A stretch of 64,000 nt of DNA from Campylobacterales bacterium. Lineage in GTDB: Bacteria; Campylobacterota; Campylobacteria; Campylobacterales; Sulfurimonadaceae. A program made the translations under genes and the position numbers. The DNA lies in assembly GCA_026390115.1 (NCBI GenBank), contig JAPLGO010000001.1:98978-162977 (forward strand), read 5' to 3'. Of this stretch, positions 1-64,000 are shown in pieces. Below the pieces are notes generated by a model. It was not told where the DNA came from. It made no database searches and saw only the letters and a list, made by a program, of their open reading frames with translations. How positions within the stretch are numbered: the first letter of the stretch is position 1; each line of letters starts with the position of its first letter.

Positions 1-1
1 G

Positions 2-1438
2 AAAGACGGCTCTTGGCGTTCGATTCTAGGCAGAGGCAAAGCTCAGTTTAGCGCAGACGGTACGCCTTTGCAATTTGTCGGTTTTAACAGCGACATTTCA
101 CACCAGCTTGAGTTTCAGGAAAAACTGAGTCACACTGCCAAACATGACTCTTTAACAAATCTTCCAAACCGGTTTTTACTTTCAGAGCTGCTGACACATG
201 CCATGCATAGTGTAAAACGGAACAATCAATTTCTTGCCCTGTTCTTTATCGACTTGGACGGCTTTAAAGAGATTAATGATACATATGGGCATGAGGCAGG
301 GGATGAAGTTTTGTCCGTTCTGGCACAGAGAATGTCTCAATTGGTTCGCGAGGGCGACATTGTCTCACGATTGGGCGGCGATGAATTTGTTATTGTTGCG
401 ACTGAACTTAAAAATAGTAATGAAGTAACTCCTTTGCTCCATCGTCTCTTAAGCGACCTCTCTTCAAATATTTTATATAACGAAAACAGTATGCATGTTT
501 CTGCCAGTATTGGAGTCAGCTTCTACCCTCAAAGAGATGATATTGGAAACGAAGCGCTTCTTCGTCAGGCTGATCAAGCCATGTACCATGCTAAACTTTT
601 GGGCAAGAACCAATTTAAAATTTTTGATTTAGAAGCCACTCAAGAGCTCAAAGAGCAACAGCAACAAATATCAAACTTGCAAGAGGCCATTAAAACAGAG
701 CAGTTAGTTCTCTATTATCAACCGAAAGTCAACATGAGGGACAATAAAATAGTGGGATTTGAAGCACTTCTGCGTTGGAATCATCCACAAAAAGGTCTTC
801 TTTACCCCGACATTTTTCTTCCTCTTGTAGAACATGACCAAAGCTCTATGATTGAACTTGGACGCTGGGTTTTTGAGCATGCTTTTTCTCAATTAGAATC
901 TTTGCATCTAAATGACTTTGATATTACGCTCAGTATTAATGTGAGCTCGTATGAAGTCCAGCAACCGAACTTTTCTGCATATTTAAAAAAGCTTTTCGCA
1001 AAACACCCTGACATAAAACCAAATACGGTAGAGATAGAGCTTTTGGAAACAGCAGCATTTGACAACTTTGAGGTTACCTCAAAAACACTACGTGAATGCC
1101 AAGAGCTTGGGGTAAGCATTGCGATTGATGATTTTGGAACGGGGTACGCTTCTTTACACTATTTAAAAACGCTTCCCATGAATACCCTCAAAATAGATAA
1201 AAGTTTTGTAATAGATTTGCTGAGCTCATGTAATAACCTCTCTATCGTAGAAGCGTCAATAGGACTCGCCCGCGCATTTGGCTGCCATGCGGTTGCGGAG
1301 GGAGTTGAGTCGGAAGATCATGGAAAGATACTTTTGCAACTGGGATGTGATATAGCGCAGGGGTATGCCATCGCAAAAGCAATGCCTGCAGAGGAGATAA
1401 TCAACTGGATGAAATCTTGGAGAGGATTTCCCTCATGA
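2..1438 (+). CDS. PAS-GGDEF-EAL cyclic-di-GMP enzyme, 5' end outside window
   Basis: Reading is open from the left edge, so the gene starts upstream. The first ~35 residues look like the end of a PAS/PAC sensor (KDGSWRSILGRG). A GGDEF diguanylate cyclase domain follows, with the intact GGDEF signature at nt 374-388 and an RxxD product-inhibition site (REGD, nt 347-358) five residues before it. An EAL phosphodiesterase domain begins with EALLRW (nt 761) and keeps the loop-6 DDFGTGY motif (~nt 1126) and the AEGVE motif. Both activities therefore look intact by motif; which one dominates cannot be told. It would make or hydrolyse cyclic di-GMP. The frame stops at TGA 1436-1438, but a CZB domain continues in the same frame just after it (next entry). 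Confidence 0.93.
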   Translation, partial: KDGSWRSILGRGKAQFSADGTPLQFVGFNSDISHQLEFQEKLSHTAKHDSLTNLPNRFLLSELLTHAMHSVKRNNQFLALFFIDLDGFKEINDTYGHEAGDEVLSVLAQRMSQLVREGDIVSRLGGDEFVIVATELKNSNEVTPLLHRLLSDLSSNILYNENSMHVSASIGVSFYPQRDDIGNEALLRQADQAMYHAKLLGKNQFKIFDLEATQELKEQQQQISNLQEAIKTEQLVLYYQPKVNMRDNKIVGFEALLRWNHPQKGLLYPDIFLPLVEHDQSSMIELGRWVFEHAFSQLESLHLNDFDITLSINVSSYEVQQPNFSAYLKKLFAKHPDIKPNTVEIELLETAAFDNFEVTSKTLRECQELGVSIAIDDFGTGYASLHYLKTLPMNTLKIDKSFVIDLLSSCNNLSIVEASIGLARAFGCHAVAEGVESEDHGKILLQLGCDIAQGYAIAKAMPAEEIINWMKSWRGFPS

Positions 1439-1789
1439 GGAGCAGCTACTCCAATAAATGAAAGCAATCGTGCAATACTCCATGCCTCAGTTGAGCACCG
1501 CAATTGGATTCTTTCTATTGAAGAGTTTTTACAGAAGAAAAGTTCTAACCTTCCGGAATTAGGGCCTGCACACTGCCATCTTGGCAGCTGGCTTCTTCAT
1601 GATGCGTCAATAGAACAGCGCAACAATCCCCTCTTTGAATCGCTCAACGGACTTCATTCAGAGTTACACCGGTATGCCACGGAGCTTTTACACTCCGAGG
1701 AAGATAATAAATCGGATGGAATTGAGAAGCTCAAAGAGATGCGTGATGAGATTCTTCAAAAACTTGAATCCTTAATGACTGTATCCTAA
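1439..1789 (+). pseudogene. CZB (chemoreceptor zinc-binding) domain cut off by in-frame TGA
   Basis: Directly after the TGA of the GGDEF-EAL gene, the same frame runs for 116 codons to TAA 1787-1789. It reads as a CZB domain: a first His in HASVEHRNW, then the Cys motif CHLGSWL, then paired histidines in LHSELHRYA, the 3-His/1-Cys zinc pattern of that family. No ATG, GTG or TTG with a ribosome site lies in frame near its start, so independent translation is unlikely. The stop falls in FPS-TGA-GAA, where TGG would read Trp. I infer that the ancestral protein was PAS-GGDEF-EAL-CZB and that one base change, or a sequencing error, removed the zinc or hypochlorite sensing tail. Confidence 0.7.
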
Positions 1790-1800
1790 AAAAAGACCCT

Positions 1801-3141
1801 TTAAAGATAACTTATAATCTCTGAGAGTGTCGGATGTATATGGATTAACTCTTTTAACTCTTTAAATGTAACTTTTTTTTCTATCGCCAACAGCAATTCG
1901 TGAATAACCTCAGTAGCCCCTGCCCCAATAATCGAAGCACCTAGCACTCTGCCGCTTTTTGCACAAATAATCAGTTTTGCAAACCCTGAGTCATCTCCCT
2001 CAATTTTTGCTTTTGAGTTCGCTTTAAAATAGGCTTTTTTTACTTCAATCAGAGCTTCACTCTCCCTTGCATCCTTTTCTCTTACACCGCAGCTTGCAAT
2101 AGGGGGATTGCAAAAAACGGCGGAGGGCGAGAGATGCGTATTCACATAGCTCTTATTGTTTATGATATTGTAAGCAACTATCTTTGCTTCGGCATAGGCG
2201 GTGTGGGCAAAAGCCGGTGTTGCGATGCAGTCTCCGAGTGCATAGATATGGCTTTGTGAGGTTTGAAAAGAGGGTGTGACCTCAATAAATCCCTTTGCAT
2301 CCAACTCAACCGCCGCCTTTTCAAGATTCAGCCCTTCTGTATGGGGCACGCGCCCTGACGCAACAAGAATCAGTTCACATCTTATCTGCTCCCCTCCCTC
2401 TATGAACAACTCAACTCCATCCTCTTTTACCTCTGCCTTGGAGATAACGGCGGAGCTTATCACTTTTATATTACGCTTTTTAAATGCCCGAAGCAGCGCT
2501 TTGGATATATCCTCATCCTCGTAGGAGAGAAGCTGTACACTGCGCCCAATCAGTGTCACCTCCACGCCAAAGGCACTGAAAAAAGTTGCCGCCTCACATC
2601 CAATCGCCCCGACCCCTACAATTGCGATAGATTTTGGCATGTTGACCAACTCAAAAATATCACTGCTTGTAATGATGCGATTATTGACAAGATGAAGCTG
2701 CGGCAGCTCTCTGCTGTGTGAACCGGTCGATATAATGCACTTTTTAAAGGAGATTTTCTCTCCTGCAACCTCTATAGTATGTGCATCTACAAAAGTTGCA
2801 GTGCCAAATAAAAGCTCTACCTTTGCCTGCTCAAGCAGCCATAAAACACCGGTGCGAATCTCGGTTATAAGTGCAGTTGTTTTGTCTCTGAGTTTTTCAA
2901 GATTCAGCCCTTTAAGTTCCAGCATAAGTCCGCACTCTTGAAAATGGGATGTTCTTAATGCAAAGTTGGCACTCTCTAGATAATTTTTAGTGGGAATACA
3001 CCCCTCATTGAGGCAAACACCGCCTATTCTCTCTTTTGCTCTTTCAACCAGAAGCGTCTTTACTCTCGCCTCTCCAAGCTCTATCGCAGCTCTATACCCT
3101 CCGGCACCGCCGCCGATAACTATAACATCATACTCTTTCAT
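1801..3141 (-). CDS. lpdA: dihydrolipoamide dehydrogenase (E3)
   Basis: Flavoprotein that reoxidises dihydrolipoamide on E2 and passes electrons to NAD+. 446 aa, near the usual 460-475. FAD-binding GGGAGG lies near the N-terminus, the redox-active disulfide is in VCLNEGCIP, the NAD-binding fold has GVGAIGCEAA, the second FAD motif is ALGDC, and the C-terminal catalytic His is in HIHPTLSE. It is last in a minus-strand set lplA-lipA-lpdA; its start overlaps the lipA stop by 4 nt, so translation is probably coupled. The divergent acs-E1-E2 operon supplies its partners. The family assignment is firm; whether it serves a pyruvate or an acetoin complex is open. Confidence 0.95.
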   Translation of the reverse strand: MKEYDVIVIGGGAGGYRAAIELGEARVKTLLVERAKERIGGVCLNEGCIPTKNYLESANFALRTSHFQECGLMLELKGLNLEKLRDKTTALITEIRTGVLWLLEQAKVELLFGTATFVDAHTIEVAGEKISFKKCIISTGSHSRELPQLHLVNNRIITSSDIFELVNMPKSIAIVGVGAIGCEAATFFSAFGVEVTLIGRSVQLLSYEDEDISKALLRAFKKRNIKVISSAVISKAEVKEDGVELFIEGGEQIRCELILVASGRVPHTEGLNLEKAAVELDAKGFIEVTPSFQTSQSHIYALGDCIATPAFAHTAYAEAKIVAYNIINNKSYVNTHLSPSAVFCNPPIASCGVREKDARESEALIEVKKAYFKANSKAKIEGDDSGFAKLIICAKSGRVLGASIIGAGATEVIHELLLAIEKKVTFKELKELIHIHPTLSEIISYL

Positions 3142-3995
3142 CTTTCCTCCAGATACTCATGTGCCATATAACTGCTTCTGACATAGGGCGAACTTTTTAT
3201 ATATGCAAACCCCATCCTCATTCCAAGCTCCCGCAAGGCTTCAAACCGCTCTGGCTGAACATACTCAACCACCTTTGCATGTCCACTTGAGGGTGCAAGG
3301 TATTGACCTATACTGAGATATCTGCAGCCGACATTCAGCAGCTCTTTCATAAGAGCCTCCACCTCCTCGTCTCTCTCGCCTAGACCAAGCATTATTCCGC
3401 TCTTTGTGGCAATTGTCGGATTGAGAGTTGCCAACATCTTCAGTACCCTCAAAGAGCGGTTATAATCCGAACCTCCCCGAACTCCGTAGAGACGGGGCAC
3501 CGTCTCAAGATTATGCCCTACAATTTCGGCTCCGCTCCTAGCCACCCGCCTCAGTGCATCCTCATTTTCCAACATGTCGGGAATGAGCAGCTCCACAACA
3601 ATGGAGTTATCTATTGCTTTGATGGCATCTACGGTTTTGCAAAAATGTTCTGCTCCCCCGTCCCTTAAATCATCTCTAGTAGCACTTGTAATCACCACAT
3701 GCCGCAATCCAAGCTCTTTTACGGTTAAAGCAATATTTTGCGGCTCACTCTCATCGACTGCAACCCCTTTTCCCTTGCTAACGGCACAAAAACTGCAGGC
3801 ACGGGTACAAAGCGTGCCTAAAATCAAAAATGTAGCCTGTTTTTTAGAGAAGCATTCGCTGATATTCGGACACATCGCCTCTTTGCAGACTGTATTTACA
3901 TGTGTCCTCGTAAACAGCGACTCCAACTCCTGATTGAGGCTGAGTGAGATTTTTTTGCGTAACCACTCCGGCTTATGCTTCATCATGTTTTGCAT
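3138..3995 (-). CDS. lipA: lipoyl synthase
   Basis: Radical-SAM enzyme that inserts two sulfurs into protein-bound octanoyl groups to make lipoyl groups. 285 aa, usual size for the family. It carries the auxiliary-cluster cysteines (C..AMC..ISEC pattern) followed by the radical-SAM CxxxCxFC (CTRACSFC). It overlaps the lplA stop by 23 nt upstream and lpdA by 4 nt downstream. Other ATG codons at 3986 and 3983 are possible starts, and none has a clearly better ribosome site. Placed between a lipoate/octanoate ligase and E3, it most likely activates the E2 encoded on the opposite strand. Confidence 0.94.
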   Translation of the reverse strand: MQNMMKHKPEWLRKKISLSLNQELESLFTRTHVNTVCKEAMCPNISECFSKKQATFLILGTLCTRACSFCAVSKGKGVAVDESEPQNIALTVKELGLRHVVITSATRDDLRDGGAEHFCKTVDAIKAIDNSIVVELLIPDMLENEDALRRVARSGAEIVGHNLETVPRLYGVRGGSDYNRSLRVLKMLATLNPTIATKSGIMLGLGERDEEVEALMKELLNVGCRYLSIGQYLAPSSGHAKVVEYVQPERFEALRELGMRMGFAYIKSSPYVRSSYMAHEYLEER

Positions 3996-4761
3996 CTCTA
4001 TTCCACCCCTCTTGACTATATTTATTTATTAAAAGTTCGTAAGCACTCCTTTTTTCTGAACGGTTTATAGTATCAGGAAAAAGAACAGCATCAAAAAATA
4101 ATTTAAATGCTTCCAGCAACATATTTGTAAGCTGCTCAGGTGTTATCGCTTTTTGCATTTTATCCAAGGCAGCCGCAGCTCCTAAACCAGACTCTTCCAA
4201 AAACAGATCTTTAAACGCTTCACTGTTGAGAGTGATGGGAATAGTTCCATGTTGAAAAAGCAAATCTTTTGTGTATCGCTGGGCATTTCCGCCCATCTTT
4301 TTACCATCTATTATGATGTCGTAAGGCTCATATGAGGCCATGCAGATATTAGATTTTGAGCTTTGCAGTTTCAAATCATGGGCGAAGGCAGCATTTAGAC
4401 CCAACCTCTTGTAAAGCTCTAGGAGAAAGCCACACAGATATTTGTAACTTTTTTTTACGCCAACATCTTTTAAACTCTCTCTTGGAAGTACCAATGTGTA
4501 GGAGAAATCTCCTCCATGTACAAGCACCCCGCCACCTGTCATACGACGGACATGTGAAAGTCTCTTCTCTTGAAGAATTTTTAAATCAACACTGCTTCTT
4601 ACGTCTGAAAATCTGCCAAAACTGAGCGAACACTCCCATCTGTAAACTCTAAGAATCGGCAGACTCCCCTTTGTGAAGTTACGCAGAAGAGCCTCATCCA
4701 ACGCCATATTATACTGAGCCGTTCCAACTCCACTATCAATCAGCCGCCATCTTTTCAACAT
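3973..4761 (-). CDS. lplA: lipoate/octanoate-protein ligase or octanoyltransferase family protein
   Basis: 262-aa protein of the LplA/LipM/BirA-like fold. It shows the RRMTGGGVLVHGGDFSY region that forms the lipoyl-binding loop and the GKKMGGNAQRY segment carrying the catalytic Lys; a later LFQHGTIPI motif also fits. Family members either ligate free lipoate with ATP or move octanoate from acyl-carrier protein to the E2 lysine. Because lipA follows immediately and an ACP-like gene sits in the divergent operon, octanoyl transfer (LipM-like) is plausible here, but the sequence does not decide between the two reactions. It is first gene of the minus-strand operon. Confidence 0.85.
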   Translation of the reverse strand: MLKRWRLIDSGVGTAQYNMALDEALLRNFTKGSLPILRVYRWECSLSFGRFSDVRSSVDLKILQEKRLSHVRRMTGGGVLVHGGDFSYTLVLPRESLKDVGVKKSYKYLCGFLLELYKRLGLNAAFAHDLKLQSSKSNICMASYEPYDIIIDGKKMGGNAQRYTKDLLFQHGTIPITLNSEAFKDLFLEESGLGAAAALDKMQKAITPEQLTNMLLEAFKLFFDAVLFPDTINRSEKRSAYELLINKYSQEGWNRDAKHDEA

Positions 4762-4870
4762 AAAAACAGACCCCTCTGTGAAGTTAATATAAAATTTATT
4801 ATATTATATGTAATTGTGTTATTATACTGCTTAAACTAAAGAGATGCAACCTGCTTTAATAGGATGTAAA
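4762..4870. promoter_or_regulatory. divergent promoter region lplA / acs
   Basis: This AT-rich gap separates the minus-strand lipoate genes from the plus-strand acs-dehydrogenase operon. A plus-strand -10-like TATACT lies at 4823-4828, about 42 nt before the chosen acs start. Several TATATTA-type stretches could serve the minus strand. I see no clear -35 and no sigma-54 motif, which argues against classic AcoR-type control from this site. Confidence 0.4.
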
Positions 4871-6622
4871 ATGAATAAGATGTGGATTGAAAAAAATATA
4901 AACAACTTTCCGGTTGAACCAAACTTAATTGATTATGAACATGTTTACAGTGACTTTCGCTGGAAGGATATAGCCAAAGAGTTTGAAGGTGCTCCTCTTG
5001 GCGGTTTAAATATCGCTCACGAAGCAATCGACAGACATGCCAACGGAGCATTGGCAGAGAAGACTGCTCTGCTGTGGCTGGGGCAAAACGGAGAAAGAGA
5101 AACCTACTCTTTTGCCCAAATGAAAAAAGAGACGGCAAAGTTTGCAAATGTTTTAAAAACTTTAAACATCTCAAAGGGAGAGAGAGTTTTCACCCTCTCT
5201 CCTCGCATTCCACAACTCTACATCTCCGTTATAGGAGTACTCAAAAATCAGAGTGTTCTTTGTCCTCTCTTTTCTCAGTTTGGACCCGAACCGATACTTC
5301 AACGCATGCAGCGTGGTGATGCAAAAGTATTACTAACAACAAAAGCGCTCTTTGATAAAAAAGTAATCCCTATTTTAGACAAACTCCTTGAACTTCGCTA
5401 CATTTTGCTCTTTGACATCGATGAACATGAGAGCGAAAAAGTGCTCTCATGTTCTCGTCTGATGAAGGAAGCCTCAGACACATTTGAGATACCCTATACA
5501 GACCCCGAGGAGATGTCCATTCTCCACTTTACAAGCGGAACAACAGGCATGCCGAAGGGAGTTGTACATGTACATAAAGCCATCTATACCCACTGGATGA
5601 GCGGAAAATATGTGCTGGATTTTCATCCAAATGACAACTACTGGTGTACCGCCGACCCCGGCTGGGTAACGGGAACCTCCTACGGGATTATCACCCCATG
5701 GATACATGGAGTGACAAACATTGTAGATGAGAGCGAGTTTGATGCCGCACGATGGTACAAAATACTCCAAGAGGAGAAAATAACCGTCTGGTACACGGCT
5801 CCCACGGCTATCCGCCGTCTTATGAGAATGGATTCCGAACCGACAAAAGAGTACGACCTCTCCCATCTTCGCCTTATCCAAAGCGTGGGGGAACCCCTGA
5901 ATCCTGAAGCTGTTCTATGGGGCAAAGAAAAATTGGGTCTCCCTATTCATGATAACTGGTGGCAGACGGAAACGGGTGGAATAATGATTGCAAACCTTAT
6001 CTCTCAAACCGTCCGCCCCGGTTCCATGGGCAGAGCACTTCCGGGCATCGAAGCGGGTATTGTGCATCAAAACGGGGATGGAACTCTTACCCAAGTGAAT
6101 GAACCGAACAAAGAGGGTGAGTTAGCCCTAAAAGTCGGCTTTCCCTCTCTCTTTCGAGGTTATCTTCATGCAGAGGAGAAGTACAAAAGTTGTTTTATAG
6201 GAGAGTGGTACATAAGCGGTGATTTGGCATATAGAGATGAGGATAGATACTTTTGGTTTGTTGGACGCGCGGATGATATTATCAAAACCTCCGGTCACAT
6301 GGTGGGTCCCTTTGAGGTTGAGAGTGCTCTTATGGAGCATCCTGCAGTTGCGGAAGCCGGAGTTATCGGCAAGCCTGACGAAATGATAGGTCAGCTGGTC
6401 AAAGCCTTTGTAACACTTAAAGCTGGTTATAGCCCGAGCGATGCTCTGATGCATGAACTCCTAGGCTTTGGACGCAAAAAACTGGGCATTGCCGTAGCAC
6501 CCAAAGAGATAGAGTTTCAACAAAATCTGCCAAAAACAAGAAGCGGAAAAATTATGCGAAGAGTTCTAAAAGCTCGAGAGATGGGGTTGCCGGAGGGCGA
6601 CACCTCAACATTGGAAGATTAA
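4871..6622 (+). CDS. acs: acetyl-CoA synthetase / acyl-CoA ligase
   Basis: ANL-superfamily enzyme that activates acetate with ATP and CoA to acetyl-CoA. The ATP-binding P-loop is TSGTTGMPKG, the acetate-site region has WVTGTSYG and DNWWQTETGG, and the C-terminus carries KTRSGKIMRR, whose lysine is the usual acetylation/catalytic site. The start at 4871 (583 aa) is preferred over an in-frame ATG at 4844 because AGGA lies 6 nt before it. It is first gene of an operon that continues into E1alpha 9 nt later. Context suggests co-expression of two routes to acetyl-CoA: from acetate, and from a 2-oxoacid or acetoin. Confidence 0.9.
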   Translation: MNKMWIEKNINNFPVEPNLIDYEHVYSDFRWKDIAKEFEGAPLGGLNIAHEAIDRHANGALAEKTALLWLGQNGERETYSFAQMKKETAKFANVLKTLNISKGERVFTLSPRIPQLYISVIGVLKNQSVLCPLFSQFGPEPILQRMQRGDAKVLLTTKALFDKKVIPILDKLLELRYILLFDIDEHESEKVLSCSRLMKEASDTFEIPYTDPEEMSILHFTSGTTGMPKGVVHVHKAIYTHWMSGKYVLDFHPNDNYWCTADPGWVTGTSYGIITPWIHGVTNIVDESEFDAARWYKILQEEKITVWYTAPTAIRRLMRMDSEPTKEYDLSHLRLIQSVGEPLNPEAVLWGKEKLGLPIHDNWWQTETGGIMIANLISQTVRPGSMGRALPGIEAGIVHQNGDGTLTQVNEPNKEGELALKVGFPSLFRGYLHAEEKYKSCFIGEWYISGDLAYRDEDRYFWFVGRADDIIKTSGHMVGPFEVESALMEHPAVAEAGVIGKPDEMIGQLVKAFVTLKAGYSPSDALMHELLGFGRKKLGIAVAPKEIEFQQNLPKTRSGKIMRRVLKAREMGLPEGDTSTLED

Positions 6623-6631
6623 AGGAATTGC

Positions 6632-7606
6632 ATGGAACTTGATTTAAACAAAGCGAAAGAGTTTTACAAAGAGATGCTTCTCATCCGCCGATTTGAAGAG
6701 AAATGTGTGGAGCTTTACTCCAACCAAAAAATTCGCGGCTTTTTGCATCTCTACATTGGAGAAGAGGCGATAGCAGTTGGAGTTATGAGTGCATTGAGCC
6801 AAGAAGATGCCGTATTTGCCACCTACCGCGAGCATGGACATGCCATTGCCCACGGTGTAAGTGCAAAGAGTATGATGGCGGAGATGTTCGGAAAAATGGA
6901 GGGGTGTTCGCGTGGACGCGGCGGCTCTATGCATCTTTTTGACGGGGCAACAAGATTTTACGGCGGCAGTGCAATCGTTGCGGGAGCTCTGCCTCTTGCC
7001 GTCGGGATGGCACTCGCAGATAAGATGATGAAACGAAATCGAGTTACTGTATGCATATTTGGCGATGGTGCCGTGGCTGAGGGGGAGTTTCATGAATCTC
7101 TCAACTTAGCCGCGCTGTGGAAGCTTCCGGTTTTATTTGTTTGTGAGAATAACAGATATGCCATGGGAACAGCTTTAAAATATACAGAATCTGAGACCGA
7201 CATCTATAAAAAGGCGGCATCCTATAAAATAAGCTCAAAACAGATAGATGGAATGAGTGTTATGGATGTTGCACAAGCGGCAAAAGAGGCTATAGCCTCT
7301 ATTCACAAAGAGCAAGCCCCCATGTTCTTGGAGTGCCTCACCTACCGTTTTCGCGCCCACTCCATGTTCGATGCCGAACTCTACCGCCAAAAATCGGAAG
7401 TGGAGGAGTGGAAGAGGAAAGACCCTCTCACACTCTTTGAAAATAGTCTCAAAGATAAAAATATGTGGTCTGAGATAGATAGAGCAGAGATGGAAGATGA
7501 AATAAAGAATACAATAGATGAGGCGGTTACATTTGCAGAGAATGGAACACTTGAGCCGATAGAGGATTTAGAGAGATTTGTATATTCGGAGGCGAGCCAT
7601 GGATAA
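6632..7606 (+). CDS. pdhA: pyruvate (or acetoin) dehydrogenase E1 component, alpha subunit
   Basis: 324-aa thiamine-diphosphate enzyme subunit. The ThDP/Mg motif starts at [10 protein letters not shown] and ends with CENNRYAMG (GDG-x(n)-NN). The phosphorylation-loop equivalent RFRAHSMFD is present, and [11 protein letters not shown] matches E1alpha proteins of heterotetrameric complexes. It catalyses decarboxylation and reductive acetylation of E2-bound lipoate together with the beta subunit. Its stop overlaps the beta start by 8 nt. Split alpha/beta E1 occurs in both PDH and acetoin dehydrogenase families, so the substrate stays uncertain. Confidence 0.93.
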
Positions 7607-8582
7607 TATCACTACCTACCGTGAAGCAGTTAAAGAGGCTATCCGCAAAGCCATGCGCGAAGATGAACGCGTATTTCTAATGGGCGAAGATGTCGGTCAT
7701 TATGGAGGCTGTTATGCTGTGAGCATGGGGCTTTTAGATGAGTTCGGAGCCGAGAGGATTATAGATACGCCGCTGAGCGAATCAGCTTTTACGGGTGCCG
7801 GAATCGGAGCGGCCATGAACGGCATGCGTCCAATTGTTGAGATAATGACCGTGAATTTCAGCCTTTTAGCGCTTGACCAGATTATGAACAATGCCGCAAC
7901 TCTGCTTCACATGTCGGGCGGACAGTTCAATGTTCCTCTGGTAATCCGCATGGCTACGGGCGGAGGTAAACAGCTGGCGGCACAGCACTCCCACTCTTTG
8001 GAAGGATGGTTTGCACACATTCCCGGACTGAAAGTCTTGACACCTGCGACCATTCAAGACGCCTATGAGATGGTTGGGTTAGCATTGGCTGATCCTGACC
8101 CTGTGCTTATTTTTGAAAACGCCCTTCTCTACAACTCAAAGGGTTCTCTTGATGTTCATGCAACACCCACACCTATCGGAAAAGCGCTTATTCATAAAGT
8201 CGGCAAAGATATAACCATTGTAAGCTATGGAATAAGCCTCTTCAAGGCACTTGAAGCCTCTAAAACTTTGGCAGAGGATGGAATTGATGCAGAGGTAATT
8301 GATTTGCGCTCCCTCCGCCCTCTAGATGATGAGACGATTATGAACTCCATTAAAAAAACGCACAAGGTTATAATCGTGGATGAGGGGTGGAAGTCTGGAA
8401 GTATCTCTGCCGAGATTATGGCGCGCATCAATGAGCAGGCTTTTTATGAGCTTGATGCACCGATGGAGCGCGTCTGTACGGCAGAGGTTCCGATTCCTTA
8501 TGCGAAACATCTTGAGGATGCCGCTTTGCCAAATCCAGAAAAGATTGTTGCTATGGCAAAAAAAATGATGGGTAAGTCATGA
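7599..8582 (+). CDS. pdhB: pyruvate (or acetoin) dehydrogenase E1 component, beta subunit
   Basis: 327 aa from ATG 7599. An earlier in-frame ATG at 7578 is rejected because GGAGG at 7588-7592 lies 6 nt before 7599. It shows the transketolase-like pyrimidine-binding region ([26 protein letters not shown]) and the C-terminal transketolase domain ([22 protein letters not shown]). It forms the alpha2beta2 E1 with the preceding gene. It overlaps the E2 start by 4 nt (ATGA). Length and motifs are normal for the family. Confidence 0.94.
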
Positions 8583-9703
8583 GCCAGTTCTTGATGCCCA
8601 GTCTGGGTGCCGACATGGAATCTGCTGTTTTAATGGAGTGGCATGTAAAAGAGGGAGATGCAGTTAAAAAGGGGCAGATAATTGCTGAGGTTGAAACGAG
8701 CAAGGGGGTTATAGAGATTGAAGTTTTTGAAGACGGTATAGTAAAAAAACTTCTTGTTGCACCTGAGACCGACTGCAAAGTCGGCATGCCGCTGGCAATC
8801 ATAGCTTCTGCTGATGATACTATGGCACAAACAGAAAAGACAAAGCAAAAGAGCATAACGAAAGAGCAAAATTTAGCTCAAGAGGAGCGTATAAAAATCT
8901 CTCCGGCTGCCCGTAAAAGAGCGGTAGAGCTGGGTGTCGATTTGAATCAAATCACTCCGATAGAGGGTGTGATTCAACTCAGTCAGATAGAAGCCGTTGC
9001 CCCGACAAAAGAGAAATCTGCCGACAAAGAAAAATTTAAAGATGGCATGCGTCAGGCTATTGCTGCCGCCATGAGCCGTTCCAACGCCGAAATACCTCAC
9101 TACTACCTTGCAACCTCCATCAATATGACGCCCGCTTTGGAGTATTTGAAAGAGTTAAACAGAGAGAGGAACATCAATGAGAGAATACTGCCCGTCGCTC
9201 TTCTGGTTCGCGCGGTTGTGCTCTCGCTCAAAGAGGTTCCCCAGCTCAACGGCTTTTGGCAAGATTCTGAGATGCAACTAAGCAAAGAGATTCATCCGGG
9301 CATAGCTATTGCACTGCGAGGCGGAGGATTGATTACTCCGGCATTAGTAGATGCACAAGAGATGAGCCTAGACGATACGATGCACTCTCTAAGTGAACTG
9401 ATAACACGCACCCGCACGGGTAAACTTCGCTCCAGCGAAATGACACAACAGACGATTACAATTACTAACTTAGGTGATTTGGGAGTGGAGAGTGTCTATG
9501 GAGTTATCTATCCTCCGCAACTCGCCATTGTCGGATTCGGAGCTATTATGAATAAACCTTGGGCTGAGAAGGATGCACTTTGCGTCAGAAAGGTCATGTC
9601 TGCAACGCTCGCAGGCGACCACCGTGCCACAGACGGGCGCATTGGAGCGCTGTTTTTAGATAAGTTGAACCGATATTTACAAAAACCTGAGGAGCTGTTA
9701 TGA
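8579..9703 (+). CDS. pdhC: dihydrolipoamide acetyltransferase (E2)
   Basis: 374-aa E2 core protein. Residues 1-75 form one lipoyl domain with the modified lysine K42 in ETSKGV. A charged linker follows, then an E1/E3-binding domain ([16 protein letters not shown]) and a catalytic acyltransferase domain ending with GDHRATDG, the HRxxDG active-site motif. It carries the acetyl group to CoA. A single lipoyl domain and short linker make it smaller than Gram-negative homodimeric-E1 type E2s and similar to alpha2beta2-E1 complexes. It is translationally coupled to its neighbours on both sides (ATGA overlaps). Confidence 0.94.
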
Positions 9704-9951
9704 CAAAAGATGAGATTAAGATTATGATAATTGAGCAGATTTTAGAAGTTGCCCCCGATATAGGTGTGGATGAGATTACACCCGATGGGAATTTGCAGCG
9801 CTCTTTGGAAATTGATTCATTCGATTTCTTAAAAATACTTACTTCCATGCATGAAAAAACAGGGGTAGAAGTCCCCGAAGACGACTATGCAAAAGTTGCT
9901 ACACTCGAGAGCATGGCAGGCTATTTTGCTGAGCATTTATTAAATAAATAG
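9700..9951 (+). CDS. acyl-carrier-protein-like protein
   Basis: 83-aa acidic protein of the phosphopantetheine-binding family. The likely 4'-phosphopantetheine attachment serine is in EIDSFDFLKI, matching the DSL-type motif with Phe for Leu. The four-helix pattern and the length fit ACPs. It overlaps the E2 stop by 4 nt, so it belongs to the dehydrogenase operon and is not the housekeeping fatty-acid ACP beside fabF. I infer it may deliver octanoyl groups for E2 lipoylation by the divergent LplA/LipM-like protein. An alternative is a carrier for an unrelated acyl group. Confidence 0.82.
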   Translation: MTKDEIKIMIIEQILEVAPDIGVDEITPDGNLQRSLEIDSFDFLKILTSMHEKTGVEVPEDDYAKVATLESMAGYFAEHLLNK

Positions 9952-9963
9952 AAGGAGATGAAG

Positions 9964-10989
9964 ATGAATCATAACGCTTGGTTAAGCAAAAAACTAAAAA
10001 GCGGTAAAATCATGTGTGAAGCCTGTTCCCAGTCATGCACGCTTGATGAGGGAGAGTATGGGATTTGCGGAGTCAAAAGGGTTGTAGATGGGGAGCTGAA
10101 ACTTCTCGTATATGGGATAGCCGCTGCCGTAAATGTTGACCCCGTAGAGAAAAAACCTATGTTTCACTTTCTTCCAAAAAGCAAAGCCTTTTCAGTTGGA
10201 ACAGTAGGGTGCAACTTCTCATGTAAATTTTGCCAGAACTACGATATATCTCAATACCCTAAAGAACATAACCATCAGATTATCGGTCAGGAGTTCCCGC
10301 CAAATGAAATTGTAGAACTCGCAATCGCAAACAGATGTGATTCCATTGCATACACCTACAACGAGCCTGTGGTTTTCTTTGAATATACCTATGACACGGC
10401 TAGACTGGCAAAAGACAAGGGATTAAAAAATATCTATGTCACAAGCGGATATGAGACAAAAAAAGCCATTGATTTGCTTGCTCCTTACATTGAAGGAATG
10501 AATATTGACATCAAATCTTTTAGCGATGAGTTTTACAAAGAGATATGCGGTGCACGGCTAAAGCCGGTACTTGAAGCGGTAAAGTATGCGCATGAAAAAG
10601 GAATTTGGGTCGAGATTACAACGCTGCTTATTGAGGGCAAGAACGACTCGGACGAAGAGATTCGTGGTATCGCAAAATTTATCGCCTCCGTTGACACATC
10701 CATGCCATGGCACCTCTCAGCTTTCCACCCCATGTACAAAATGCTGGATGTTGCAAGAACTTCCACCGCAACCCTTCACAGAGCCTATAAAATTGGTCAA
10801 GAGGAGGGGCTGAACTATGTGTATGTAGGGAATATTGACGATAACGATTATGAGTCAACCTACTGTCCGGACTGCAAACATAAGGTGATAGAGAGAAGCG
10901 GCAATATCGGTCAATTTGTAACCAACCATCTTGATGAAAACGGAACCTGCCCTCATTGCGGATATAACCTTAAAGGGGTATGGGAATAA
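9964..10989 (+). CDS. amrS: AmmeMemoRadiSam-type radical SAM enzyme
   Basis: 341 aa. Start 9964 is chosen because AAGGAG (9952-9957) lies 6 nt before it, while it abuts the ATG at 9958. The radical-SAM cluster is CNFSCKFC, followed by QNYDISQYP. Upstream, VDPVEKKPMFHF, and at the C-terminus two CxxC pairs (CPDCKH, CPHCGY), are typical of the PflA-like family that co-occurs with AMMECR1 and Memo proteins. Its reaction is not established. No Memo or AMMECR1 gene is next to it here; it sits at the end of the dehydrogenase operon. Confidence 0.85.
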   Translation: MNHNAWLSKKLKSGKIMCEACSQSCTLDEGEYGICGVKRVVDGELKLLVYGIAAAVNVDPVEKKPMFHFLPKSKAFSVGTVGCNFSCKFCQNYDISQYPKEHNHQIIGQEFPPNEIVELAIANRCDSIAYTYNEPVVFFEYTYDTARLAKDKGLKNIYVTSGYETKKAIDLLAPYIEGMNIDIKSFSDEFYKEICGARLKPVLEAVKYAHEKGIWVEITTLLIEGKNDSDEEIRGIAKFIASVDTSMPWHLSAFHPMYKMLDVARTSTATLHRAYKIGQEEGLNYVYVGNIDDNDYESTYCPDCKHKVIERSGNIGQFVTNHLDENGTCPHCGYNLKGVWE

Positions 10990-11600
10990 TGATTTCTAAC
11001 ACAGAGCTAACCGAGAACCTGATAGATATAGAGGTACTATGTACAAAAAATATAATTGAAGCTTTTAAAAATGTGGACAGGGCAGATTTCGTTCGTGATT
11101 CGGCCGCTCCTGACATATATGAAGATTATCCTCTTCAGATAGGACATGGACAGACCATCTCTCAGCCAAGAACAGTGGCGATGATGATGGAGATGCTCTC
11201 TCCAAAAGAGGGAGAAAAAATTTTAGACATAGGAAGCGGCTCGGGTTGGACAACGGCACTTCTTGCCTTCATAGCTGGAGAGAGCGGCTCCGTAACCGGA
11301 GTGGAAAGAGTGAGTGAACTTGTAAAATTCGGAAACAGTAATCTTGCAAAGTATAACTTTAATAATGCAAAAATCATTCAAGCAAAAGCTAAATTGGGAA
11401 TAGTCGGTGAAGAATTTGATCGTATTTTGGTCTCTGCTGCCGCAAATGAATTTCCATTTGAGTTGACCGCGCAGCTAAAAATCGGCGGAAAACTTGTAAT
11501 TCCTGTCAGGGATTCAGTGTATGAGATAAAAAAAAATGAGGATGGAAAACTTGAGGCGAAGGAACACTACGGATTTTCATTTGTGCCGTTGATTTTCTGA
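10989..11600 (+). CDS. pcm: protein-L-isoaspartate O-methyltransferase family protein
   Basis: SAM-dependent methyltransferase of about 203 aa. The substrate-site signature GHGQTISQPRTVAMM and the SAM-binding ILDIGSGSGWTTALL are both present, with a later VSAAANEFP in place of the usual post-III motif. The family repairs isoaspartyl residues in damaged proteins. The start at 10989 shares one base with the previous stop (TAATG); AAGGGG about 10 nt upstream supports it over the ATG at 10980. It is the last gene of the operon; a structured repeat follows. Confidence 0.85.
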   Translation: MISNTELTENLIDIEVLCTKNIIEAFKNVDRADFVRDSAAPDIYEDYPLQIGHGQTISQPRTVAMMMEMLSPKEGEKILDIGSGSGWTTALLAFIAGESGSVTGVERVSELVKFGNSNLAKYNFNNAKIIQAKAKLGIVGEEFDRILVSAAANEFPFELTAQLKIGGKLVIPVRDSVYEIKKNEDGKLEAKEHYGFSFVPLIF

Positions 11601-11636
11601 ATAAAGACATTATAGTTCTTACTAAATCTCTTTTTT

Positions 11637-11718
11637 AGGTTGCTTCATGCCTATCGAGTGCCAAGAAAGGAAGAGCAACCTAGCAATCTTGGGATTGTAA
11701 AAAGTTTATAGTTTTTAC
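11637..11718. repeat. nested inverted repeats, candidate dispersed palindromic element
   Basis: Three inverted repeats sit in 82 bp: AGGTTGCTTC (11637-11646) with GAAGAGCAACCT ending at 11681, CAATC/GATTG (11684-11697), and GTAAAAA/TTTTTAC (11697-11718). The last abuts the stop of the GspE remnant on the minus strand and could terminate both convergent units. The remaining bases of 11601-11636 hold nothing I recognise. The layout resembles small palindromic repeats scattered in many genomes, but one copy cannot prove this. Confidence 0.45.
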
Positions 11719-12215
11719 CTAATCCGTTATTCGGCTCACTTCCTGCAAGCTCGTAATTTCTTGTAACAACTTTTTAAGCATATCATTTCTTATATCTGTA
11801 TAACCGCTATATCGGATATAGCGTTGCAGCTCTGCACTACTTTTATCATGTTCTATCATATCTCTTATCGTATCATCTACGCAAAAGTGTTCTACAACTG
11901 CTATCCGACCCAAATATTCGCTCTCTCTCTGCAGTGTTTACACCCAACTGCTTCATAAAGTTTCACCTTCTTATCCGGCAGAGACATAATCTCCTCTTTG
12001 TATTCACCAAAATGGTTCATCAGCTCTTCCTTGGAGAGTTGCACCTCTTTTTTACACTCATGGCAGAGGCGTCGCAGCAGTTTTTGAGAAACAACACTCA
12101 AAAGCCCGTCTGAAAGAAGATACTTATTTTTGTAGGAATCGTAGAGAGCCTGATTAGGAAGATACAATTTTTTTACACTCTGTATATTTAAATCTGCTTT
12201 AAGTTTAAAAAAGCA
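11719..12215 (-). pseudogene. GspE/PilB-type secretion ATPase, C-terminal remnant with frameshift
   Basis: Two overlapping reading frames join into one protein-like sequence. The upstream part has VVSQKLLRRLCHECKKE, matching the LAQRLVRxLC..C segment of GspE/PulE ATPases, and a second CxxC (CKHCRE), giving the tetracysteine zinc site. The continuation (EYLGRIAVVEHF) lies in another frame. Both frames meet at an (AG)5 run near 11925-11935; removing one AG restores continuity. Walker A and B, the Asp box and the whole N-terminal domain are missing: the frame opens only at 12215. This is a dead fragment of a type II secretion/type IV pilus-like motor, and no intact partner genes are near. Confidence 0.72.
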
Positions 12216-12266
12216 TTAGCCTCGTTATAATTGCGAAATAATAGATTTAATAACAAAGAAGAGCTT

Positions 12267-13322
12267 ATGAAAACAATGAATATTTTTACAGATAAAGAAG
12301 ATTCTCTTCCAAGTGGCAGAGCAGATTTTTTACTGGCGGCATGCGTGACGAGAACATGTGAGATTGAGGGGATAACACAAGCTGGAATACCCGGTATGAT
12401 TCCTCTTACTCCAACCCTTGATGCAGAGTTTATTATAAACGAGAAGGTCTTCTCACTGGGCGAGCTGGCAGAGACCCCAAACGGTGTTCCGACCCCCGCC
12501 GTCATAACAAGAGCCGTACACAATCTTGTCCCTTTCACGCGAATTGAGATTTTAAATCTCGGTCTTGATGTAACTCCAAAGAGTGTAACATGCCATGACT
12601 TTGAAATAGCTCCATCCGGTTCCATCAGCGAAGGTGCGGGCATAGACGTCAGAGATGTTTTTTCTAAAGGTATGGCATACGGAAAGAGTTATGAGCTAAA
12701 AGGAAACTACCTTATTTTAGCCGAGAGCACTCCAAGCGGAACAACGACTGCTATGGCTACCGCACTCGCTCTTGGATATGACTGCAGAGACGATTTCTCT
12801 TCCAGTTTTAAAGATGTGCCAAAGAGTATAAAAGATGAAACTGTTACAAAGGCTCTCTCTCTTCTAAACTCCGATATGTCAAATATAGAGAAGCTTTCCA
12901 TAGTAAGCGATAACATGCTCATTTTTTGTGCCGGGTTTTTGCTTGAAGCTTCAAGAAGATTTCATGTTGTTTTAGCAGGAGGAACGCAGATGGCGGCTTG
13001 TTTGCTTGTAGCAGACAAGCTAAGAGAGGATGTTTTTATGAGAGTAAAAGATAAAAATATAACCCTTGCTACAACTGAATGGGTAACTAAAGATAAAAAC
13101 TCAGATATTGCACACATATTATCTCAGTTAAGCTTTACTCCGCATGCCGTTTATACTACATTTTCATTTAAAAACGCAACGATTCCCATCCTTAAAAAAT
13201 ATGATGAAGGAGAAGCTAAAGAGGGGGTTGGAGCAGGTGCTGCTCTTGGTTATGCAGTTGCAAATAATATAACTCAAGATAATATTCTAGAAAAAATCGA
13301 ATACATTTTATATAAAATTTGA
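12267..13322 (+). CDS. CobT-like nicotinate phosphoribosyltransferase family protein (TIGR00303 type)
   Basis: 351 aa from ATG 12267, with GAAGAG just upstream; an in-frame ATG at 12231 has no support. It resembles the archaeal-type CobT-like family that would attach ribose phosphate to the cobamide lower-ligand base: GRADFLLAACVTRTCEIEGITQAGIPGM near the N-terminus, a Gly-rich VLAGGTQMAA segment, and a C-terminal Gly-rich GVGAGAALGYA loop. It differs from the standard bacterial CobT. No other cobalamin genes are nearby. The role in lower-ligand activation is family knowledge, not shown here. Confidence 0.75.
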   Translation: MKTMNIFTDKEDSLPSGRADFLLAACVTRTCEIEGITQAGIPGMIPLTPTLDAEFIINEKVFSLGELAETPNGVPTPAVITRAVHNLVPFTRIEILNLGLDVTPKSVTCHDFEIAPSGSISEGAGIDVRDVFSKGMAYGKSYELKGNYLILAESTPSGTTTAMATALALGYDCRDDFSSSFKDVPKSIKDETVTKALSLLNSDMSNIEKLSIVSDNMLIFCAGFLLEASRRFHVVLAGGTQMAACLLVADKLREDVFMRVKDKNITLATTEWVTKDKNSDIAHILSQLSFTPHAVYTTFSFKNATIPILKKYDEGEAKEGVGAGAALGYAVANNITQDNILEKIEYILYKI

Positions 13323-13344
13323 TATTTTCCGAGGACTATTAAGG

Positions 13345-13350
13345 TATAAT
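13345..13350 (+). promoter_or_regulatory. TATAAT -10 box for the chemoreceptor gene
   Basis: A perfect TATAAT lies 33 nt before the ATG at 13384, followed by a T-rich leader and AGGAA as ribosome site. It has no recognisable -35, as is usual for sigma-70 promoters in this phylum. It falls just after the stop of the CobT-like gene, so the chemoreceptor is transcribed on its own. Confidence 0.5.
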
Positions 13351-13383
13351 TTTTTTTAAAGTTTTTTAGTATTAGGAATTATT

Positions 13384-14973
13384 ATGTTTCAAACAGTAAA
13401 ATCAAAAGTTGTCGTTTCTGTTTTAGCACTTAGTATTATGGGGCTTATAGGAAGTGTTTCCTATCTCTCCTCAACTCTCAATGAGTTATCCAATAAAGCA
13501 ACGCAACAATCACTAAGCATGCTGAGTCAATCTATTTTTCAGACAATGACAGGAAGTATGATGATGGGCGATCCTGCGGTTGTTCAAGATACATATAAAC
13601 ATGCCAGAGCAATAGAAGGTATAGACTCTCTTGACATAACAAAATCAAAAGCTGTTTTAGAAATTTATCCATCAGACAAGCCAATTACAACAGACGAACT
13701 CATACAAGATACATTAAACAATGGCACTTCAAAAATTGTAGAGAGCAATACAAACGGTCACCATACAATACGGATGCTTAAGCCTATGGTTGCAGAAGCC
13801 AAATGCCTCTCCTGCCACTATAACGCAAAAGAGGGGTATGTTCTTGGTGCGATGGATTTAGTAATTTCACTAGATAAAAATGATGCAGATATTTTTTCAA
13901 CACAAAGAACACTTTTAATAACACTCCTTGTCGGTTCTATTATTTTTGCTGTTCTCGCCAGTATATTTTTTATGAGAGAAATTTTCAATCCACTTTCTGA
14001 TTTGAAAAGCCGTATTTCTGAGCTTGTCGGGGGAGATAAAGATTTAACAAAACGATTGGCTGATAAAAGTGGAAATGAGTTCGGAGATGCCGCAAAAGAG
14101 GTAAATAAATTTATAGAGATGATTCAAGATACCGTCAATGAAGTCAAATCTCTAGGTCATGAGAATTCATCCATCGCTTCAGAGATTGAAAACTCCAGCC
14201 ATGTCATAGGAAAAAGCACTTTGGAAGAGCAAAAGATAGTCGGAGAAACAACTCAAAAAAGTGAAGCAATCAAAGGTCTTTTAGTTCAAAGCATAGAAGC
14301 AACCGAGCAGACGCAGCATGCTGTTCAGGAGGCAGGTGTTGAACTTGATACTGCAAGGGAGTCTCTCTCCATGTTAAGCCATGAAGTGGGTCTGTTTGTA
14401 GAGATAGAAAATGAGCTCTCCTCTGAACTTTCGGGTCTTAAAAACAATGCAGATCAAGTAAAAGATGTGTTGAATGTTATAAAAGATATAGCAGAGCAGA
14501 CAAACCTTTTGGCTCTCAATGCAGCCATAGAAGCAGCAAGAGCAGGTGAACATGGAAGAGGATTTGCGGTTGTGGCAGACGAGGTAAGAAAACTGGCAGA
14601 GAGAACCCAAAAAAGCCTGACAGAAATTGACATGAGCGTAAGTACAATTGTTCAATCCATAAACGATGTAAGCGACAAAATGCACAAAAATGCAAAAAAT
14701 ATAGAAAACCTTACAAATATCTCTAGCGAAGTAGAAGATAAAATTCACACAACATCAAGAGCTATGAATCTATCAAACGAAGTAGCAACAAAATCTAAAG
14801 AAGATAGTCTAAAAATGTCTAAAAATATAGAGGAAATTATAAAAGATATAGCAAAAATCGAGTCTCTCTCAACAAAAAATGGCACAAGTGTCGAGAGAAT
14901 TGAGAGTGATCTAAAAAGACTTGTACAAGTGGCCAACTCACTTCAAGCAACCATAGATGAATTTAAAAGCTAG
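13384..14973 (+). CDS. methyl-accepting chemotaxis protein with CXXCH haem motif in the sensor domain
   Basis: 529-aa transmembrane chemoreceptor. A first membrane helix lies at about residues 10-30, a periplasmic sensor at 31-175, and a second helix at about 178-200. A HAMP segment follows, then a long cytoplasmic coiled coil with the conserved hairpin tip ([18 protein letters not shown]). The sensor holds C141-L-S-C144-H145, a c-type haem attachment motif, in a context like the DUF3365/Tll0287-type haem domain. The protein would report redox state, oxygen or nitric oxide to CheA/CheW. The N-terminal hydrophobic helix would take it through the membrane, where cytochrome c maturation works. 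Confidence 0.9.
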
Positions 14974-14994
14974 GCGTTATCACTGATGTTATGC

Positions 14995-15020
14995 ACTAAA
15001 ACGGACGCGTCCGTTTTAGT
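14995..15020. terminator. perfect 26-bp palindrome, bidirectional terminator and repeat copy A
   Basis: ACTAAAACGGAC..GTCCGTTTTAGT is a perfect palindrome with A-tract, GC core and T-tract in both directions, as in bidirectional intrinsic terminators. It lies between the convergent chemoreceptor and helicase genes and touches the helicase stop codon. A near-identical sequence occurs at 20315-20340, so it is also a dispersed repeat. Confidence 0.75.
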
Positions 15021-17815
15021 TAGTCATATCTGCGGTTAGTTCTCCCTTTTTGACCCGTGTAGTGTCTTTTAAAACATGATTGACAAATTGTATATTTTGA
15101 GTTCATCGGCAGTGCTGCTTGGCACATTCTGCATCTTGGAACAAAATGGCTCTGCTGAAGAGAATCCTCTATAAATTTATTCAGAATATGTCGTGACTTT
15201 CGCGCTAAATCTGCATCTAGAAAGTACTCTTTAAACCTGTAGCTAAGCCACAAATAGAGCGAAATCTCTTTTACCATATCTTCAGCCCGCAAAAGCTCCT
15301 CGGTAGTTTGAGCAAAACTTCCGCTCAACATTGGTGGCACGTAGATAACAGGCATTTTTTTCTCTAATGCCAAAATATAACTTTCATAGGATGCCACGAT
15401 ATAAGGTGATTTCAGAGTAAGCGGTGCACATGCAAGATGATACTTGGTGGCGATATCCAAATCATAGGTATCAACAATTTTTGCAGCCTCAACCATGTCA
15501 TCTAAATTTGAAGCGTGAAACGGACCACTGAACTCCATGTTCTCGACAAAAAATCGTAACACCTCTTTGAGTGATCTCTCCTCTAGAATATTACTCACTA
15601 ACTTTATATGTTCTAGATTTGCCATAACCCTAAAAGGCACTGTTATCTTTTTTGCCTCTTTATAAAAATTCTTTTTTACAATACTTAAAACTTCGCTGTC
15701 TAATGCTCCGACAAAACCTTTCTCATGAAGCCCAAATCTGCCGGCTCTTCCAGAGATTTGATGCACTTCTGAGGGTTCTAAATTTCTTTGGCTTATGCCG
15801 TCAAACTTATCCGCCTTAGAAAAGAGTATGGTTTGAATCGGCAGATTCATTCCCATGGCTATGGCATCGGTTGCTATAAGTATCTGTGTCTCTTTTTCTC
15901 TAAACCTTCTCGCCTCTTCCCGTCTCACTTCAGGTGAAAGATTTCCATAAACAACGCTTACTTTGAAAAATTTTGAAAAATTCTGCTTGAGTTTTAATAC
16001 ATCTTTTCTGCTAAAAGCAATAATCGCCGTCCCTTCTTTTACATCTCTCACATGTGTCGGCTCATCTAAAAGAACAAGAGGATTCTTTCTCTCAAATTCT
16101 ATAATTTCAAGCTCTTCACCCAGATACTCTGCAAGGGCAATAATCGCCTCTTTAGCATTAGGTGAGCCAGTCATAATAATCTCTTTTGCAGGTGCGCCGA
16201 TAATGGCATTTGCCCAAGCCCAGCCACGGTCTCGGTCATCTATCATCTGCACCTCATCTATGACACAGACATCCACATCCACCTCAAAATTGAGCATCTC
16301 TATTGTAGAACTTATATGTGTTGCCTCTTCATTTAAAAGCTGCTCCTCTCCCGTGATGAGTGAAGTTTCAATACCCTTTGCTTTAAGCGTTTCATACCCT
16401 TCAAGGGCAAGCAATCTGAGAGGTGCAAGATAATAACCCGTATCTGCACTTTGGAGCTTCTGCATAGCTTGGTAGGTTTTCCCGCTGTTTGTCGGACCAA
16501 TGTGAAGAATCAGTTTTCTTCGCATCTGTCTCGCCATGGGAAAGAGGTTTTTAAAATCCCTTATGGTTCGTGCGAGAAGAGCTTGTCTCTGTTTTTTTAT
16601 AAGCTGCTCATGGATATTGAACATAAATGTTTTGATAGTTTTTCTAGCTGCTTTTGAGCTTATAGCAAGAGATTTTGACAACAAATCAACCAAAATTTCA
16701 TATACTTTTTGATGAAGTTGCTCATCGCTGAAATGAAGCAGAGTCGCATAACTTCCGCACTCATCCATAAGACTCTTTAACGAATGTAAAAAGTTCTCTT
16801 CATTCTCTTTTTTTGCACTCTGCACAGCTTCATCAATGTTCAGTTCATTCGCATTCCAGATATCTTCTAAAAGAGAGTTTAGCTCTATATGAACTTCTAA
16901 ATTGTATGGAATTTTTATGGTTGAATAGGGCAAAACAAATTGCTCTTGCATGATTATAAGAATTTCATCGGAATGTGCATTCACATCTGAGAGGGTTATA
17001 TTTTTTTCAAGAATCTCTTTTAAGATTTCTCTCTTTAGAGCCGGAAACTGCAGTTTTGACTTTGGCGGTGCAGAGCGAAGTGCATTTAAAATCTGTTCTT
17101 GCGTCAAATAGGGGTGGGGATCTTTTATATTTGCCAAAAATGTATCTATATTTTTTTGTTTTTGTGCAGCTGCCGCCTCTTTGTCAAGAGTTACTTTTTG
17201 GACTATCTCATCAATGCTACTCTCTAACAGATAGTTATAATCGTAGGCTTTTGTATTGAGCGTCACTATTTTGTGAAAGGTTTGCCCGTAAAGCTGATAT
17301 TTTATCGAAGCGTTAAATTCAAGCATGTCATCGATGTCAAAAACCCCATCAAGCCTCTTCTGCAACTCCTCTTTTTTTAAATCAAATCGGATATGCAGAA
17401 GTTTCGCTTCCATCTTCTCTAAAGTGATTTTTTTGCTTCTCACCTCCATAAAGGCAGAACTAAGCAGAGCAGCCTCTTCGGGCGTTACATGTAACTCCTG
17501 CAAAAGAGCATCTATCTTCTGGTTTCTGTCTTGGTTTTGCTCTTTTGGGGCAGTCGAATAGTAGATGATTTCGTTTGCATGAAAAAAGTTTAGAATCTCT
17601 TGACGGAAATCGCTGTCTGCTTCGCTCCAAAGCATCCGAATAGTTTTTATGAGAACTTTTTTATTATGCTCAATATCGTAAATGCCGAGGTAGTGGCAAA
17701 GTTCACTCAGCGTCTCAACGCTAACCCGTTCAATGCCCACATCAAAAGGGTCATTATCAAAATATTTTTTGATTTTCTGATTTATTTTTGTATTTTTTTT
17801 GTGTTTATTAGCCAT
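15020..17815 (-). CDS. Suv3-like DExH-box RNA helicase
   Basis: 931-aa superfamily-2 helicase. The N-terminal ~400 residues are helical with no domain I can name. The motor core begins with Walker A HIGPTNSGKTYQA, then YLAPLRLLALEGYE and LITGEEQ, and the DExH box is VIDEVQMI; later come TGSPNAKE, AFSRKDV and HQISGRAGRFG (motif VI). This order is distinctive for mitochondrial SUV3 and its bacterial relatives, which unwind RNA for exoribonucleases. The C-terminus adds a CxxC...CxxC zinc-finger-like tail (CRMCQ, CQSCF). I infer a role in RNA turnover; a partner nuclease is not encoded nearby. It stands alone between two unrelated units. Confidence 0.88.
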   Translation of the reverse strand: MANKHKKNTKINQKIKKYFDNDPFDVGIERVSVETLSELCHYLGIYDIEHNKKVLIKTIRMLWSEADSDFRQEILNFFHANEIIYYSTAPKEQNQDRNQKIDALLQELHVTPEEAALLSSAFMEVRSKKITLEKMEAKLLHIRFDLKKEELQKRLDGVFDIDDMLEFNASIKYQLYGQTFHKIVTLNTKAYDYNYLLESSIDEIVQKVTLDKEAAAAQKQKNIDTFLANIKDPHPYLTQEQILNALRSAPPKSKLQFPALKREILKEILEKNITLSDVNAHSDEILIIMQEQFVLPYSTIKIPYNLEVHIELNSLLEDIWNANELNIDEAVQSAKKENEENFLHSLKSLMDECGSYATLLHFSDEQLHQKVYEILVDLLSKSLAISSKAARKTIKTFMFNIHEQLIKKQRQALLARTIRDFKNLFPMARQMRRKLILHIGPTNSGKTYQAMQKLQSADTGYYLAPLRLLALEGYETLKAKGIETSLITGEEQLLNEEATHISSTIEMLNFEVDVDVCVIDEVQMIDDRDRGWAWANAIIGAPAKEIIMTGSPNAKEAIIALAEYLGEELEIIEFERKNPLVLLDEPTHVRDVKEGTAIIAFSRKDVLKLKQNFSKFFKVSVVYGNLSPEVRREEARRFREKETQILIATDAIAMGMNLPIQTILFSKADKFDGISQRNLEPSEVHQISGRAGRFGLHEKGFVGALDSEVLSIVKKNFYKEAKKITVPFRVMANLEHIKLVSNILEERSLKEVLRFFVENMEFSGPFHASNLDDMVEAAKIVDTYDLDIATKYHLACAPLTLKSPYIVASYESYILALEKKMPVIYVPPMLSGSFAQTTEELLRAEDMVKEISLYLWLSYRFKEYFLDADLARKSRHILNKFIEDSLQQSHFVPRCRMCQAALPMNSKYTICQSCFKRHYTGQKGRTNRRYD

Positions 17816-17872
17816 GCGAAATTGTAGCTAAATATCATTTATAAGAAAATTTGTGACCATGTCGTCCTTTCA

Positions 17873-18439
17873 TCAATTCATTTGAAACTTATAAATTAAA
17901 CTTACATATGCAGAGACCATACTCTCAAATATGTAACTAACACTGTTTTTTCTGTTCTCAAACTGAAGATCCATAATTCTTGTTCCAAGTTCTACATCAA
18001 CTGACTGAGCCGCATGGATGTTAAAGCCAACATCACCGCCATAATAGGCATCAGAAATAGTACGGGAAAAACTTTCGTTGGGAATCATAAATTTCATATT
18101 TGCCATGCCGCCATTTATACCTATAAAAAAGTTGGCAGATTTGGAGACATTAAACAGATATTGACCCTCTACACCATATGTTGTAATATAGTCAAAATCG
18201 TTGTCATTGAAGTATCTAGTACTCAAAAAGAGTCTGTAGTTTCCTGCCTCGGCACCTATTTTTAAACCAAGATGACCGCTTTTATGCTCACTGCTTAAAG
18301 TCGCTTCAGTAGGTGCGGTTCTCTCCATTCCCATACCGCTGTAACCGCCTTCAATTCCTATCAACGACTTGTCTCCAAATCCGCCTGCACTCAAAGAGCA
18401 GCCCAAAACAGCACATGCTAAAACAATTTTTTTTATCAT
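17873..18439 (-). CDS. small outer-membrane beta-barrel protein
   Basis: 188 aa with a signal peptide (MIKKIVLACAVLGCSLSAGG) and alternating hydrophobic/polar strands ending in YVSLIYKFQMN. A terminal aromatic close to the C-terminus suits outer-membrane assembly. The overall pattern resembles OmpW/OprF-like 8-stranded barrels. It starts 13 nt after the stop of the lipoprotein gene 18452-20251, with a GGAAAA ribosome site, so the two are probably one operon. Function unknown. Confidence 0.7.
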   Translation of the reverse strand: MIKKIVLACAVLGCSLSAGGFGDKSLIGIEGGYSGMGMERTAPTEATLSSEHKSGHLGLKIGAEAGNYRLFLSTRYFNDNDFDYITTYGVEGQYLFNVSKSANFFIGINGGMANMKFMIPNESFSRTISDAYYGGDVGFNIHAAQSVDVELGTRIMDLQFENRKNSVSYIFESMVSAYVSLIYKFQMN

Positions 18440-18451
18440 CTATTTTTCCTT

Positions 18452-20251
18452 TTAGAATTCGGTTGCAGATAAAACATTGACTAACCCTACTGTTCCGCTA
18501 AGTGGTGTCGGAGAAGAAAAATTAATATCGACATAACTTACACCATTTTGGTTGTTGGCTCCATAACAGTAGGTAATGCCATGTGCCATTGAGTCATCTG
18601 AAACACTCCATTTCGCGCCATCAGATGTCACAACAACAGAATAGCCAAAGTTTGCATTTCTAAGGAGTTCTGTTGTTCCGTTTAATGTTACATGCAATCG
18701 AACTACTCCGCTAAATCCGGCAGAGAATGCGTATGTCTCGCTAGTTAAACCAGAACCTCTAAGCGTTATTTTTTTTGCTTCTCCTATTCTTACCATACTT
18801 TTATCACTCTGCTGAATTCCGGTAAGATTCACCCACAACATAACATCTTTCGCGGTTAGATAGTAGTCATACTCTACATTTATCACCATGCTTCCCGTAG
18901 AGTTAACAGTGTAGCTATTCTGCTCCGCCGGATAAACATTGCCTACCCACTCCACTCCCTCTGCACATGCATCTTGTCTGTAGTTACTTCCAACAGCAAA
19001 ACCCAAGCCGGAGGTGTTTTCTCCTTTATACTCATCGGTTAAACCCAAAGCAGTGCTGTTGATAGTAGCGATATCCCATTTGCCTGAGGCATTATATGTA
19101 TATCCATTTCCAAATGTTACTAGATATTCATTGCCCTGACTCATATTCCCAAATGCTGATGCCACTGTTACAAAATTATTATTAACACTGCTTAATGTAC
19201 CATTTCCAACGCTAGGCAAAAAGAAAAGATTATTGGCAATATTTCCAGTCGGTGCAGAACTTTGAGCATATCCAGCCATCATACCCATTGAGACTACAGG
19301 ATTTGTATTGACCAAATTGTTATATTTATCCGTTACCGTAAGAACCCATTTCTCAATATATTTTGCTCTTTCTGGAACTTGTTCCGTACTTGCATAGGAA
19401 AGACTCATAGCACTCGGCGGTCCAGACAAAACAACTATATTAAATACTTTGTCGATACTTTTCGTATTCCCGTTTGAGTCTCTAAATTCCGCTCTTACAT
19501 GCAGAGGAACCACCCCTGAAAGTGTATTGCTGCCGGCATTAATTGTGATGCTGTTTTTATTACTGATTGTAATGTCATTTCCGACTGTTCCTGTTGTAAC
19601 ATCCTCCAAAGTTGCAATATTCGGGTTTAAAGACACTATGTTAATAGATGCTATGTCTTTATCCGGTAATGATTGGTTTGAATCATTATTGAGACGGAAT
19701 GAAATTGACTTGCTTGCATTCAAATTCATAGATACGCTGCCGCCGTCTAGGCTGCTGTAAAGCTCATAACTATTTGAAACCATCTGATTAGATTCCGGAG
19801 AGATAGTAAATGTGTATGTTTTTATATTTGAAACATCCGAATCATGATAAAAGCCGAATTTGATGTCGGATGTGTTCAAATCCAACTTAGCCGGAGCCGC
19901 GTAGATGAAGGAGGCAACACCGTTAACGAGGGTAGATGAGAGCTTGTCAAATGAACCGATATCCCTTCCCGCTACGGCATCATCCGGATAAGCTATTTTA
20001 ACATTGCCTTCAGAGGAGGGAATATTAGTGCTGTCAAAAACACGTACACTTATCTGTACCGCTTCACCGTTCAAAGTTAAGGCGGCAGTTGATACAGGCA
20101 GCACAACTGATTTTCTGGTATCTGAACTGTTTATGTCAGGTATAACTGTCTTTGAAGATAGAGGGGCGTCACTATTATTACTTTGGCAACCGCTTAATGC
20201 AAATAAAACCGCTAAAAAAAAGCCAAACAGAAAAAAATTTCGTATATTCAT
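18452..20251 (-). CDS. large surface lipoprotein with Ig-like repeats
   Basis: 599 aa. A lipoprotein signal peptide ends in LSGC (lipobox), so the mature protein is anchored by Cys-21 or nearby. The remainder is Ser/Thr/Asn rich and reads as consecutive beta-sandwich (invasin/Ig-like) modules, with phrases such as NGVASFIYAAPAKLD typical of Big-type domains. No catalytic motif is seen. It is first gene of a two-gene unit with the small barrel. Its upstream region holds a cluster of hairpins (20272-20340). A cell-surface or adhesin-like role is only inference. Confidence 0.7.
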   Translation of the reverse strand: MNIRNFFLFGFFLAVLFALSGCQSNNSDAPLSSKTVIPDINSSDTRKSVVLPVSTAALTLNGEAVQISVRVFDSTNIPSSEGNVKIAYPDDAVAGRDIGSFDKLSSTLVNGVASFIYAAPAKLDLNTSDIKFGFYHDSDVSNIKTYTFTISPESNQMVSNSYELYSSLDGGSVSMNLNASKSISFRLNNDSNQSLPDKDIASINIVSLNPNIATLEDVTTGTVGNDITISNKNSITINAGSNTLSGVVPLHVRAEFRDSNGNTKSIDKVFNIVVLSGPPSAMSLSYASTEQVPERAKYIEKWVLTVTDKYNNLVNTNPVVSMGMMAGYAQSSAPTGNIANNLFFLPSVGNGTLSSVNNNFVTVASAFGNMSQGNEYLVTFGNGYTYNASGKWDIATINSTALGLTDEYKGENTSGLGFAVGSNYRQDACAEGVEWVGNVYPAEQNSYTVNSTGSMVINVEYDYYLTAKDVMLWVNLTGIQQSDKSMVRIGEAKKITLRGSGLTSETYAFSAGFSGVVRLHVTLNGTTELLRNANFGYSVVVTSDGAKWSVSDDSMAHGITYCYGANNQNGVSYVDINFSSPTPLSGTVGLVNVLSATEF

Positions 20252-20271
20252 CTAAAATCCTTAATAATTTT

Positions 20272-20340
20272 CGAAAAACAAAGTTTTTCGTATGTAGGGG
20301 CATCTGTCCCCGCCACTAAAACGGACTTGTTCGTTTTAGT
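20272..20340. repeat. cluster of three hairpins including repeat copy B
   Basis: The divergent gap 20252-20524 holds CGAAAAAC/GTTTTTCG (20272-20290), a GGGG..CCCC stem (about 20297-20311), and ACTAAAACGGAC TT GTTCGTTTTAGT (20315-20340). The last matches the palindrome at 14995-15020 in both 10-bp outer arms. Here neither flanking gene ends, so termination of a known gene does not explain it. I infer a small mobile or REP-like element. The remaining sequence shows only a weak 32-codon frame at 20396. Confidence 0.6.
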
Positions 20341-20524
20341 GTGTAACTTCAGTAGCCCACTGCAAAATAAATCGAATCATTTTATCTGATTATACATGAA
20401 GATAAAATATGTTTTATGCCATAGAGGAAGAACTCCAAAATTTAAATCTTACTTCTTAAGAAAAGATGTTACCTTACGCTACATCCAAATTTAATTGCTG
20501 TTAATTCTGTGCTACAATCTTTTT

Positions 20525-21850
20525 ATGAAACTATCACACCTAAAACAGATTATTATTTACCTGCAAAAATTTACAAAAATCTCTGCAATATACAGGGTAT
20601 CAGACACAATTATAAAAGTCGGATTCGATAGAGACGATGCAATTTATTTTGAGATGCAGCGTTCAAATTCAGTTATGTTTAAATGCTCCTCTTATTCCCG
20701 TTCAAAGCTTTATAACGCTCCTTTTGACGTTCTTTTGGCAAAGCGGTTTGCACGTGCAAATATATTGGGCATTGAACTTTTAAACGGTGACAAAATACTC
20801 CGATTTAAAACATCGGTAGCCTCGGCATATAAAGAAGAGTTTACCTATCTGCAGTTTGAATTTACAGGAAAATATACGAATGTTATTATCTTGGATGAAA
20901 ATGATGTTGTGCTTGAGGCACTTCGGCATGTGGATTTATTTTCATCTTTTCGTGAAGTGAGAGTCGGCCAAAAACTTCTCAATGTTCCGGCAGCTCCCTT
21001 TGAAGCGAAGGAGTATCCGCTAGAAGATATTGAACAGTTTTTATATGCACAACATGAAAAAGAGCAAAATCAGAAACTTTTTTCGCTGAAAAAACAAAAG
21101 ATTACTCTTTTAAATAAAAAATTAAAAAAAATAGAGAAACTATTTAATGCGCTTGAGGATGAGGAGAGTTTAAAAAATGAGGCGCAAAAGAATCAGCATT
21201 ACGGAAACTTAGTTTTATCCAACATGCACAAAATCAAACCCTACAACAGGGTTTTGGAACTTGATGATTATGATGGGACAAAAATAAATATAGAGATTTC
21301 AAAAACATATCCGACTGTTGCCATGATGTCCGATTCTCTTTTTGCTCAAAGCAAAAAAGCCAAACAGAAGGTAAAAAATCTGCATATAGAAAGAGAATCT
21401 CTCTCTTCAAAAATAGAACATCTCAAACTTTTTATTAACACGGTTGAAGAGGCAAAGGATGTGGCAAAAGTAGAACTTCTTTTTCCAAAAAAGGTTCAAA
21501 ACAAGAAGATGAAAGAGAATGATTCAATTGAGACTTTTTGGATAGAGGGGTATAAAGTTCAGCTTGGGAAAAATGAGAGGGGAAATATCGAACTGCTCAA
21601 AAATGCAAGAGCAAAAGATATTTGGCTTCATATGAAAGAACGCCCTTCTGCGCATGTAATTATCACAACCGACAAGCAGAATGTGCCGATGAACATTATA
21701 GAGAGTGCCGCAAGATTATGTGTTGACTTTACAATGTTTGAAAAAGACAGATATTTGGTCGATTATACTCCGCGAAGAGAAGTCACTATTCAGAGTGGTG
21801 CGAATGTGTTATATAACAAGTACAAAACTATTGAGATAGATACAAGATAA
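20525..21850 (+). CDS. NFACT (RqcH / fibronectin-binding-like) family protein
   Basis: 441 aa from ATG 20525; the upstream ATG at 20495 gives an unlikely hydrophobic extension. N-terminal NFACT-N domain, then a central Lys-rich coiled coil (about 170-320), then the NFACT-R domain with KDIWLHMKERPSAHVII. In bacteria, RqcH recruits tRNA-Ala to stalled large ribosomal subunits and adds alanine tails for degradation; some members were first called fibronectin-binding proteins. The protein is shorter than the ~570-aa Firmicutes forms, which is common in this phylum as I recall. It is followed 10 nt later by a small acidic protein gene. Confidence 0.85.
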   Translation: MKLSHLKQIIIYLQKFTKISAIYRVSDTIIKVGFDRDDAIYFEMQRSNSVMFKCSSYSRSKLYNAPFDVLLAKRFARANILGIELLNGDKILRFKTSVASAYKEEFTYLQFEFTGKYTNVIILDENDVVLEALRHVDLFSSFREVRVGQKLLNVPAAPFEAKEYPLEDIEQFLYAQHEKEQNQKLFSLKKQKITLLNKKLKKIEKLFNALEDEESLKNEAQKNQHYGNLVLSNMHKIKPYNRVLELDDYDGTKINIEISKTYPTVAMMSDSLFAQSKKAKQKVKNLHIERESLSSKIEHLKLFINTVEEAKDVAKVELLFPKKVQNKKMKENDSIETFWIEGYKVQLGKNERGNIELLKNARAKDIWLHMKERPSAHVIITTDKQNVPMNIIESAARLCVDFTMFEKDRYLVDYTPRREVTIQSGANVLYNKYKTIEIDTR

Positions 21851-21860
21851 GGGGTCGAAA

Positions 21861-22169
21861 ATGTCTATAGGTGCAATCGGAAATACGATTTATGTGAATC
21901 AACAAACTGCTACCGTCTCCTCAGTACAGGGAAATTTCCAAAATCGTCTTGACATTCAAAATGTCGCTGCTCAGTCTATCGTAAATGAAGAGGAGCAAAA
22001 AATTTTAGAAATCCGTCCGGCTGAGGGCAACCATGAAGTTGATCCGGACAGAGAGCATGAAAGAGATGAAGCTGACCAAGAGAATAAAAGAGGCAAAAAA
22101 CAAAAAAAAGAGGAAGCAGAAGAGGATGAAACGGTTTTTTCTGAGCATAAACTAGATATTAAAGTGTGA
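21861..22169 (+). CDS. small charged hypothetical protein
   Basis: 102 aa, no signal peptide. The N-terminal half is mixed (MSIGAIGNTIYVNQQTATVS), and the C-terminal half is an almost continuous run of Glu, Asp, Lys and Arg, likely disordered or helical. I do not recognise a family. It lies 10 nt after the NFACT gene with GGGG before the ATG, and 39 nt before cdsA. Coding is supported by position and by the lack of any better frame. Confidence 0.6.
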   Translation: MSIGAIGNTIYVNQQTATVSSVQGNFQNRLDIQNVAAQSIVNEEEQKILEIRPAEGNHEVDPDREHERDEADQENKRGKKQKKEEAEEDETVFSEHKLDIKV

Positions 22170-22208
22170 TTGGCTATAATCCAAACCAAATTATTTTGAG
22201 GAAATTTT

Positions 22209-22964
22209 ATGAGTATATTTGCAGACCATAAAGAGAGGATTATCACTGGATTAGTGCTTGTCAGTACGGTTTTAGCTGTAGGTTTTATAGATAACTTTTA
22301 CTTGACATGGCTGACTCTTGGAGTTATCTATATTTTAGCTTTTAAAGAAGCTTCGAAACTCTTTGGAGTTGAAAATCACTCACTTCTAATATACGCAGTA
22401 GGAATCTGGCTTATAGCTGCCGTTTACCCTTACGGTGATGACCTCTTCGTACTTGCCGGTGTTGCATATGCGAGTGCCGTAGCATACAATAAAGAACTCG
22501 AGTGGAAAGATTTTTTTCCATTTATTTACCCGACTGCAGGGATGCTTTTTGCATTTACTATGTATCAAGAATACGGAGTATTGGCACTTTTATGGCTTTT
22601 AGTTGTTGTTGCCATGACGGATGTGGGAGCGTATGCGTTTGGAAAAAGCATGGGTAAAACCTCTTTTAGCGAAACAAGCCCAAATAAAACACTTGAAGGC
22701 GTAATCGGCGGTGTATTTATGGCAACACTCAGCGGTATGTTCGCGGGGCTTGCAATTGTAGATTTAAAAATTTCTATCATTATCTCATTTGTGGTTGCAG
22801 TGAGCTCTATTTTTGGCGACTTGTTTGAGAGTTCTCTTAAAAGAAAGGCTGATGTAAAAGATAGCGGAGATTTACTCCCTGGACATGGCGGTGTTCTAGA
22901 CCGCATCGATGGCTACCTCTTTGGTGCTATTGTAATGCTTGTTCTTTTAAGAGGTTTAGTGTAA
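22209..22964 (+). CDS. cdsA: phosphatidate cytidylyltransferase (CDP-diglyceride synthase)
   Basis: 251-aa integral membrane enzyme making CDP-diacylglycerol from phosphatidate and CTP. Seven to eight hydrophobic helices are visible. The C-terminal family signature is present as SLKRKADVKDSGDLLPGHGG followed by VLDRIDGYL. AGGA precedes the ATG by a normal distance. It is followed with 1 nt spacing by dxr, a conserved pairing of lipid and isoprenoid genes in this phylum. Confidence 0.93.
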   Translation: MSIFADHKERIITGLVLVSTVLAVGFIDNFYLTWLTLGVIYILAFKEASKLFGVENHSLLIYAVGIWLIAAVYPYGDDLFVLAGVAYASAVAYNKELEWKDFFPFIYPTAGMLFAFTMYQEYGVLALLWLLVVVAMTDVGAYAFGKSMGKTSFSETSPNKTLEGVIGGVFMATLSGMFAGLAIVDLKISIIISFVVAVSSIFGDLFESSLKRKADVKDSGDLLPGHGGVLDRIDGYLFGAIVMLVLLRGLV

Positions 22965-22965
22965 A

Positions 22966-24027
22966 TTGATACTCCTTGGTTCGACAGGTTCTATCGGTGT
23001 AAATACACTTAAAGTTGCCAAAAAATTCAACATCTCCGTTGAAGTTTTAGTTGCCGGAAATAATATCAATCTTTTAAACACTCAGATTTTAAATCATGCC
23101 CCGAAAACTGTTGTCGTCGCACGGCAAGAGGATGTCAAAAATGTAAATCATAAAAATGTCCTTTTCGGCGAAGAGGCAATTTTAAAAGTTATAGAAGATT
23201 CAAACTCCGAGCTCGTAGTAAACGCCCTTGTAGGTTTTTTGGGGCTTCGTCCAACACTTACAGCCCTCGCATGCAACAAAAGAGTTGCTCTTGCAAACAA
23301 AGAGTCTCTCGTGGCAGGTGGAAATTTCATCGACACAAGCAAAATCCAACCCATTGACAGTGAACACTTCGGTCTTTGGTACTTAATGCAAAATAGACCC
23401 ATCGAGAAGATGATTATCACTGCCAGCGGCGGAGCATTTCGTGACTGGGATATCAAGCGGCTCTCCAGTGCTACATTAGCCGATACACAAAAACACCCGA
23501 ACTGGTCGATGGGACAAAAAATAACCATAGACAGCGCTACAATGGTTAACAAAATATTTGAACTCCTAGAGGCAAGATGGCTCTTCGGCGAGGGAAAATA
23601 CGACGCTCTGATTGAGACAAAATCACTCATCCATGCACTCATAAATTTCAGAGACGGCTCAACAACCGCACACTTCGCACATGCCGACATGCAGCTCCCA
23701 ATCGCCTACGCACTCAATGGAAACATGAGTGAAAATATCTTAGGACATGTAGATTTACTCAAAGTAGGCTCTCTCGAATTTCGCGAAATCACATGTGACA
23801 GATACCCGATTTGGCAAATAAAAGCGGAGCTACTAAAAAACCCTGCAAGAGGCGTCGTAATAAATGCCGCAAACGAAGCAGCAATAGAGAAGTTTATAAA
23901 CAAAGAGATAGGGTTTATGGATATTTCAAAAGCAATTATAAATGCGTATGAAAAGTTTACAGATCTACCAAAGAGTATAGAAGATGTGTTTGCTATTGAT
24001 GAAGAGGTAAGAAGATACATTCGATAG
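22966..24027 (+). CDS. dxr: 1-deoxy-D-xylulose 5-phosphate reductoisomerase
   Basis: 353-aa NADPH enzyme of the MEP isoprenoid pathway. It starts with TTG at 22966 so that the NADPH motif LGSTGSIGVNT is at the very N-terminus, as in homologues. Catalytic-site segments are NKESLVAGG, DSEHFGLW, ITASGGAFRDW, and NHPNWSMG-like KHPNWSMGQKITID. Length is close to normal (about 355-400). In relatives dxr is usually followed directly by tsaD as I recall; here a restriction-modification-like cassette lies between them. Confidence 0.94.
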   Translation: MILLGSTGSIGVNTLKVAKKFNISVEVLVAGNNINLLNTQILNHAPKTVVVARQEDVKNVNHKNVLFGEEAILKVIEDSNSELVVNALVGFLGLRPTLTALACNKRVALANKESLVAGGNFIDTSKIQPIDSEHFGLWYLMQNRPIEKMIITASGGAFRDWDIKRLSSATLADTQKHPNWSMGQKITIDSATMVNKIFELLEARWLFGEGKYDALIETKSLIHALINFRDGSTTAHFAHADMQLPIAYALNGNMSENILGHVDLLKVGSLEFREITCDRYPIWQIKAELLKNPARGVVINAANEAAIEKFINKEIGFMDISKAIINAYEKFTDLPKSIEDVFAIDEEVRRYIR

Positions 24028-24040
24028 TTTTTTATTCCAC

Positions 24041-24099
24041 AGTATAAATATCTTTACTTTTATACTATAGCATAGTATAAAATCTTTGGTTATTATACT
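24041..24099. promoter_or_regulatory. 59-bp dyad-symmetric array of four TATACT/AGTATA sites
   Basis: AGTATA (24041-24046), TATACT (24061-24066), AGTATA (24074-24079) and TATACT (24094-24099) are spaced 14-7-14 bp and are symmetric about position 24070. The inner pair extends to perfect 11-bp arms (TTTTATACTAT and ATAGTATAAAA). It lies just upstream of the nuclease/methylase cassette, so an autoregulatory operator or promoter is likely. A weak terminator for dxr is the alternative. Confidence 0.6.
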
Positions 24100-24140
24100 T
24101 TTGCAACCTTTTTATATTTGAGCCTAAGGAATTTATAAAA

Positions 24141-24272
24141 ATGAAATTTAATGATTTAGATATGAAAAGCTGGAAAGAGTCCGATATAAATACCGATTCG
24201 CTTTGGGTTATAAGCGAAAGAGATAAACATGAGTGCATTTTTGTATTTTACACAAGGATTATTAAATGTTAG
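24141..24272 (+). pseudogene. 43-codon remnant of a DNA methyltransferase N-terminus
   Basis: A short frame with TAAGGA upstream encodes MKFNDLDMKSWKESDI then NTDSLWVISERDK. This resembles the start of beta-class N4/N6 site-specific methyltransferases, which read roughly TDSLW(I/V)I..RDK.G.H before the catalytic region. The frame then leaves the pattern and stops at 24270-24272, overlapping the start of the nuclease gene by 7 nt. The SAM and DPPY/SPPY motifs are absent. It could be a leftover from an earlier methylase replaced by the present cassette, or a short leader peptide that couples translation. The homology rests on recognition by eye. Confidence 0.5.
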
Positions 24273-26275
24273 TTAATATAGAATGGGCTATAAAAAGTAT
24301 TACTGAAGATATAGGTTTTTTTCAACCGCTCTATGAAGCTGTTATAAATTCTTTTCAGGCGAATGCAGACAAAGTTGAAATATTTTTTAACAAAGATGAA
24401 AATAACTATATTTCTGGGTATTCCATTAAAGATAATGGTGAAGGATTTACTGATAAAAATATAGAATCCTATTTGACACTTTGGAGTGATTACAAAATAA
24501 CACAAGGTGCCTTGGGTAGTGGTAGAATTATGTGTTTAAAGGTTTTTGATAATATTATTATCGAAAGCCAAACAAAAGACACTCAGAATTCATTGGGTCA
24601 GAATGTCAATATTGATTTTAATAGAAAATTCACAGCTAATGTTATTGATGAAATAACACGAAATGAAATTTCGTCTAATTCTAGTTTTACCATAACAACA
24701 TTTAAAAATTTAAATGAAGACTATTCAAAACAACATGGCTACAAACACTATGATATAAAAAAAATTGAAGAAGATACTTTTGTCAAACTTTTGCCAATGT
24801 TTATTAGATTTAAAGATATAGACGAAAATTTTATAATTGAAATTGACAATAAAAAATGGTTGGATAAATTAAATTTAAAAGAAAAATTTGAAGAGCTTAA
24901 GTTTGACAATAAGAGTTTTGATATTACTGTTGATTTATCAAAATTTGACAAAGAAAATGATGATTTAAAAAATGAAAAAAAATATAAATTTAATTTACTG
25001 TATAGGGTGCAAAAAGATAATAAAAATACTATAGAACAATTTTATGGTGCTTCCGATAGGTACATTACCGCTTTTTCAAAAGGAATAAGATTAGAAAAAT
25101 TAGATGCTGGCTATAGTGGTATCTTTTGCCTTACTTCACAATATTTCGAGGAAAATAGAGTGAAAGATTCACGGAATGCATTTGTAATAACCTTTGGACA
25201 AAGTAATCCAACAAAAGAGAATCCAATAACATTTCCAGAGATAAATGAGCAATTACAAAAACTATTAAATGTAATACTAAAAGAAAAATTTCCAGAAGTT
25301 GAACAAGATTTAAAAATAAGAAAAAATAAGATAATAGATCAGTTTCCACATTTGGCTAGATATGTGAATAAAATAGATAGCTTAACAATGACAGAATCTA
25401 ATATACAAAAACAAGCTGAAAATGATTTTTTTCAAGAAACAAAAAAAGTAAGAGCAGAGGTTGAAAAGTTCACAAATGAGCTTAAAAAAGATAAAAATAA
25501 ATTTAATGAAAAGAGATTTAAAGACATAACTAACCATTTTACAGAAGTTGGAAGAGAACAACTTGCTGATTATATTGGATATAGGCAGACAATTATTGAC
25601 ATGTTGATTGAAATTTATGATGAAACTTCAGAAAAAAAGTCTGCTTTCAAAGAAGAGGATATTCACAATTTATTTATGCCAATGTCTCATACAAGTAACA
25701 CATTATTTACTTATGCTAATAATGTTTGGATTTTTGATGATAAATTTATGTCTTATAATTATTGTGCCAGTGATAAAACAATTGCAAAAATTGTTAGTGA
25801 TGTTACTGGGAAAACAGTAGATGAAGTTATTGAACACCATAAGAACCAAGAACCTGATTTAGTTATGTTCTATTCAAATCAAGACAATGAATATAAAGAT
25901 GTTTTATTGATAGAGTTTAAGCGGCTAAATAATGAATTATCAGAAAAGAAAAAAGCAATCACACAACTTCAAGATTATCCAATGTATATAAGAAAAAATA
26001 TTGAACATGTAAGAAGTATATTTTCTTACACGATTATTGATATAAATGAGCCTTTTAGAGAGTGGTTAACTGACTCACAAACTTTTGATGAATATTCTTT
26101 TGGCGACAGTACAAACAAAATCAGTTCATACTATAAATATATTAGTGGTAAAGATGGAAGCATCAACGCGCATCTTAATGTTCTTGAGTTTTCACAAGTT
26201 CTACAAGATGCAAACAAAAGAAATAAGGTATTTCTTGATATTTTAAAACAAAATTTTTCAATAGATGTGAAATGA
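24266..26275 (+). CDS. GHKL ATPase fused to PD-(D/E)XK nuclease, restriction-like
   Basis: 669 aa, unusually AT-rich. The N-terminus is a GHKL (Hsp90/MutL/MORC-like) ATPase: N-box E24..N28 in YEAVINSFQANA, G1 box D56-N-G-x-G60, and G2-like G81ALGSGR87. The C-terminal part has a PD-(D/E)XK nuclease core: D531 in EPDLVMFY, E550-F-K552 in LIEFKRL, and Q567..Y571 in QLQDY. A charged helical linker lies between (about 390-470). It overlaps the downstream methylase by 4 nt and has AAGGA 7 nt before its ATG. I infer an ATP-gated DNA cleaving enzyme paired with the modifying methylase. MutL/MORC-like ATPases in restriction systems have been described before; this exact layout I cannot name. Confidence 0.8.
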   Translation: MLVNIEWAIKSITEDIGFFQPLYEAVINSFQANADKVEIFFNKDENNYISGYSIKDNGEGFTDKNIESYLTLWSDYKITQGALGSGRIMCLKVFDNIIIESQTKDTQNSLGQNVNIDFNRKFTANVIDEITRNEISSNSSFTITTFKNLNEDYSKQHGYKHYDIKKIEEDTFVKLLPMFIRFKDIDENFIIEIDNKKWLDKLNLKEKFEELKFDNKSFDITVDLSKFDKENDDLKNEKKYKFNLLYRVQKDNKNTIEQFYGASDRYITAFSKGIRLEKLDAGYSGIFCLTSQYFEENRVKDSRNAFVITFGQSNPTKENPITFPEINEQLQKLLNVILKEKFPEVEQDLKIRKNKIIDQFPHLARYVNKIDSLTMTESNIQKQAENDFFQETKKVRAEVEKFTNELKKDKNKFNEKRFKDITNHFTEVGREQLADYIGYRQTIIDMLIEIYDETSEKKSAFKEEDIHNLFMPMSHTSNTLFTYANNVWIFDDKFMSYNYCASDKTIAKIVSDVTGKTVDEVIEHHKNQEPDLVMFYSNQDNEYKDVLLIEFKRLNNELSEKKKAITQLQDYPMYIRKNIEHVRSIFSYTIIDINEPFREWLTDSQTFDEYSFGDSTNKISSYYKYISGKDGSINAHLNVLEFSQVLQDANKRNKVFLDILKQNFSIDVK

Positions 26276-27276
26276 ACTACATAGGCTCAAAGCGAAAACT
26301 CGCTTCATTTTTAAAAGATGAAATAATAAATGTTGTCGGCAGTGATTTGTCTCAGAAAGTTTTTTGTGATATTTTTGCCGGAACGGGAATAGTCGGGCGA
26401 ACTTTTAAAAAAGATGTGAAACAGGTTATCAGTAACGATTTAGAACATTACAGTTTTGTATTAAATAAAAACTATATAGAAAATCATAAAGCAATAGCGG
26501 ACAAAGAAAAATATATAGAAGAGTTGAACAGTTTGCCTTTAATAGAAGATGGTTTTATCTATCAAAATTACTGCATGGGGAGCGGAAGTGAGCGACAGTA
26601 TTTTAGCGATGAAAACGGTAAAAGAATCGACACCATGCGAACCAAAATCAGAGAGTGGAAAGAGAGCGATGCTATTGATGAGAGTTTGTACTATTTTTTA
26701 TTGGCTTCCCTAGTTGAGAGTGCCGACAAAATAGCAAATACGGCATCAGTTTATGGAGCATTTTTAAAACATATTAAAAAGTCCGCATTAAAAGAGTTAG
26801 TTTTAGAACCTGCACACTTTTTAGAAAAGGGCAATTCTCATGTAGTTTTTAATAAAGACAGCAATGAACTCATAAAAGAGATTAAGGGCGATATTTTGTA
26901 TCTTGACCCACCTTACAATCAGAGACAATATAGTGCGAATTACCACATGTTAAACACAATCACGCAGTATGATGATTTTGTTCCAAAGGGTAAAACTGGA
27001 CTAAGAGAGTACAACCGCTCTGATTACTCTAAAAAAAATGAGGTGCATGCAAGCTTTGAAGAGTTAATCAAAAATGCGAACTTTCAATATATTTTTCTGA
27101 GCTACAACAATGAGGGATTGATGAGCGAAAAGGATGTAAAAAATATTATGTCAAAATACGGTAAATATGATTTGCAAACCAAAGAGTACCAAAGGTTTAA
27201 AGCCGATAAGACAGAAAATAGAAACCACACGGCAGATAGAACATACGAGTATCTGCATATTTTGGAGAAGAGATAA
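26272..27276 (+). CDS. D12-class DNA adenine N6-methyltransferase
   Basis: 334 aa. N-terminal SAM-contact segment [13 protein letters not shown], motif I as [15 protein letters not shown], and catalytic motif IV as [19 protein letters not shown], which is the Dam-like alpha-class order. It would methylate adenine at a specific site and protect host DNA from the coupled nuclease. The start overlaps the nuclease stop (ATGA); the stop shares a base with the tsaD start (TAATG), and its 3' end carries the GGAG that serves tsaD. No separate specificity gene is present, so recognition must lie in these two proteins. Confidence 0.88.
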
Positions 27277-28253
27277 TGATATTAAGTATTGAGAGCAGCT
27301 GCGACGACAGTGCAATAGCGATTACAGAGATAGAGACATGTAAGCTTCTGTTTCATAAAAAAATCTCTCAAGAGTTAGAGCACTCGGTGTATGGCGGTGT
27401 TGTTCCGGAGCTTGCAGCAAGGCTTCATGCAGAGGCGTTGCCAAAAATTTTAGAGGAGTGTAAACCTTACTTTGATAAACTCAAAGCTGTTGCAGTTACC
27501 TCTTCTCCGGGACTTGCAGTTACCCTTATAGAAGGCGTGACCATGGCAAAGGCTATCTCTGTTGCACTTGGCATTCCTCTTCTCGGAGTAAACCATCTGG
27601 TCGGGCATATCTACTCTCTTTTTATAGAGAAAGAAACAATGTTTCCGCTTACGGTTTTATTGGTCTCTGGCGGTCATACACAGGTGATGGAAGTAAAAAG
27701 CCTCAGTGAAATCAGTACGATTGCAAAAAGCATGGATGACAGCTTTGGAGAGAGCTTTGATAAGGTTGCGAAGATGATGGGGCTTGGCTATCCTGGTGGA
27801 CCGCTCATTGAGCAATTAGCCCTTAGCGGAGATAGAAAAAAGTATAACTTTACTATTCCGCTTATGCGGATTCCAAAGATTGCTTTCTCCTATTCTGGGC
27901 TAAAAAATGCTGCCAGGCTGGCGGTAGAGAGTGGTGCGAAAGAGGATTATGCCGATATTGCAGCCTCTTTTGAACATGTAGCGACGGCACATATCATTCA
28001 TAAACTCAAGAAATATTTCCTGATAAATCCGCCTCAAAGTTTTGCGATTGTTGGCGGGGCAAGTGCAAATCTTTACCTTCGTTCTCAGATAGAGGAGCTC
28101 CTCAAACCTCATGGAGCTTCACTGCTTTTGAGTGAGCTAAAATACTGTTCGGACAATGCCGCAATGATAGGAAGAGTAGCGGTTGAGATGTATGAAAAAG
28201 AGATATTTAGCTCTTTGGATGTGCTTGATATTTCACCTAAAAGTCAGCTATAA
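27276..28253 (+). CDS. tsaD: tRNA N6-threonylcarbamoyladenosine transferase
   Basis: 325-aa universal ASKHA-fold enzyme that makes t6A37 in ANN-decoding tRNAs with TsaB and TsaE. The N-terminus is [14 protein letters not shown], the metal-binding histidines are in [17 protein letters not shown] is the phosphate loop, and [10 protein letters not shown] comes near the end. Normal length. It starts on the last base of the methylase stop, so its translation now depends on the inserted cassette, while its likely former partner dxr lies 3.2 kb upstream. Confidence 0.95.
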
Positions 28254-28368
28254 ACTTAATTAAATCTTATCTCAAAAGAGACTTATTCTGATTAAGAGTA
28301 AAATTACCCGATTTAAAATATACTTCTTCTAACAACAAAAAAGGTTTCTTGTGAAAGAATTTTTTTTG

Positions 28369-28396
28369 TAAAATTGAACAAATCAAACTAGGGAGC
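28369..28396 (+). promoter_or_regulatory. tpx promoter and ribosome site
   Basis: After a T8 tract, TAAAAT (28369-28374) serves as a -10 candidate, preceded by TG (extended -10). AGGGAG near 28391 is a strong ribosome site 7 nt or so before the tpx ATG at 28401. This gap 28254-28368 shows no other feature. Confidence 0.45.
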
Positions 28397-28400
28397 TAAG

Positions 28401-28904
28401 ATGGCAACTACAAAATTCAAGGGTACAGACGTAGAATTATTAGGAAATGAAGTAAATGTTGGTGATAAAGCGCCGGAAGTTACAGTTGTAAATTCAGCTG
28501 GTTTAGGTGATGTTATTGTTGGTGGTACTCAGGGCGTCAAGCAACTTATCATTGTTGTTCCTTCACTTGACACAGGTGTATGTGCTACTGAAACTCGTAA
28601 CTTCAATGCAAAAGTTGCTTCATTAGAAGGTGTAAAAGCTACTATCGTATCTTTAGATTTACCATTTGCTTCTGGCAGATTCTGTGCAGCAGAGGGAATT
28701 GACAAACTGACTGTTACTTCAGACTTTAGAAACAAAGATTTCGCTAACGCGTACGGCGTATTGCTTGGTGGTTCTGTTCTTGCAGGTGTAACATGTAGAG
28801 CAATCTTCGTAGTTGACGCAGACGGTGTTGTAGCATACAAAGAAATCGTTCCAGAAATCACAGAAGAGCCAAACTACGACGCTGCAATGGCTGCTGTTAA
28901 ATAA
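28401..28904 (+). CDS. tpx: thiol peroxidase (atypical 2-Cys peroxiredoxin)
   Basis: 167-aa periplasm-free peroxidase using thioredoxin to reduce hydrogen peroxide and lipid hydroperoxides. Peroxidatic Cys61 lies in SLDTGVCATETRNFN, resolving Cys95 in SGRFCAAEG, and the start and length fit Tpx. A strong ribosome site and high-use codons suggest abundant expression. It is a single-gene unit, with a hairpin after the stop. Confidence 0.95.
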   Translation: MATTKFKGTDVELLGNEVNVGDKAPEVTVVNSAGLGDVIVGGTQGVKQLIIVVPSLDTGVCATETRNFNAKVASLEGVKATIVSLDLPFASGRFCAAEGIDKLTVTSDFRNKDFANAYGVLLGGSVLAGVTCRAIFVVDADGVVAYKEIVPEITEEPNYDAAMAAVK

Positions 28905-28929
28905 TTTTTTACTTTTCTTCCTCCTGTTT

Positions 28930-28947
28930 TAGGGCTTTTTTGCCCTA
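28930..28947. terminator. hairpin after tpx
   Basis: TAGGGC and GCCCTA form a 6-bp stem around a T6 loop, 26 nt after the tpx stop. There is no T-run after the stem in either direction, so it is a weak intrinsic terminator or an RNA 3'-end stabiliser. Confidence 0.5.
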
Positions 28948-29026
28948 GAATAACAACTCCCGTACTTTAAACACTCTTTATAAAACTCTTTGATACAATC
29001 ATCCATATTTATTTATGGAGTTTACT

Positions 29027-29794
29027 ATGAAAAAAATCTTATCAATGGTGGCATGTGGAACTGTTTTTGCAACTATTGCTACTGCAGATATAGCAAGGGT
29101 TGAAATGGGTGTCGGTGCATGGGCACAAAAATCGAGTGGTGAAATTACCTACACTTCAAGCGGTGGCACAGGTAACGATAAATCTTTAGAGAAAGATGAG
29201 ACAAATGGCTATGCATGGCTGCTTGTAAAACATCCGATTCCTATTCTTCCAAATCTAAGAATTGAATATACAAATGTCAAGAATAGCGGTGAAACAACAG
29301 GTTCATTCAAAGAATTCAGCGTCGCCACTACGGCAAACAGTACCTTAGAGATAAAACAATTTGACATTATTCCTTATTACAATATCTTGGATAATACGCC
29401 TTGGATAACGATAGACCTCGGTATTGATGTTAAAGCTACTAACGTCTCTTATAAAGCGATAGGAAATATGACAATTAATGGAGTTGCAAACACTTCATAC
29501 AGTGAGTCAACCTCACTTGCAATTCCTCTTTTATACGCAAGAGCAAGAGTTCAGATTCCGGCTACAAATATAGGTTTTGAGTCGGATTTGAAATATATTG
29601 GATACAACTCAAACAGTATCTATGATTTTAGAGCAAAAGTTGATTATACACTCGACATTATGCCGATTGTTCAGCCGGCATTGGAAGTTGGATATAGAGT
29701 TCAAAAGATTAAGATTGAAGAGGAAGGCAGTACAAATGCCACTATGGATTTAAGTTTTTCCGGAATTTATGCTGGTTTAATGCTTCGTTTTTAG
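29027..29794 (+). CDS. TIGR04219-type outer-membrane beta-barrel protein
   Basis: 255 aa from ATG 29027 (GGAG at 29017-29020); the in-frame ATG at 29015 lacks a ribosome site. Signal peptide to about residue 20 (FATIATADIARVEMG cut region), then ADIARVEMGVGAW, a start I associate with a conserved family of epsilonproteobacterial barrels, and a C-terminal strand ending in Phe (IYAGLMLRF). About 10-12 beta strands are visible. No function is known; single-gene unit, convergent with murB. Confidence 0.8.
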   Translation: MKKILSMVACGTVFATIATADIARVEMGVGAWAQKSSGEITYTSSGGTGNDKSLEKDETNGYAWLLVKHPIPILPNLRIEYTNVKNSGETTGSFKEFSVATTANSTLEIKQFDIIPYYNILDNTPWITIDLGIDVKATNVSYKAIGNMTINGVANTSYSESTSLAIPLLYARARVQIPATNIGFESDLKYIGYNSNSIYDFRAKVDYTLDIMPIVQPALEVGYRVQKIKIEEEGSTNATMDLSFSGIYAGLMLRF

Positions 29795-29801
29795 AAACCA
29801 C

Positions 29802-29864
29802 TCCACATGTGTGGTGAGCGCCAGCGAGGAAATACCCTCGAGGCGTTATGCTTTGACATGTGGA
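29802..29864. terminator. long two-helix hairpin between convergent barrel and murB genes
   Basis: Outer arms TCCACATGT (29802-29810) and ACATGTGGA (29856-29864) enclose a second stem: GCGCC with GGCGT and CGAGG with CCTCG around an AAATAC loop. The murB stop (29846-29848) lies in the right half. It has no T-run, so it is either a Rho-independent terminator of odd form or a structured repeat. Confidence 0.5.
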
Positions 29865-30712
29865 TTTATAAGGGGTGAGCTTTTGTCCATGTATCTTGTA
29901 TCTAAAACGATAATTTCATTCTCTAGCCAAATGCCAAACTGCTCGTAAACTCTCTTTTGTGCCTCTTGGATTAAAAATATCGCATCATCGAATGAGCCAT
30001 TGTCCGCATTTACCAAAAAATTTGCATGCATTTCACTAAATTCCATTCCTCCAACTCTATATCCTTTGAGTCCGACTGCTTCTATCAATCTTCCTGCATA
30101 GTCTCCAACCGGATTTTTAAAACAGCTTCCTGCACTTGGCATGTTTGGCTGGTTCAAACGCATCTTCTTGAATAGTTCTACTTTATCTCTGTCAAATCCA
30201 TGCGACAGAGTAAATGTTGCCTTTAGAATGGGAGTTTGGATGTCGGTAAATCTGTATCCAAAATTTATCTCCTCCCTCTTTTTTACGCCATCGAACCCCA
30301 AGGGCATTTCTTCGCTGCAGCTCGCTACACATGTAGAAACAGAAATTAAATTATTAAAAATCTCATACTCTTTTAATCCTGCATTCATCTTCACTAAACC
30401 GCCGAGAGTTCCAGGGAGATGTGATACAAACTCAAAATTTGCAATGTCATGTTTTTTGCAAAATGAGGCTATTTTTCCTGATGGAGTTGCCGCACCTATT
30501 TTTAGGAGGTTCTCTTCTATTTTTATATAGTCATATTTTTTGCTGAGTATCATAAGCGGTGGAGGTTGTGTGCCGATAAGGGTGTTGTTGCATGCGCCTA
30601 TAAGATAGTAATCTTTGTCATATTCTGAAGCCTCTTCCAATATAAAAACATCTAAAGAGCCTCCAATTTTGATAGAAGAAAAGCGAGAAAAATCGATAAG
30701 CTTAGAGTTCAT
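29846..30712 (-). CDS. murB: UDP-N-acetylenolpyruvoylglucosamine reductase
   Basis: 288-aa FAD enzyme of peptidoglycan precursor synthesis, reducing the enolpyruvyl group with NADPH. FAD-binding GTLGGLVKMNAG, catalytic Ser region PSAGSCFKNPVGD, and MEFSEMHANFLVN near the C-terminus are all present. The N-terminal part is shorter than in E. coli, as in other short MurB proteins. Its ATG shares a base with the fliQ stop (TAATG), so it is coupled to fliQ. Last gene of the mqnD-fliQ-murB unit if transcription runs that way. Confidence 0.93.
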   Translation of the reverse strand: MNSKLIDFSRFSSIKIGGSLDVFILEEASEYDKDYYLIGACNNTLIGTQPPPLMILSKKYDYIKIEENLLKIGAATPSGKIASFCKKHDIANFEFVSHLPGTLGGLVKMNAGLKEYEIFNNLISVSTCVASCSEEMPLGFDGVKKREEINFGYRFTDIQTPILKATFTLSHGFDRDKVELFKKMRLNQPNMPSAGSCFKNPVGDYAGRLIEAVGLKGYRVGGMEFSEMHANFLVNADNGSFDDAIFLIQEAQKRVYEQFGIWLENEIIVLDTRYMDKSSPLINPHVKA

Positions 30713-30978
30713 TACTCTACAAATGTTGGAATTAAGTTAAATACTTCTTTAGAAAAGTCGGTCATAGAGTTAAGCATCCAAGGCATGGTGAGAACCAAAA
30801 CAATAACAACACCCAAAATTTTAGGAATAAAACTGAGGGTCATCTCATTGATTTGAGTGGTAGCTTGAAAAATACTTACCGCCAAACCCAAAAACATGCC
30901 TGTTAAAAGCCCCGGCAGGGAAAGCAACATTGCAATTTTAAAAGTTTCGATACCTAAGGCTATAAGCTTTGCTTCCAT
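30712..30978 (-). CDS. fliQ: flagellar export apparatus protein FliQ
   Basis: 88 aa, two membrane helices, standard size. It belongs to the FliPQR gate of the flagellar type III export channel in the inner membrane. Recognised by the LPGLLTGMFLGLAVSIFQA helix and TQINEMTLSFIPKI, both characteristic. It is placed alone among metabolic genes, between mqnD (3-nt gap) and murB, a scattered arrangement that is normal for flagellar genes in this phylum. Confidence 0.93.
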   Translation of the reverse strand: MEAKLIALGIETFKIAMLLSLPGLLTGMFLGLAVSIFQATTQINEMTLSFIPKILGVVIVLVLTMPWMLNSMTDFSKEVFNLIPTFVE

Positions 30979-30981
30979 AAT

Positions 30982-31845
30982 CTATGAGTTCCTTAATGCT
31001 GCATATTCTGTAGGGATTAAATAATCTTCTACTTTGACTTCCACTTCATAGAAGCCATGTTTATAACCTATCTCAAAGAGTTTATTAATGGCTTTGTACT
31101 GTATTTCACTCAGTGTTATTGACGCATCATTTGCATAGAGTTCAAGATATTTATCTAATGTGACTGCATTTATACGAACCAAATCTCTCTCAAGAAGCAT
31201 CTTGGAGAGTCTCTCTTTGTGGTCTCGTGCCACTTGAACTGCTTTAGTTAATGTTGCCTCATACTCTATAGCTTTTTTGAGTGGAATGGAGCGGCGAATT
31301 ACCATTCCGCCAAGAGGAAGAGGTAAATCATTCCCTGCTAACTCTTGCCAAATATCCCACATCTCCCGTTCCACTTCAAGTTCACTACTGTAAGTTAAAA
31401 TACTCTCATGAATCAAAACTCCGGCATCCACCTTGCCACTTAATACAGCATTTTCAATCTCAAGAAAATTTATATAGGTTACTCTTGCATGTGGATACGC
31501 TATGCGAAAAAGCATGGCATTAGTAGTGTGTTTTCCACTGAGTGCCACCTTAAAGTTTTTCTTTAAAACAGCATCTTTTTTTTTGATAATTTTTGGACCA
31601 TACCCCTCACCAAAACTGACAGCAGTACGAAGCAAGGCATATTCATCTTTGATATGCGGATAGAGAGCAAAACTTATGGCAACAATGTCATAAACACCGT
31701 TAAGTGCATCTTCATTGAGTGTTTGAATGTCTTTTGCGATATTATCAAAATGAGTATTTTTCATATCTACCCAGCCAAAATTGATAGCATAGTACATAAA
31801 AATATCATCAGCGTCCGGAGAGTGGGCTATTAGTGTTTTTTTCAA
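30982..31845 (-). CDS. mqnD: 1,4-dihydroxy-6-naphthoate synthase (futalosine menaquinone pathway)
   Basis: 287-aa periplasmic-binding-fold enzyme converting cyclic dehypoxanthine futalosine to 1,4-dihydroxy-6-naphthoate. The N-terminus AHSPDADDIFMYYA matches MqnD; GYGPKII and LPLGGMVIRR follow. It uses a TTG start (31845), since LKKTLIAHSPD is the family N-terminus and no better ATG exists. Menaquinone by the futalosine route is typical of Campylobacterota and supports the assignment of the host. The divergent recA promoter region lies upstream. Confidence 0.9.
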   Translation of the reverse strand: MKKTLIAHSPDADDIFMYYAINFGWVDMKNTHFDNIAKDIQTLNEDALNGVYDIVAISFALYPHIKDEYALLRTAVSFGEGYGPKIIKKKDAVLKKNFKVALSGKHTTNAMLFRIAYPHARVTYINFLEIENAVLSGKVDAGVLIHESILTYSSELEVEREMWDIWQELAGNDLPLPLGGMVIRRSIPLKKAIEYEATLTKAVQVARDHKERLSKMLLERDLVRINAVTLDKYLELYANDASITLSEIQYKAINKLFEIGYKHGFYEVEVKVEDYLIPTEYAALRNS

Positions 31846-32047
31846 GTTACATGTCCGTTATAAAAGCATTTAGTTATTATAAACTAAATTTTAACCAAAT
31901 AAGGATAAAATCTCACCCTAATTTATCTGATTTTTCTATAAAGCAAAATAGATAAATTCAAAAAAGTATGACAAAATGAAATATTTTTGAACTAATATTT
32001 TAAATTGACATACAATAAGTCTAAATTTAATAAAAAGTGAGCCAAAA
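31846..32047. promoter_or_regulatory. divergent mqnD / recA intergenic region
   Basis: This 202-bp AT-rich gap has TTGACA (about 32005) as a -35-like box and T/A-rich sequence after it, then AAAAGTGAGCC before the recA ATG. I looked for a LexA-type SOS box and saw none, which fits the absence of LexA in this phylum. No other feature seen. Confidence 0.35.
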
Positions 32048-33085
32048 ATGGATGCAAACAAACAAAAATCATTAGACTTAGCAATGAAACAGATAGATAA
32101 AGCATTTGGAAAAGGTGCTTTGATGCGATTAGGTGATAAAGAGATTACGCCTATTGAAGCAATTAGTACAGGTTCTCTCGGACTCGACTTGGCATTGGGA
32201 ATAGGCGGTGTTCCTCAGGGAAGAGTTGTAGAAATTTACGGACCTGAAAGTTCAGGTAAAACGACTTTAGCACTCCAAATAACAGCAGAATGCCAAAAAG
32301 CCGGCGGCGTTTGTGCATTTATCGATGCAGAACATGCGCTCGATGTTATCTATGCAAGAAACTTGGGTGTTGATGTAGACAATCTTCTTGTTTCTCAACC
32401 CGATTACGGAGAACAGGCTTTAGATATAGTTGAAACTATTGCCAGAAGCGGAGCAATTGATTTAATCGTTATAGATTCTGTTGCGGCACTAACCCCTAAA
32501 TCTGAGATTGAAGGTGAGATGTCTGACCAAAATGTCGGTGTTCAAGCGCGTCTTATGTCAAAAGCTCTTCGAAAATTGACGGGTATTTTACATAAAATGA
32601 ACTGTACTGTTATATTTATCAACCAGATTCGAATGAAAATTGGAATGATGGGTTACGGCTCTCCTGAGACTACAACAGGTGGAAATGCCCTCAAATTTTA
32701 TGCTTCTGTAAGAATCGACGTTAGAAGAATAGCATCCCTAAAACAGGGAGAAAATAGTATCGGCAACCGTGTCAAAGCAAAAGTTATAAAAAATAAAGTT
32801 GCTCCTCCTTTTCGTCAAGCAGAGTTTGATATCATGTTCGGTGAAGGTATCTCTAAAGAGGGTGAACTTGTTGATTATGGCGTAAAACTTGATATAATTG
32901 ACAAAAGTGGAGCTTGGTTCTCTTATGAAGATATAAAACTTGGTCAAGGGCGTGAAAATGTTAAGGCTAAGTTTAAAGAAGATCCGGTTTTAGCAAAAGA
33001 GATAGAAGACAAAATTAAAAGTGCTATGGGAATAAGCAGCCTTATGACCATGGATATATCTGAAATAAGCGAGGTAGATGAGTAA
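32048..33085 (+). CDS. recA: recombinase RecA
   Basis: 345 aa, full length. Walker A is GPESSGKTT, Walker B is [10 protein letters not shown], and the L2/DNA-binding region ([20 protein letters not shown]) is intact. It drives strand exchange in homologous recombination. Its stop overlaps the eno start by 1 nt (TAATG). The recA-eno pair followed by an FtsB-like gene and an AMIN-domain gene is the arrangement known from Helicobacter and relatives. Confidence 0.97.
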
Positions 33086-34350
33086 TGTACATAGATAATA
33101 TAAACGCGATTGAGGTATTGGATTCTCGCGGTAATCCAACGGTTAAAACAACAGTAGAGTTGAGTGATGGAACAGTTGAAAGTGCGATTGTACCTTCAGG
33201 TGCGAGCACCGGCAAAAGAGAAGCATTAGAACTTCGCGACGGCGGAAGTCGATACATGGGTAAAGGCGTACTGCAAGCAGTAGAAAATGTGAACGCGAAA
33301 ATATCAGATGTAATTATCGGTCTCTCTCCATACAATCAAGCAGTTATTGATGCTACAATGAAAGAACTTGACGGTACAGACAACTATGGCAACTTAGGTG
33401 CGAATGCTGTACTTGGTGTTTCTATGGCAGTAGCTCGTGCAGCGGCAAAAAGTCTCAAGATGCCACTCTATCGCTACTTAGGGGGTGCAAATGCTATGGT
33501 TGTTCCTACTCCTATGCTCAATATTATCAATGGCGGTTCACATGCGGACAACTCAGTTGACTTCCAAGAGTACATGATTATGCCGATTGGGTTTGATGAT
33601 TTTGCAACCGCACTCCAAGCTAGTTCTGAAGTTTATCACCATCTCAAAGCAATTCTAAAGGCTAAAAAACATAATACTGCACTTGGTGATGAAGGTGGTT
33701 TTGCTCCGGATTTGAGTTCAAATGAGGAGCCGATTCAAATTATTATGGAAGCCATTGAAAAAGCAGGATACAAAGCTGGAACACAGATGGCAATAGCACT
33801 TGATGTTGCTGCATCAGAGCTAGTGGTAGATGGAGGTTATAAACTTGATTCTGAGAAAAGAACAGTTACCTCTGCCGAATTAGTTGATTATTATGTTGAT
33901 CTCTGCTCAAAATATCCAATAGTTTCGATAGAAGATGGCTTAAGCGAAGATGACTGGGATGGATGGAAAATTTTAACAGAAAAACTAGGCGATAAAATTC
34001 AACTTGTAGGTGATGATCTGTTTGTTACTAATGCAAGCATACTAAATGAAGGTATTCAAAAAGGTATTGCAAATTCTATCCTTATTAAACCAAATCAAAT
34101 AGGTTCGGTAAGTGAAACGATGCAGACGGTAAGACTTGCACAAAGAAATGGCTATAAATGTGTTATGAGTCACCGTTCCGGAGAGAGTGAAGATGCTTTT
34201 ATTGCTGACTTTGCAGTAGCTTTAAACTGTGGAGAAATTAAGACAGGCTCAACTGCCAGAGGTGAAAGAACTGCAAAATACAACCGTCTTTTAGAGATAG
34301 AAAATGAGGTTGTGTATGGCGAGTATTTAGGTTCAACGCTGTTTAATTAA
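33085..34350 (+). CDS. eno: enolase
   Basis: 421 aa. It interconverts 2-phosphoglycerate and phosphoenolpyruvate and may also sit in an RNA-degrading complex. Active-site segments [14 protein letters not shown], the metal ligands in ALDVAASE and [13 protein letters not shown], catalytic Lys in [10 protein letters not shown], and [14 protein letters not shown] are present. Normal length. It follows recA without a gap and is followed 11 nt later by the FtsB-like gene. Confidence 0.97.
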
Positions 34351-34361
34351 GCTTTATCCGA

Positions 34362-34640
34362 ATGAATATAGAAGAGTTATATGAAGAAAATGTCTCTTCT
34401 CAGAGCTTTACTCAAAAATATCTGGGATTGTCGTTAGCAAAATTTTTGATTCTTATTTTACTTGTCTTAGGCTTGGGTGTCTATCTTGGTGCCGTGCTGT
34501 ACGGAACAAACTCTCTTGAAGTTCTCTTTGGACTTCAGGATTATGAAAATTACCTTCAATCTGAGATTAATAGACTTAAAAATGATAATGCAGAGCTTCA
34601 AAGAGAGTATTTTGAGCTCAAAGAGATTTCCACACAATAA
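34362..34640 (+). CDS. FtsB/DivIC-like septum protein
   Basis: 92 aa, one membrane helix (about residues 27-48), then a short coiled coil (INRLKNDNAELQREYFELKE) as in septum-formation initiator proteins. These link FtsL and FtsQ in the divisome. Position after eno matches the conserved recA-eno order of the phylum. A divisome role is inferred from shape and synteny. Confidence 0.75.
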   Translation: MNIEELYEENVSSQSFTQKYLGLSLAKFLILILLVLGLGVYLGAVLYGTNSLEVLFGLQDYENYLQSEINRLKNDNAELQREYFELKEISTQ

Positions 34641-34675
34641 ATGATATAATAAATAAAAAAATAAGGGTTGAAGTG

Positions 34676-35356
34676 GTGAAAATACTACTAATTGCATTTA
34701 TTATTATTGGTATATTAGATGCTCGAGAAAATCCTTTTTTTCCCTCCGACGGTGAGAAAGATATTCCATATACTACAAATGAAACCGCTGTTATTTTGCC
34801 ACTAAAAAAAGCAACTATAGCGCTTCCTCCTCAAGCAAGAGTTCTTCAGGGCGTAACAATACAGTATAAAAATCTTGATGGTTCAGAAGAGAATAAAACT
34901 ATCCCGTTAGAAAATTCTGTTGATTGGCATAAGCCAATTTTCATATCTCAAAACTATACTTCTAATGATGCTATTCAAGAAGAGAATATAAAAAAAGATT
35001 CTGTGAAAAAAGAGACAGTAAAAATAGAAGAACAGCCTGCAAGAAATGGGGATAAATATCAAAAAATAGCCTCTTTTGAATATGCGAGTTTTTATTCATC
35101 GGAAAAATATTTTAAAATTATTACTAATGATAAAATAATAAGAAACTTTCTGCTTATTCAGCCACATAGAATCGTAATAGATTTTAAAAGCAGTAAGAGT
35201 GTCAAATTTTATGAACAGAATATCACTGAAAATGTATTTACAAAGATAAGAGTAGGAAATCACGATGGATACTATAGAGTCGTTATTGAATTAGACGGCT
35301 ACTATAGATATAATGTGAAAAACATGGATGACAGCTATGTTTTTCAGCTATTGTAA
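34676..35356 (+). CDS. AMIN-domain periplasmic protein
   Basis: About 226 aa; GTG 34676 is favoured because AAGGG lies 8 nt upstream, with GTG 34673 as alternative. Signal peptide (KILLIAFIIIGILDA), a variable Lys/Glu region, then a C-terminal AMIN domain (FLLIQPHRIVIDFKSS; FTKIRVGNH), which targets envelope machinery to peptidoglycan or septa. In relatives it is followed by aroK; here aroK is missing and a minus-strand operon follows instead. Confidence 0.78.
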   Translation: MKILLIAFIIIGILDARENPFFPSDGEKDIPYTTNETAVILPLKKATIALPPQARVLQGVTIQYKNLDGSEENKTIPLENSVDWHKPIFISQNYTSNDAIQEENIKKDSVKKETVKIEEQPARNGDKYQKIASFEYASFYSSEKYFKIITNDKIIRNFLLIQPHRIVIDFKSSKSVKFYEQNITENVFTKIRVGNHDGYYRVVIELDGYYRYNVKNMDDSYVFQLL

Positions 35357-35360
35357 AATT

Positions 35361-35534
35361 CTAGGACTTAAATATTAAATTAATAATTCTTTTAAAGAGT
35401 GACTCTTTTTCCCCTTCAACAATATAGACATTTTCAACTTTTATATTGTTACTCTCTATTTTCTTAAATATATTTAACTTATTTTTTAGATATTCAGATG
35501 CTATATGAATATTCTTTGCTTCAAATTTATTCAA
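35361..35534 (-). CDS. 57-aa hypothetical peptide coupled to MotB-like gene
   Basis: Starting at a TTG (35532-35534) that overlaps the MotB-like stop by 8 nt, a frame of 57 codons encodes MNKFEAKNIHIASEYLKNK followed by a Lys-rich, mildly amphipathic helix and IVEGEKESLFKRIINLIF at the end. No signal peptide or named domain. Coding is supported by tight coupling to the operon and protein-like composition; it is too short to be sure. The remainder of the gap 35357-35360 is empty. Confidence 0.45.
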   Translation of the reverse strand: MNKFEAKNIHIASEYLKNKLNIFKKIESNNIKVENVYIVEGEKESLFKRIINLIFKS

Positions 35535-36642
35535 AATCTAACAGCCTGCCAATCTCATCCATAGCATCATCATTTCTCAAGCTAAATTTAATCTCAATTC
35601 TTCTTGAAGCATCTTTGTCTTCTACCATATCTTTATTGTAAATAGTGTCTTGATACGAACGACCACTTGCCACTAAAAGAGGCTTAAGATTATTATCGTT
35701 AGTAAAATCTAGTGTTAAAAGATAGTTCATAACCGCATACGCTCTTTGTTGGGAAAGGTTTAAGTTATATAAATATCCTCCGTCACTGTCTGTATGCCCT
35801 TCTATGGATATTCTGTCAAGCTGAGACTGAATACTTTTGTTTGATATCAAAGCACCTATATATTCAATGAAGACTTTCTTAAGCTCTATTTTTGACGACT
35901 CTTTTAACTCAGCACTTCCTTTGTCAAATAATATATTTGATGCTAACCTTAAAGAACCGCTTTTTGGGTCAATCTCAACATTTTTTCCAAGACTCTCTTT
36001 TAGTTCTGCAATAAGCTTTATTTTAATACCTGTCAAACCTTTGATTTTAGCCTTTTGGGCTTGGAGTTTTGCTATGAGCACATCATACTTTGTCTGCTTC
36101 TGCTCTATTGCATGTAATAGATCTAAAAGCTCTTTATCCTTTAATTTTAATGTCTCATCTTTACCGCTTAATTCATTAGAGAGTATTAAAACTTTGTTCT
36201 CATAATCTTGCAGTTTTTTGTTTTGATTGCTCAAACTGGTGTTTGTTTCACTGAGTAGATTTTGTATAATTATTATTTTGGAGTTGAAATCATCAACTTT
36301 CATATTTTGTGCCAATAACATATTGTTTAAATTCACTATCTCTTCAGTTTTTAATTTCAATGAATCTCTCGTTAAAATCAAAGCATCTTGTGAACTCTTT
36401 AGTTCATTCATTCTATCTTCCAGTAACTTTTTTAGTTTTTGAACTTCCGTGTCTCTCAAAAGTAGCATTCGTGTAGAACTCTCTAACGAACTCTCTTTGT
36501 TATCGAGATTTGTTTTGAGCACGATTGATTTTACAACTATTGCACCAATAAGCAGAATAAAAACAAAAAGCAAGCCTGCCATAAGGTCAGCATACGATAT
36601 CCAGAAGTTTGCGTTATCATCATTTTCGTTTTTATAAAACAT
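35527..36642 (-). CDS. MotB/ZorB-like OmpA-domain stator protein with long coiled coil
   Basis: 371 aa. Residues 13-37 form one membrane helix with the MotB-type motif ISYADLMAGLLFVFILLIG, whose Asp (D19) is the expected proton-binding residue. A coiled coil of about 190 residues follows, then an OmpA/peptidoglycan-binding domain with ISIEGHTDSDGG and NLSQQRAYAVMNYLL. The helical stalk is much longer than in flagellar MotB. It directly follows the MotA-like gene with no gap. I infer a proton-driven stator anchored to the cell wall, closest in shape to ZorB of Zorya defence. Confidence 0.82.
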   Translation of the reverse strand: MFYKNENDDNANFWISYADLMAGLLFVFILLIGAIVVKSIVLKTNLDNKESSLESSTRMLLLRDTEVQKLKKLLEDRMNELKSSQDALILTRDSLKLKTEEIVNLNNMLLAQNMKVDDFNSKIIIIQNLLSETNTSLSNQNKKLQDYENKVLILSNELSGKDETLKLKDKELLDLLHAIEQKQTKYDVLIAKLQAQKAKIKGLTGIKIKLIAELKESLGKNVEIDPKSGSLRLASNILFDKGSAELKESSKIELKKVFIEYIGALISNKSIQSQLDRISIEGHTDSDGGYLYNLNLSQQRAYAVMNYLLTLDFTNDNNLKPLLVASGRSYQDTIYNKDMVEDKDASRRIEIKFSLRNDDAMDEIGRLLDFE

Positions 36643-37803
36643 TTATTGAGCTTTTATCTGACTAGCTATCATCTGATGATATTTTTTTACACTATCTTGA
36701 ACTTCTTTACTCTCTAAACTCACATGCGTTGCAAAATCTGCCAATTTTATAACTATATCACCTATCTCTGCATCAATCTTTTCAAATGTTTTATCAAGTG
36801 AAGTAGTAAGATGTGCATTAAATATTTTAGTGCTCTTTTCAAGATTTTTTGTTGCATAAGTAAAGTCTAATAAATTCTTCTCTATCTGATTTTTCGCTTC
36901 TTGTGCATTTTGATTATTATCCATTAAAGAAAGTGTCTCTTTTAGCTCTTTGGATGCATATTGAAGATGGCTAGATATTTGTGTAAAGTTATAGTTGCTT
37001 TCATGCATAATTTCTTTAAAACTTGATAAATGCTGCTCGTTGAGTGTCTTGACGAAATCAAGATTAAAAGTTTCACGCAATGCTGTAAGAAATCTATTGT
37101 CTTTAAGCTCATATTGAGAATATTTATAAATTGTCAACTCATCATTTGACCATACATTTGATTTAAATCTTTCTTTAATAGCTGCAAAGTAGTGGTCTAT
37201 CTTGCTAAGGCCGCTTTTTTCAAAATATGTCCATATAAGAGAGAGCAGGATTCCATAAATAGAAGCATAAAATGCAGAGCCAACGCCACTTAAAAGAATA
37301 GATATATCATTATCTAATGCCGTAGTATCTGAAACTGAAAAAGTAGGCATCGAGATAGAGATTGCTAAAAATGTTCCTAATATTCCTAACATAGGAAATA
37401 TTGATGCCGCAACTGCCACAAAGTTGTTATTCCTAATATCTGCATAATAATGATTTAAAAAATCTCCAATATCAAGCACAGATTTTCTCTCGCTATTGAT
37501 AATTAAAGAGTTTGCCTCTAATTTAGAATTTAAAGCATTCTCCATTTTTATATAAGAAGAACGCATCTTACAAATACTGTAATTAGCATTATGTTTGGTA
37601 AACATTAAAAAAGTAAGTAAAATAAATCCAATAATCAAGACCGAAGAGAGCGGCACATTAAGCGGAATTATTCCCATGTATCCCATGACTATAGCTAAAA
37701 AGAATAGTACAGGAATCATAGAAATAACAATAAAGTTTGCAGAGCACAATGAAGTGCTTCTTGAAATTGGCATGTTTGTTCCTAGTATATTAGATAAAGA
37801 CAA
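36643..37803 (-). CDS. MotA/TolQ/ExbB/ZorA-like channel protein with cytoplasmic tail
   Basis: 386 aa. Hydrophobic helices at about 28-48, 53-70, 136-155 and 172-192 suit the MotA/ExbB proton-channel family; ASIFPMLGILGTFLAISISMP and LLSGVGSAFYASIYGILLS are the conserved pore helices. Beyond residue 220 a long helical tail (about 165 aa) projects into the cytoplasm. It partners the MotB-like protein encoded next. The tail is shorter than in ZorA but in the same place. Flagellar MotA is unlikely because length, tail and context differ. Confidence 0.82.
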   Translation of the reverse strand: MSLSNILGTNMPISRSTSLCSANFIVISMIPVLFFLAIVMGYMGIIPLNVPLSSVLIIGFILLTFLMFTKHNANYSICKMRSSYIKMENALNSKLEANSLIINSERKSVLDIGDFLNHYYADIRNNNFVAVAASIFPMLGILGTFLAISISMPTFSVSDTTALDNDISILLSGVGSAFYASIYGILLSLIWTYFEKSGLSKIDHYFAAIKERFKSNVWSNDELTIYKYSQYELKDNRFLTALRETFNLDFVKTLNEQHLSSFKEIMHESNYNFTQISSHLQYASKELKETLSLMDNNQNAQEAKNQIEKNLLDFTYATKNLEKSTKIFNAHLTTSLDKTFEKIDAEIGDIVIKLADFATHVSLESKEVQDSVKKYHQMIASQIKAQ

Positions 37804-37812
37804 AATTATATA

Positions 37813-38430
37813 CTATTTTTTTGGCACATAAACGCCATTTTGATCCCAAATGTCAATTTCTCCCATAATATTACCATTACTGAAAAAAGCCTTATATCCT
37901 AGCTGTCCATTCTCATGCCATTTTTTTTGAAGACCATCTTTTTTACCATTTATATAGAGTCCTTGAGATGCTAAGTTTCCATTTTCATGCCAAGTTTTAT
38001 ACTCGCCGTCTTGAAGATCATTTTTAAAGTATGAGCTGCTTTTTTTTCTGCCGTTTTCATACCAAGTAGCAACTTCCCCGTTTTGCAGTCCCTCTTTAAA
38101 GTAAGCGACTACGGCTTTTTTATCATTCTCGTAATTACCTATATATTCGCCGTCTTGCTTGCCCTTTCTAAAATAAGCAACAGTTTTTATAGCTCCATTA
38201 CTTCTCCATTCTGTCAATCTTCCGTCCATTTGACCTTGATAGTAAGGTACGATTTTTTTTGTTTTGCCATCTTCAAAAAAGAAGTAAGCATTTCCTGTAA
38301 AAACTTCATTTTTATCTTTTTCATAGGACAAGTTATTTTTTACAACAAGTATATTTCCATCGATATCTTTTGCATGAAGAGCAAGGCTTAACCCAAACAT
38401 TAAGATAATCATCATTAGTACATTTTTCAT
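37813..38430 (-). CDS. secreted MORN-repeat (YwqK-like) protein
   Basis: 205 aa from ATG 38430 (AAAGGG 5 nt upstream; a GTG at 38436 is less likely). Signal peptide to about residue 22 (LSLALHAKD), then six to seven MORN-variant repeats of about 23 residues, with phrases like GKQDGEYIGNYENDK, GLQNGEVATWYENG and DLQDGEYKTWHENG. Relatives are annotated as YwqK family antitoxins or phosphatidylinositol-kinase-like MORN proteins; true function unknown. It is first gene of the operon, 9 nt before the MotA-like gene, so it may act on the periplasmic side of the motor. Confidence 0.75.
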   Translation of the reverse strand: MKNVLMMIILMFGLSLALHAKDIDGNILVVKNNLSYEKDKNEVFTGNAYFFFEDGKTKKIVPYYQGQMDGRLTEWRSNGAIKTVAYFRKGKQDGEYIGNYENDKKAVVAYFKEGLQNGEVATWYENGRKKSSSYFKNDLQDGEYKTWHENGNLASQGLYINGKKDGLQKKWHENGQLGYKAFFSNGNIMGEIDIWDQNGVYVPKK

Positions 38431-38639
38431 AAACACCCTTTAAATTTTTTCTGATTGTAAGCATATCAATTTATTGAATATATATTCATAAGATTGTTAT
38501 TATTTTTTATTATTTATATTAACTTTGTGTAATAAAGTAAGATTTCTAATTAATATTCGCATAACAAATAGATAGGGTTGTTTTTTTATGCGTATTGATA
38601 TAAAATCTTCTTATCAAAAGGGATGCAAGAAGGATTAAA

Positions 38640-39344
38640 ATGAAAGCTATAGAAAAGGTTAAGTTATTGCTATTATCATCAATTTTAATAGCTTTAATTA
38701 TCGGGTTATTTCGCTTAAGCGGTATAGATGAAAAGCTAACAAATTTTTATCAATATGATAATAAAAAAATAAATTTAACAGCGGTTAAATTTATTCAGCC
38801 AAGAGTTGATTATGTGGCAACACTTTCTCAAGATAAAGATGAAGATTTTAATCGTAAATACTCAACACATTTTGATTTGAATGAGATATCGAAAATTGAA
38901 AAATTTTTAAAGTTAAGCAAGCAAAGCGATTTTTATGATATTCAAATTAACGCTTATATGATGTTTGACAATGAAAAAATAAATCTTTTTCAATCAAAAA
39001 GATTTGTAAAATTACCGAGCAAATACAAAGTTACTCCTTACTTGATAGGCAAGCTAAACGGTTATGGGTTGGATGAGCATCAACACCAAAATCTGACAAA
39101 ACTTCAAGAGCAGGTATTTAGCAAAAAAGATGAGTTTGTAAACACAGTAATAGAGAGGGCAAAGCTAAGAAAGAGTGATTGGCTCGTGACAAATATTGCG
39201 CTCATGGGTGTTGGACAGAAGGAGAGTAATTTTTTAAAGAATATAGAAAATGACACCCCCGAAACACTCTTAGAAAAAAATGATATAAAAGAGATTATAA
39301 GTTCTCTAAAAGCTGTACATGACAACTATTTAGGAATCAAATGA
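38640..39344 (+). CDS. hypothetical inner-membrane-anchored protein before RND genes
   Basis: 234 aa, one N-terminal membrane helix (LLLLSSILIALIIGLFRLSG), then a soluble mixed domain I do not recognise (AVKFIQPRVDYVATL, YLIGKLNGYGLDEHQHQNL). AAGGA precedes the ATG. It overlaps the RND N-half start by 4 nt (ATGA), so it is translated with the pump. An RND membrane-fusion protein would be expected here, but no lipoyl or hairpin motifs are visible, so its job is unclear. Confidence 0.65.
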   Translation: MKAIEKVKLLLLSSILIALIIGLFRLSGIDEKLTNFYQYDNKKINLTAVKFIQPRVDYVATLSQDKDEDFNRKYSTHFDLNEISKIEKFLKLSKQSDFYDIQINAYMMFDNEKINLFQSKRFVKLPSKYKVTPYLIGKLNGYGLDEHQHQNLTKLQEQVFSKKDEFVNTVIERAKLRKSDWLVTNIALMGVGQKESNFLKNIENDTPETLLEKNDIKEIISSLKAVHDNYLGIK

Positions 39345-40915
39345 AACCATACAAGATAAATAATATTGCAGGACACTTGGCAAAGGGGTTTTTAAACAAC
39401 CCTCTCACCGCTATTCTTGCATTCTCTATTCTCTCTTTAGGTTATATTTCTTTAGTCGTTATGCCCAGAGAAGAAGATCCGCAAATTGCAGTAAGCGGCG
39501 GTTCTATAATTGTTCCCATGCCGGGTGCTTCACCGGATGAGATAAATAATGCTGTTTTAAAACCATTAGAAAGAAGAATAAGTGAAATAAAGGGCGTAAA
39601 AGATATTTATTCCACTGCCATGCACAATGTCGGCATGCTGAACATACAATATGATATCGGTCAAGATAGAGAGTCTTCAAACCTAAAGCTCTATGACAAA
39701 GTTATGCAGAACATGGATTCACTGCCGGGTGGAGCCATGATGCCGCTTGTAAAGCCTTTTGATATCGATATTGATGTTCCCATAGTAACGGTTGCTTTTT
39801 ACAAAAAAGAGGAAAAAGGGATTGACCATATTGTTCTCTACAAACAGATAAAAGATATTCAGCAAGATATAAATTCTATTGAGCATATTTCAAAAACCAC
39901 TTTAAAAGGTGCGAAGAAACCGCAATTTAATGTTCTTTTAGACCTTGATAAACTTTCAGGCTACCATATATCAATCGGTCAAGTGGTTCAGTCTATCCAA
40001 GCAATCGCAAAGAACTCTCCGGAAGTTGATTTGCCGACAAAAGAGAATCGGCTCATAGTGTTTGGTGTTAAAAATGCCATCAACGATATAGAAGACCTTC
40101 AAAACCTCATTATCGCAAAATATATGGATTCTCTTATCTATCTCAAAGATATTGCAGATGTTAAATACTTTTATGATATACAAAATTATCAAGAGGCTTT
40201 TATCAACTATCAAGCAGATGGCTCCCCATTTTCGGATACTCAGGACCAAGTCACTATGACCGTTTCAAAGCTGAAAGGAACGAACGCTGTCCATTTGGCT
40301 GAAAGTATTATAGAAACATTAAAGGAAAATGAAGAGGAGCTAAGCAAGAATGGTCTGGGATATATTGTTACCAGGAATTACGGTGAGAGAGCAAACGAAG
40401 CAGTAAATGAATTGGTGCATCACCTTGTTCTGACCATTGCAATAATATCTCTTATTCTAATCCCTTTTTTAGGGTGGAGAGAATCGCTTGTTGTAACAAT
40501 TGCAGTACCCATGATACTTGCAGCTACACTTTTTATTGCCATGATGACAGACCAAACCATTAACAGGATTACACTCTTTGCATTCTTGTTAAGTCTGGGG
40601 CTTATTGTGGATGATGCCATTATTGTTATTGAAAATATACACAGGCGAATGCACTTAAAGGAGTCTGTGCATAAAAATTTTGACCAAATTATTATAGAAG
40701 CCACAGACGAAATCGGACCATCGACAAACATAGCAACAATAGCGATTATGCTTACCATGATTCCTATGGCATTTGTTGGCGGAATGATGGGGCAGTTTAT
40801 GCTTCCTATTCCTCTGAATGTTCCTGTTGCCTTAGCCGTGTCACTTTTTGTCGCTTATGTTTTTACTCCTTTCTTGGCAAAAAAACTTCTCAAACATACC
40901 AAAGGACACCATTAA
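39341..40915 (+). CDS. RND efflux permease, N-terminal half
   Basis: 524 aa covering TM1, the first periplasmic loop and TM2-TM6 of an HAE1-type RND transporter. Recognisable segments are VMPREEDPQIAVSGG after TM1, MPGASPDEINN, and the TM4 motif GLIVDDAIIVIENIHRRM with the paired Asp residues that relay protons. It ends KHTKGHH-TAA. The next gene resumes in the same frame after one codon. It cannot be a full pump on its own; see next entry. Substrate unknown, and no outer-membrane factor is nearby. Confidence 0.88.
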   Translation: MKPYKINNIAGHLAKGFLNNPLTAILAFSILSLGYISLVVMPREEDPQIAVSGGSIIVPMPGASPDEINNAVLKPLERRISEIKGVKDIYSTAMHNVGMLNIQYDIGQDRESSNLKLYDKVMQNMDSLPGGAMMPLVKPFDIDIDVPIVTVAFYKKEEKGIDHIVLYKQIKDIQQDINSIEHISKTTLKGAKKPQFNVLLDLDKLSGYHISIGQVVQSIQAIAKNSPEVDLPTKENRLIVFGVKNAINDIEDLQNLIIAKYMDSLIYLKDIADVKYFYDIQNYQEAFINYQADGSPFSDTQDQVTMTVSKLKGTNAVHLAESIIETLKENEEELSKNGLGYIVTRNYGERANEAVNELVHHLVLTIAIISLILIPFLGWRESLVVTIAVPMILAATLFIAMMTDQTINRITLFAFLLSLGLIVDDAIIVIENIHRRMHLKESVHKNFDQIIIEATDEIGPSTNIATIAIMLTMIPMAFVGGMMGQFMLPIPLNVPVALAVSLFVAYVFTPFLAKKLLKHTKGHH

Positions 40916-40918
40916 AAT

Positions 40919-42679
40919 ATGGAAGAGTATATATATAAAATAGCGAGCGATAGGAAAGAGCAGAAAAAGATAGGCTTTATAGTTTTAGGTCTGTTAATTT
41001 TCTCTCTAATGATGATACCTACTCGAATCGTTCTTGCAAAGATGTTACCTGGAAAAAGCGCCGACACCTTCAGTATATATGTTGACACAGCAACAAACAG
41101 CACTATTAAGCAGACAAAAGAGGTAGTTGAGTGCGTGACACAAGAGCTAAGAAAAGAGAAAGAAATTTTAAATATGGAGATGTTTTTGGGTCAGGGTGCT
41201 CCACTTGATTATGCAGGGCTTGTAAAGGGAAGCGGATTTAAGAATCTAAAGAATCAAGCTGAAATAGTTGTAAATCTAACTCCTAAACATGGAAGAGATG
41301 AAGCTTCTTACATGATGGTTCACAGAATACGACCGATAATCCAAAAGAAGTGCGAAGGCGTATATCCGGATGCAACAGTCAAATTTATAGAGATGCCATC
41401 AGGTCCGCCGACATTTGCAACCATAGAGGTGAATCTGTTTGGAAAAGATAATTTACTCTTAAGAGAGACATCAAAAATTATACAAGAGTCGTTAAAAGCG
41501 ACTGAGGGTCTTGCAGATATTGATGTTATGCAGGATGATGTCTATACAAAATATGAAATAATCCCGAATGTTGAAAAAATAATAGCCAGTAATCTAAGCG
41601 TAGAACAGGTCAGTAACATACTCTATATGGCATTCAAGGGGAATGTGGTAGCCATTAAAAACTCAGGATTGCAGCAAGACCAGATTCCGATTTTTGTGAG
41701 TTTGACAGAAGAGACAAGAACCCTAGACAATGCATCAAAAGATGAACTTGAACTGAAACTCTCAAGACTTAAACTGATAAACATGGCAGGAATAATGGTT
41801 CCGATGAAAGAGGTAATAGATGTAGTTCCAACGGTTGCCGACCCGACTATTTTTAAGAAAAATATGAGAAATATGGTATCGATTACTGCGGAGTGCGATT
41901 TAGTCTCTCAAGTCTATCCTCTTATGGATGCAAGAGAGAAAATGATAGAAAAACTCTCAAGAGATTTTGAAATTAAAAAATTAACAGGAATGAGCACCTA
42001 CATGTTCGATCTGGAATTGACACACAAAGAGACAAAAGAGAAAGTTTTAGTTCGCTGGGACGGAGAGATGAAAGTTTCGCTTGATACATTCAGAGATTTG
42101 GGTGGAGCATTTATATCTGCTTTGGTTTTGATGTTTCTTCTGATGGTTGTCTATTACAAATCTTTTGCCCTGAGCGGCATAGTTTTGGTAGGCAGTTTTT
42201 TATCTATTATCGGGGTGATTATAGGTCACTTTATAACCGACATGATTTCACTGGTTATTACCGATGTGCACTTTTTTCTCACAGCCACATCTCTCATCGG
42301 ATTCATTTCACTCATGGGTATCAGTGCAAGAAGTTCACTTCTTTTAATAGATTTTACGAAGTCACTCATTGAGAGCGGTATAGAAAAAAACAGGGCTATC
42401 GCTATATCAACAGCCACAAGAGCAAAACCTATTCTGCTCACCGCTGTTGCGATTATTTTAGGCAGTTTGCTTCTCGCAACCGATCCAATATTTGGCGGGC
42501 TTGGCATTGCTCTGATATTTGGAAGTATAGCATCTACTCTTGTCTCACTCTTCTACATTCCCGTTCTTATGTCCAGAGCAAAAGCAATCTGTCCAACTGC
42601 TTGTATTGACGGCAAAGGAATAAACATAGAGCACATGAATGTAATTGAAATAGCTCCAGAGGTGCACCACGAAGATTAA
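40919..42679 (+). CDS. RND efflux permease, C-terminal half
   Basis: 586 aa from ATG 40919, AAAGGA 12 nt upstream (a long spacing). It has TM7 (FIVLGLLIFSLMMIPTRIV), the second periplasmic loop, and TM8-12 with the conserved LMGISARSSLLLIDF helix near the end. With the N-half it adds to about 1110 residues, slightly above the usual 1020-1060 for a whole RND permease. TAA 40913-40915 and this ATG are in one frame, so one base change would fuse them. It could work as two chains or be a broken gene. Confidence 0.86.
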   Translation: MEEYIYKIASDRKEQKKIGFIVLGLLIFSLMMIPTRIVLAKMLPGKSADTFSIYVDTATNSTIKQTKEVVECVTQELRKEKEILNMEMFLGQGAPLDYAGLVKGSGFKNLKNQAEIVVNLTPKHGRDEASYMMVHRIRPIIQKKCEGVYPDATVKFIEMPSGPPTFATIEVNLFGKDNLLLRETSKIIQESLKATEGLADIDVMQDDVYTKYEIIPNVEKIIASNLSVEQVSNILYMAFKGNVVAIKNSGLQQDQIPIFVSLTEETRTLDNASKDELELKLSRLKLINMAGIMVPMKEVIDVVPTVADPTIFKKNMRNMVSITAECDLVSQVYPLMDAREKMIEKLSRDFEIKKLTGMSTYMFDLELTHKETKEKVLVRWDGEMKVSLDTFRDLGGAFISALVLMFLLMVVYYKSFALSGIVLVGSFLSIIGVIIGHFITDMISLVITDVHFFLTATSLIGFISLMGISARSSLLLIDFTKSLIESGIEKNRAIAISTATRAKPILLTAVAIILGSLLLATDPIFGGLGIALIFGSIASTLVSLFYIPVLMSRAKAICPTACIDGKGINIEHMNVIEIAPEVHHED

Positions 42680-42707
42680 AAGGAGTATTAATTTATACTC
42701 TTTTTAA
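42676..42707. terminator. bidirectional terminator shared by RND and ferritin-like genes
   Basis: TTAAAAGGAGTAT (42676-42688) and ATACTCTTTTTAA (42695-42707) pair over 13 bp with one G-T, around the loop TAATTT. Each strand ends in a T-run. Both stop codons, of the RND C-half (+) and the ferritin-like gene (-), lie inside the hairpin. Confidence 0.8.
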
Positions 42708-43203
42708 TGTTATAGATAAATTCTGAGATGTCGTCATGGAGAGCTTGTAAATCCTCTTCATGCTCAACCTCGTCAGTTAAAATTTGCGACACCATATTAT
42801 ATGTAATGATATCCTTGTCTTTTACAATGTCAGCTATAGATGAATAGGTGCTAATTGCGCACTGCTCGCCTTTTATAGAATCTTCAAGTATTTTGACCAC
42901 ATCAAACTCTGAAGGCTCTTCATAACCGCAATTTGTTTGTTTAAACCACTCCTGCGGGTTTAAAAGAGGTATCCCTCCAAGCTGGACAATCCTATCTGCC
43001 AGCATCGTCGCATGTCTAAGTTCATCTGCCGCATGAAGCATCAGCTCGGAGATGACAGCATCTTTCATAAGTCCTTTAACAACTTTTGCTTCTATAAAAT
43101 ATTGGTAATACGCTAACCACTCATCCGCATAAGCTCTATTTAAAAGCCTAATAATTTCACTGATTTCCACACCTTTTATAATCGAATTTCCACGAACAGC
43201 CAT
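42688..43203 (-). CDS. ferritin-like / bacterioferritin-type protein
   Basis: 171-aa four-helix di-iron protein. Helix motifs NRAYADEWLAYYQYF, ADELRHATMLADR, EQCAISTYSSI and TDEVEHEEDLQAL give the E...ExxH...E...ExxH ligand pattern. Likely iron storage or DNA protection; the classic haem-binding Met of bacterioferritin is not certain. Last gene of the rubrerythrin-BFD-ferritin operon, 13 nt after the small [2Fe-2S] gene. Confidence 0.83.
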   Translation of the reverse strand: MAVRGNSIIKGVEISEIIRLLNRAYADEWLAYYQYFIEAKVVKGLMKDAVISELMLHAADELRHATMLADRIVQLGGIPLLNPQEWFKQTNCGYEEPSEFDVVKILEDSIKGEQCAISTYSSIADIVKDKDIITYNMVSQILTDEVEHEEDLQALHDDISEFIYNIKKSIN

Positions 43204-43216
43204 AACAAACTCCTCT

Positions 43217-43411
43217 TTATATCTCTTTTAAAGCTCTTTTAATTGCCAAAGGAAGCGGCAAATCTACTTTTTCACAATCCTCTTCTAGGCAACATTCGCA
43301 TGCAGTTCCTGCACCGGTCTCTTCCATAATGGCTTCCATACCATTGCCATGTTTTTTTACAGCCTCTTTAATCTCATCAAAATGGATATCATTACAATCG
43401 CATACTAACAT
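43217..43411 (-). CDS. BFD-like [2Fe-2S] ferredoxin
   Basis: 64 aa. Cysteines C4, C6, C38 and C41 give CxC-x31-CxxC, the bacterioferritin-associated ferredoxin pattern that reduces stored ferric iron for release. Extra Cys residues follow (CLEEDC). It lies between rubrerythrin (9-nt gap) and the ferritin-like gene, matching a role as electron donor to that ferritin. Confidence 0.8.
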   Translation of the reverse strand: MLVCDCNDIHFDEIKEAVKKHGNGMEAIMEETGAGTACECCLEEDCEKVDLPLPLAIKRALKEI

Positions 43412-43420
43412 TCACGCTCC

Positions 43421-43918
43421 TTAAATCTGAACAAATGTAGAGCCTTTTACTCCACATACAGGACACTTTTCTGGCGGAGTTCCTAGCTCAATATATCCAC
43501 ATGTAGGGCATAGATAAATATTTACTTCGTCTAAATCTTTTCCCTCTTTGACAGCTTGAAGTGCTTTTGCATAAAGAGCAGCATGGACTTTCTCAGCTTC
43601 AAGTGCATAACCAAACATTTTCTTGGCTTTGTGCTCATCTTTAACAGCCTGTGCGTACATCGGAGGATACATGTCTTCAAATTCATAAGTCTCCCCGCCA
43701 ATTGCGGCTTCAAGATTTTCAAGAGTTGAACCTATTTTGTCCATAGCTTTTAAATGACCCTCCGCATGAATTCGTTCAGCTTCTGCAGTTGTACGAAACA
43801 GTTTTGCAATATTCCCAAACCCGTCTTTCTCGGCTTTTTTAGCAAAAGCTACATATTTTTGATACGCTTGGCTCTCACCGCTAAACGCGCTATCTAGATT
43901 TTCTTTCGTAGTTGACAT
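43421..43918 (-). CDS. rbr: rubrerythrin
   Basis: 165-aa peroxide-reducing protein. The N-terminal di-iron four-helix part has SAFSGESQAYQKY and AEAERIHAEGHL; the C-terminal rubredoxin-like iron site has CPTCGYIELG and CPVCGVKG. It detoxifies hydrogen peroxide in anaerobes and microaerophiles. It is first gene of the operon. The promoter region carries a -10 box and an overlapping palindrome (43942-43962), which suggests control by a peroxide or iron repressor. Confidence 0.93.
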   Translation of the reverse strand: MSTTKENLDSAFSGESQAYQKYVAFAKKAEKDGFGNIAKLFRTTAEAERIHAEGHLKAMDKIGSTLENLEAAIGGETYEFEDMYPPMYAQAVKDEHKAKKMFGYALEAEKVHAALYAKALQAVKEGKDLDEVNIYLCPTCGYIELGTPPEKCPVCGVKGSTFVQI

Positions 43919-43941
43919 AAAAACTCCTCTAAAAGTTATAT

Positions 43942-43973
43942 AAAGGAAAATAATTATCCTTTTATTTATTATA
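43942..43973 (-). promoter_or_regulatory. rubrerythrin promoter with palindromic operator
   Basis: On the minus strand a TATAAT (43968-43973) is followed about 5 nt later by a 21-bp near-perfect palindrome (43942-43962: arms AAAGGA and TCCTTT around AAATAATTA). The start site would fall inside the palindrome, as for a repressor. The ATAATTAT core resembles Fur/PerR boxes; identity of the regulator is inference. Confidence 0.55.
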
Positions 43974-44053
43974 GCAATCTAAGACTTAAAAGAGTTAAAC
44001 ACACTATAATTGTTTTATTAAATGATTTAAGGTTTCTTTAATCTCGTTTCATT

Positions 44054-44071
44054 TATACTGCCGCAAGTATA
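44054..44071. promoter_or_regulatory. TATACT/AGTATA inverted repeat upstream of hsp20
   Basis: TATACT GCCGCA AGTATA lies 35 bp before the C9 tract and about 73 bp before the hsp20 start. It is not a CIRCE or HAIR element. It uses the same half-sites as the array at 24041-24099, which may be chance in AT-rich DNA or point to a shared regulator. Confidence 0.35.
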
Positions 44072-44105
44072 GGTGGTAATATTTATTTATTAATGTTATT
44101 TATTA

Positions 44106-44114
44106 CCCCCCCCC
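44106..44114. repeat. C9 homopolymer in hsp20 promoter
   Basis: Nine C residues in AT-rich DNA directly precede TATATAAAAT, a -10-like box (about 44116-44125), and the ribosome site AGGAG. The tract therefore lies in the -35/-10 spacer, where a slip would change spacing and expression. Confidence 0.65.
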
Positions 44115-44143
44115 TATATAAAATTGTATTTCAGGAGTTTGCC

Positions 44144-44593
44144 ATGTTAATTACAAGATTTGACCCTTTTAAAGATTTAAGAGACCTCAACAGAAGGTTT
44201 AACTATCTAAGTACCGCTTTGCCAAAGATTAATATGGGAGAAGAGTCATCCATCTCCGGCTTTGTTCCGGTTATGAATACAAGAGAAGGAGAGTTTGCTT
44301 ATCACATAGATGTTGATTTGCCAGGGGTAAAAAAAGAGGATATAAAGGTGGATATTGAGGGTAATGTACTTAAAATCTCCGGCGAAAGAAATTTCAAAAA
44401 AGAGGTTAAAGAGGAGGATTACTACAAGATAGAGACTTCCTTTGGAAAATTTCAAAGAAACTTTACTCTGCCTGACAATGTGGATGTAGAAAATATTGAA
44501 GCTGCATCAAAAGACGGTGTTCTTGAAGTAGTAATTCCGAAAATTAAGGTTCAAGAGAAAGAAAAAGAAGTCAAGAAGATAACGGTAATATAA
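44144..44593 (+). CDS. Hsp20 small heat-shock protein
   Basis: 149 aa from ATG 44144, with AGGAG 7 nt upstream; an in-frame ATG at 44093 would run through the C9 tract and is less likely. Alpha-crystallin domain: YHIDVDLPGVKKEDIKVDI, LKISGERNF, and the terminal GVLEVVIPKI (the I-x-I/V motif docking site). It is an ATP-independent chaperone holding unfolded proteins. One nt separates its stop from the next gene, which also carries an Hsp20 domain. Confidence 0.92.
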   Translation: MLITRFDPFKDLRDLNRRFNYLSTALPKINMGEESSISGFVPVMNTREGEFAYHIDVDLPGVKKEDIKVDIEGNVLKISGERNFKKEVKEEDYYKIETSFGKFQRNFTLPDNVDVENIEAASKDGVLEVVIPKIKVQEKEKEVKKITVI

Positions 44594-44594
44594 G

Positions 44595-45176
44595 ATGTTA
44601 CAGTCTATAAACAGCAACTTGAAAATCGTTGGAACTGTTATTATAGTTATATTTTTATGGCAGAGTTATATGATATATGAGCTCAAAAGTGATGTAAAAT
44701 ATCAGGGCGTTTTGGTTAAAGAGGATCCTTTTGTACGGACTCTACTAACAAGTCCGACTATACAGAAAGTAAATCCGTTTATAGAGTTTCAAATAATGCA
44801 GAGAGAATTTGATAAAGCTTTTAGCAGATTTAACTCAATATTTGCAAATGACTCTTTTTTTAAGGCAGAATTTGATGATTTCTTTTATAAACCACTTCTT
44901 GATGTCTCTGTTGATAATGACAAATATATTATAAAAACAGATATTCCAGGGGTTAAAGAGAGCGACATTGAGATAAAAACAGATGGCGGGATTCTAATAA
45001 TACAAGCTAAAGTTGATGAGTATAAAGAGAATAACGCTTCTAACTTTATAAGCAGAGAGAGATTTGTGAATAAGTTTCAGAGAAGTGTCTCTCTTGCCCA
45101 AGATGCCGATACATCAAATATCAAAAAAGAGTATAAAGATGGGGTTTTAACCGTCACAATACCAAAAAAGAAGTAA
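44595..45176 (+). CDS. membrane-anchored Hsp20-domain protein
   Basis: 193 aa. An N-terminal hydrophobic helix (IVGTVIIVIFLWQSYMIY) with few preceding charges suggests an inner-membrane anchor. A linker leads to a C-terminal alpha-crystallin domain: YIIKTDIPGVKESDIEIKT, LIIQAKVDEY, and GVLTVTIPKK at the end. It follows the soluble Hsp20 gene by 1 nt, so the pair is one operon. If the domain faces the periplasm it would be a rare envelope chaperone; topology is not fixed by the sequence. Confidence 0.85.
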   Translation: MLQSINSNLKIVGTVIIVIFLWQSYMIYELKSDVKYQGVLVKEDPFVRTLLTSPTIQKVNPFIEFQIMQREFDKAFSRFNSIFANDSFFKAEFDDFFYKPLLDVSVDNDKYIIKTDIPGVKESDIEIKTDGGILIIQAKVDEYKENNASNFISRERFVNKFQRSVSLAQDADTSNIKKEYKDGVLTVTIPKKK

Positions 45177-45195
45177 GCTTTTTTTAAAGCTTACT
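45172..45195. terminator. perfect hairpin shared by convergent hsp20 and ppsA ends
   Basis: AGTAAGCTTT (45172-45181) and AAAGCTTACT (45186-45195) pair over 10 bp around a TTTT loop. Both stop codons (45174-45176 plus strand; 45184-45186 minus strand) are inside. There is no trailing T-run outside the stem, so termination strength is uncertain. Confidence 0.65.
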
Positions 45196-47568
45196 CTCAA
45201 TATCACTAACAACCACATGCATTTTATACAAAGAGTCTGGATTCAGGGAGATAGAATCAATTTCATTTTCTACTAAGAATTGGGTAATTTCAGGATAGTC
45301 TGAAGGTGCCTGTCCGCAGATACCGATATATTTATCTGCTTTTTTACATGCCGCTATCGCCATTTGCAACATTCTCTTTACCGCTTCATTCCTCTCATCA
45401 AATATATGCGCTATTTTTGCACTCTCCCTATCAACTCCAAGAGTCAACTGCGTCAGATCGTTGGATCCTATGGAGTAGCCGTCAAATATCTCTAAAAACT
45501 TATCGGCTATGATTACATTGGAGGGAATTTCGCACATGGCATATATTTCAAGAGAGTTTTCGCCCTGAACCAAACCTTGACTTTTCATAATCTCCACCAC
45601 TTTTGCTCCCTCCTCCGGTGTTCTCACAAAGGGAATCATAATTTTAATGTTTGTGAGTCCCATGTCATCTCTTACTCTTTTGAGTGCCTCACACTCCCAC
45701 TCGAAAGACTCCTTAGAACTTTCGTCATAGTAACGGCTCGCACCGCGAAAGCCTATCATCGGATTCTCCTCCTCCGCCTCATACACAAATCCGCCTCTCA
45801 TGTTTCTGTACTCATTACTCTTAAAATCGCTTGTTCTTATGATGACGGGTTTTGGATAAAAAGCGGCGGCGATTGTTCCCACTCCCTCACTGATTTTTTG
45901 CAGAAAAAACTCTTTCATGTCGCTATATCCTGCCGCAAACGAGACTATTTCATCCCCATTTTTTACATCCAAACCTTTGTGCATGTCAACAAGCGCCATC
46001 GGGTGGGCATTTATGGAGTGGCTCATAATAAACTCCATTCTGGCAAGCCCTACTCCGTCATTTGGCATTTTTGCAAGGTTAAATGCCTCAGCGGGATTTC
46101 CTATATTCATAAAAAGTTTTGTTCTTGTCGGTTTAAGGTCATTCATATTTATCGTTTTGACAGAGTATGGAATTTCCCCCTCATAAATGTACCCCTCATC
46201 GCCCTCTGCGCAACTTACAGTCACGCTCGCACCGTTTTGAAGTATCTCTGTTGCATTGTTGCATCCAACCACTGCAGGAACTCCTATTTCCCGGGCTACT
46301 ATGGCTGCATGGCAGGTACGGCTTCCACGACTTGTAATAACGGCTGAGGCTTTTTTCATAATCGGCTCCCAGTCAGGATTTGTAGTCTCTGCAACCAAAA
46401 CCTCCCCCTCTTCAAATGTACCAAACTCTGATATATCATGGATAACCCTTACTCTTCCGCTGCCAATTTTATCGCCGACTGCTCTTCCCGATGTTAAGAC
46501 TTTTGCATCTGCACTCTTTTGAAGTGAATATTTTTCTATACTTATATCATCATGAAGTTTACTCTGCACGGTTTCTGGTCTTGCTTGGACTATATAGAGT
46601 TTATCGTCTCCTCCATCTTTTGCCCACTCAATATCCATATGGCATCCATAATGCTCTTCGATAATAAGCGCTGCTTTTGCTAAGGCTATCACCTCGCTGT
46701 CATTTATAGAAAAAGTGCTTTGCTCTTCCACTGAGGTATTCATATTTTGTGTCTGATTATTCTCATCTTTTCCATAGAACATCTTCTCTTTTTTACTTCC
46801 GAGTGCACGTTTTAGGATGGTATTTTTACCTTCTTTTAGCGTAGGTTTAAAAACAAAAAATTCATCCGCATTGACTCTTCCGCTCACTACATTTTCGCCC
46901 AAACCCCAGATAGAGTTTATAAGTATCAAATTTTCCGAACCGCTCTCTGTGTCAACCGTAAACATGATTCCGCTTGATGAAATATCGCTTCGCACCATTT
47001 TCTGAACACCGACCGAGAGAGCCACTTTGAAGTGGTCAAATCCGCGGCTTGTTCTATAACTTATAGCACGGTCGGTAAAGAGTGAAGCATAGCATTTCAA
47101 AACGCTTTTTAGGAGTTTATCGCTGCTGTTGATATTTAAAAATGTCTCCTGCTGCCCTGCAAAACTTGCATCCGGCAAATCCTCAGCCGTTCCGGAGGAG
47201 CGAACTGCGACATCAACATTCTGTGAGCCGTACTCATCCGACAAAATTTCGTATGCTTCCAACAGCTCCTCTTCAAGTACATGCGGAAGTTTTGAAGAGA
47301 GTATTAACTCACGAACCTCTTTGCCTCGTTTTTGAAGATTGGCAGTATCCGAAATATCAAGACCTTCAAGTGCATCTTTTATTTTGTTTTTTATCTCATT
47401 CTCTTCCAGCAATAGCCAATAGGCATCGCTCGTAGTTGCAAAACCATTAGGAATGTTTATTCCCTCACATGTGAGATGCTGATACATTTCACCCAAACTG
47501 GCATTCTTCCCGCCCACAGTGGGAACATCATTTATCGTAAGTTGATTAAAAAAACGAATATATTTCAT
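45184..47568 (-). CDS. ppsA: phosphoenolpyruvate synthase
   Basis: 794 aa from ATG 47568, with AAGGAG 7 nt upstream; the longer frame to 47610 lacks support. It converts pyruvate and ATP to phosphoenolpyruvate for gluconeogenesis. The N-terminal ATP-grasp part begins NDVPTVGGKNASLGEMY, the mobile phosphohistidine domain has GSRTCHAAIVAREIG, and the C-terminal PEP-binding barrel ends with GSNDLTQL and GICGQAPSDYP. It fits a life using the acetyl-CoA and pyruvate routes of the window for carbon assimilation. Confidence 0.95.
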   Translation of the reverse strand: MKYIRFFNQLTINDVPTVGGKNASLGEMYQHLTCEGINIPNGFATTSDAYWLLLEENEIKNKIKDALEGLDISDTANLQKRGKEVRELILSSKLPHVLEEELLEAYEILSDEYGSQNVDVAVRSSGTAEDLPDASFAGQQETFLNINSSDKLLKSVLKCYASLFTDRAISYRTSRGFDHFKVALSVGVQKMVRSDISSSGIMFTVDTESGSENLILINSIWGLGENVVSGRVNADEFFVFKPTLKEGKNTILKRALGSKKEKMFYGKDENNQTQNMNTSVEEQSTFSINDSEVIALAKAALIIEEHYGCHMDIEWAKDGGDDKLYIVQARPETVQSKLHDDISIEKYSLQKSADAKVLTSGRAVGDKIGSGRVRVIHDISEFGTFEEGEVLVAETTNPDWEPIMKKASAVITSRGSRTCHAAIVAREIGVPAVVGCNNATEILQNGASVTVSCAEGDEGYIYEGEIPYSVKTINMNDLKPTRTKLFMNIGNPAEAFNLAKMPNDGVGLARMEFIMSHSINAHPMALVDMHKGLDVKNGDEIVSFAAGYSDMKEFFLQKISEGVGTIAAAFYPKPVIIRTSDFKSNEYRNMRGGFVYEAEEENPMIGFRGASRYYDESSKESFEWECEALKRVRDDMGLTNIKIMIPFVRTPEEGAKVVEIMKSQGLVQGENSLEIYAMCEIPSNVIIADKFLEIFDGYSIGSNDLTQLTLGVDRESAKIAHIFDERNEAVKRMLQMAIAACKKADKYIGICGQAPSDYPEITQFLVENEIDSISLNPDSLYKMHVVVSDIESKL

Positions 47569-47681
47569 GACGAGACTCCTTAAACGAGACATGTTTTTAT
47601 ATATTAACATAAAGTTTATGTTTATATAATAATTTCAATAATCTGAGTTATAATAATGCAATTTACTTAAAAGGGAAAATA

Positions 47682-48047
47682 ATGAAAAAAGTAGTATTGG
47701 CGCTTCTTGCTACATCGTGTTTATTGCTGGCGGTTGAAGCTACGGCAGTGTCGGAACACAAAATAAACTTAAAAGAGCAAAAACAAAATAAGTTCAATGA
47801 AAAACAGGCAGGGATGGGAGAAAAGCAGCAAGACAGAGCAGAAAAGTTTGCCCAAACACAAGAGACTCAGACTCAAAGAAATGGACAAAAACAGATACAA
47901 AGAGAAGAAAAGCTTAAGAACAAAGAGGTGGAACGACTGAAAAAAGATATAGAACGACGACAAAAAGATATGGAAAGAGAAAATAAAATACAAGATAAAT
48001 CGAAGATACTTGTAGAAAGAACAGACAAAAAAGTTATGCAAAAATAA
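47682..48047 (+). CDS. secreted Gln/Lys-rich coiled-coil protein
   Basis: 121 aa. Signal peptide (VVLALLATSCLLLAVEATA), then about 95 residues of Lys, Glu, Gln and Arg forming a long helix, no hydrophobic core domain. AAGGGA precedes the ATG. It lies 24 nt before the OmpA lipoprotein and probably shares its transcript. Function unknown; a periplasmic scaffold is only a guess. Confidence 0.65.
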   Translation: MKKVVLALLATSCLLLAVEATAVSEHKINLKEQKQNKFNEKQAGMGEKQQDRAEKFAQTQETQTQRNGQKQIQREEKLKNKEVERLKKDIERRQKDMERENKIQDKSKILVERTDKKVMQK

Positions 48048-48071
48048 ACGAAACAGAAAAAGGAGAATAAT

Positions 48072-48896
48072 ATGAAATTATCAATTATAGTGACACTGGG
48101 TCTCTTGGCACTGTTTAATTCCGGCTGTGTCATGAAGCAGACGCATGAAGCAACGCTGCAAGAACTTGACAAAACAAAATCTTCGTTAGAAATGGCTGAA
48201 AAAACTATTGAAGAGCAGGATCGTATAATTAAAATGAACAAAAATGAGATAGCGCAAACAAAAAATGAACTCTCAGGTCTTGATATTAAAAAATTGGCTC
48301 TTCAAGAAGAGCTGTATGATGCACAAAATCTCCTGAATTCGTCACTGCTGAAATTAGATGATTATGAGAAGCAACTAGAGACTATGCGTTTGATTGACAA
48401 TGAGACAAAAAAACGAAATGCGATTTATGCCAGATTCGTGCAACAGCTTCAGAAGATGATTGACGGCAGACAGCTCACAGTCAGCATAGAAAACGGGCGC
48501 ATAGTTATCAATCTGCCGGAGAATGTTCTTTTTGCAAGCGGAAATGCCGTGGTTAACTCTGAAGGAAAAATAGCTCTTACAAATATAGCAAATGTATTAA
48601 AAGATTTTACCGACCGCAAGTTTCAGATAGAGGGGCATACAGACAGCGTACCAATTAAGAGTTCAAGTTTTCCAAGTAACTGGGAGCTTTCAACTGCCCG
48701 CGCGCTCAGCGTTCTTCACTTGATGATTGAAAAAGGCGTATTATCTACAAATGTGTCGGCGGCAGGTTTTGGTGAATTTCATCCTCGTGCAGACAACGAA
48801 ACAAAAGAAGGAAGAGCACTTAATCGCCGCATAGAGATTATTATGCTGCCTAACCTTGATATTCTATCGAGCGAACTGCCAAAAGTGGCACCGTAG
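48072..48896 (+). CDS. OmpA-domain lipoprotein
   Basis: 274 aa. Lipoprotein signal with NSGC lipobox, then a coiled coil (about 25-120), then a peptidoglycan-binding OmpA domain with FQIEGHTDSVPI, NWELSTARALSVLHLM and GRALNRRIEIIM. It tethers the outer membrane to the wall (Pal/YiaD-like). AGGAG precedes the ATG. It follows the small coiled-coil gene, and a hairpin follows its stop. Confidence 0.85.
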   Translation: MKLSIIVTLGLLALFNSGCVMKQTHEATLQELDKTKSSLEMAEKTIEEQDRIIKMNKNEIAQTKNELSGLDIKKLALQEELYDAQNLLNSSLLKLDDYEKQLETMRLIDNETKKRNAIYARFVQQLQKMIDGRQLTVSIENGRIVINLPENVLFASGNAVVNSEGKIALTNIANVLKDFTDRKFQIEGHTDSVPIKSSSFPSNWELSTARALSVLHLMIEKGVLSTNVSAAGFGEFHPRADNETKEGRALNRRIEIIMLPNLDILSSELPKVAP

Positions 48897-48911
48897 CAAT
48901 TCTAAAATTAT

Positions 48912-48935
48912 TATCGCTCTATTTCCGGAGCGGTA
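48912..48935. terminator. hairpin after OmpA lipoprotein gene
   Basis: TATCGCTC (48912-48919) and GAGCGGTA (48928-48935) pair over 8 bp with one G-T. It lies 15 nt after the stop and before the metal-uptake operon; the T-run after it is weak. Confidence 0.45.
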
Positions 48936-48985
48936 ACTTTGGACATGCCTTTGGTTGTTTCATAAATAATGCTAAAATTGCACCT

Positions 48986-49252
48986 ATGAAACTCAAGCTA
49001 ATACTATCCATTCTTTTTATTATTGCCACAACTTTTACGGCTCTGCACGAAATTGAGCATGTGAAAAATCATGACAGTTCTACATGTCAAATTTGTATAG
49101 TCGATAACCACTCGGTCTCTGCCGACGTAGTGGTTGATTTTAAAGAAGTAGAACTCTTCAGCTTTGAATCTATTTTTTTGCAAACACTAATTTTAAACTC
49201 ACAAACAAAACAAACTACATATAAAAGCCGTGCTCCTCCTCAAATCTCTTAA
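48986..49252 (+). CDS. small exported His/Cys protein, first gene of metal-uptake operon
   Basis: 88 aa. One N-terminal hydrophobic segment (LILSILFIIATTFTAL), then HEIEHVKNHDSSTCQIC with a H..EH...H...CxxC set that could bind metal, then a C-terminal part without motifs. It vaguely recalls DUF2946-type small membrane proteins found near metal genes. It lies 59 nt before the porin gene. Likely a periplasmic metal-binding or sensing peptide, by context only. Confidence 0.6.
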   Translation: MKLKLILSILFIIATTFTALHEIEHVKNHDSSTCQICIVDNHSVSADVVVDFKEVELFSFESIFLQTLILNSQTKQTTYKSRAPPQIS

Positions 49253-49311
49253 ATACAAATTGTAAAAACTTTATCAGCATACACAACCAATATAATTTAT
49301 TCAGGACAATT

Positions 49312-50454
49312 ATGAAAAAGATAGTCATATTTACTGCACTTTGTGCAACATTAACTTTTGCTACAGAACATGAACACGAACATGGCGGAAGCTTTGAGCA
49401 ATCAAAATTTATACCCGACATCTCACTTATAGTCGATACGGGTTATGTTCACAGAAATGTAAGTAACACTGAATTAGAAAAGAGTGCTCCGACTTCAAAC
49501 TATGGAAATTATGGAACATTTAAGGAATTCAACACCAATAACGGCTTTAACCTAAACTATGCCGAAATGATGCTTCACAGCAATGTTGACCAAGCTTTTG
49601 AACTTGACGGTATATTTCATTATGGCACAGAGAGTGTTGAAATAGAAGAGGCTTATTTCACCACAAAAGCACTTCCCTACAGCCTCAAAGTAAAAGGCGG
49701 AAAATTCAAATCTGATTTTGGACGCCTGAATTCGCAACATGCACATGTTTGGGATTTTGCAGATGCACCTCTTGTTTACAACAGCTTTTTATCGCCGGAA
49801 GGAATAAACGCTCCTGGGGTTCAGTTTCAGTGGTTAGCTCCGACTCCATGGTATATGAAATTAGGATTTGAGGCGATGCAAAAAGGAAACGGTGGCACAT
49901 TCGCCAATGATTTTGATAAAAAAGACGGCGAACCACTCTATGTCGGATACTTAAAAAATTCATTTGATATAAAAGACGCCTCTGTACTCCTTGGAGTGAG
50001 TTATGCAAATGGTGTTTCGAACATAAAGAATGCAGTCTCTGCGGCACCTATTTATAAGGGTAACTCAGAAGTTTACGGTGCTGATTTGAGCGTCAAAAAC
50101 TATTTTAACAGCTACAGTTTTATCAACTGGCAGAGTGAACTTTTATACAGAGATATGAAAAGCGATGATGTAACAATCGGTAAAGATAAGAAACAGAGCG
50201 GCTACTACACGCAGATAGTCTATCAGATGGATGAGAACTGGAAAGCCGGTTTGAGATACGAGGATTTTTTACAAGATTCTTACGGTGCTAAAACAACGCT
50301 AAATGCTTCATATAAAACAAGTGAATTTGCGCAGCTGAGACTTCAATATTCGCATGATGAGACATTCAAGATGTATGGAAACAATAAGGCGATTGATGAA
50401 ATTATCCTTCAATTAACATTTGCTATCGGCGCACATGGCGCACATAGTTTTTAG
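49312..50454 (+). CDS. outer-membrane porin-like barrel of metal-uptake operon
   Basis: 380 aa. Signal peptide to about residue 17 (LTFATEHEHE), a short His/Glu-rich start (EHEHEHGG), then a barrel of about 16 strands, ending in a strand before GAHGAHSF with terminal Phe. There is no TonB box or plug domain, so it is more like a porin than a TonB receptor. It precedes the binding protein gene by 9 nt, so I infer passive passage of a metal ion or complex across the outer membrane. Confidence 0.75.
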   Translation: MKKIVIFTALCATLTFATEHEHEHGGSFEQSKFIPDISLIVDTGYVHRNVSNTELEKSAPTSNYGNYGTFKEFNTNNGFNLNYAEMMLHSNVDQAFELDGIFHYGTESVEIEEAYFTTKALPYSLKVKGGKFKSDFGRLNSQHAHVWDFADAPLVYNSFLSPEGINAPGVQFQWLAPTPWYMKLGFEAMQKGNGGTFANDFDKKDGEPLYVGYLKNSFDIKDASVLLGVSYANGVSNIKNAVSAAPIYKGNSEVYGADLSVKNYFNSYSFINWQSELLYRDMKSDDVTIGKDKKQSGYYTQIVYQMDENWKAGLRYEDFLQDSYGAKTTLNASYKTSEFAQLRLQYSHDETFKMYGNNKAIDEIILQLTFAIGAHGAHSF

Positions 50455-50463
50455 GAGATACAT

Positions 50464-51345
50464 ATGAAAAAATATATTTTTGCACTACTCTTTCTTTTAC
50501 CGCTAACACTTTTTGCTAACCTCAACATTGCAGTTACCTACCCTTACATCGGTGCTCTGACAAAAGCAATCGGCGGAGAAAAGGTTGATACGGTAGTTTT
50601 GGCAAAAGGAAATTGGGATCCGCATTTTGTTGTTCCGCGCCCTTCGCTCATTGCCAAAGTCAGAGATGCAGATGCACTCATTATGAACGGAGGACAGCTA
50701 GAAATCGGCTGGCTCCCTCCTCTTATCGACCGTGCTTCAAACCCAAAAATCGCTACAAATGCAAAAACATTTTTAGACCTTTCACAGCATGTGGAACTTC
50801 TGCAAAAACCGGCAAGCGTTGACCGTTCAGGCGGTGATGTGCACCCTGATGGAAACCCGCACTTTCACCTTGACCCAAACAATATTTTGATTCTTGCCGG
50901 AACCGTAAAAGAGTTTTTAATCTCTATCGACAGCCAAAACAGTGCAGTGTATGAAAAAAATTATGCCCATTTTTCTGACATGTGGAATAAAAAGCTTGAG
51001 ATGTGGAAAAGCAAAATGGCAGACAAAAATGCTCTTAAAGTTGTGCAGTACCATAATGTTATGGCATACTTTAACCATGCGTATGGACTCACTTCTATTG
51101 CAACGATTGAGCCGCTTCCCGGAATCCCGCCAAGTTCAAAGCACACTATGGAACTCATTGAACTTATCAAAAAAGAGAAACCTTGTTGTATCTTGCATGA
51201 TGTCTATCACGATACAAAAACGGCTGAGTTTATTAGTGAAAAAACAGGAATTAAAGTTGTGATTATGCCTCATGATATCGGAGCACTGGATACTATTGAA
51301 GATTTGGTTTCGCTTTTTGATTACCTTACAAGTGCCATAAAATGA
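50464..51345 (+). CDS. ZnuA-like metal ABC transporter substrate-binding protein
   Basis: 293 aa, cluster A-I solute-binding protein for zinc or manganese. Signal peptide (LLFLLPLTLFA), then metal ligands in NWDPHFVVPRPS, NPHFHLDPNN, and the later GIPPSSKHTMELIE; a C-terminal MPHDIGALD follows. The His-rich loop of true ZnuA is short here. It overlaps the permease start by 4 nt. Zinc is the likeliest substrate by the three His ligands, but manganese or iron is possible. Confidence 0.85.
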   Translation: MKKYIFALLFLLPLTLFANLNIAVTYPYIGALTKAIGGEKVDTVVLAKGNWDPHFVVPRPSLIAKVRDADALIMNGGQLEIGWLPPLIDRASNPKIATNAKTFLDLSQHVELLQKPASVDRSGGDVHPDGNPHFHLDPNNILILAGTVKEFLISIDSQNSAVYEKNYAHFSDMWNKKLEMWKSKMADKNALKVVQYHNVMAYFNHAYGLTSIATIEPLPGIPPSSKHTMELIELIKKEKPCCILHDVYHDTKTAEFISEKTGIKVVIMPHDIGALDTIEDLVSLFDYLTSAIK

Positions 51346-52082
51346 TTGACATTCTCTTGGTTCCTATTGCTTTAGTAATTATCCTTGTGATGATACATGC
51401 ATGGTTCGGAATAAAAATTTTAGAAAAAGGAATTATATTTACAGACCTAGCCATTGCTCAATTTGCAGCGCTTGGCTCCGCCGTAAGTCTTGGATATTTT
51501 CATGGAGAGTTCTTTTACCTTTTAACACTCTCTTTTGCCATGCTAAGTGCTTTTTTAATAGCCGTCGCTTCGCAAAGGGAGATGAAGCTCGAGGCATTTA
51601 TCGGGCTTTTGTATGTTCTGGGTGCGAGTGGAATTATGATGGTGCTCTCAAGCTCAGCAGAGGGCATGGAGCATTTTAAATCACTATTAGCAAACGATAT
51701 ACTCTTTACTCCAATGAGCGATGTGCTAAAAAGTGGAGCGATTTACGCTTTTATTGCGGCTTCAATCTGGAAAGTTTATCCTCGACTCAGCGGCTTTTAC
51801 AAGGAGCTACTATTCTTCTCTCTTTTGGCTCTGACAGTCACATCATCGGTACATTTAGCAGGTGTGCTGGTCGTGTTTGTTTTACTTATTGCCCCAGCGC
51901 TCATGGCGATATCACTCTCCTTTAAAAACCCACTTTTTGCCAGCTTTGGCATTGGATGGTTTTTTAGCATAATCGCCATAATCATCTCCTACTATTACGA
52001 TTTGCCGACGGGCTATACTATAGTATTTTTAGGTGCACTGCTTAGTTCGGTTGCGGTATTTGTGAGTTCCAAAAAGATTTAA
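51342..52082 (+). CDS. ZnuB/MntB-type metal ABC transporter permease
   Basis: 246 aa with about seven membrane helices of the ABC-3 family. Recognisable parts are GIIFTDLAIAQFAALGSAVS at the N-terminus, FIGLLYVLGAS, and VHLAGVLVVFVLLIAPALMA near the end. Family members are usually 260-280 aa, so it is slightly short. No ATPase gene (ZnuC) is found before or after it; the ATPase must be encoded elsewhere or be missing. Confidence 0.86.
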   Translation: MIDILLVPIALVIILVMIHAWFGIKILEKGIIFTDLAIAQFAALGSAVSLGYFHGEFFYLLTLSFAMLSAFLIAVASQREMKLEAFIGLLYVLGASGIMMVLSSSAEGMEHFKSLLANDILFTPMSDVLKSGAIYAFIAASIWKVYPRLSGFYKELLFFSLLALTVTSSVHLAGVLVVFVLLIAPALMAISLSFKNPLFASFGIGWFFSIIAIIISYYYDLPTGYTIVFLGALLSSVAVFVSSKKI

Positions 52083-52133
52083 TCTGCAACTAAAGCTTCT
52101 TTTATATAATTGCACAAATGAACAAGAGGTTTT

Positions 52134-52448
52134 ATGATGACTTATCCCGATGAGTGGACACAAAAAGAGTACTTGCAAAATAAATTAAAGCTTGAGACGA
52201 ATGGTATTAAAGTTGTTTTGATTGATACGATTTTATCGCCCATTGAAAATGCACGCACTGTGACCTATAACCCTTTTGAGATGAAAAAATATCCTGCTGG
52301 AACTGTTTTTGTATTTTACTGCGACAGCGGAAAATCAACACTTTACAGGATTAAAGAGTATAGAGAAAAGTTTCCGGAGTATCACTGTATTTCACTCAAA
52401 GGCGGAAGAGGCTATTGGAGAAAAAATATGACGCTTTTTGATGACTAG
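52134..52448 (+). CDS. rhodanese-like protein
   Basis: 104 aa. The single-domain rhodanese fold is suggested by VFVFYCDSGKSTLYRI, where Cys in the CDSGKS loop is the expected sulfur-carrying residue, and by ISLKGGRGYW near the end. The N-terminus is shorter than usual. It would transfer sulfane sulfur or act as a phosphatase-like fold. It overlaps the next gene start by 8 nt. Confidence 0.72.
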   Translation: MMTYPDEWTQKEYLQNKLKLETNGIKVVLIDTILSPIENARTVTYNPFEMKKYPAGTVFVFYCDSGKSTLYRIKEYREKFPEYHCISLKGGRGYWRKNMTLFDD

Positions 52449-52764
52449 CAGCCAAACACAGCTTTTAGACAAATCTTTAGTAGAAATTGGTGAAAACCGA
52501 TTTTACGATGCACATGAAACTTTAGAAACAATCTGGTATCCGTTGAGATTTGATGAGAGCGATGAAATAAAACTTATAAAAGGTTTTATCAACGCTGTTG
52601 TCTCTCTTGAACTCTCAAAAAGAGGCAAAGAGTCCGCAAGTATAAGAGTATGGAAGAATTATCTGAAATACCGTCCTCTTTTGTATAAAGTAAGCTCTCC
52701 AAACCTCAACAGATACCATGCAATTGCCCGCCATGTAGAGAATGTAAAAAATAAAATCATTTAG
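52441..52764 (+). CDS. DUF309 family protein
   Basis: 107 aa from ATG 52441. All-helical; FYDAHETLETIWYPLR is the conserved DUF309 motif (..AHE.lE..W), and LIKGFINAVVSLELSKRG is the next helix. Function unknown. It overlaps the rhodanese-like gene and is followed by the mechanosensitive channel 32 nt later. Confidence 0.8.
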   Translation: MTSSQTQLLDKSLVEIGENRFYDAHETLETIWYPLRFDESDEIKLIKGFINAVVSLELSKRGKESASIRVWKNYLKYRPLLYKVSSPNLNRYHAIARHVENVKNKII

Positions 52765-52796
52765 CTACAATTTCGTAAATAAATCAAAGGAAAATT

Positions 52797-53618
52797 ATGG
52801 ATATTTCAAAATACTCAGAGATGCTAGCGGTCTATGCAAGCCAGTACGGATTAAAAATTTTTGCGGCAATTCTTATTTTTATCATCGGGAAGTGGGCTTC
52901 AAGAAAAATTGCAATGATTATAAAAAACCTGATGGAAAAAGCTAGCGTTGATCAAACTTTAGTAGAATTTGCTAATAGTATTATCTATTTTTTACTCATC
53001 GTTATGGTTGTTTTAGCCGCTTTAAATGCTATCGGCGTCAACACAACCTCTTTTTTGGCAGTATTTGGTGCAGCATCTTTAGCGGTTGGTCTGGCACTTA
53101 AGGATTCTCTCTCCAATATAGGAGCTGCTATCATCATCATAGTTTTCAGACCTTTCAAAATCGGAGATTTAATCGAAACCGCCGGAGCAACCGGAAATGT
53201 AAAAGAGATAAATCTATTCTCAACTATCTTGGAAGCAGCAGACAGAAGTACTATCACAATACCCAACTCAACGATCATCAGCAAAAATATCACAAACTTT
53301 TCAAACAGATATGAGAGAAGAGTGGAGCTTATCTTCAGCATAAGTTACAGCGATGATTTAAGAGCTGCCAAAGAGATTTTAATGGATATTATTCATAAGG
53401 ATGCAAGAGTTTTAAGTGAACCTGCTCCTTTGGTTGCGGTGCATGAGCTTACGCAATACAGCGTAAATTTGGCGTTTAAAGTTTGGGTAGCAACCGAAAA
53501 TTATACAAGCGTCTGTTCGGACATGCTCGAAGTCGTAAAACTTGCATTTGAAGAAAAAGGATTCTCTTTTCCACTCGTGCAATACGAGAACAACAAAACT
53601 ATTGCAAAGAGCATATAA
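52797..53618 (+). CDS. small-conductance mechanosensitive channel (MscS family)
   Basis: 273 aa, three membrane helices then a beta domain. The pore helix is the Gly/Ala-rich VFGAASLAVGLALKDSLSN, and the conserved FRPFKIGDLIE starts the middle-beta domain. It opens under membrane tension to release solutes on osmotic down-shock. Size is like E. coli MscS (286). AAAGGA precedes the ATG; the DUF481 gene follows after 12 nt. Confidence 0.93.
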   Translation: MDISKYSEMLAVYASQYGLKIFAAILIFIIGKWASRKIAMIIKNLMEKASVDQTLVEFANSIIYFLLIVMVVLAALNAIGVNTTSFLAVFGAASLAVGLALKDSLSNIGAAIIIIVFRPFKIGDLIETAGATGNVKEINLFSTILEAADRSTITIPNSTIISKNITNFSNRYERRVELIFSISYSDDLRAAKEILMDIIHKDARVLSEPAPLVAVHELTQYSVNLAFKVWVATENYTSVCSDMLEVVKLAFEEKGFSFPLVQYENNKTIAKSI

Positions 53619-53630
53619 GGAAAAGACAGA

Positions 53631-54416
53631 ATGAAAAAAATATTCTTTACGGTCGTATTGCTAAGCTCTTTCGTTATGGCAAAAGAGGCAGACAACAATC
53701 TTGCCTCCCATGCAGAACTCGGCTATGTTAACACACAGGGCACCAGCACAACTACAACCGTAAGTCTTGACGCAAGGGCAAAAAAAAATTGGAATCAACA
53801 TGTTTTTGAACTTATGTTAGATGGACAGTACAGCACAAATAAGAATGTGGAGAATAAAAATAAATACCTTACAGAGCTCTCATACGACTATGATGTTACG
53901 GACACTTTCTCTTTTGGTTATTTAGTCGGGTACAAAGAGGATAAGTTTTCAAGTTTTGATTATCAGTTTTATACAGGTCCAAGTGCAAAACACAAGCTTT
54001 TTAAAACAGAGGAGCATAAACTAACGCTTGAGGGAAATATTCTTTATGCAAAAGATAAGAGAGCAGATGTAAATTATGACGCTCTTGGAAATGAAGTTCC
54101 CTATCCAAACGCGGGGAGTATCGTTATAGCAAGTAGTGATATCGGGAAAACAAGGGCGTATGCTTCATACAGAGCCAAAGCACTCTACGAAAGAAATATA
54201 GCTGAAACCCTGAAGTTTACACAAGAGTTAAGCTACAGATCCGAATTTTTTGATGTCAGCAACTTTTTTATCTACTCTAAAACAGCATTCATAAATAAGA
54301 TTACAAACATTTTATCAGCCGGAGTAAGTTATAAAATTGATTATGTCAATCTGCCGACGCGCGATACACAAAGGGGAGACAGAACTTTTGCGGCTAATTT
54401 GATTATGGATTTCTAA
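53631..54416 (+). CDS. DUF481 outer-membrane protein
   Basis: 261 aa. Signal peptide (VVLLSSFVMAKE), then a barrel with alternating strands and the family pattern NTQGTSTTTTVSLDARAKKNW and FSFGYLVGYKEDKF, ending with aromatic NLIMDF. DUF481 proteins resemble salt-induced YdiY. It may help with osmotic stress, which would match its MscS neighbour; this is inference. Its end overlaps the convergent MFS gene by 14 nt. Confidence 0.8.
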   Translation: MKKIFFTVVLLSSFVMAKEADNNLASHAELGYVNTQGTSTTTTVSLDARAKKNWNQHVFELMLDGQYSTNKNVENKNKYLTELSYDYDVTDTFSFGYLVGYKEDKFSSFDYQFYTGPSAKHKLFKTEEHKLTLEGNILYAKDKRADVNYDALGNEVPYPNAGSIVIASSDIGKTRAYASYRAKALYERNIAETLKFTQELSYRSEFFDVSNFFIYSKTAFINKITNILSAGVSYKIDYVNLPTRDTQRGDRTFAANLIMDF

Positions 54417-55527
54417 CTTTTTTCGCATGTAACAGATCTTTTTTGCTCCATACATACAAAAACCAAGATGCCAAAAGTGCAAAAGCTGCCGAACTAAGAA
54501 AAAGATATTTCGGGTAAAACTCATAAATATACCCTGCAAGCAGTGCCCCGCTGAATCCTCCTAAACCGTAACTTATTCCTGAAAAAAACTGTTGCGCTAG
54601 CGGTTTGTGCTTGTAGAGATAAAAAAGATAGCTAATTGCCGCAGAGTGAAAAAGTGCGAAGCTCAGCGCGTGGAGCGTTTGAGAGAAAAAAAGTATCCAA
54701 AGATTCTCCGGAAATAGAAATAGCAAAAACCAGCGCAAAGCAGTTATAAAAGTGGTTATCTGCAAAATCAGAAGCAGATTTCCCCGAAGCAGTTTTCCCT
54801 GAAAATAGAGCATAAAAATCTCAGCCAAAACCCCGAAACTCCATAGATAGATTGTCATATTTAAACTTACGCTATGGTCAGTTTCGTAGATGGTAAAAAA
54901 GTTGTAATAGGCTCCAAAACTCATCTGCATAAGAGTAAGCCCTAGCCAAAGTCTCCAATCTGTAAGAAGGTTGATGTCATTTTGTACATCTTCTCTTTTA
55001 TCTTCCGTTTTATTTGTATCTTTTGCAATTATAAAAGCGACTATCGCAGTTAAAAAAGTGAGAACTACTAAAAACTCTAATGCGACAATCGGCTCTGTTA
55101 AGAAGCGAACCAAAACAAGTGCGACCAGAACAAAACCAACAGAACCAAAGAGTCTAATTTTGCCATACTTCTCTTTGCCTATTTGACTCAGTGCAATAAG
55201 TTCGATGTATGGAAGGATCAAACTTAGCCCGATCCCAAGCCCTGTATTTGCTAATAAGAGTTTGTAAAAATTATCAAGGGAGAAGTAAAAAGCAATAGAA
55301 CTTAACAGCATAACAAAGAGTGCTGCATTGAATGTTTTTACATTCAGTTTTAATCCTCTTGTGAAAGCAAACGGGAGTAAAAAACGAACCAAAGGAGCAA
55401 CCGCGAAGATGGTTCCTATCTCGGTGGCAGAGTAACCTGACATCGCCAACACTTTTGGCATAAAGATAATATAAACACCGACGATAGAGAAGTAAAAAAA
55501 GTAAAAAATTCCTAAGAATACCGGCAT
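54403..55527 (-). CDS. MFS transporter, 12 helices (3-phenylpropionate/nucleoside-symporter-like)
   Basis: 374 aa with 11-12 membrane helices. The N-terminus FFYFSIVGVYIIFMPKVLAM and LSGYSATEIGTIFAVAPLVRF resemble the LacY-like MFS_1_like group. Substrate is not identifiable. It overlaps the end of DUF481 and starts 10 nt after the RDD gene stop, so it is probably second in the RDD-MFS unit. Confidence 0.78.
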   Translation of the reverse strand: MPVFLGIFYFFYFSIVGVYIIFMPKVLAMSGYSATEIGTIFAVAPLVRFLLPFAFTRGLKLNVKTFNAALFVMLLSSIAFYFSLDNFYKLLLANTGLGIGLSLILPYIELIALSQIGKEKYGKIRLFGSVGFVLVALVLVRFLTEPIVALEFLVVLTFLTAIVAFIIAKDTNKTEDKREDVQNDINLLTDWRLWLGLTLMQMSFGAYYNFFTIYETDHSVSLNMTIYLWSFGVLAEIFMLYFQGKLLRGNLLLILQITTFITALRWFLLFLFPENLWILFFSQTLHALSFALFHSAAISYLFYLYKHKPLAQQFFSGISYGLGGFSGALLAGYIYEFYPKYLFLSSAAFALLASWFLYVWSKKDLLHAKKVRNP

Positions 55528-55537
55528 AAGGAGGTTA

Positions 55538-56041
55538 TTATTTCGTCTGAATTACAGCAGTTCCGCTCAATAAGTCATGCAATGTTTTTTTATCATCTCT
55601 AAGAAACCCCAAAAAGAATCCAAACGTAAGCAGTGAGATAAAATAGCTAATAAAACGGAGAATAAGCTTGAAGTATGGAGCTTCTTTGAGAGTTGAAGCA
55701 TCTACTACTTTTATATGTGCAAATTTTTTCCCAGGAGTCTGCCCTTCTTTTCTCCAAAAAATGACAGTAACCCCCATAATAAGTACTATTTGAACTATTG
55801 AGGCCATCGGATTTGGTGCATGTTCTATAGCTTTCTTATCTTTGACTATCACATCCAAAGCAGTGGCACTTTTTGTTTCATCATAGCCGAACATCATCAT
55901 AATAATAATTGCCACGGGCAAACCTATCATAAATATATCAGTCACAAAAGCTTTTGCACGGTCTAAAAAGCCAGCATAACTAACAACTAAAGTCGGGGTT
56001 TTTGGTATTTTTGATTGTTTTTTTATTTCTCTGAATCTCAT
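55538..56041 (-). CDS. RDD family membrane protein
   Basis: 167 aa, three membrane helices with the RDD pattern: AGFLDRAKAFVTDIFMIGLP at the first helix, KEGQTPGKKFAHIKVVD in the loop, and a last helix before DDKKTLHDLLSGTAVI. RDD proteins are poorly known; some act as Na+/H+ antiporters. It lies downstream of rpsU but is separated by a strong hairpin. Confidence 0.85.
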   Translation of the reverse strand: MRFREIKKQSKIPKTPTLVVSYAGFLDRAKAFVTDIFMIGLPVAIIIMMMFGYDETKSATALDVIVKDKKAIEHAPNPMASIVQIVLIMGVTVIFWRKEGQTPGKKFAHIKVVDASTLKEAPYFKLILRFISYFISLLTFGFFLGFLRDDKKTLHDLLSGTAVIQTK

Positions 56042-56124
56042 GCGGCAATTATATCAGTTTATAACTTTTTGCTTACTTTTTAGTAAATTTATTTTGAGAC
56101 TATTTAGAAGGGTTTATAAGAGGT

Positions 56125-56151
56125 TAAACGCAGCCCGAAGGCTGTCGTTTA
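56125..56151 (-). terminator. rpsU terminator with UUCG tetraloop
   Basis: In the minus direction CAGCC-TTCG-GGCTG forms a very stable tetraloop stem (56131-56144), extended by TAAACG / CGTTTA outside with one bulge. It begins at the rpsU stop codon. A short T3 follows. It should end most rpsU transcripts before the RDD gene. Confidence 0.75.
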
Positions 56152-56361
56152 GAGGCGTGATTCGTAGCGTCTCATCATATAAAGACGCTTAAGCATTTTT
56201 TTGCGAGAAGCAATTTTGAATTTCTTAAGCTTTTCAGTTGCTGTTTCATGGAAACGGCGAGCACGAGCTTCAGTAACGATTAAGTTACGGTCAGTCTGCT
56301 TTTTGAAACGGCGGTAAGATGCATCAAAATTGTCATCACTGCGTAGTATAATACCAGGCAT
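56149..56361 (-). CDS. rpsU: 30S ribosomal protein S21
   Basis: 70 aa, highly basic, typical length. [18 protein letters not shown] and [17 protein letters not shown] match S21, which helps mRNA start selection on the small subunit. It is divergent from dnaG, the usual partner of rpsU in many bacteria (there rpsU-dnaG-rpoD in one direction). Confidence 0.95.
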
Positions 56362-56448
56362 ATCACATCACCCACTTTCTTTAAAATTTTGGAGTTGAAA
56401 TTGTACCACAATATAATGATTTAATTGACTAAAAGATATAATTTCGCC

Positions 56449-58107
56449 ATGATTACCCAAGACTCTATAGAAGCTTTAAAAGCACGACTTGATATTGTTG
56501 ATGTTGTCGGTTCCTATCTGGAGTTAAAAAAATCGGGTGCAAATTTTAAAGCACCATGCCCTTTTCATGGCGAAAAAACCGCCTCATTTACGGTAAGCCC
56601 TCAAAAACAGATATACCACTGTTTTGGCTGTGGAGTCGGTGGCGACAGCCTTAGATTTGTGATGGAGTATGAAAAACTGAGCTATCCTGAAGCTCTTGAA
56701 AAACTAGCTTCAACCTATAATTTTTCTCTCTCTTACACCGACAACAAACAAAACAAGCCTCGCTCACATCTTATGGAAAGTGTAAATGAATGGTACAAAA
56801 ATCTTCTCAGCTCAAACAAAACCGCCTCCGACTATTTAAGAGAAAGGGGCATTTATGAGAGCAGCATAGAGAAGTTTGGAATTGGCTACGCGCCTGACTC
56901 TCTTGCAACAATCAACTATATTAAAGCTCAAAAGCTCAACATGAGTGAAGCCGCTGAGATGGGAGTTGTGGGCTACAACAGCGACAACAGAACCACATTT
57001 GCCAGATTTATAGAGCGCATTACCTTCCCTATTCACTCTGCGAATGGAACTATTGTCGGCTTTGGCGGAAGAACCATTACCGGACATCAAGCCAAATATA
57101 TAAACTCTCCCGAGACTCCGTTTTTTAACAAATCCCGTCTTCTCTACGCTTACCACCATGCAAAGCAGACCATTTACAAACTGCGAGAAATCATCATCAC
57201 AGAGGGATATCTCGATGTTATTATGCTCCATCAAGCAGGTTTTACAAATGCTGTCGCGACCCTTGGTACGGCTCTTACACCTGAACATTTGCCGCAACTC
57301 AGAAAAGGCGAAGCAAAGGTTATCATGGCGTATGATGGGGATAGCGCTGGAAGAGCAGCTGCGCTTAAAGCCGCAAAACTCTTAAGTGCTTCAGGCTTTG
57401 ACGGTGGTGTTGTTATCTTCGGCGGAGGACTTGACCCTGCCGACATGGTTGCCAAAGGTGCGGTTGAAGAGCTGGCAAATATATTTAGAAAACCACAGCC
57501 ATTTATAGAGTTTGTTTTGGATGAGCTACTTCTAGGCTACAACCTCAGCGACCCGAAGGCAAAAGAGGCATCCATGCATGAAGGAATTGGATATATTAAA
57601 ACTTTATCGGCAATCCTTCAAGATAAATACAAAAACTATTTTGCTCAAAGATTAGGCATAAATCCCTCCTACATCAAACTGACAAATCAAACGAACACAA
57701 CAAAGAATACGCTGCTAATGCACAAGAATACACATAAAGACATGTGGGAACTCAGCCTCATAAAAACAGTTTTGGAGTATCCACACCATATAGACCAGAT
57801 TTTGGATGTTCTCGACCCCTCTCTTTTGCAATTTCATGCATCAGAGTTCTCATTGGCACTTCAAGGTTACCGCGATGCACCCCAACTCATGGCAATCTTG
57901 GTGGATGATAATATTAACGCACTCCAAGAGGAAGATGCACTCAAAAATGAACTGATAGCTTTTTTGTCTAAACATTATGAAAGAGAGTTGAAAAAAGTAA
58001 ATGTCCAAACTTCTATCTCTTTTGAAGAGAAAGCTTTTTATATAAGAAAATTTCGTGGTAAAATTGCAAAATTAAAACGGGGCGAACTGGTTGCTTTTGG
58101 CAACTGA
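56449..58107 (+). CDS. dnaG: DNA primase
   Basis: 552 aa from ATG 56449. It makes RNA primers at replication forks. N-terminal zinc finger CPFHGEKTASF...HCFGCG, then the TOPRIM catalytic core with ITEGYLDVIML and AYDGDSAGRAA, and a C-terminal DnaB-interacting helical part. The TATAAT at 56437-56442 lies 6 nt before the ATG and there is no ribosome site, so this mRNA may be leaderless. An upstream box at 56412-56417 is the alternative. Length is normal. Confidence 0.95.
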   Translation: MITQDSIEALKARLDIVDVVGSYLELKKSGANFKAPCPFHGEKTASFTVSPQKQIYHCFGCGVGGDSLRFVMEYEKLSYPEALEKLASTYNFSLSYTDNKQNKPRSHLMESVNEWYKNLLSSNKTASDYLRERGIYESSIEKFGIGYAPDSLATINYIKAQKLNMSEAAEMGVVGYNSDNRTTFARFIERITFPIHSANGTIVGFGGRTITGHQAKYINSPETPFFNKSRLLYAYHHAKQTIYKLREIIITEGYLDVIMLHQAGFTNAVATLGTALTPEHLPQLRKGEAKVIMAYDGDSAGRAAALKAAKLLSASGFDGGVVIFGGGLDPADMVAKGAVEELANIFRKPQPFIEFVLDELLLGYNLSDPKAKEASMHEGIGYIKTLSAILQDKYKNYFAQRLGINPSYIKLTNQTNTTKNTLLMHKNTHKDMWELSLIKTVLEYPHHIDQILDVLDPSLLQFHASEFSLALQGYRDAPQLMAILVDDNINALQEEDALKNELIAFLSKHYERELKKVNVQTSISFEEKAFYIRKFRGKIAKLKRGELVAFGN

Positions 58108-58135
58108 TTTTCACATGCCGACAAAGGAAAACAAC

Positions 58136-59113
58136 ATGAAAGCAATCGCACTCTTCAGCGGTGGACTCGATTCTACTCTGGCTATAAAACTCATCATAGA
58201 CCAAGGAATAGAAGTTTTAGCCGTCAATATAAACACAGGTTTCGGCAGTACAAAAGACAGACTAACCCACATGCAGAGTATGTGTGACCAAGTGGGAGCA
58301 GAGCTTAAAATTATTGATATTCAAAATGAATATCTTCAAGATGTTCTCTTTGACCCAAAACATGGGTACGGAAAAAACTTTAATCCATGCATCGATTGTC
58401 ATGCAAAGATGTTTGCGGTTGCAAAAAGAATTATGGAAGCGGAAGGCGCCAGTTTTTTGATTAGCGGTGAGGTTATGGGGCAGAGACCGATGAGCCAAAA
58501 CAAAGATGCACTTCAAACGGTTTTGGACGAGAGTAACTGCAACGGGCTTCTTCTTCGCCCTCTTTCGGCAAAAATGCTGACCCCGACGATTGCAGAAATC
58601 AACGGCTGGGTCGATAGGGAAAAATTAGAGGGCATCACAGGAAGAAGCCGCGACAGACAGATGCAGCTGGCAGGCGAAATAGGATTGGATGATTTTGAAA
58701 GCCCAGGCGGAGGCTGTTTATTGACAGATGAGCATTTTGGAAAGAAGATGTTTGACTTCATAAAGTATGACAAGTTTGAAGTAAAAGATATTTTAGTTAT
58801 GAAATACGGAAGGCATTTTCGCCTAAGTGACGGTGCGAAACTAGTAGTCGGAAGAGACAAAGAAGAGAACGAACATCTGCGAAAGATAGTCAACGACAAA
58901 TATTCTCATCTTTCAACTGTAAAATTAATGGGTCCGCACTCTTTGCTAAGCAAAAATGCAACTGAAACTGACAAAGCACTAGCTGCAAAAATTATTTTGA
59001 CCTATTGCAAAACTAAGACAGATGAAAGTTATATTGTGTCAATTGACGAGTTGCAAATGAGCAGTTCACCCTTCTCTTCAAGGGATGAGACTCGGCTTTT
59101 TGCAGTGCTGTAA
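58136..59113 (+). CDS. PP-loop ATPase, tRNA thiolation-like, with NFACT-R-like C-terminus
   Basis: 325 aa from ATG 58136 (AAAGGA upstream). PP-loop LFSGGLDSTLAI, then CIDCHAKMFAVAKR with a CxxC, as in MnmA/ThiI-type enzymes that adenylate RNA and add sulfur. Near residue 215 SPGGGCLLTDEHFG follows. The C-terminal KYGRHFRL...VVGRDKEENEHL resembles the DUF814/NFACT-R domain. It may modify tRNA; exact substrate unknown. Starts inside the last codons region of dnaG plus 28 nt, so likely co-transcribed. Confidence 0.72.
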   Translation: MKAIALFSGGLDSTLAIKLIIDQGIEVLAVNINTGFGSTKDRLTHMQSMCDQVGAELKIIDIQNEYLQDVLFDPKHGYGKNFNPCIDCHAKMFAVAKRIMEAEGASFLISGEVMGQRPMSQNKDALQTVLDESNCNGLLLRPLSAKMLTPTIAEINGWVDREKLEGITGRSRDRQMQLAGEIGLDDFESPGGGCLLTDEHFGKKMFDFIKYDKFEVKDILVMKYGRHFRLSDGAKLVVGRDKEENEHLRKIVNDKYSHLSTVKLMGPHSLLSKNATETDKALAAKIILTYCKTKTDESYIVSIDELQMSSSPFSSRDETRLFAVL

Positions 59114-59148
59114 AAACTGTAAATTATCTTTTTTGAAGAGCCAAAAGA

Positions 59149-60504
59149 CTAAAGCAGAGAGCCTGAGTATCTAAACACTTTTGTTGTTGTAAGCACATTG
59201 GCATTTGTAGATGAGAGATTGAGTTTATAACATTCAGAGAGATTGCTGTCGCTGCTTGGCGTTTGAATATACACTTTATTATCACTCTTTAAAACCCATG
59301 CATTATCAAATTCAAGATAATATTTTTCGCCAATAAACATTGTCTTTGTACCTGTTTTTCCTGTAGCTAAATCAGGATAAAAAAGTTTTACTGATGTTTT
59401 TTCTATTTGAGTATTAAATCCTATGTTGGACTTAATATAGACCCCATTTGTTGTGTCTGCTGTAGCTTCAGGAATAAAACTGGTATTTTCGATTACATTA
59501 TAAGTACTGTTATCTGAACAAGCCACTGCATCATAAATCGCATCCGTAGTATTGAAATCAGTTTGTGCAATCTTATCAAAAGTTGTGTTCAAATCTATAG
59601 GAGTTATTGTTGCGTTGTAATCCTTGGAGTTTATAGCAGTTATGGAAGTGTCTCTTTGTATTTCCAAGAGAACCTGAAGCCTACTCAGCATGTTAACCGT
59701 TAATCTTGAATCGGCACTCAAAACCTTAAGAGAAGCTCTAAATTGATTAAGATTTTTGGCTACAAACTCCTTTGCTTGGGTAGATATATGAGCACCGGTT
59801 TCTGCTTCCATGACAGACAATATAATATACAAATCTAAAGTATCCCACTTCTTCTCTTCTATCGGAGTAAGTAGTGCCTTTTTTATTTTATAATCTATCT
59901 CTTGTTTCTTAGTAGCATTTATCTCTTGGACTAGTGAGGTGATGGTGACATTTTGTACTATTTTTTTTATGTATTGCAAATCTTGAACTTTAAAAAATAT
60001 CTTAATATCTGACATCGGGTCTTTATCTAAATCGGTTTGCAAGAGAGAGAGACCGCCTTCTATCATCTCTCTCGAATCGTTCAGTTTTGTACTGTTTTTT
60101 ACAGATGAATCCAAAAAAGATATGGCTGTTAAGTCGGTTAAGGGGGTTATTAAAATAGTAGAATGTACATTTTTAGTATCTATAATATTTTTTAGCTCTT
60201 CACTAAGCTCTTTATTAGTTGCAGTATCTTTTCCGCCTGTCAATATTACAGTTCCATAGCTATTGGCACCTTTTTCTATATTACTAAAGCTAAATGTTCC
60301 ATCAGCAGCCGTGGTGGTTTTTGCTTCCGCAGCAGAGCAGATTCCGTTACTGTCTAAATCCAAGCAGATATTAGCACCCGAAATATAGCCATCAACAGCG
60401 GTGCCGTTTATAGATAAATTTTCTCTGACAAATTTTGAATTTTCACAAGCGGATAGGAAGATAAGTAGGATGCCGGCAATCGCCACTCTTACACTGTATC
60501 TCAA
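59149..60504 (-). CDS. lipoprotein with shared C-terminal domain
   Basis: 451 aa. Lipobox LSAC. An N-terminal small beta module (GTAVDGYISGANICLDLDSNG, a carboxypeptidase-regulatory/Ca-like fold) is followed by a helical middle (about 120-290). The last ~140 residues carry a domain shared with the lipoprotein at 62088-62768: AIYDAVACSDNSTYNV, FIGEKYYLEFDNAW, VYIQTPSSDSN, ECYKLNL. Function unknown. It is divergent from the 60641 gene across a 136-bp gap. Confidence 0.75.
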   Translation of the reverse strand: MRYSVRVAIAGILLIFLSACENSKFVRENLSINGTAVDGYISGANICLDLDSNGICSAAEAKTTTAADGTFSFSNIEKGANSYGTVILTGGKDTATNKELSEELKNIIDTKNVHSTILITPLTDLTAISFLDSSVKNSTKLNDSREMIEGGLSLLQTDLDKDPMSDIKIFFKVQDLQYIKKIVQNVTITSLVQEINATKKQEIDYKIKKALLTPIEEKKWDTLDLYIILSVMEAETGAHISTQAKEFVAKNLNQFRASLKVLSADSRLTVNMLSRLQVLLEIQRDTSITAINSKDYNATITPIDLNTTFDKIAQTDFNTTDAIYDAVACSDNSTYNVIENTSFIPEATADTTNGVYIKSNIGFNTQIEKTSVKLFYPDLATGKTGTKTMFIGEKYYLEFDNAWVLKSDNKVYIQTPSSDSNLSECYKLNLSSTNANVLTTTKVFRYSGSLL

Positions 60505-60640
60505 TATCAGCCCCTATTTATGAAAGATTATTATAGTTGATATTCTAACATAAAAACATTAAGCCTCCTTGTTAAGGAAAATAAAAAAGTGTCGATATAC
60601 TCAAACAAAATCCAAACATAGAAAATAGAAGGAAGTTGGC

Positions 60641-61510
60641 TTGAAAATTATAATTTTTATTTTTTTATTGGTATCCACTGTTTTTGGCTACGAGCAGTCA
60701 TATATTAAGATTGCCAAAACATCGAATAAGAATACCTTATTGTCCGTAAATTCAAGATTTGCAGAAATCGGTGTACCTGTAAAATATAGCTACACCGATG
60801 CAAAGTATCTTATTTATGCCGGTCCCTATAATGATGAAGAATCTGCAAAAGAGGGACTAGAGATAATAAAAACATATTTTCCGGGAGCTTTTATAGTTAA
60901 AAGTGAGGATACCCAGAGGGTTATAAAACAAAAAGACAGCCAAAGCAAAAATATTCCAAGAAAAGGTGATGATAATTTTTTTGTCGGTCTAGATTTAGGC
61001 TACAGCAATTCAATATCAAACCACATTGGCAAAGAGGGAAGCGTTGTTGCAAAGGCTCCGTATGAAGATTTTGGAAACTATGGTCTGGATTTAGGCTACG
61101 AATTTAAAAATGGAATTTTTTGTACTTTAGGCTATTCTCAAATAATAAACGGCGATATTATAATGGATAATATCTACCTCTCTCTTAATTACAAGTTTTT
61201 AACTTACTACAATTTTTCTCCCTATTTCGGTCTATTTGTAGGAAATAGTTACCTCAAATGGAACATGTACCCTATAGAAAATCCTACCTCTTTTAATGAC
61301 CAAAGCACATCCGTATTAACAGGTGCACAATTTGGCGTGAGCTATCCAATCAATAATGAAATTTCACTCTCTTTAGCATATAGAGTTGCTGCAATGGATC
61401 ATGTATCAACACTAAAAACCCAAATACAAGGTAATTCCGTAATTAATAGCTCAGAACTGCATCACAAAAGATTAGATAATATACTGTTTGGCATTCAATA
61501 CAAGTTTTAG
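60641..61510 (+). CDS. SPOR-like plus outer-membrane barrel protein
   Basis: 289 aa, starting with TTG (AAGGAAG upstream). Signal peptide (IIFIFLLVSTVFGYEQ), then a SPOR-like fold (QSYIKIAKTSNKNTLL; YLIYAGPYNDEESAKEGLEI), which binds denuded peptidoglycan in other proteins, then an eight-strand barrel from about residue 115 to a terminal Phe (ILFGIQYKF). The fusion of a wall-binding and a barrel domain is uncommon. Function unknown; single gene. Confidence 0.68.
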   Translation: MKIIIFIFLLVSTVFGYEQSYIKIAKTSNKNTLLSVNSRFAEIGVPVKYSYTDAKYLIYAGPYNDEESAKEGLEIIKTYFPGAFIVKSEDTQRVIKQKDSQSKNIPRKGDDNFFVGLDLGYSNSISNHIGKEGSVVAKAPYEDFGNYGLDLGYEFKNGIFCTLGYSQIINGDIIMDNIYLSLNYKFLTYYNFSPYFGLFVGNSYLKWNMYPIENPTSFNDQSTSVLTGAQFGVSYPINNEISLSLAYRVAAMDHVSTLKTQIQGNSVINSSELHHKRLDNILFGIQYKF

Positions 61511-61821
61511 AATAAAAGATAGTATTTATCTATCAACATTAGCATAAAAATTTATGTTATATACAATCATTAACAATTAATATTCAAGAAGAGAGCATAT
61601 AATCGCTTTCAAATATACCTATCAAAACATATTCCCACCCTAAGTAAACAATTTGCAAACAAAATTACAATTTCAAATAAAAGTTGGAACACTATTTGCT
61701 CGGTTGCACCAATTGATGAGTTCCTTTTGCGGAATTTACAATGTTCGTAAATTTATATTAATAAATTGTTTTATGTTGTCGATATAGACATGAAACAATT
61801 TTCAATTTAAAAGGAGTTAAA
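61511..61821 (+). promoter_or_regulatory. long leader with sigma-54-type promoter (61684-61700)
   Basis: This 311-bp gap holds TTGGAACACTATTTGCT at 61684-61700: GG and GC are 10 nt apart, as in -24/-12 sigma-54 promoters (TGGCAC-N5-TTGCW with one mismatch). It points towards the lipoprotein genes at 61822, 62088 and 62807. The ~110-nt leader ends with a strong AAAAGGAG ribosome site. The rest is AT-rich without other features I can name. Confidence 0.55.
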
Positions 61822-62067
61822 ATGAAAAAAGGAATTTTCCTTTTGGCTAGCATTACCATGTTAATGTTGGCAGGGTGTGGAGAGAGTAGTAGTGGGGCAA
61901 CCTCAGCAAGCAGTGGCACAAGTGGACAGACAAGTAATACAGGTAGTAAGCCTGTTACTCCTCCGGTCACTAGTAATGGCAATGTAAGTAATACAACTAC
62001 TGCAAATGGACTTGGCGTTAGTCTTAACCCATCCCTAGGAACACCTCCACCACTTCCTGCTAGTTAA
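61822..62067 (+). CDS. small Ser/Thr-rich lipoprotein
   Basis: 81 aa. Lipobox LAGC after a normal signal peptide; the mature part is low-complexity Gly, Ser, Thr and Asn, ending in a Pro-rich tail (GTPPPLPAS). AAGGAG precedes the ATG. It opens a set of three secreted-protein genes (spacings 20 and 38 nt) under the sigma-54-type site. Probably a surface spacer or stalk; function unknown. Confidence 0.65.
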   Translation: MKKGIFLLASITMLMLAGCGESSSGATSASSGTSGQTSNTGSKPVTPPVTSNGNVSNTTTANGLGVSLNPSLGTPPPLPAS

Positions 62068-62087
62068 GGAAATAAGGTAAGAGGTAT

Positions 62088-62768
62088 ATGATGAAGTTAT
62101 TAGTCTCAATTTTTGTAATTGTTTTTCTCTGTTCTTGCGGTGTGGATACATCATCAAATTCAGTGAACTCTTCAGCTACAACAAATAGTAATATTGGCAT
62201 AGGTTTAGATTTAATAGACCCTAATCCGATACACTCAGATTCTAATACAACTGATACCAATTCGACAGATAACAATGGTACAAATGGCGGCGGTACAAAT
62301 GGCGGCGGTTCAACTGTAACGCCTGAAAGTGACTTTGATACAGTCGGTGCAATTTATGATGCGAGTGCTTGTAATGCGAGTACATATCAAATAGCAAGGG
62401 ATGCTTCATATAATGGCGTAAATGTCGGAGAGAATGGTTCTAGCTTTTTTAGCGTTAAAGATCAAGGCTTAGAGATTAGATCTGAACACTTAGAAGGTGA
62501 CTCTGTAAATGCAGGTAAAACATGGGTGACTCTGTTTTATAAATCATTTCCGGATATAAAAAGCCTGAATTTGCAGGGATATACAAGCTATTTGATGGAA
62601 GGCGTGTTTTTCCTAACATATGATATAGCATGGAGTGACAAGAGTATTCCAGGTATTAACAATACAGTGTATGTGCAGTCTAATATGACTACAAAACCTT
62701 CATGCTACAGGTTGATTTTGAATAATGTTGTTGGTACACAAATCAGCATGAAAAAAGTATATAGATAG
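62088..62768 (+). CDS. lipoprotein with shared C-terminal domain (second copy)
   Basis: 226 aa. Lipobox LCSC. A low-complexity Ser/Asn/Thr linker with two GTNGG repeats (from a 15-bp tandem duplication at 62277-62306) leads to a domain matching the C-terminus of the 59149-60504 protein: AIYDASACNASTYQI, VTLFYKS, FLTYDIAWSDKS, VYVQSNM, SCYRLIL. Here the domain is the whole mature protein, so it is an independent unit. Function unknown; likely cell surface. Confidence 0.7.
   Translation: MMKLLVSIFVIVFLCSCGVDTSSNSVNSSATTNSNIGIGLDLIDPNPIHSDSNTTDTNSTDNNGTNGGGTNGGGSTVTPESDFDTVGAIYDASACNASTYQIARDASYNGVNVGENGSSFFSVKDQGLEIRSEHLEGDSVNAGKTWVTLFYKSFPDIKSLNLQGYTSYLMEGVFFLTYDIAWSDKSIPGINNTVYVQSNMTTKPSCYRLILNNVVGTQISMKKVYR
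62277..62306. repeat. 15-bp direct tandem repeat, two copies
   Basis: GGTACAAATGGCGGC is present twice in tandem within the linker of the lipoprotein, encoding GTNGG twice and keeping frame. Copy number may vary between strains without changing the frame. Confidence 0.7.
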
Positions 62769-62806
62769 CACTCGTGCTATAAATTAAATTTTAAAAAGGA
62801 TAGTTT

Positions 62807-64000
62807 ATGAATTATAAAAAAAGTTTATTAAGTTTAGTGACTATTATGGCACTAAGCAATATGGCAGTGGCAGATGATGCTGCAACATACTTACCGTTGT
62901 CCTCAAAGGTGACAGATAGCGTTTGGAATCTGTTTGGGGTGAATGGTTTCAGCAATGGCGTTCCTAGCGCTGTATCTTCCGGAACTTCTTCTTTTTCGGC
63001 TGGTCTTACATCACTTGCCGACATACCGACTACAGATGAATTGGCAACGCCAGGTCTATCGAATGGTGGAAATTTAGCATCGCTTCAAGCCCTGCTACCT
63101 GCTACTCCGGTTATAAATACACTTTCAGTCGGTGTTGATATATCTACAACAGCATACAATGCTACAGAACCGGTTCGCAGTATGTATATGAAAGTCGGTT
63201 CTACCAGTATACCTAACGTAAAGTTTAACTACAAAGCTTCTCTTGAGGGCAAAGCAATAGAGATTTTGTTTAATGGAACTCTTTATTCAGCAACAATTGC
63301 AGAATCTAGTACTTGGGCAAATGCTTTAACTGCTACTTTAGGAAGTGGTGCCGTAGTTGCTACAACAGACAAGATTAAAACAGTTACAGGCGTACTCGAT
63401 TTTAATACAACTGATAATCCGGTTGAAGCAAAATATTTTAATGCTTCTACTCAGCTTTTAGCTACTGGCGCAACAGCAAGTTTTTACCACTTCAATGCCA
63501 TAACGCAACAGTGGGAAGTAAATCAAAAAAATGCAACTGTTCAAGACTTCACTAGCTTTACTGCAGGTAAGGCATATTGGGGTAGAGCAGATAGATTAGA
63601 TGCTCTTGGAAGTTTAAATCCGGATCAAGATGGTGCGACTGGTCTAATTCTAGGTCAGGCAACTGCTCTTAGCGGTATTCCAGATCCTGCAATGTATCAA
63701 GATGAGAGCAATGCAAGCACGCTTACGGCGGGATGGAACATGTTGTCATTTGATGACCACCAACCATACATCCGTCATGCAGCGACCGGCTTAGTTCTTA
63801 CATCCGTTGCCAATGGAAGTCAGTTTGTAATTACGGACGATTCCGGAGTAAACTCTATAACAGCTTCTGCAATTGCCGGTGGTGGTAATAACGCTGATGC
63901 TATGACCATCAATGCGGCGATAGAGTCTGCCAAACTACTAGGTTCTCTACCTCAAACATTTAATATAAAAGCGTTTCAAGGTTCGGGTGCGGGAACTATG
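62807..64000 (+). CDS. secreted surface protein, 3' end outside window
   Basis: Starting at ATG 62807 (AAAGGA upstream), the frame stays open for 398 codons to the right edge. Signal peptide (SLVTIMALSNMAVADD), then a Thr/Ala/Ser/Gly-rich sequence with few charges. NTTDNPVEAKYFNAST and ITQQWEVNQKNATVQ look beta-rich; YWGRADRLDALG and LTAGWNMLSFDDHQPY could be a repeated module. I do not recognise a family. Probably a large secreted or outer-membrane-displayed protein of the same unit as the two lipoproteins before it. Confidence 0.65.
   Translation, partial: MNYKKSLLSLVTIMALSNMAVADDAATYLPLSSKVTDSVWNLFGVNGFSNGVPSAVSSGTSSFSAGLTSLADIPTTDELATPGLSNGGNLASLQALLPATPVINTLSVGVDISTTAYNATEPVRSMYMKVGSTSIPNVKFNYKASLEGKAIEILFNGTLYSATIAESSTWANALTATLGSGAVVATTDKIKTVTGVLDFNTTDNPVEAKYFNASTQLLATGATASFYHFNAITQQWEVNQKNATVQDFTSFTAGKAYWGRADRLDALGSLNPDQDGATGLILGQATALSGIPDPAMYQDESNASTLTAGWNMLSFDDHQPYIRHAATGLVLTSVANGSQFVITDDSGVNSITASAIAGGGNNADAMTINAAIESAKLLGSLPQTFNIKAFQGSGAGTM

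Follow-up and report, generated by a model that had tools for sequence, protein, structure and literature searches.

A predicted ZorAB-type motor of Campylobacterota with a conserved microprotein, no neighboring Zorya effectors and a candidate role in the cell envelope

Introduction

What does a ZorAB-like motor do where none of the Zorya effector genes lies beside it? The question is raised by a locus in a window of 64,000 nucleotides from a Campylobacterales bacterium of the Sulfurimonadaceae (genome of 2.64 Mb in 39 contigs), for which a first-pass annotation had proposed a ZorAB-like motor operon without Zorya effectors, with a MORN-repeat protein as a possible input and a small peptide as a possible output, as part of a new envelope or defense system. 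ZorAB alone has been reported to be insufficient for defense (PMC8565338). Here, we describe the gene content of the locus, the relationship of its motor genes to ZorA and ZorB, and their distribution across the phylum.

Gene organization of the locus

On the minus strand of positions 35361-38436, all four open reading frames (ORFs) were confirmed. In this clade, the run begins with the gene for a secreted MORN-repeat protein (37813..38430; Pfam MORN_2, 2.8e-16), as initially read, which is followed by A (36643..37773), a ZorA/MotA-like channel subunit of 376 aa with 4 transmembrane helices (TM) and a long helical cytoplasmic tail. B (35527..36642), a ZorB/MotB-like subunit of 371 aa, comprises a TM with Asp19, a coiled stalk, and a C-terminal OmpA peptidoglycan-binding domain, along with a conserved DKxASRRIEIKF segment. 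The last gene encodes a microprotein of 57 aa, P57 (35361..35534). The run is flanked by RND genes on one side and by recA-eno-AMIN on the other.

Two starts are available for A, TTG 37803 (386 aa) and ATG 37773 (376 aa); the latter is most likely the true one, since an AGGA ribosome site precedes it and relatives are likewise 376 aa long. The MORN protein probably starts at ATG 38430, with GTG 38436 as an alternative ORF start, while P57 starts at TTG 35534, with an 8 nt overlap with the B stop. A scan revealed 22 promoter-like sites (17.4 expected) and 0 terminators. The AMIN-domain gene and P57 are convergent, with 4 bases separating their stop codons (window 35356-35361).

Relationship of A and B to ZorA and ZorB

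Judged by profile and predicted fold, A and B are of the ZorAB type. PADLOC ZorB models matched B strongly (best ZorB1, 9.4e-57) as well as 35/35 B proteins of the family, and ZorA models matched A moderately (best ZorA1, 2.5e-16). At the level of broader families, A corresponds to Pfam MotA_ExbB (E 1.4e-7) and B to OmpA (3.6e-12), with an additional weak match of B to MotB_plug. The curated NCBIfam equivalog cut-offs were missed by far (ZorB1 68.6/400 bits, ZorA2 34.5/700, ZorA_2 33.9/100), and in a PDB sequence search A and B matched ZorA and ZorB weakly, with an E of 0.008 for A against the type II structure 8VVI.

The model of A (mean pLDDT 79) contains 4 long membrane or near-membrane helices and the long helical cytoplasmic tail that had been read from the sequence. 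Its nearest Foldseek match is type I ZorA (E 3e-5), followed by ExbB/TolQ at 3e-2 or worse, and VIA-align ranked the structures in the same way, with Z scores of about 10.5 for type I ZorA, about 9 (range 8-9) for TolQ/ExbB, and about 6.5 for the PomA/MotA stators. The pore residues of the ion-driven 5:2 superfamily, whose absence would have spoken against a motor, are in place: the membrane Asp of B is D19 in NFWISYADLMAGLLFVFILL, set within FWxxYADLMAGLLF and invariant across 35 family members, and T134 and S171 contribute to the Thr/Ser ring of TM3/TM4 in A. The B alignment has 40 invariant columns, including D19 and the SRRIE segment. The membrane Asp, long stalk, and OmpA domain initially proposed for B are all confirmed. 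In A, F126-P127, G130-I-L-G-T134-F, and S171 are invariant, with FPxLGILGTF and LLxGVGxAFY as conserved motifs. Furthermore, A and B are adjacent throughout the loci found, and their dN/dS values are low (0.035-0.08 in A and 0.035-0.044 in B).

Orthology of A to TolQ/ExbB or to a flagellar stator was considered and rejected, since separate genes for ExbB, TolQ, and MotA/MotB are present elsewhere in the same genome, and these ExbB, TolQ, and MotA proteins fall apart from both the A family and Zorya ZorA in the tree; the OmpA domain of B likewise argues against a TolQ/TolR pair. In the same tree, which was computed from a 114-column core with few columns and long branches, the reference Zorya ZorA proteins form one very long branch among the window family (support 92/98), an alignment too short and branches too long to prove that the window family is a single clade or a sister to Zorya.

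The same genome contains another A-B pair of this family on contig C15 (L061:242-2850). Its A measures 615 aa and has a long tail, and the stalk of its 252-aa B is short; P57 was not detected there, and the pair adjoins a cut-off ORF resembling a chemoreceptor fragment. A different ZorAB-like pair, outside the family, was seen at L081 (G023:C47), with a 656-aa frame for A and a B containing FWISISDLMTSLLFIFIL.

Distribution of the A-B pair

A was identified in 105/249 genomes of the order and B in 189/397 Campylobacterota genomes (at 1e-40). B is near-universal within several genera, e.g., in 22/23 genomes of genus g25, and complete in several Campylobacteraceae genera. Within the family represented by G199, 42/51 genomes encode B; most genera are complete, and the well-sampled genus g84 is empty. 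ZorA2-like genes occupy other loci and are rarer (14/249 genomes).

In the Campylobacteraceae, the pair occupies one housekeeping site, nth-peb4-fba-A-B (6 loci from 5 genera, with neighboring genes named from reading their sequences), with an ACC-deaminase-like gene on the far side of A-B from fba. We take this site to be Cj0595c-Cj0600 of Campylobacter jejuni, with A as Cj0598 and B as Cj0599. The published gene order cj0595-cj0596-cj0597 agrees with that placement; cj0598 is listed in the literature as of unknown function, and our literature search found neither a functional study of cj0598 nor a phenotype for the A-B pair. In Sulfurimonas, the AMIN-adjacent site is variable and contains the operon in approximately 5/30 genomes, a patchy presence that would fit an accessory function as well.

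Among other neighbors, a DUF2201 gene upstream of A in one genus was not counted as linked, given the gap of 88-330 nt. An HI0933-like flavoprotein and an L,D-transpeptidase are encoded side by side near A-B, with differing arrangements, in two genera belonging to one family (L045:5228-7618 and L055:4414-6906), which may hint at a link to peptidoglycan; since these neighbors were seen in one family only, they were not counted as proof of a role.

The MORN protein and P57

The MORN gene is found upstream of A in the window and in the majority of Sulfurimonas relatives, with the exception of L043, L128, and L134, and its dN/dS is 0.05-0.19. Outside Sulfurimonas, the genes upstream of A differ, which makes the MORN protein a clade-specific partner at most. 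It was therefore rejected as a core input, the role once suggested for it: it is restricted to part of one genus, and the A-B pair spans the phylum.

The further conserved component beside A and B is P57. Across unrelated neighborhoods, the ORF directly after B encodes 40-66 aa and overlaps B mostly by 4-14 nt (at most 35 nt, depending on the ORF start). A profile built from 24 such ORFs recovered the gene in 10/14 loci outside the profile set (3/4, then 7/10; from the set of 10, L136 was left out as judged identical to L009, as were L128-L131, which were already in the set of 4). With a 15-member profile, 24 matches were obtained in the 249 genomes, 23 of which lie directly beside A-B, downstream of B, while the 24th is likely false, since it lies inside a 327-aa frame. 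Against four relatives, the dN/dS of P57 is 0.14-0.40 (L042 was left out, with 7 codons only). P57 is thus a real gene under purifying selection, and a chance ORF was rejected on the grounds of its conserved profile family and this selection. No fitting family was found in Pfam, NCBIfam, PADLOC, or PHROG.

Members of the P57 family share an [FY]xPxxLxxAxxxL helix, a loose linker, and a basic amphipathic C-terminal helix, and the model of P57 places the helices at residues 7-31 and 46-55. The hydrophobic moment of the last 11 residues is high (0.55-0.91) and lies clearly above that of shuffled sequences in some members only; in over half of the members, shuffles reach the same moment at >5%. 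The strongest conservation lies outside this amphipathic end; the N-terminal part has a conserved motif, and the linker is hydrophilic. Sequences such as GFLKRIFKKLFS recall, to our mind, the membrane-targeting helix of MinD, which we regard as a lead only. The strict position after B together with the helix-linker-amphipathic helix build suggests that P57 is a partner of the motor, tethered to the membrane on the cytoplasmic side.

P57 is absent from the Campylobacteraceae loci examined and from one Sulfurimonas locus (L123/L131), in which B nearly abuts AMIN, and it was not found beside the more distant A-B pairs L132, L133, and L137. It is therefore not universally needed. A fusion of P57 to A in loci that lack the separate gene was rejected, as the C-termini of A show no such segment.

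Search for effectors, phages, and plasmids

None of 137 neighboring proteins from approximately 30 loci matched ZorC, ZorD, ZorE, ZorF, or ZorG at 1e-5, which upholds the initial impression that Zorya effectors are lacking and led us to reject a hidden effector nearby. Furthermore, the A-B family has no member in viral contigs and none in the phage collection, in which one distant match was found in an unannotated phage record. Plasmids yielded only Zorya-type ZorA and one ZorA-like gene from Prevotella, and no member of the A-B family. The latter gene lies on plasmid pE2-28 (L085:1137-10155), where ZorA-like and OmpA-family genes are flanked by unknown genes and 2 FtsK translocase genes; this locus resembles a further Zorya-like system, one whose partners are unusual.

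Discussion

From the computed family, pore residues, operon, P57 conservation, lack of Zorya effectors, and distribution, we arrive at a reading that we consider somewhat probable, namely that A-B is a vertically inherited, peptidoglycan-anchored 5:2 envelope motor with a membrane-tethered P57 on its cytoplasmic side. Five A subunits would surround two B helices, protons would presumably pass Asp19 of B and the Thr/Ser ring of A, and the OmpA domain of B would grip the peptidoglycan. P57, presumably translated together with B, would lie on the cytoplasmic membrane face by means of its C-terminal amphipathic helix, while its N-terminal helix might bind the motor, most likely the tail or base of A, and P57 could then act as an adaptor, an assembly factor, or an activity gate. 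The task of the motor, and with it the load that is moved, may be found in the envelope, e.g., in peptidoglycan or outer-membrane upkeep, and in part of Sulfurimonas the motor would be paired with the periplasmic MORN protein.

The vertical, near-core distribution, the fixed Campylobacteraceae site, and the lack of effectors argue for envelope housekeeping and against classical defense. Of the two roles initially offered, the envelope role is thus the one favored by the sequence data, while a role of A-B in phage defense is not supported, the pair lacking any association with effectors, phages, or plasmids. Were A-B a novel anti-phage system of the Zorya kind, P57 could be its effector, e.g., a cationic peptide that the motor sets free or switches on and that damages membranes. 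This reading could draw on ZorA and ZorB being the closest relatives of A and B, on the small size, basic character, and amphipathic end of P57, and on the patchiness within Sulfurimonas. It is nevertheless unlikely, as nearly all members of several genera carry the pair, as it is fixed at one site in the Campylobacteraceae, which retain it without P57, as its neighbors include no Zorya partner genes, and as P57 has a conserved motif at its N-terminus and a hydrophilic linker, while its amphipathic end is not its most conserved part.

The peptidoglycan-binding domain and long stalk of B, the periplasmic MORN partner in one clade, and the L,D-transpeptidase genes near A-B in one family would also be in line with a TolQR/ExbBD-like accessory force transducer energizing an outer-membrane process, with MORN or another protein as the periplasmic load and P57 only as an assembly chaperone. 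We find this rather doubtful, given that the domain of B is OmpA and not TolR/ExbD, that the operon contains no TolA/TonB-like partner, and that the L,D-transpeptidase link may reflect shared ancestry within its one family. Finally, the homology to MotA/MotB and database labels such as "MotB", which was also given, as a stator part, to an OmpA-family protein in the glycoproteome of Campylobacter hepaticus (PMC9816155), would suggest an additional flagellar stator; with MotA/MotB encoded separately in the genome and A nearer to ZorA than to MotA in both tree and fold, this is very improbable. The C. hepaticus glycoprotein may itself be a B protein of the A-B family.

ZorAB-like genes are read as phage defense by default, and the envelope motor favored here would belong to a family that is core-like in several Campylobacterota genera and has no effector. 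With this family, it becomes possible to test which function a nuclease-free ZorAB motor has and whether Zorya arose from an older envelope motor. Tentatively, A-B could represent a phylum-wide, non-defense ZorAB-type branch run by P57, possibly near the ancestral use that was recruited into Zorya defense. Moreover, synteny provides a candidate function class for the C. jejuni pair that we presume to be Cj0598-Cj0599, and the conserved, previously unnamed P57 is a microprotein of the kind easily missed by annotation pipelines.

Among known systems, type I Zorya (ZorA-ZorB; 8QYD, 8VVN) shares with A-B the fold of A, its long cytoplasmic tail, the OmpA domain of B, and the B signature W-[IM]-S-[YF]-[AS]-D-[LI]-M. 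However, ZorC and ZorD are absent here, the tail of A is far shorter (whole protein 376 aa compared to 696-729 aa), and A-B has a long coiled B stalk, the extra P57 gene, and a core-like distribution, with a long branch between the two. Type II (ZorA-ZorB-ZorE; 8VVI from Sulfuricurvum kujiense) is of the same motor class, and ZorA2-like genes also occur in the order, but A falls far below the 700-bit ZorA2 cut-off with its 34.5 bits, and ZorE is absent nearby. Type III (ZorA-ZorB-ZorF-ZorG) is an earlier example of a ZorAB motor whose partners are not nucleases (PMC8565338), although the ZorF and ZorG models matched neither P57 nor the MORN protein. TolQR/ExbBD belong to the same 5:2 proton motor family and have a similar core fold (Z 8-9), whereas here B carries an OmpA domain and a stalk and A a long tail. 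Flagellar MotAB/PomAB share the Asp-based pore and a peptidoglycan-binding B, but are the weaker fold match (Z ~6.5), and the genome has its own MotAB elsewhere.
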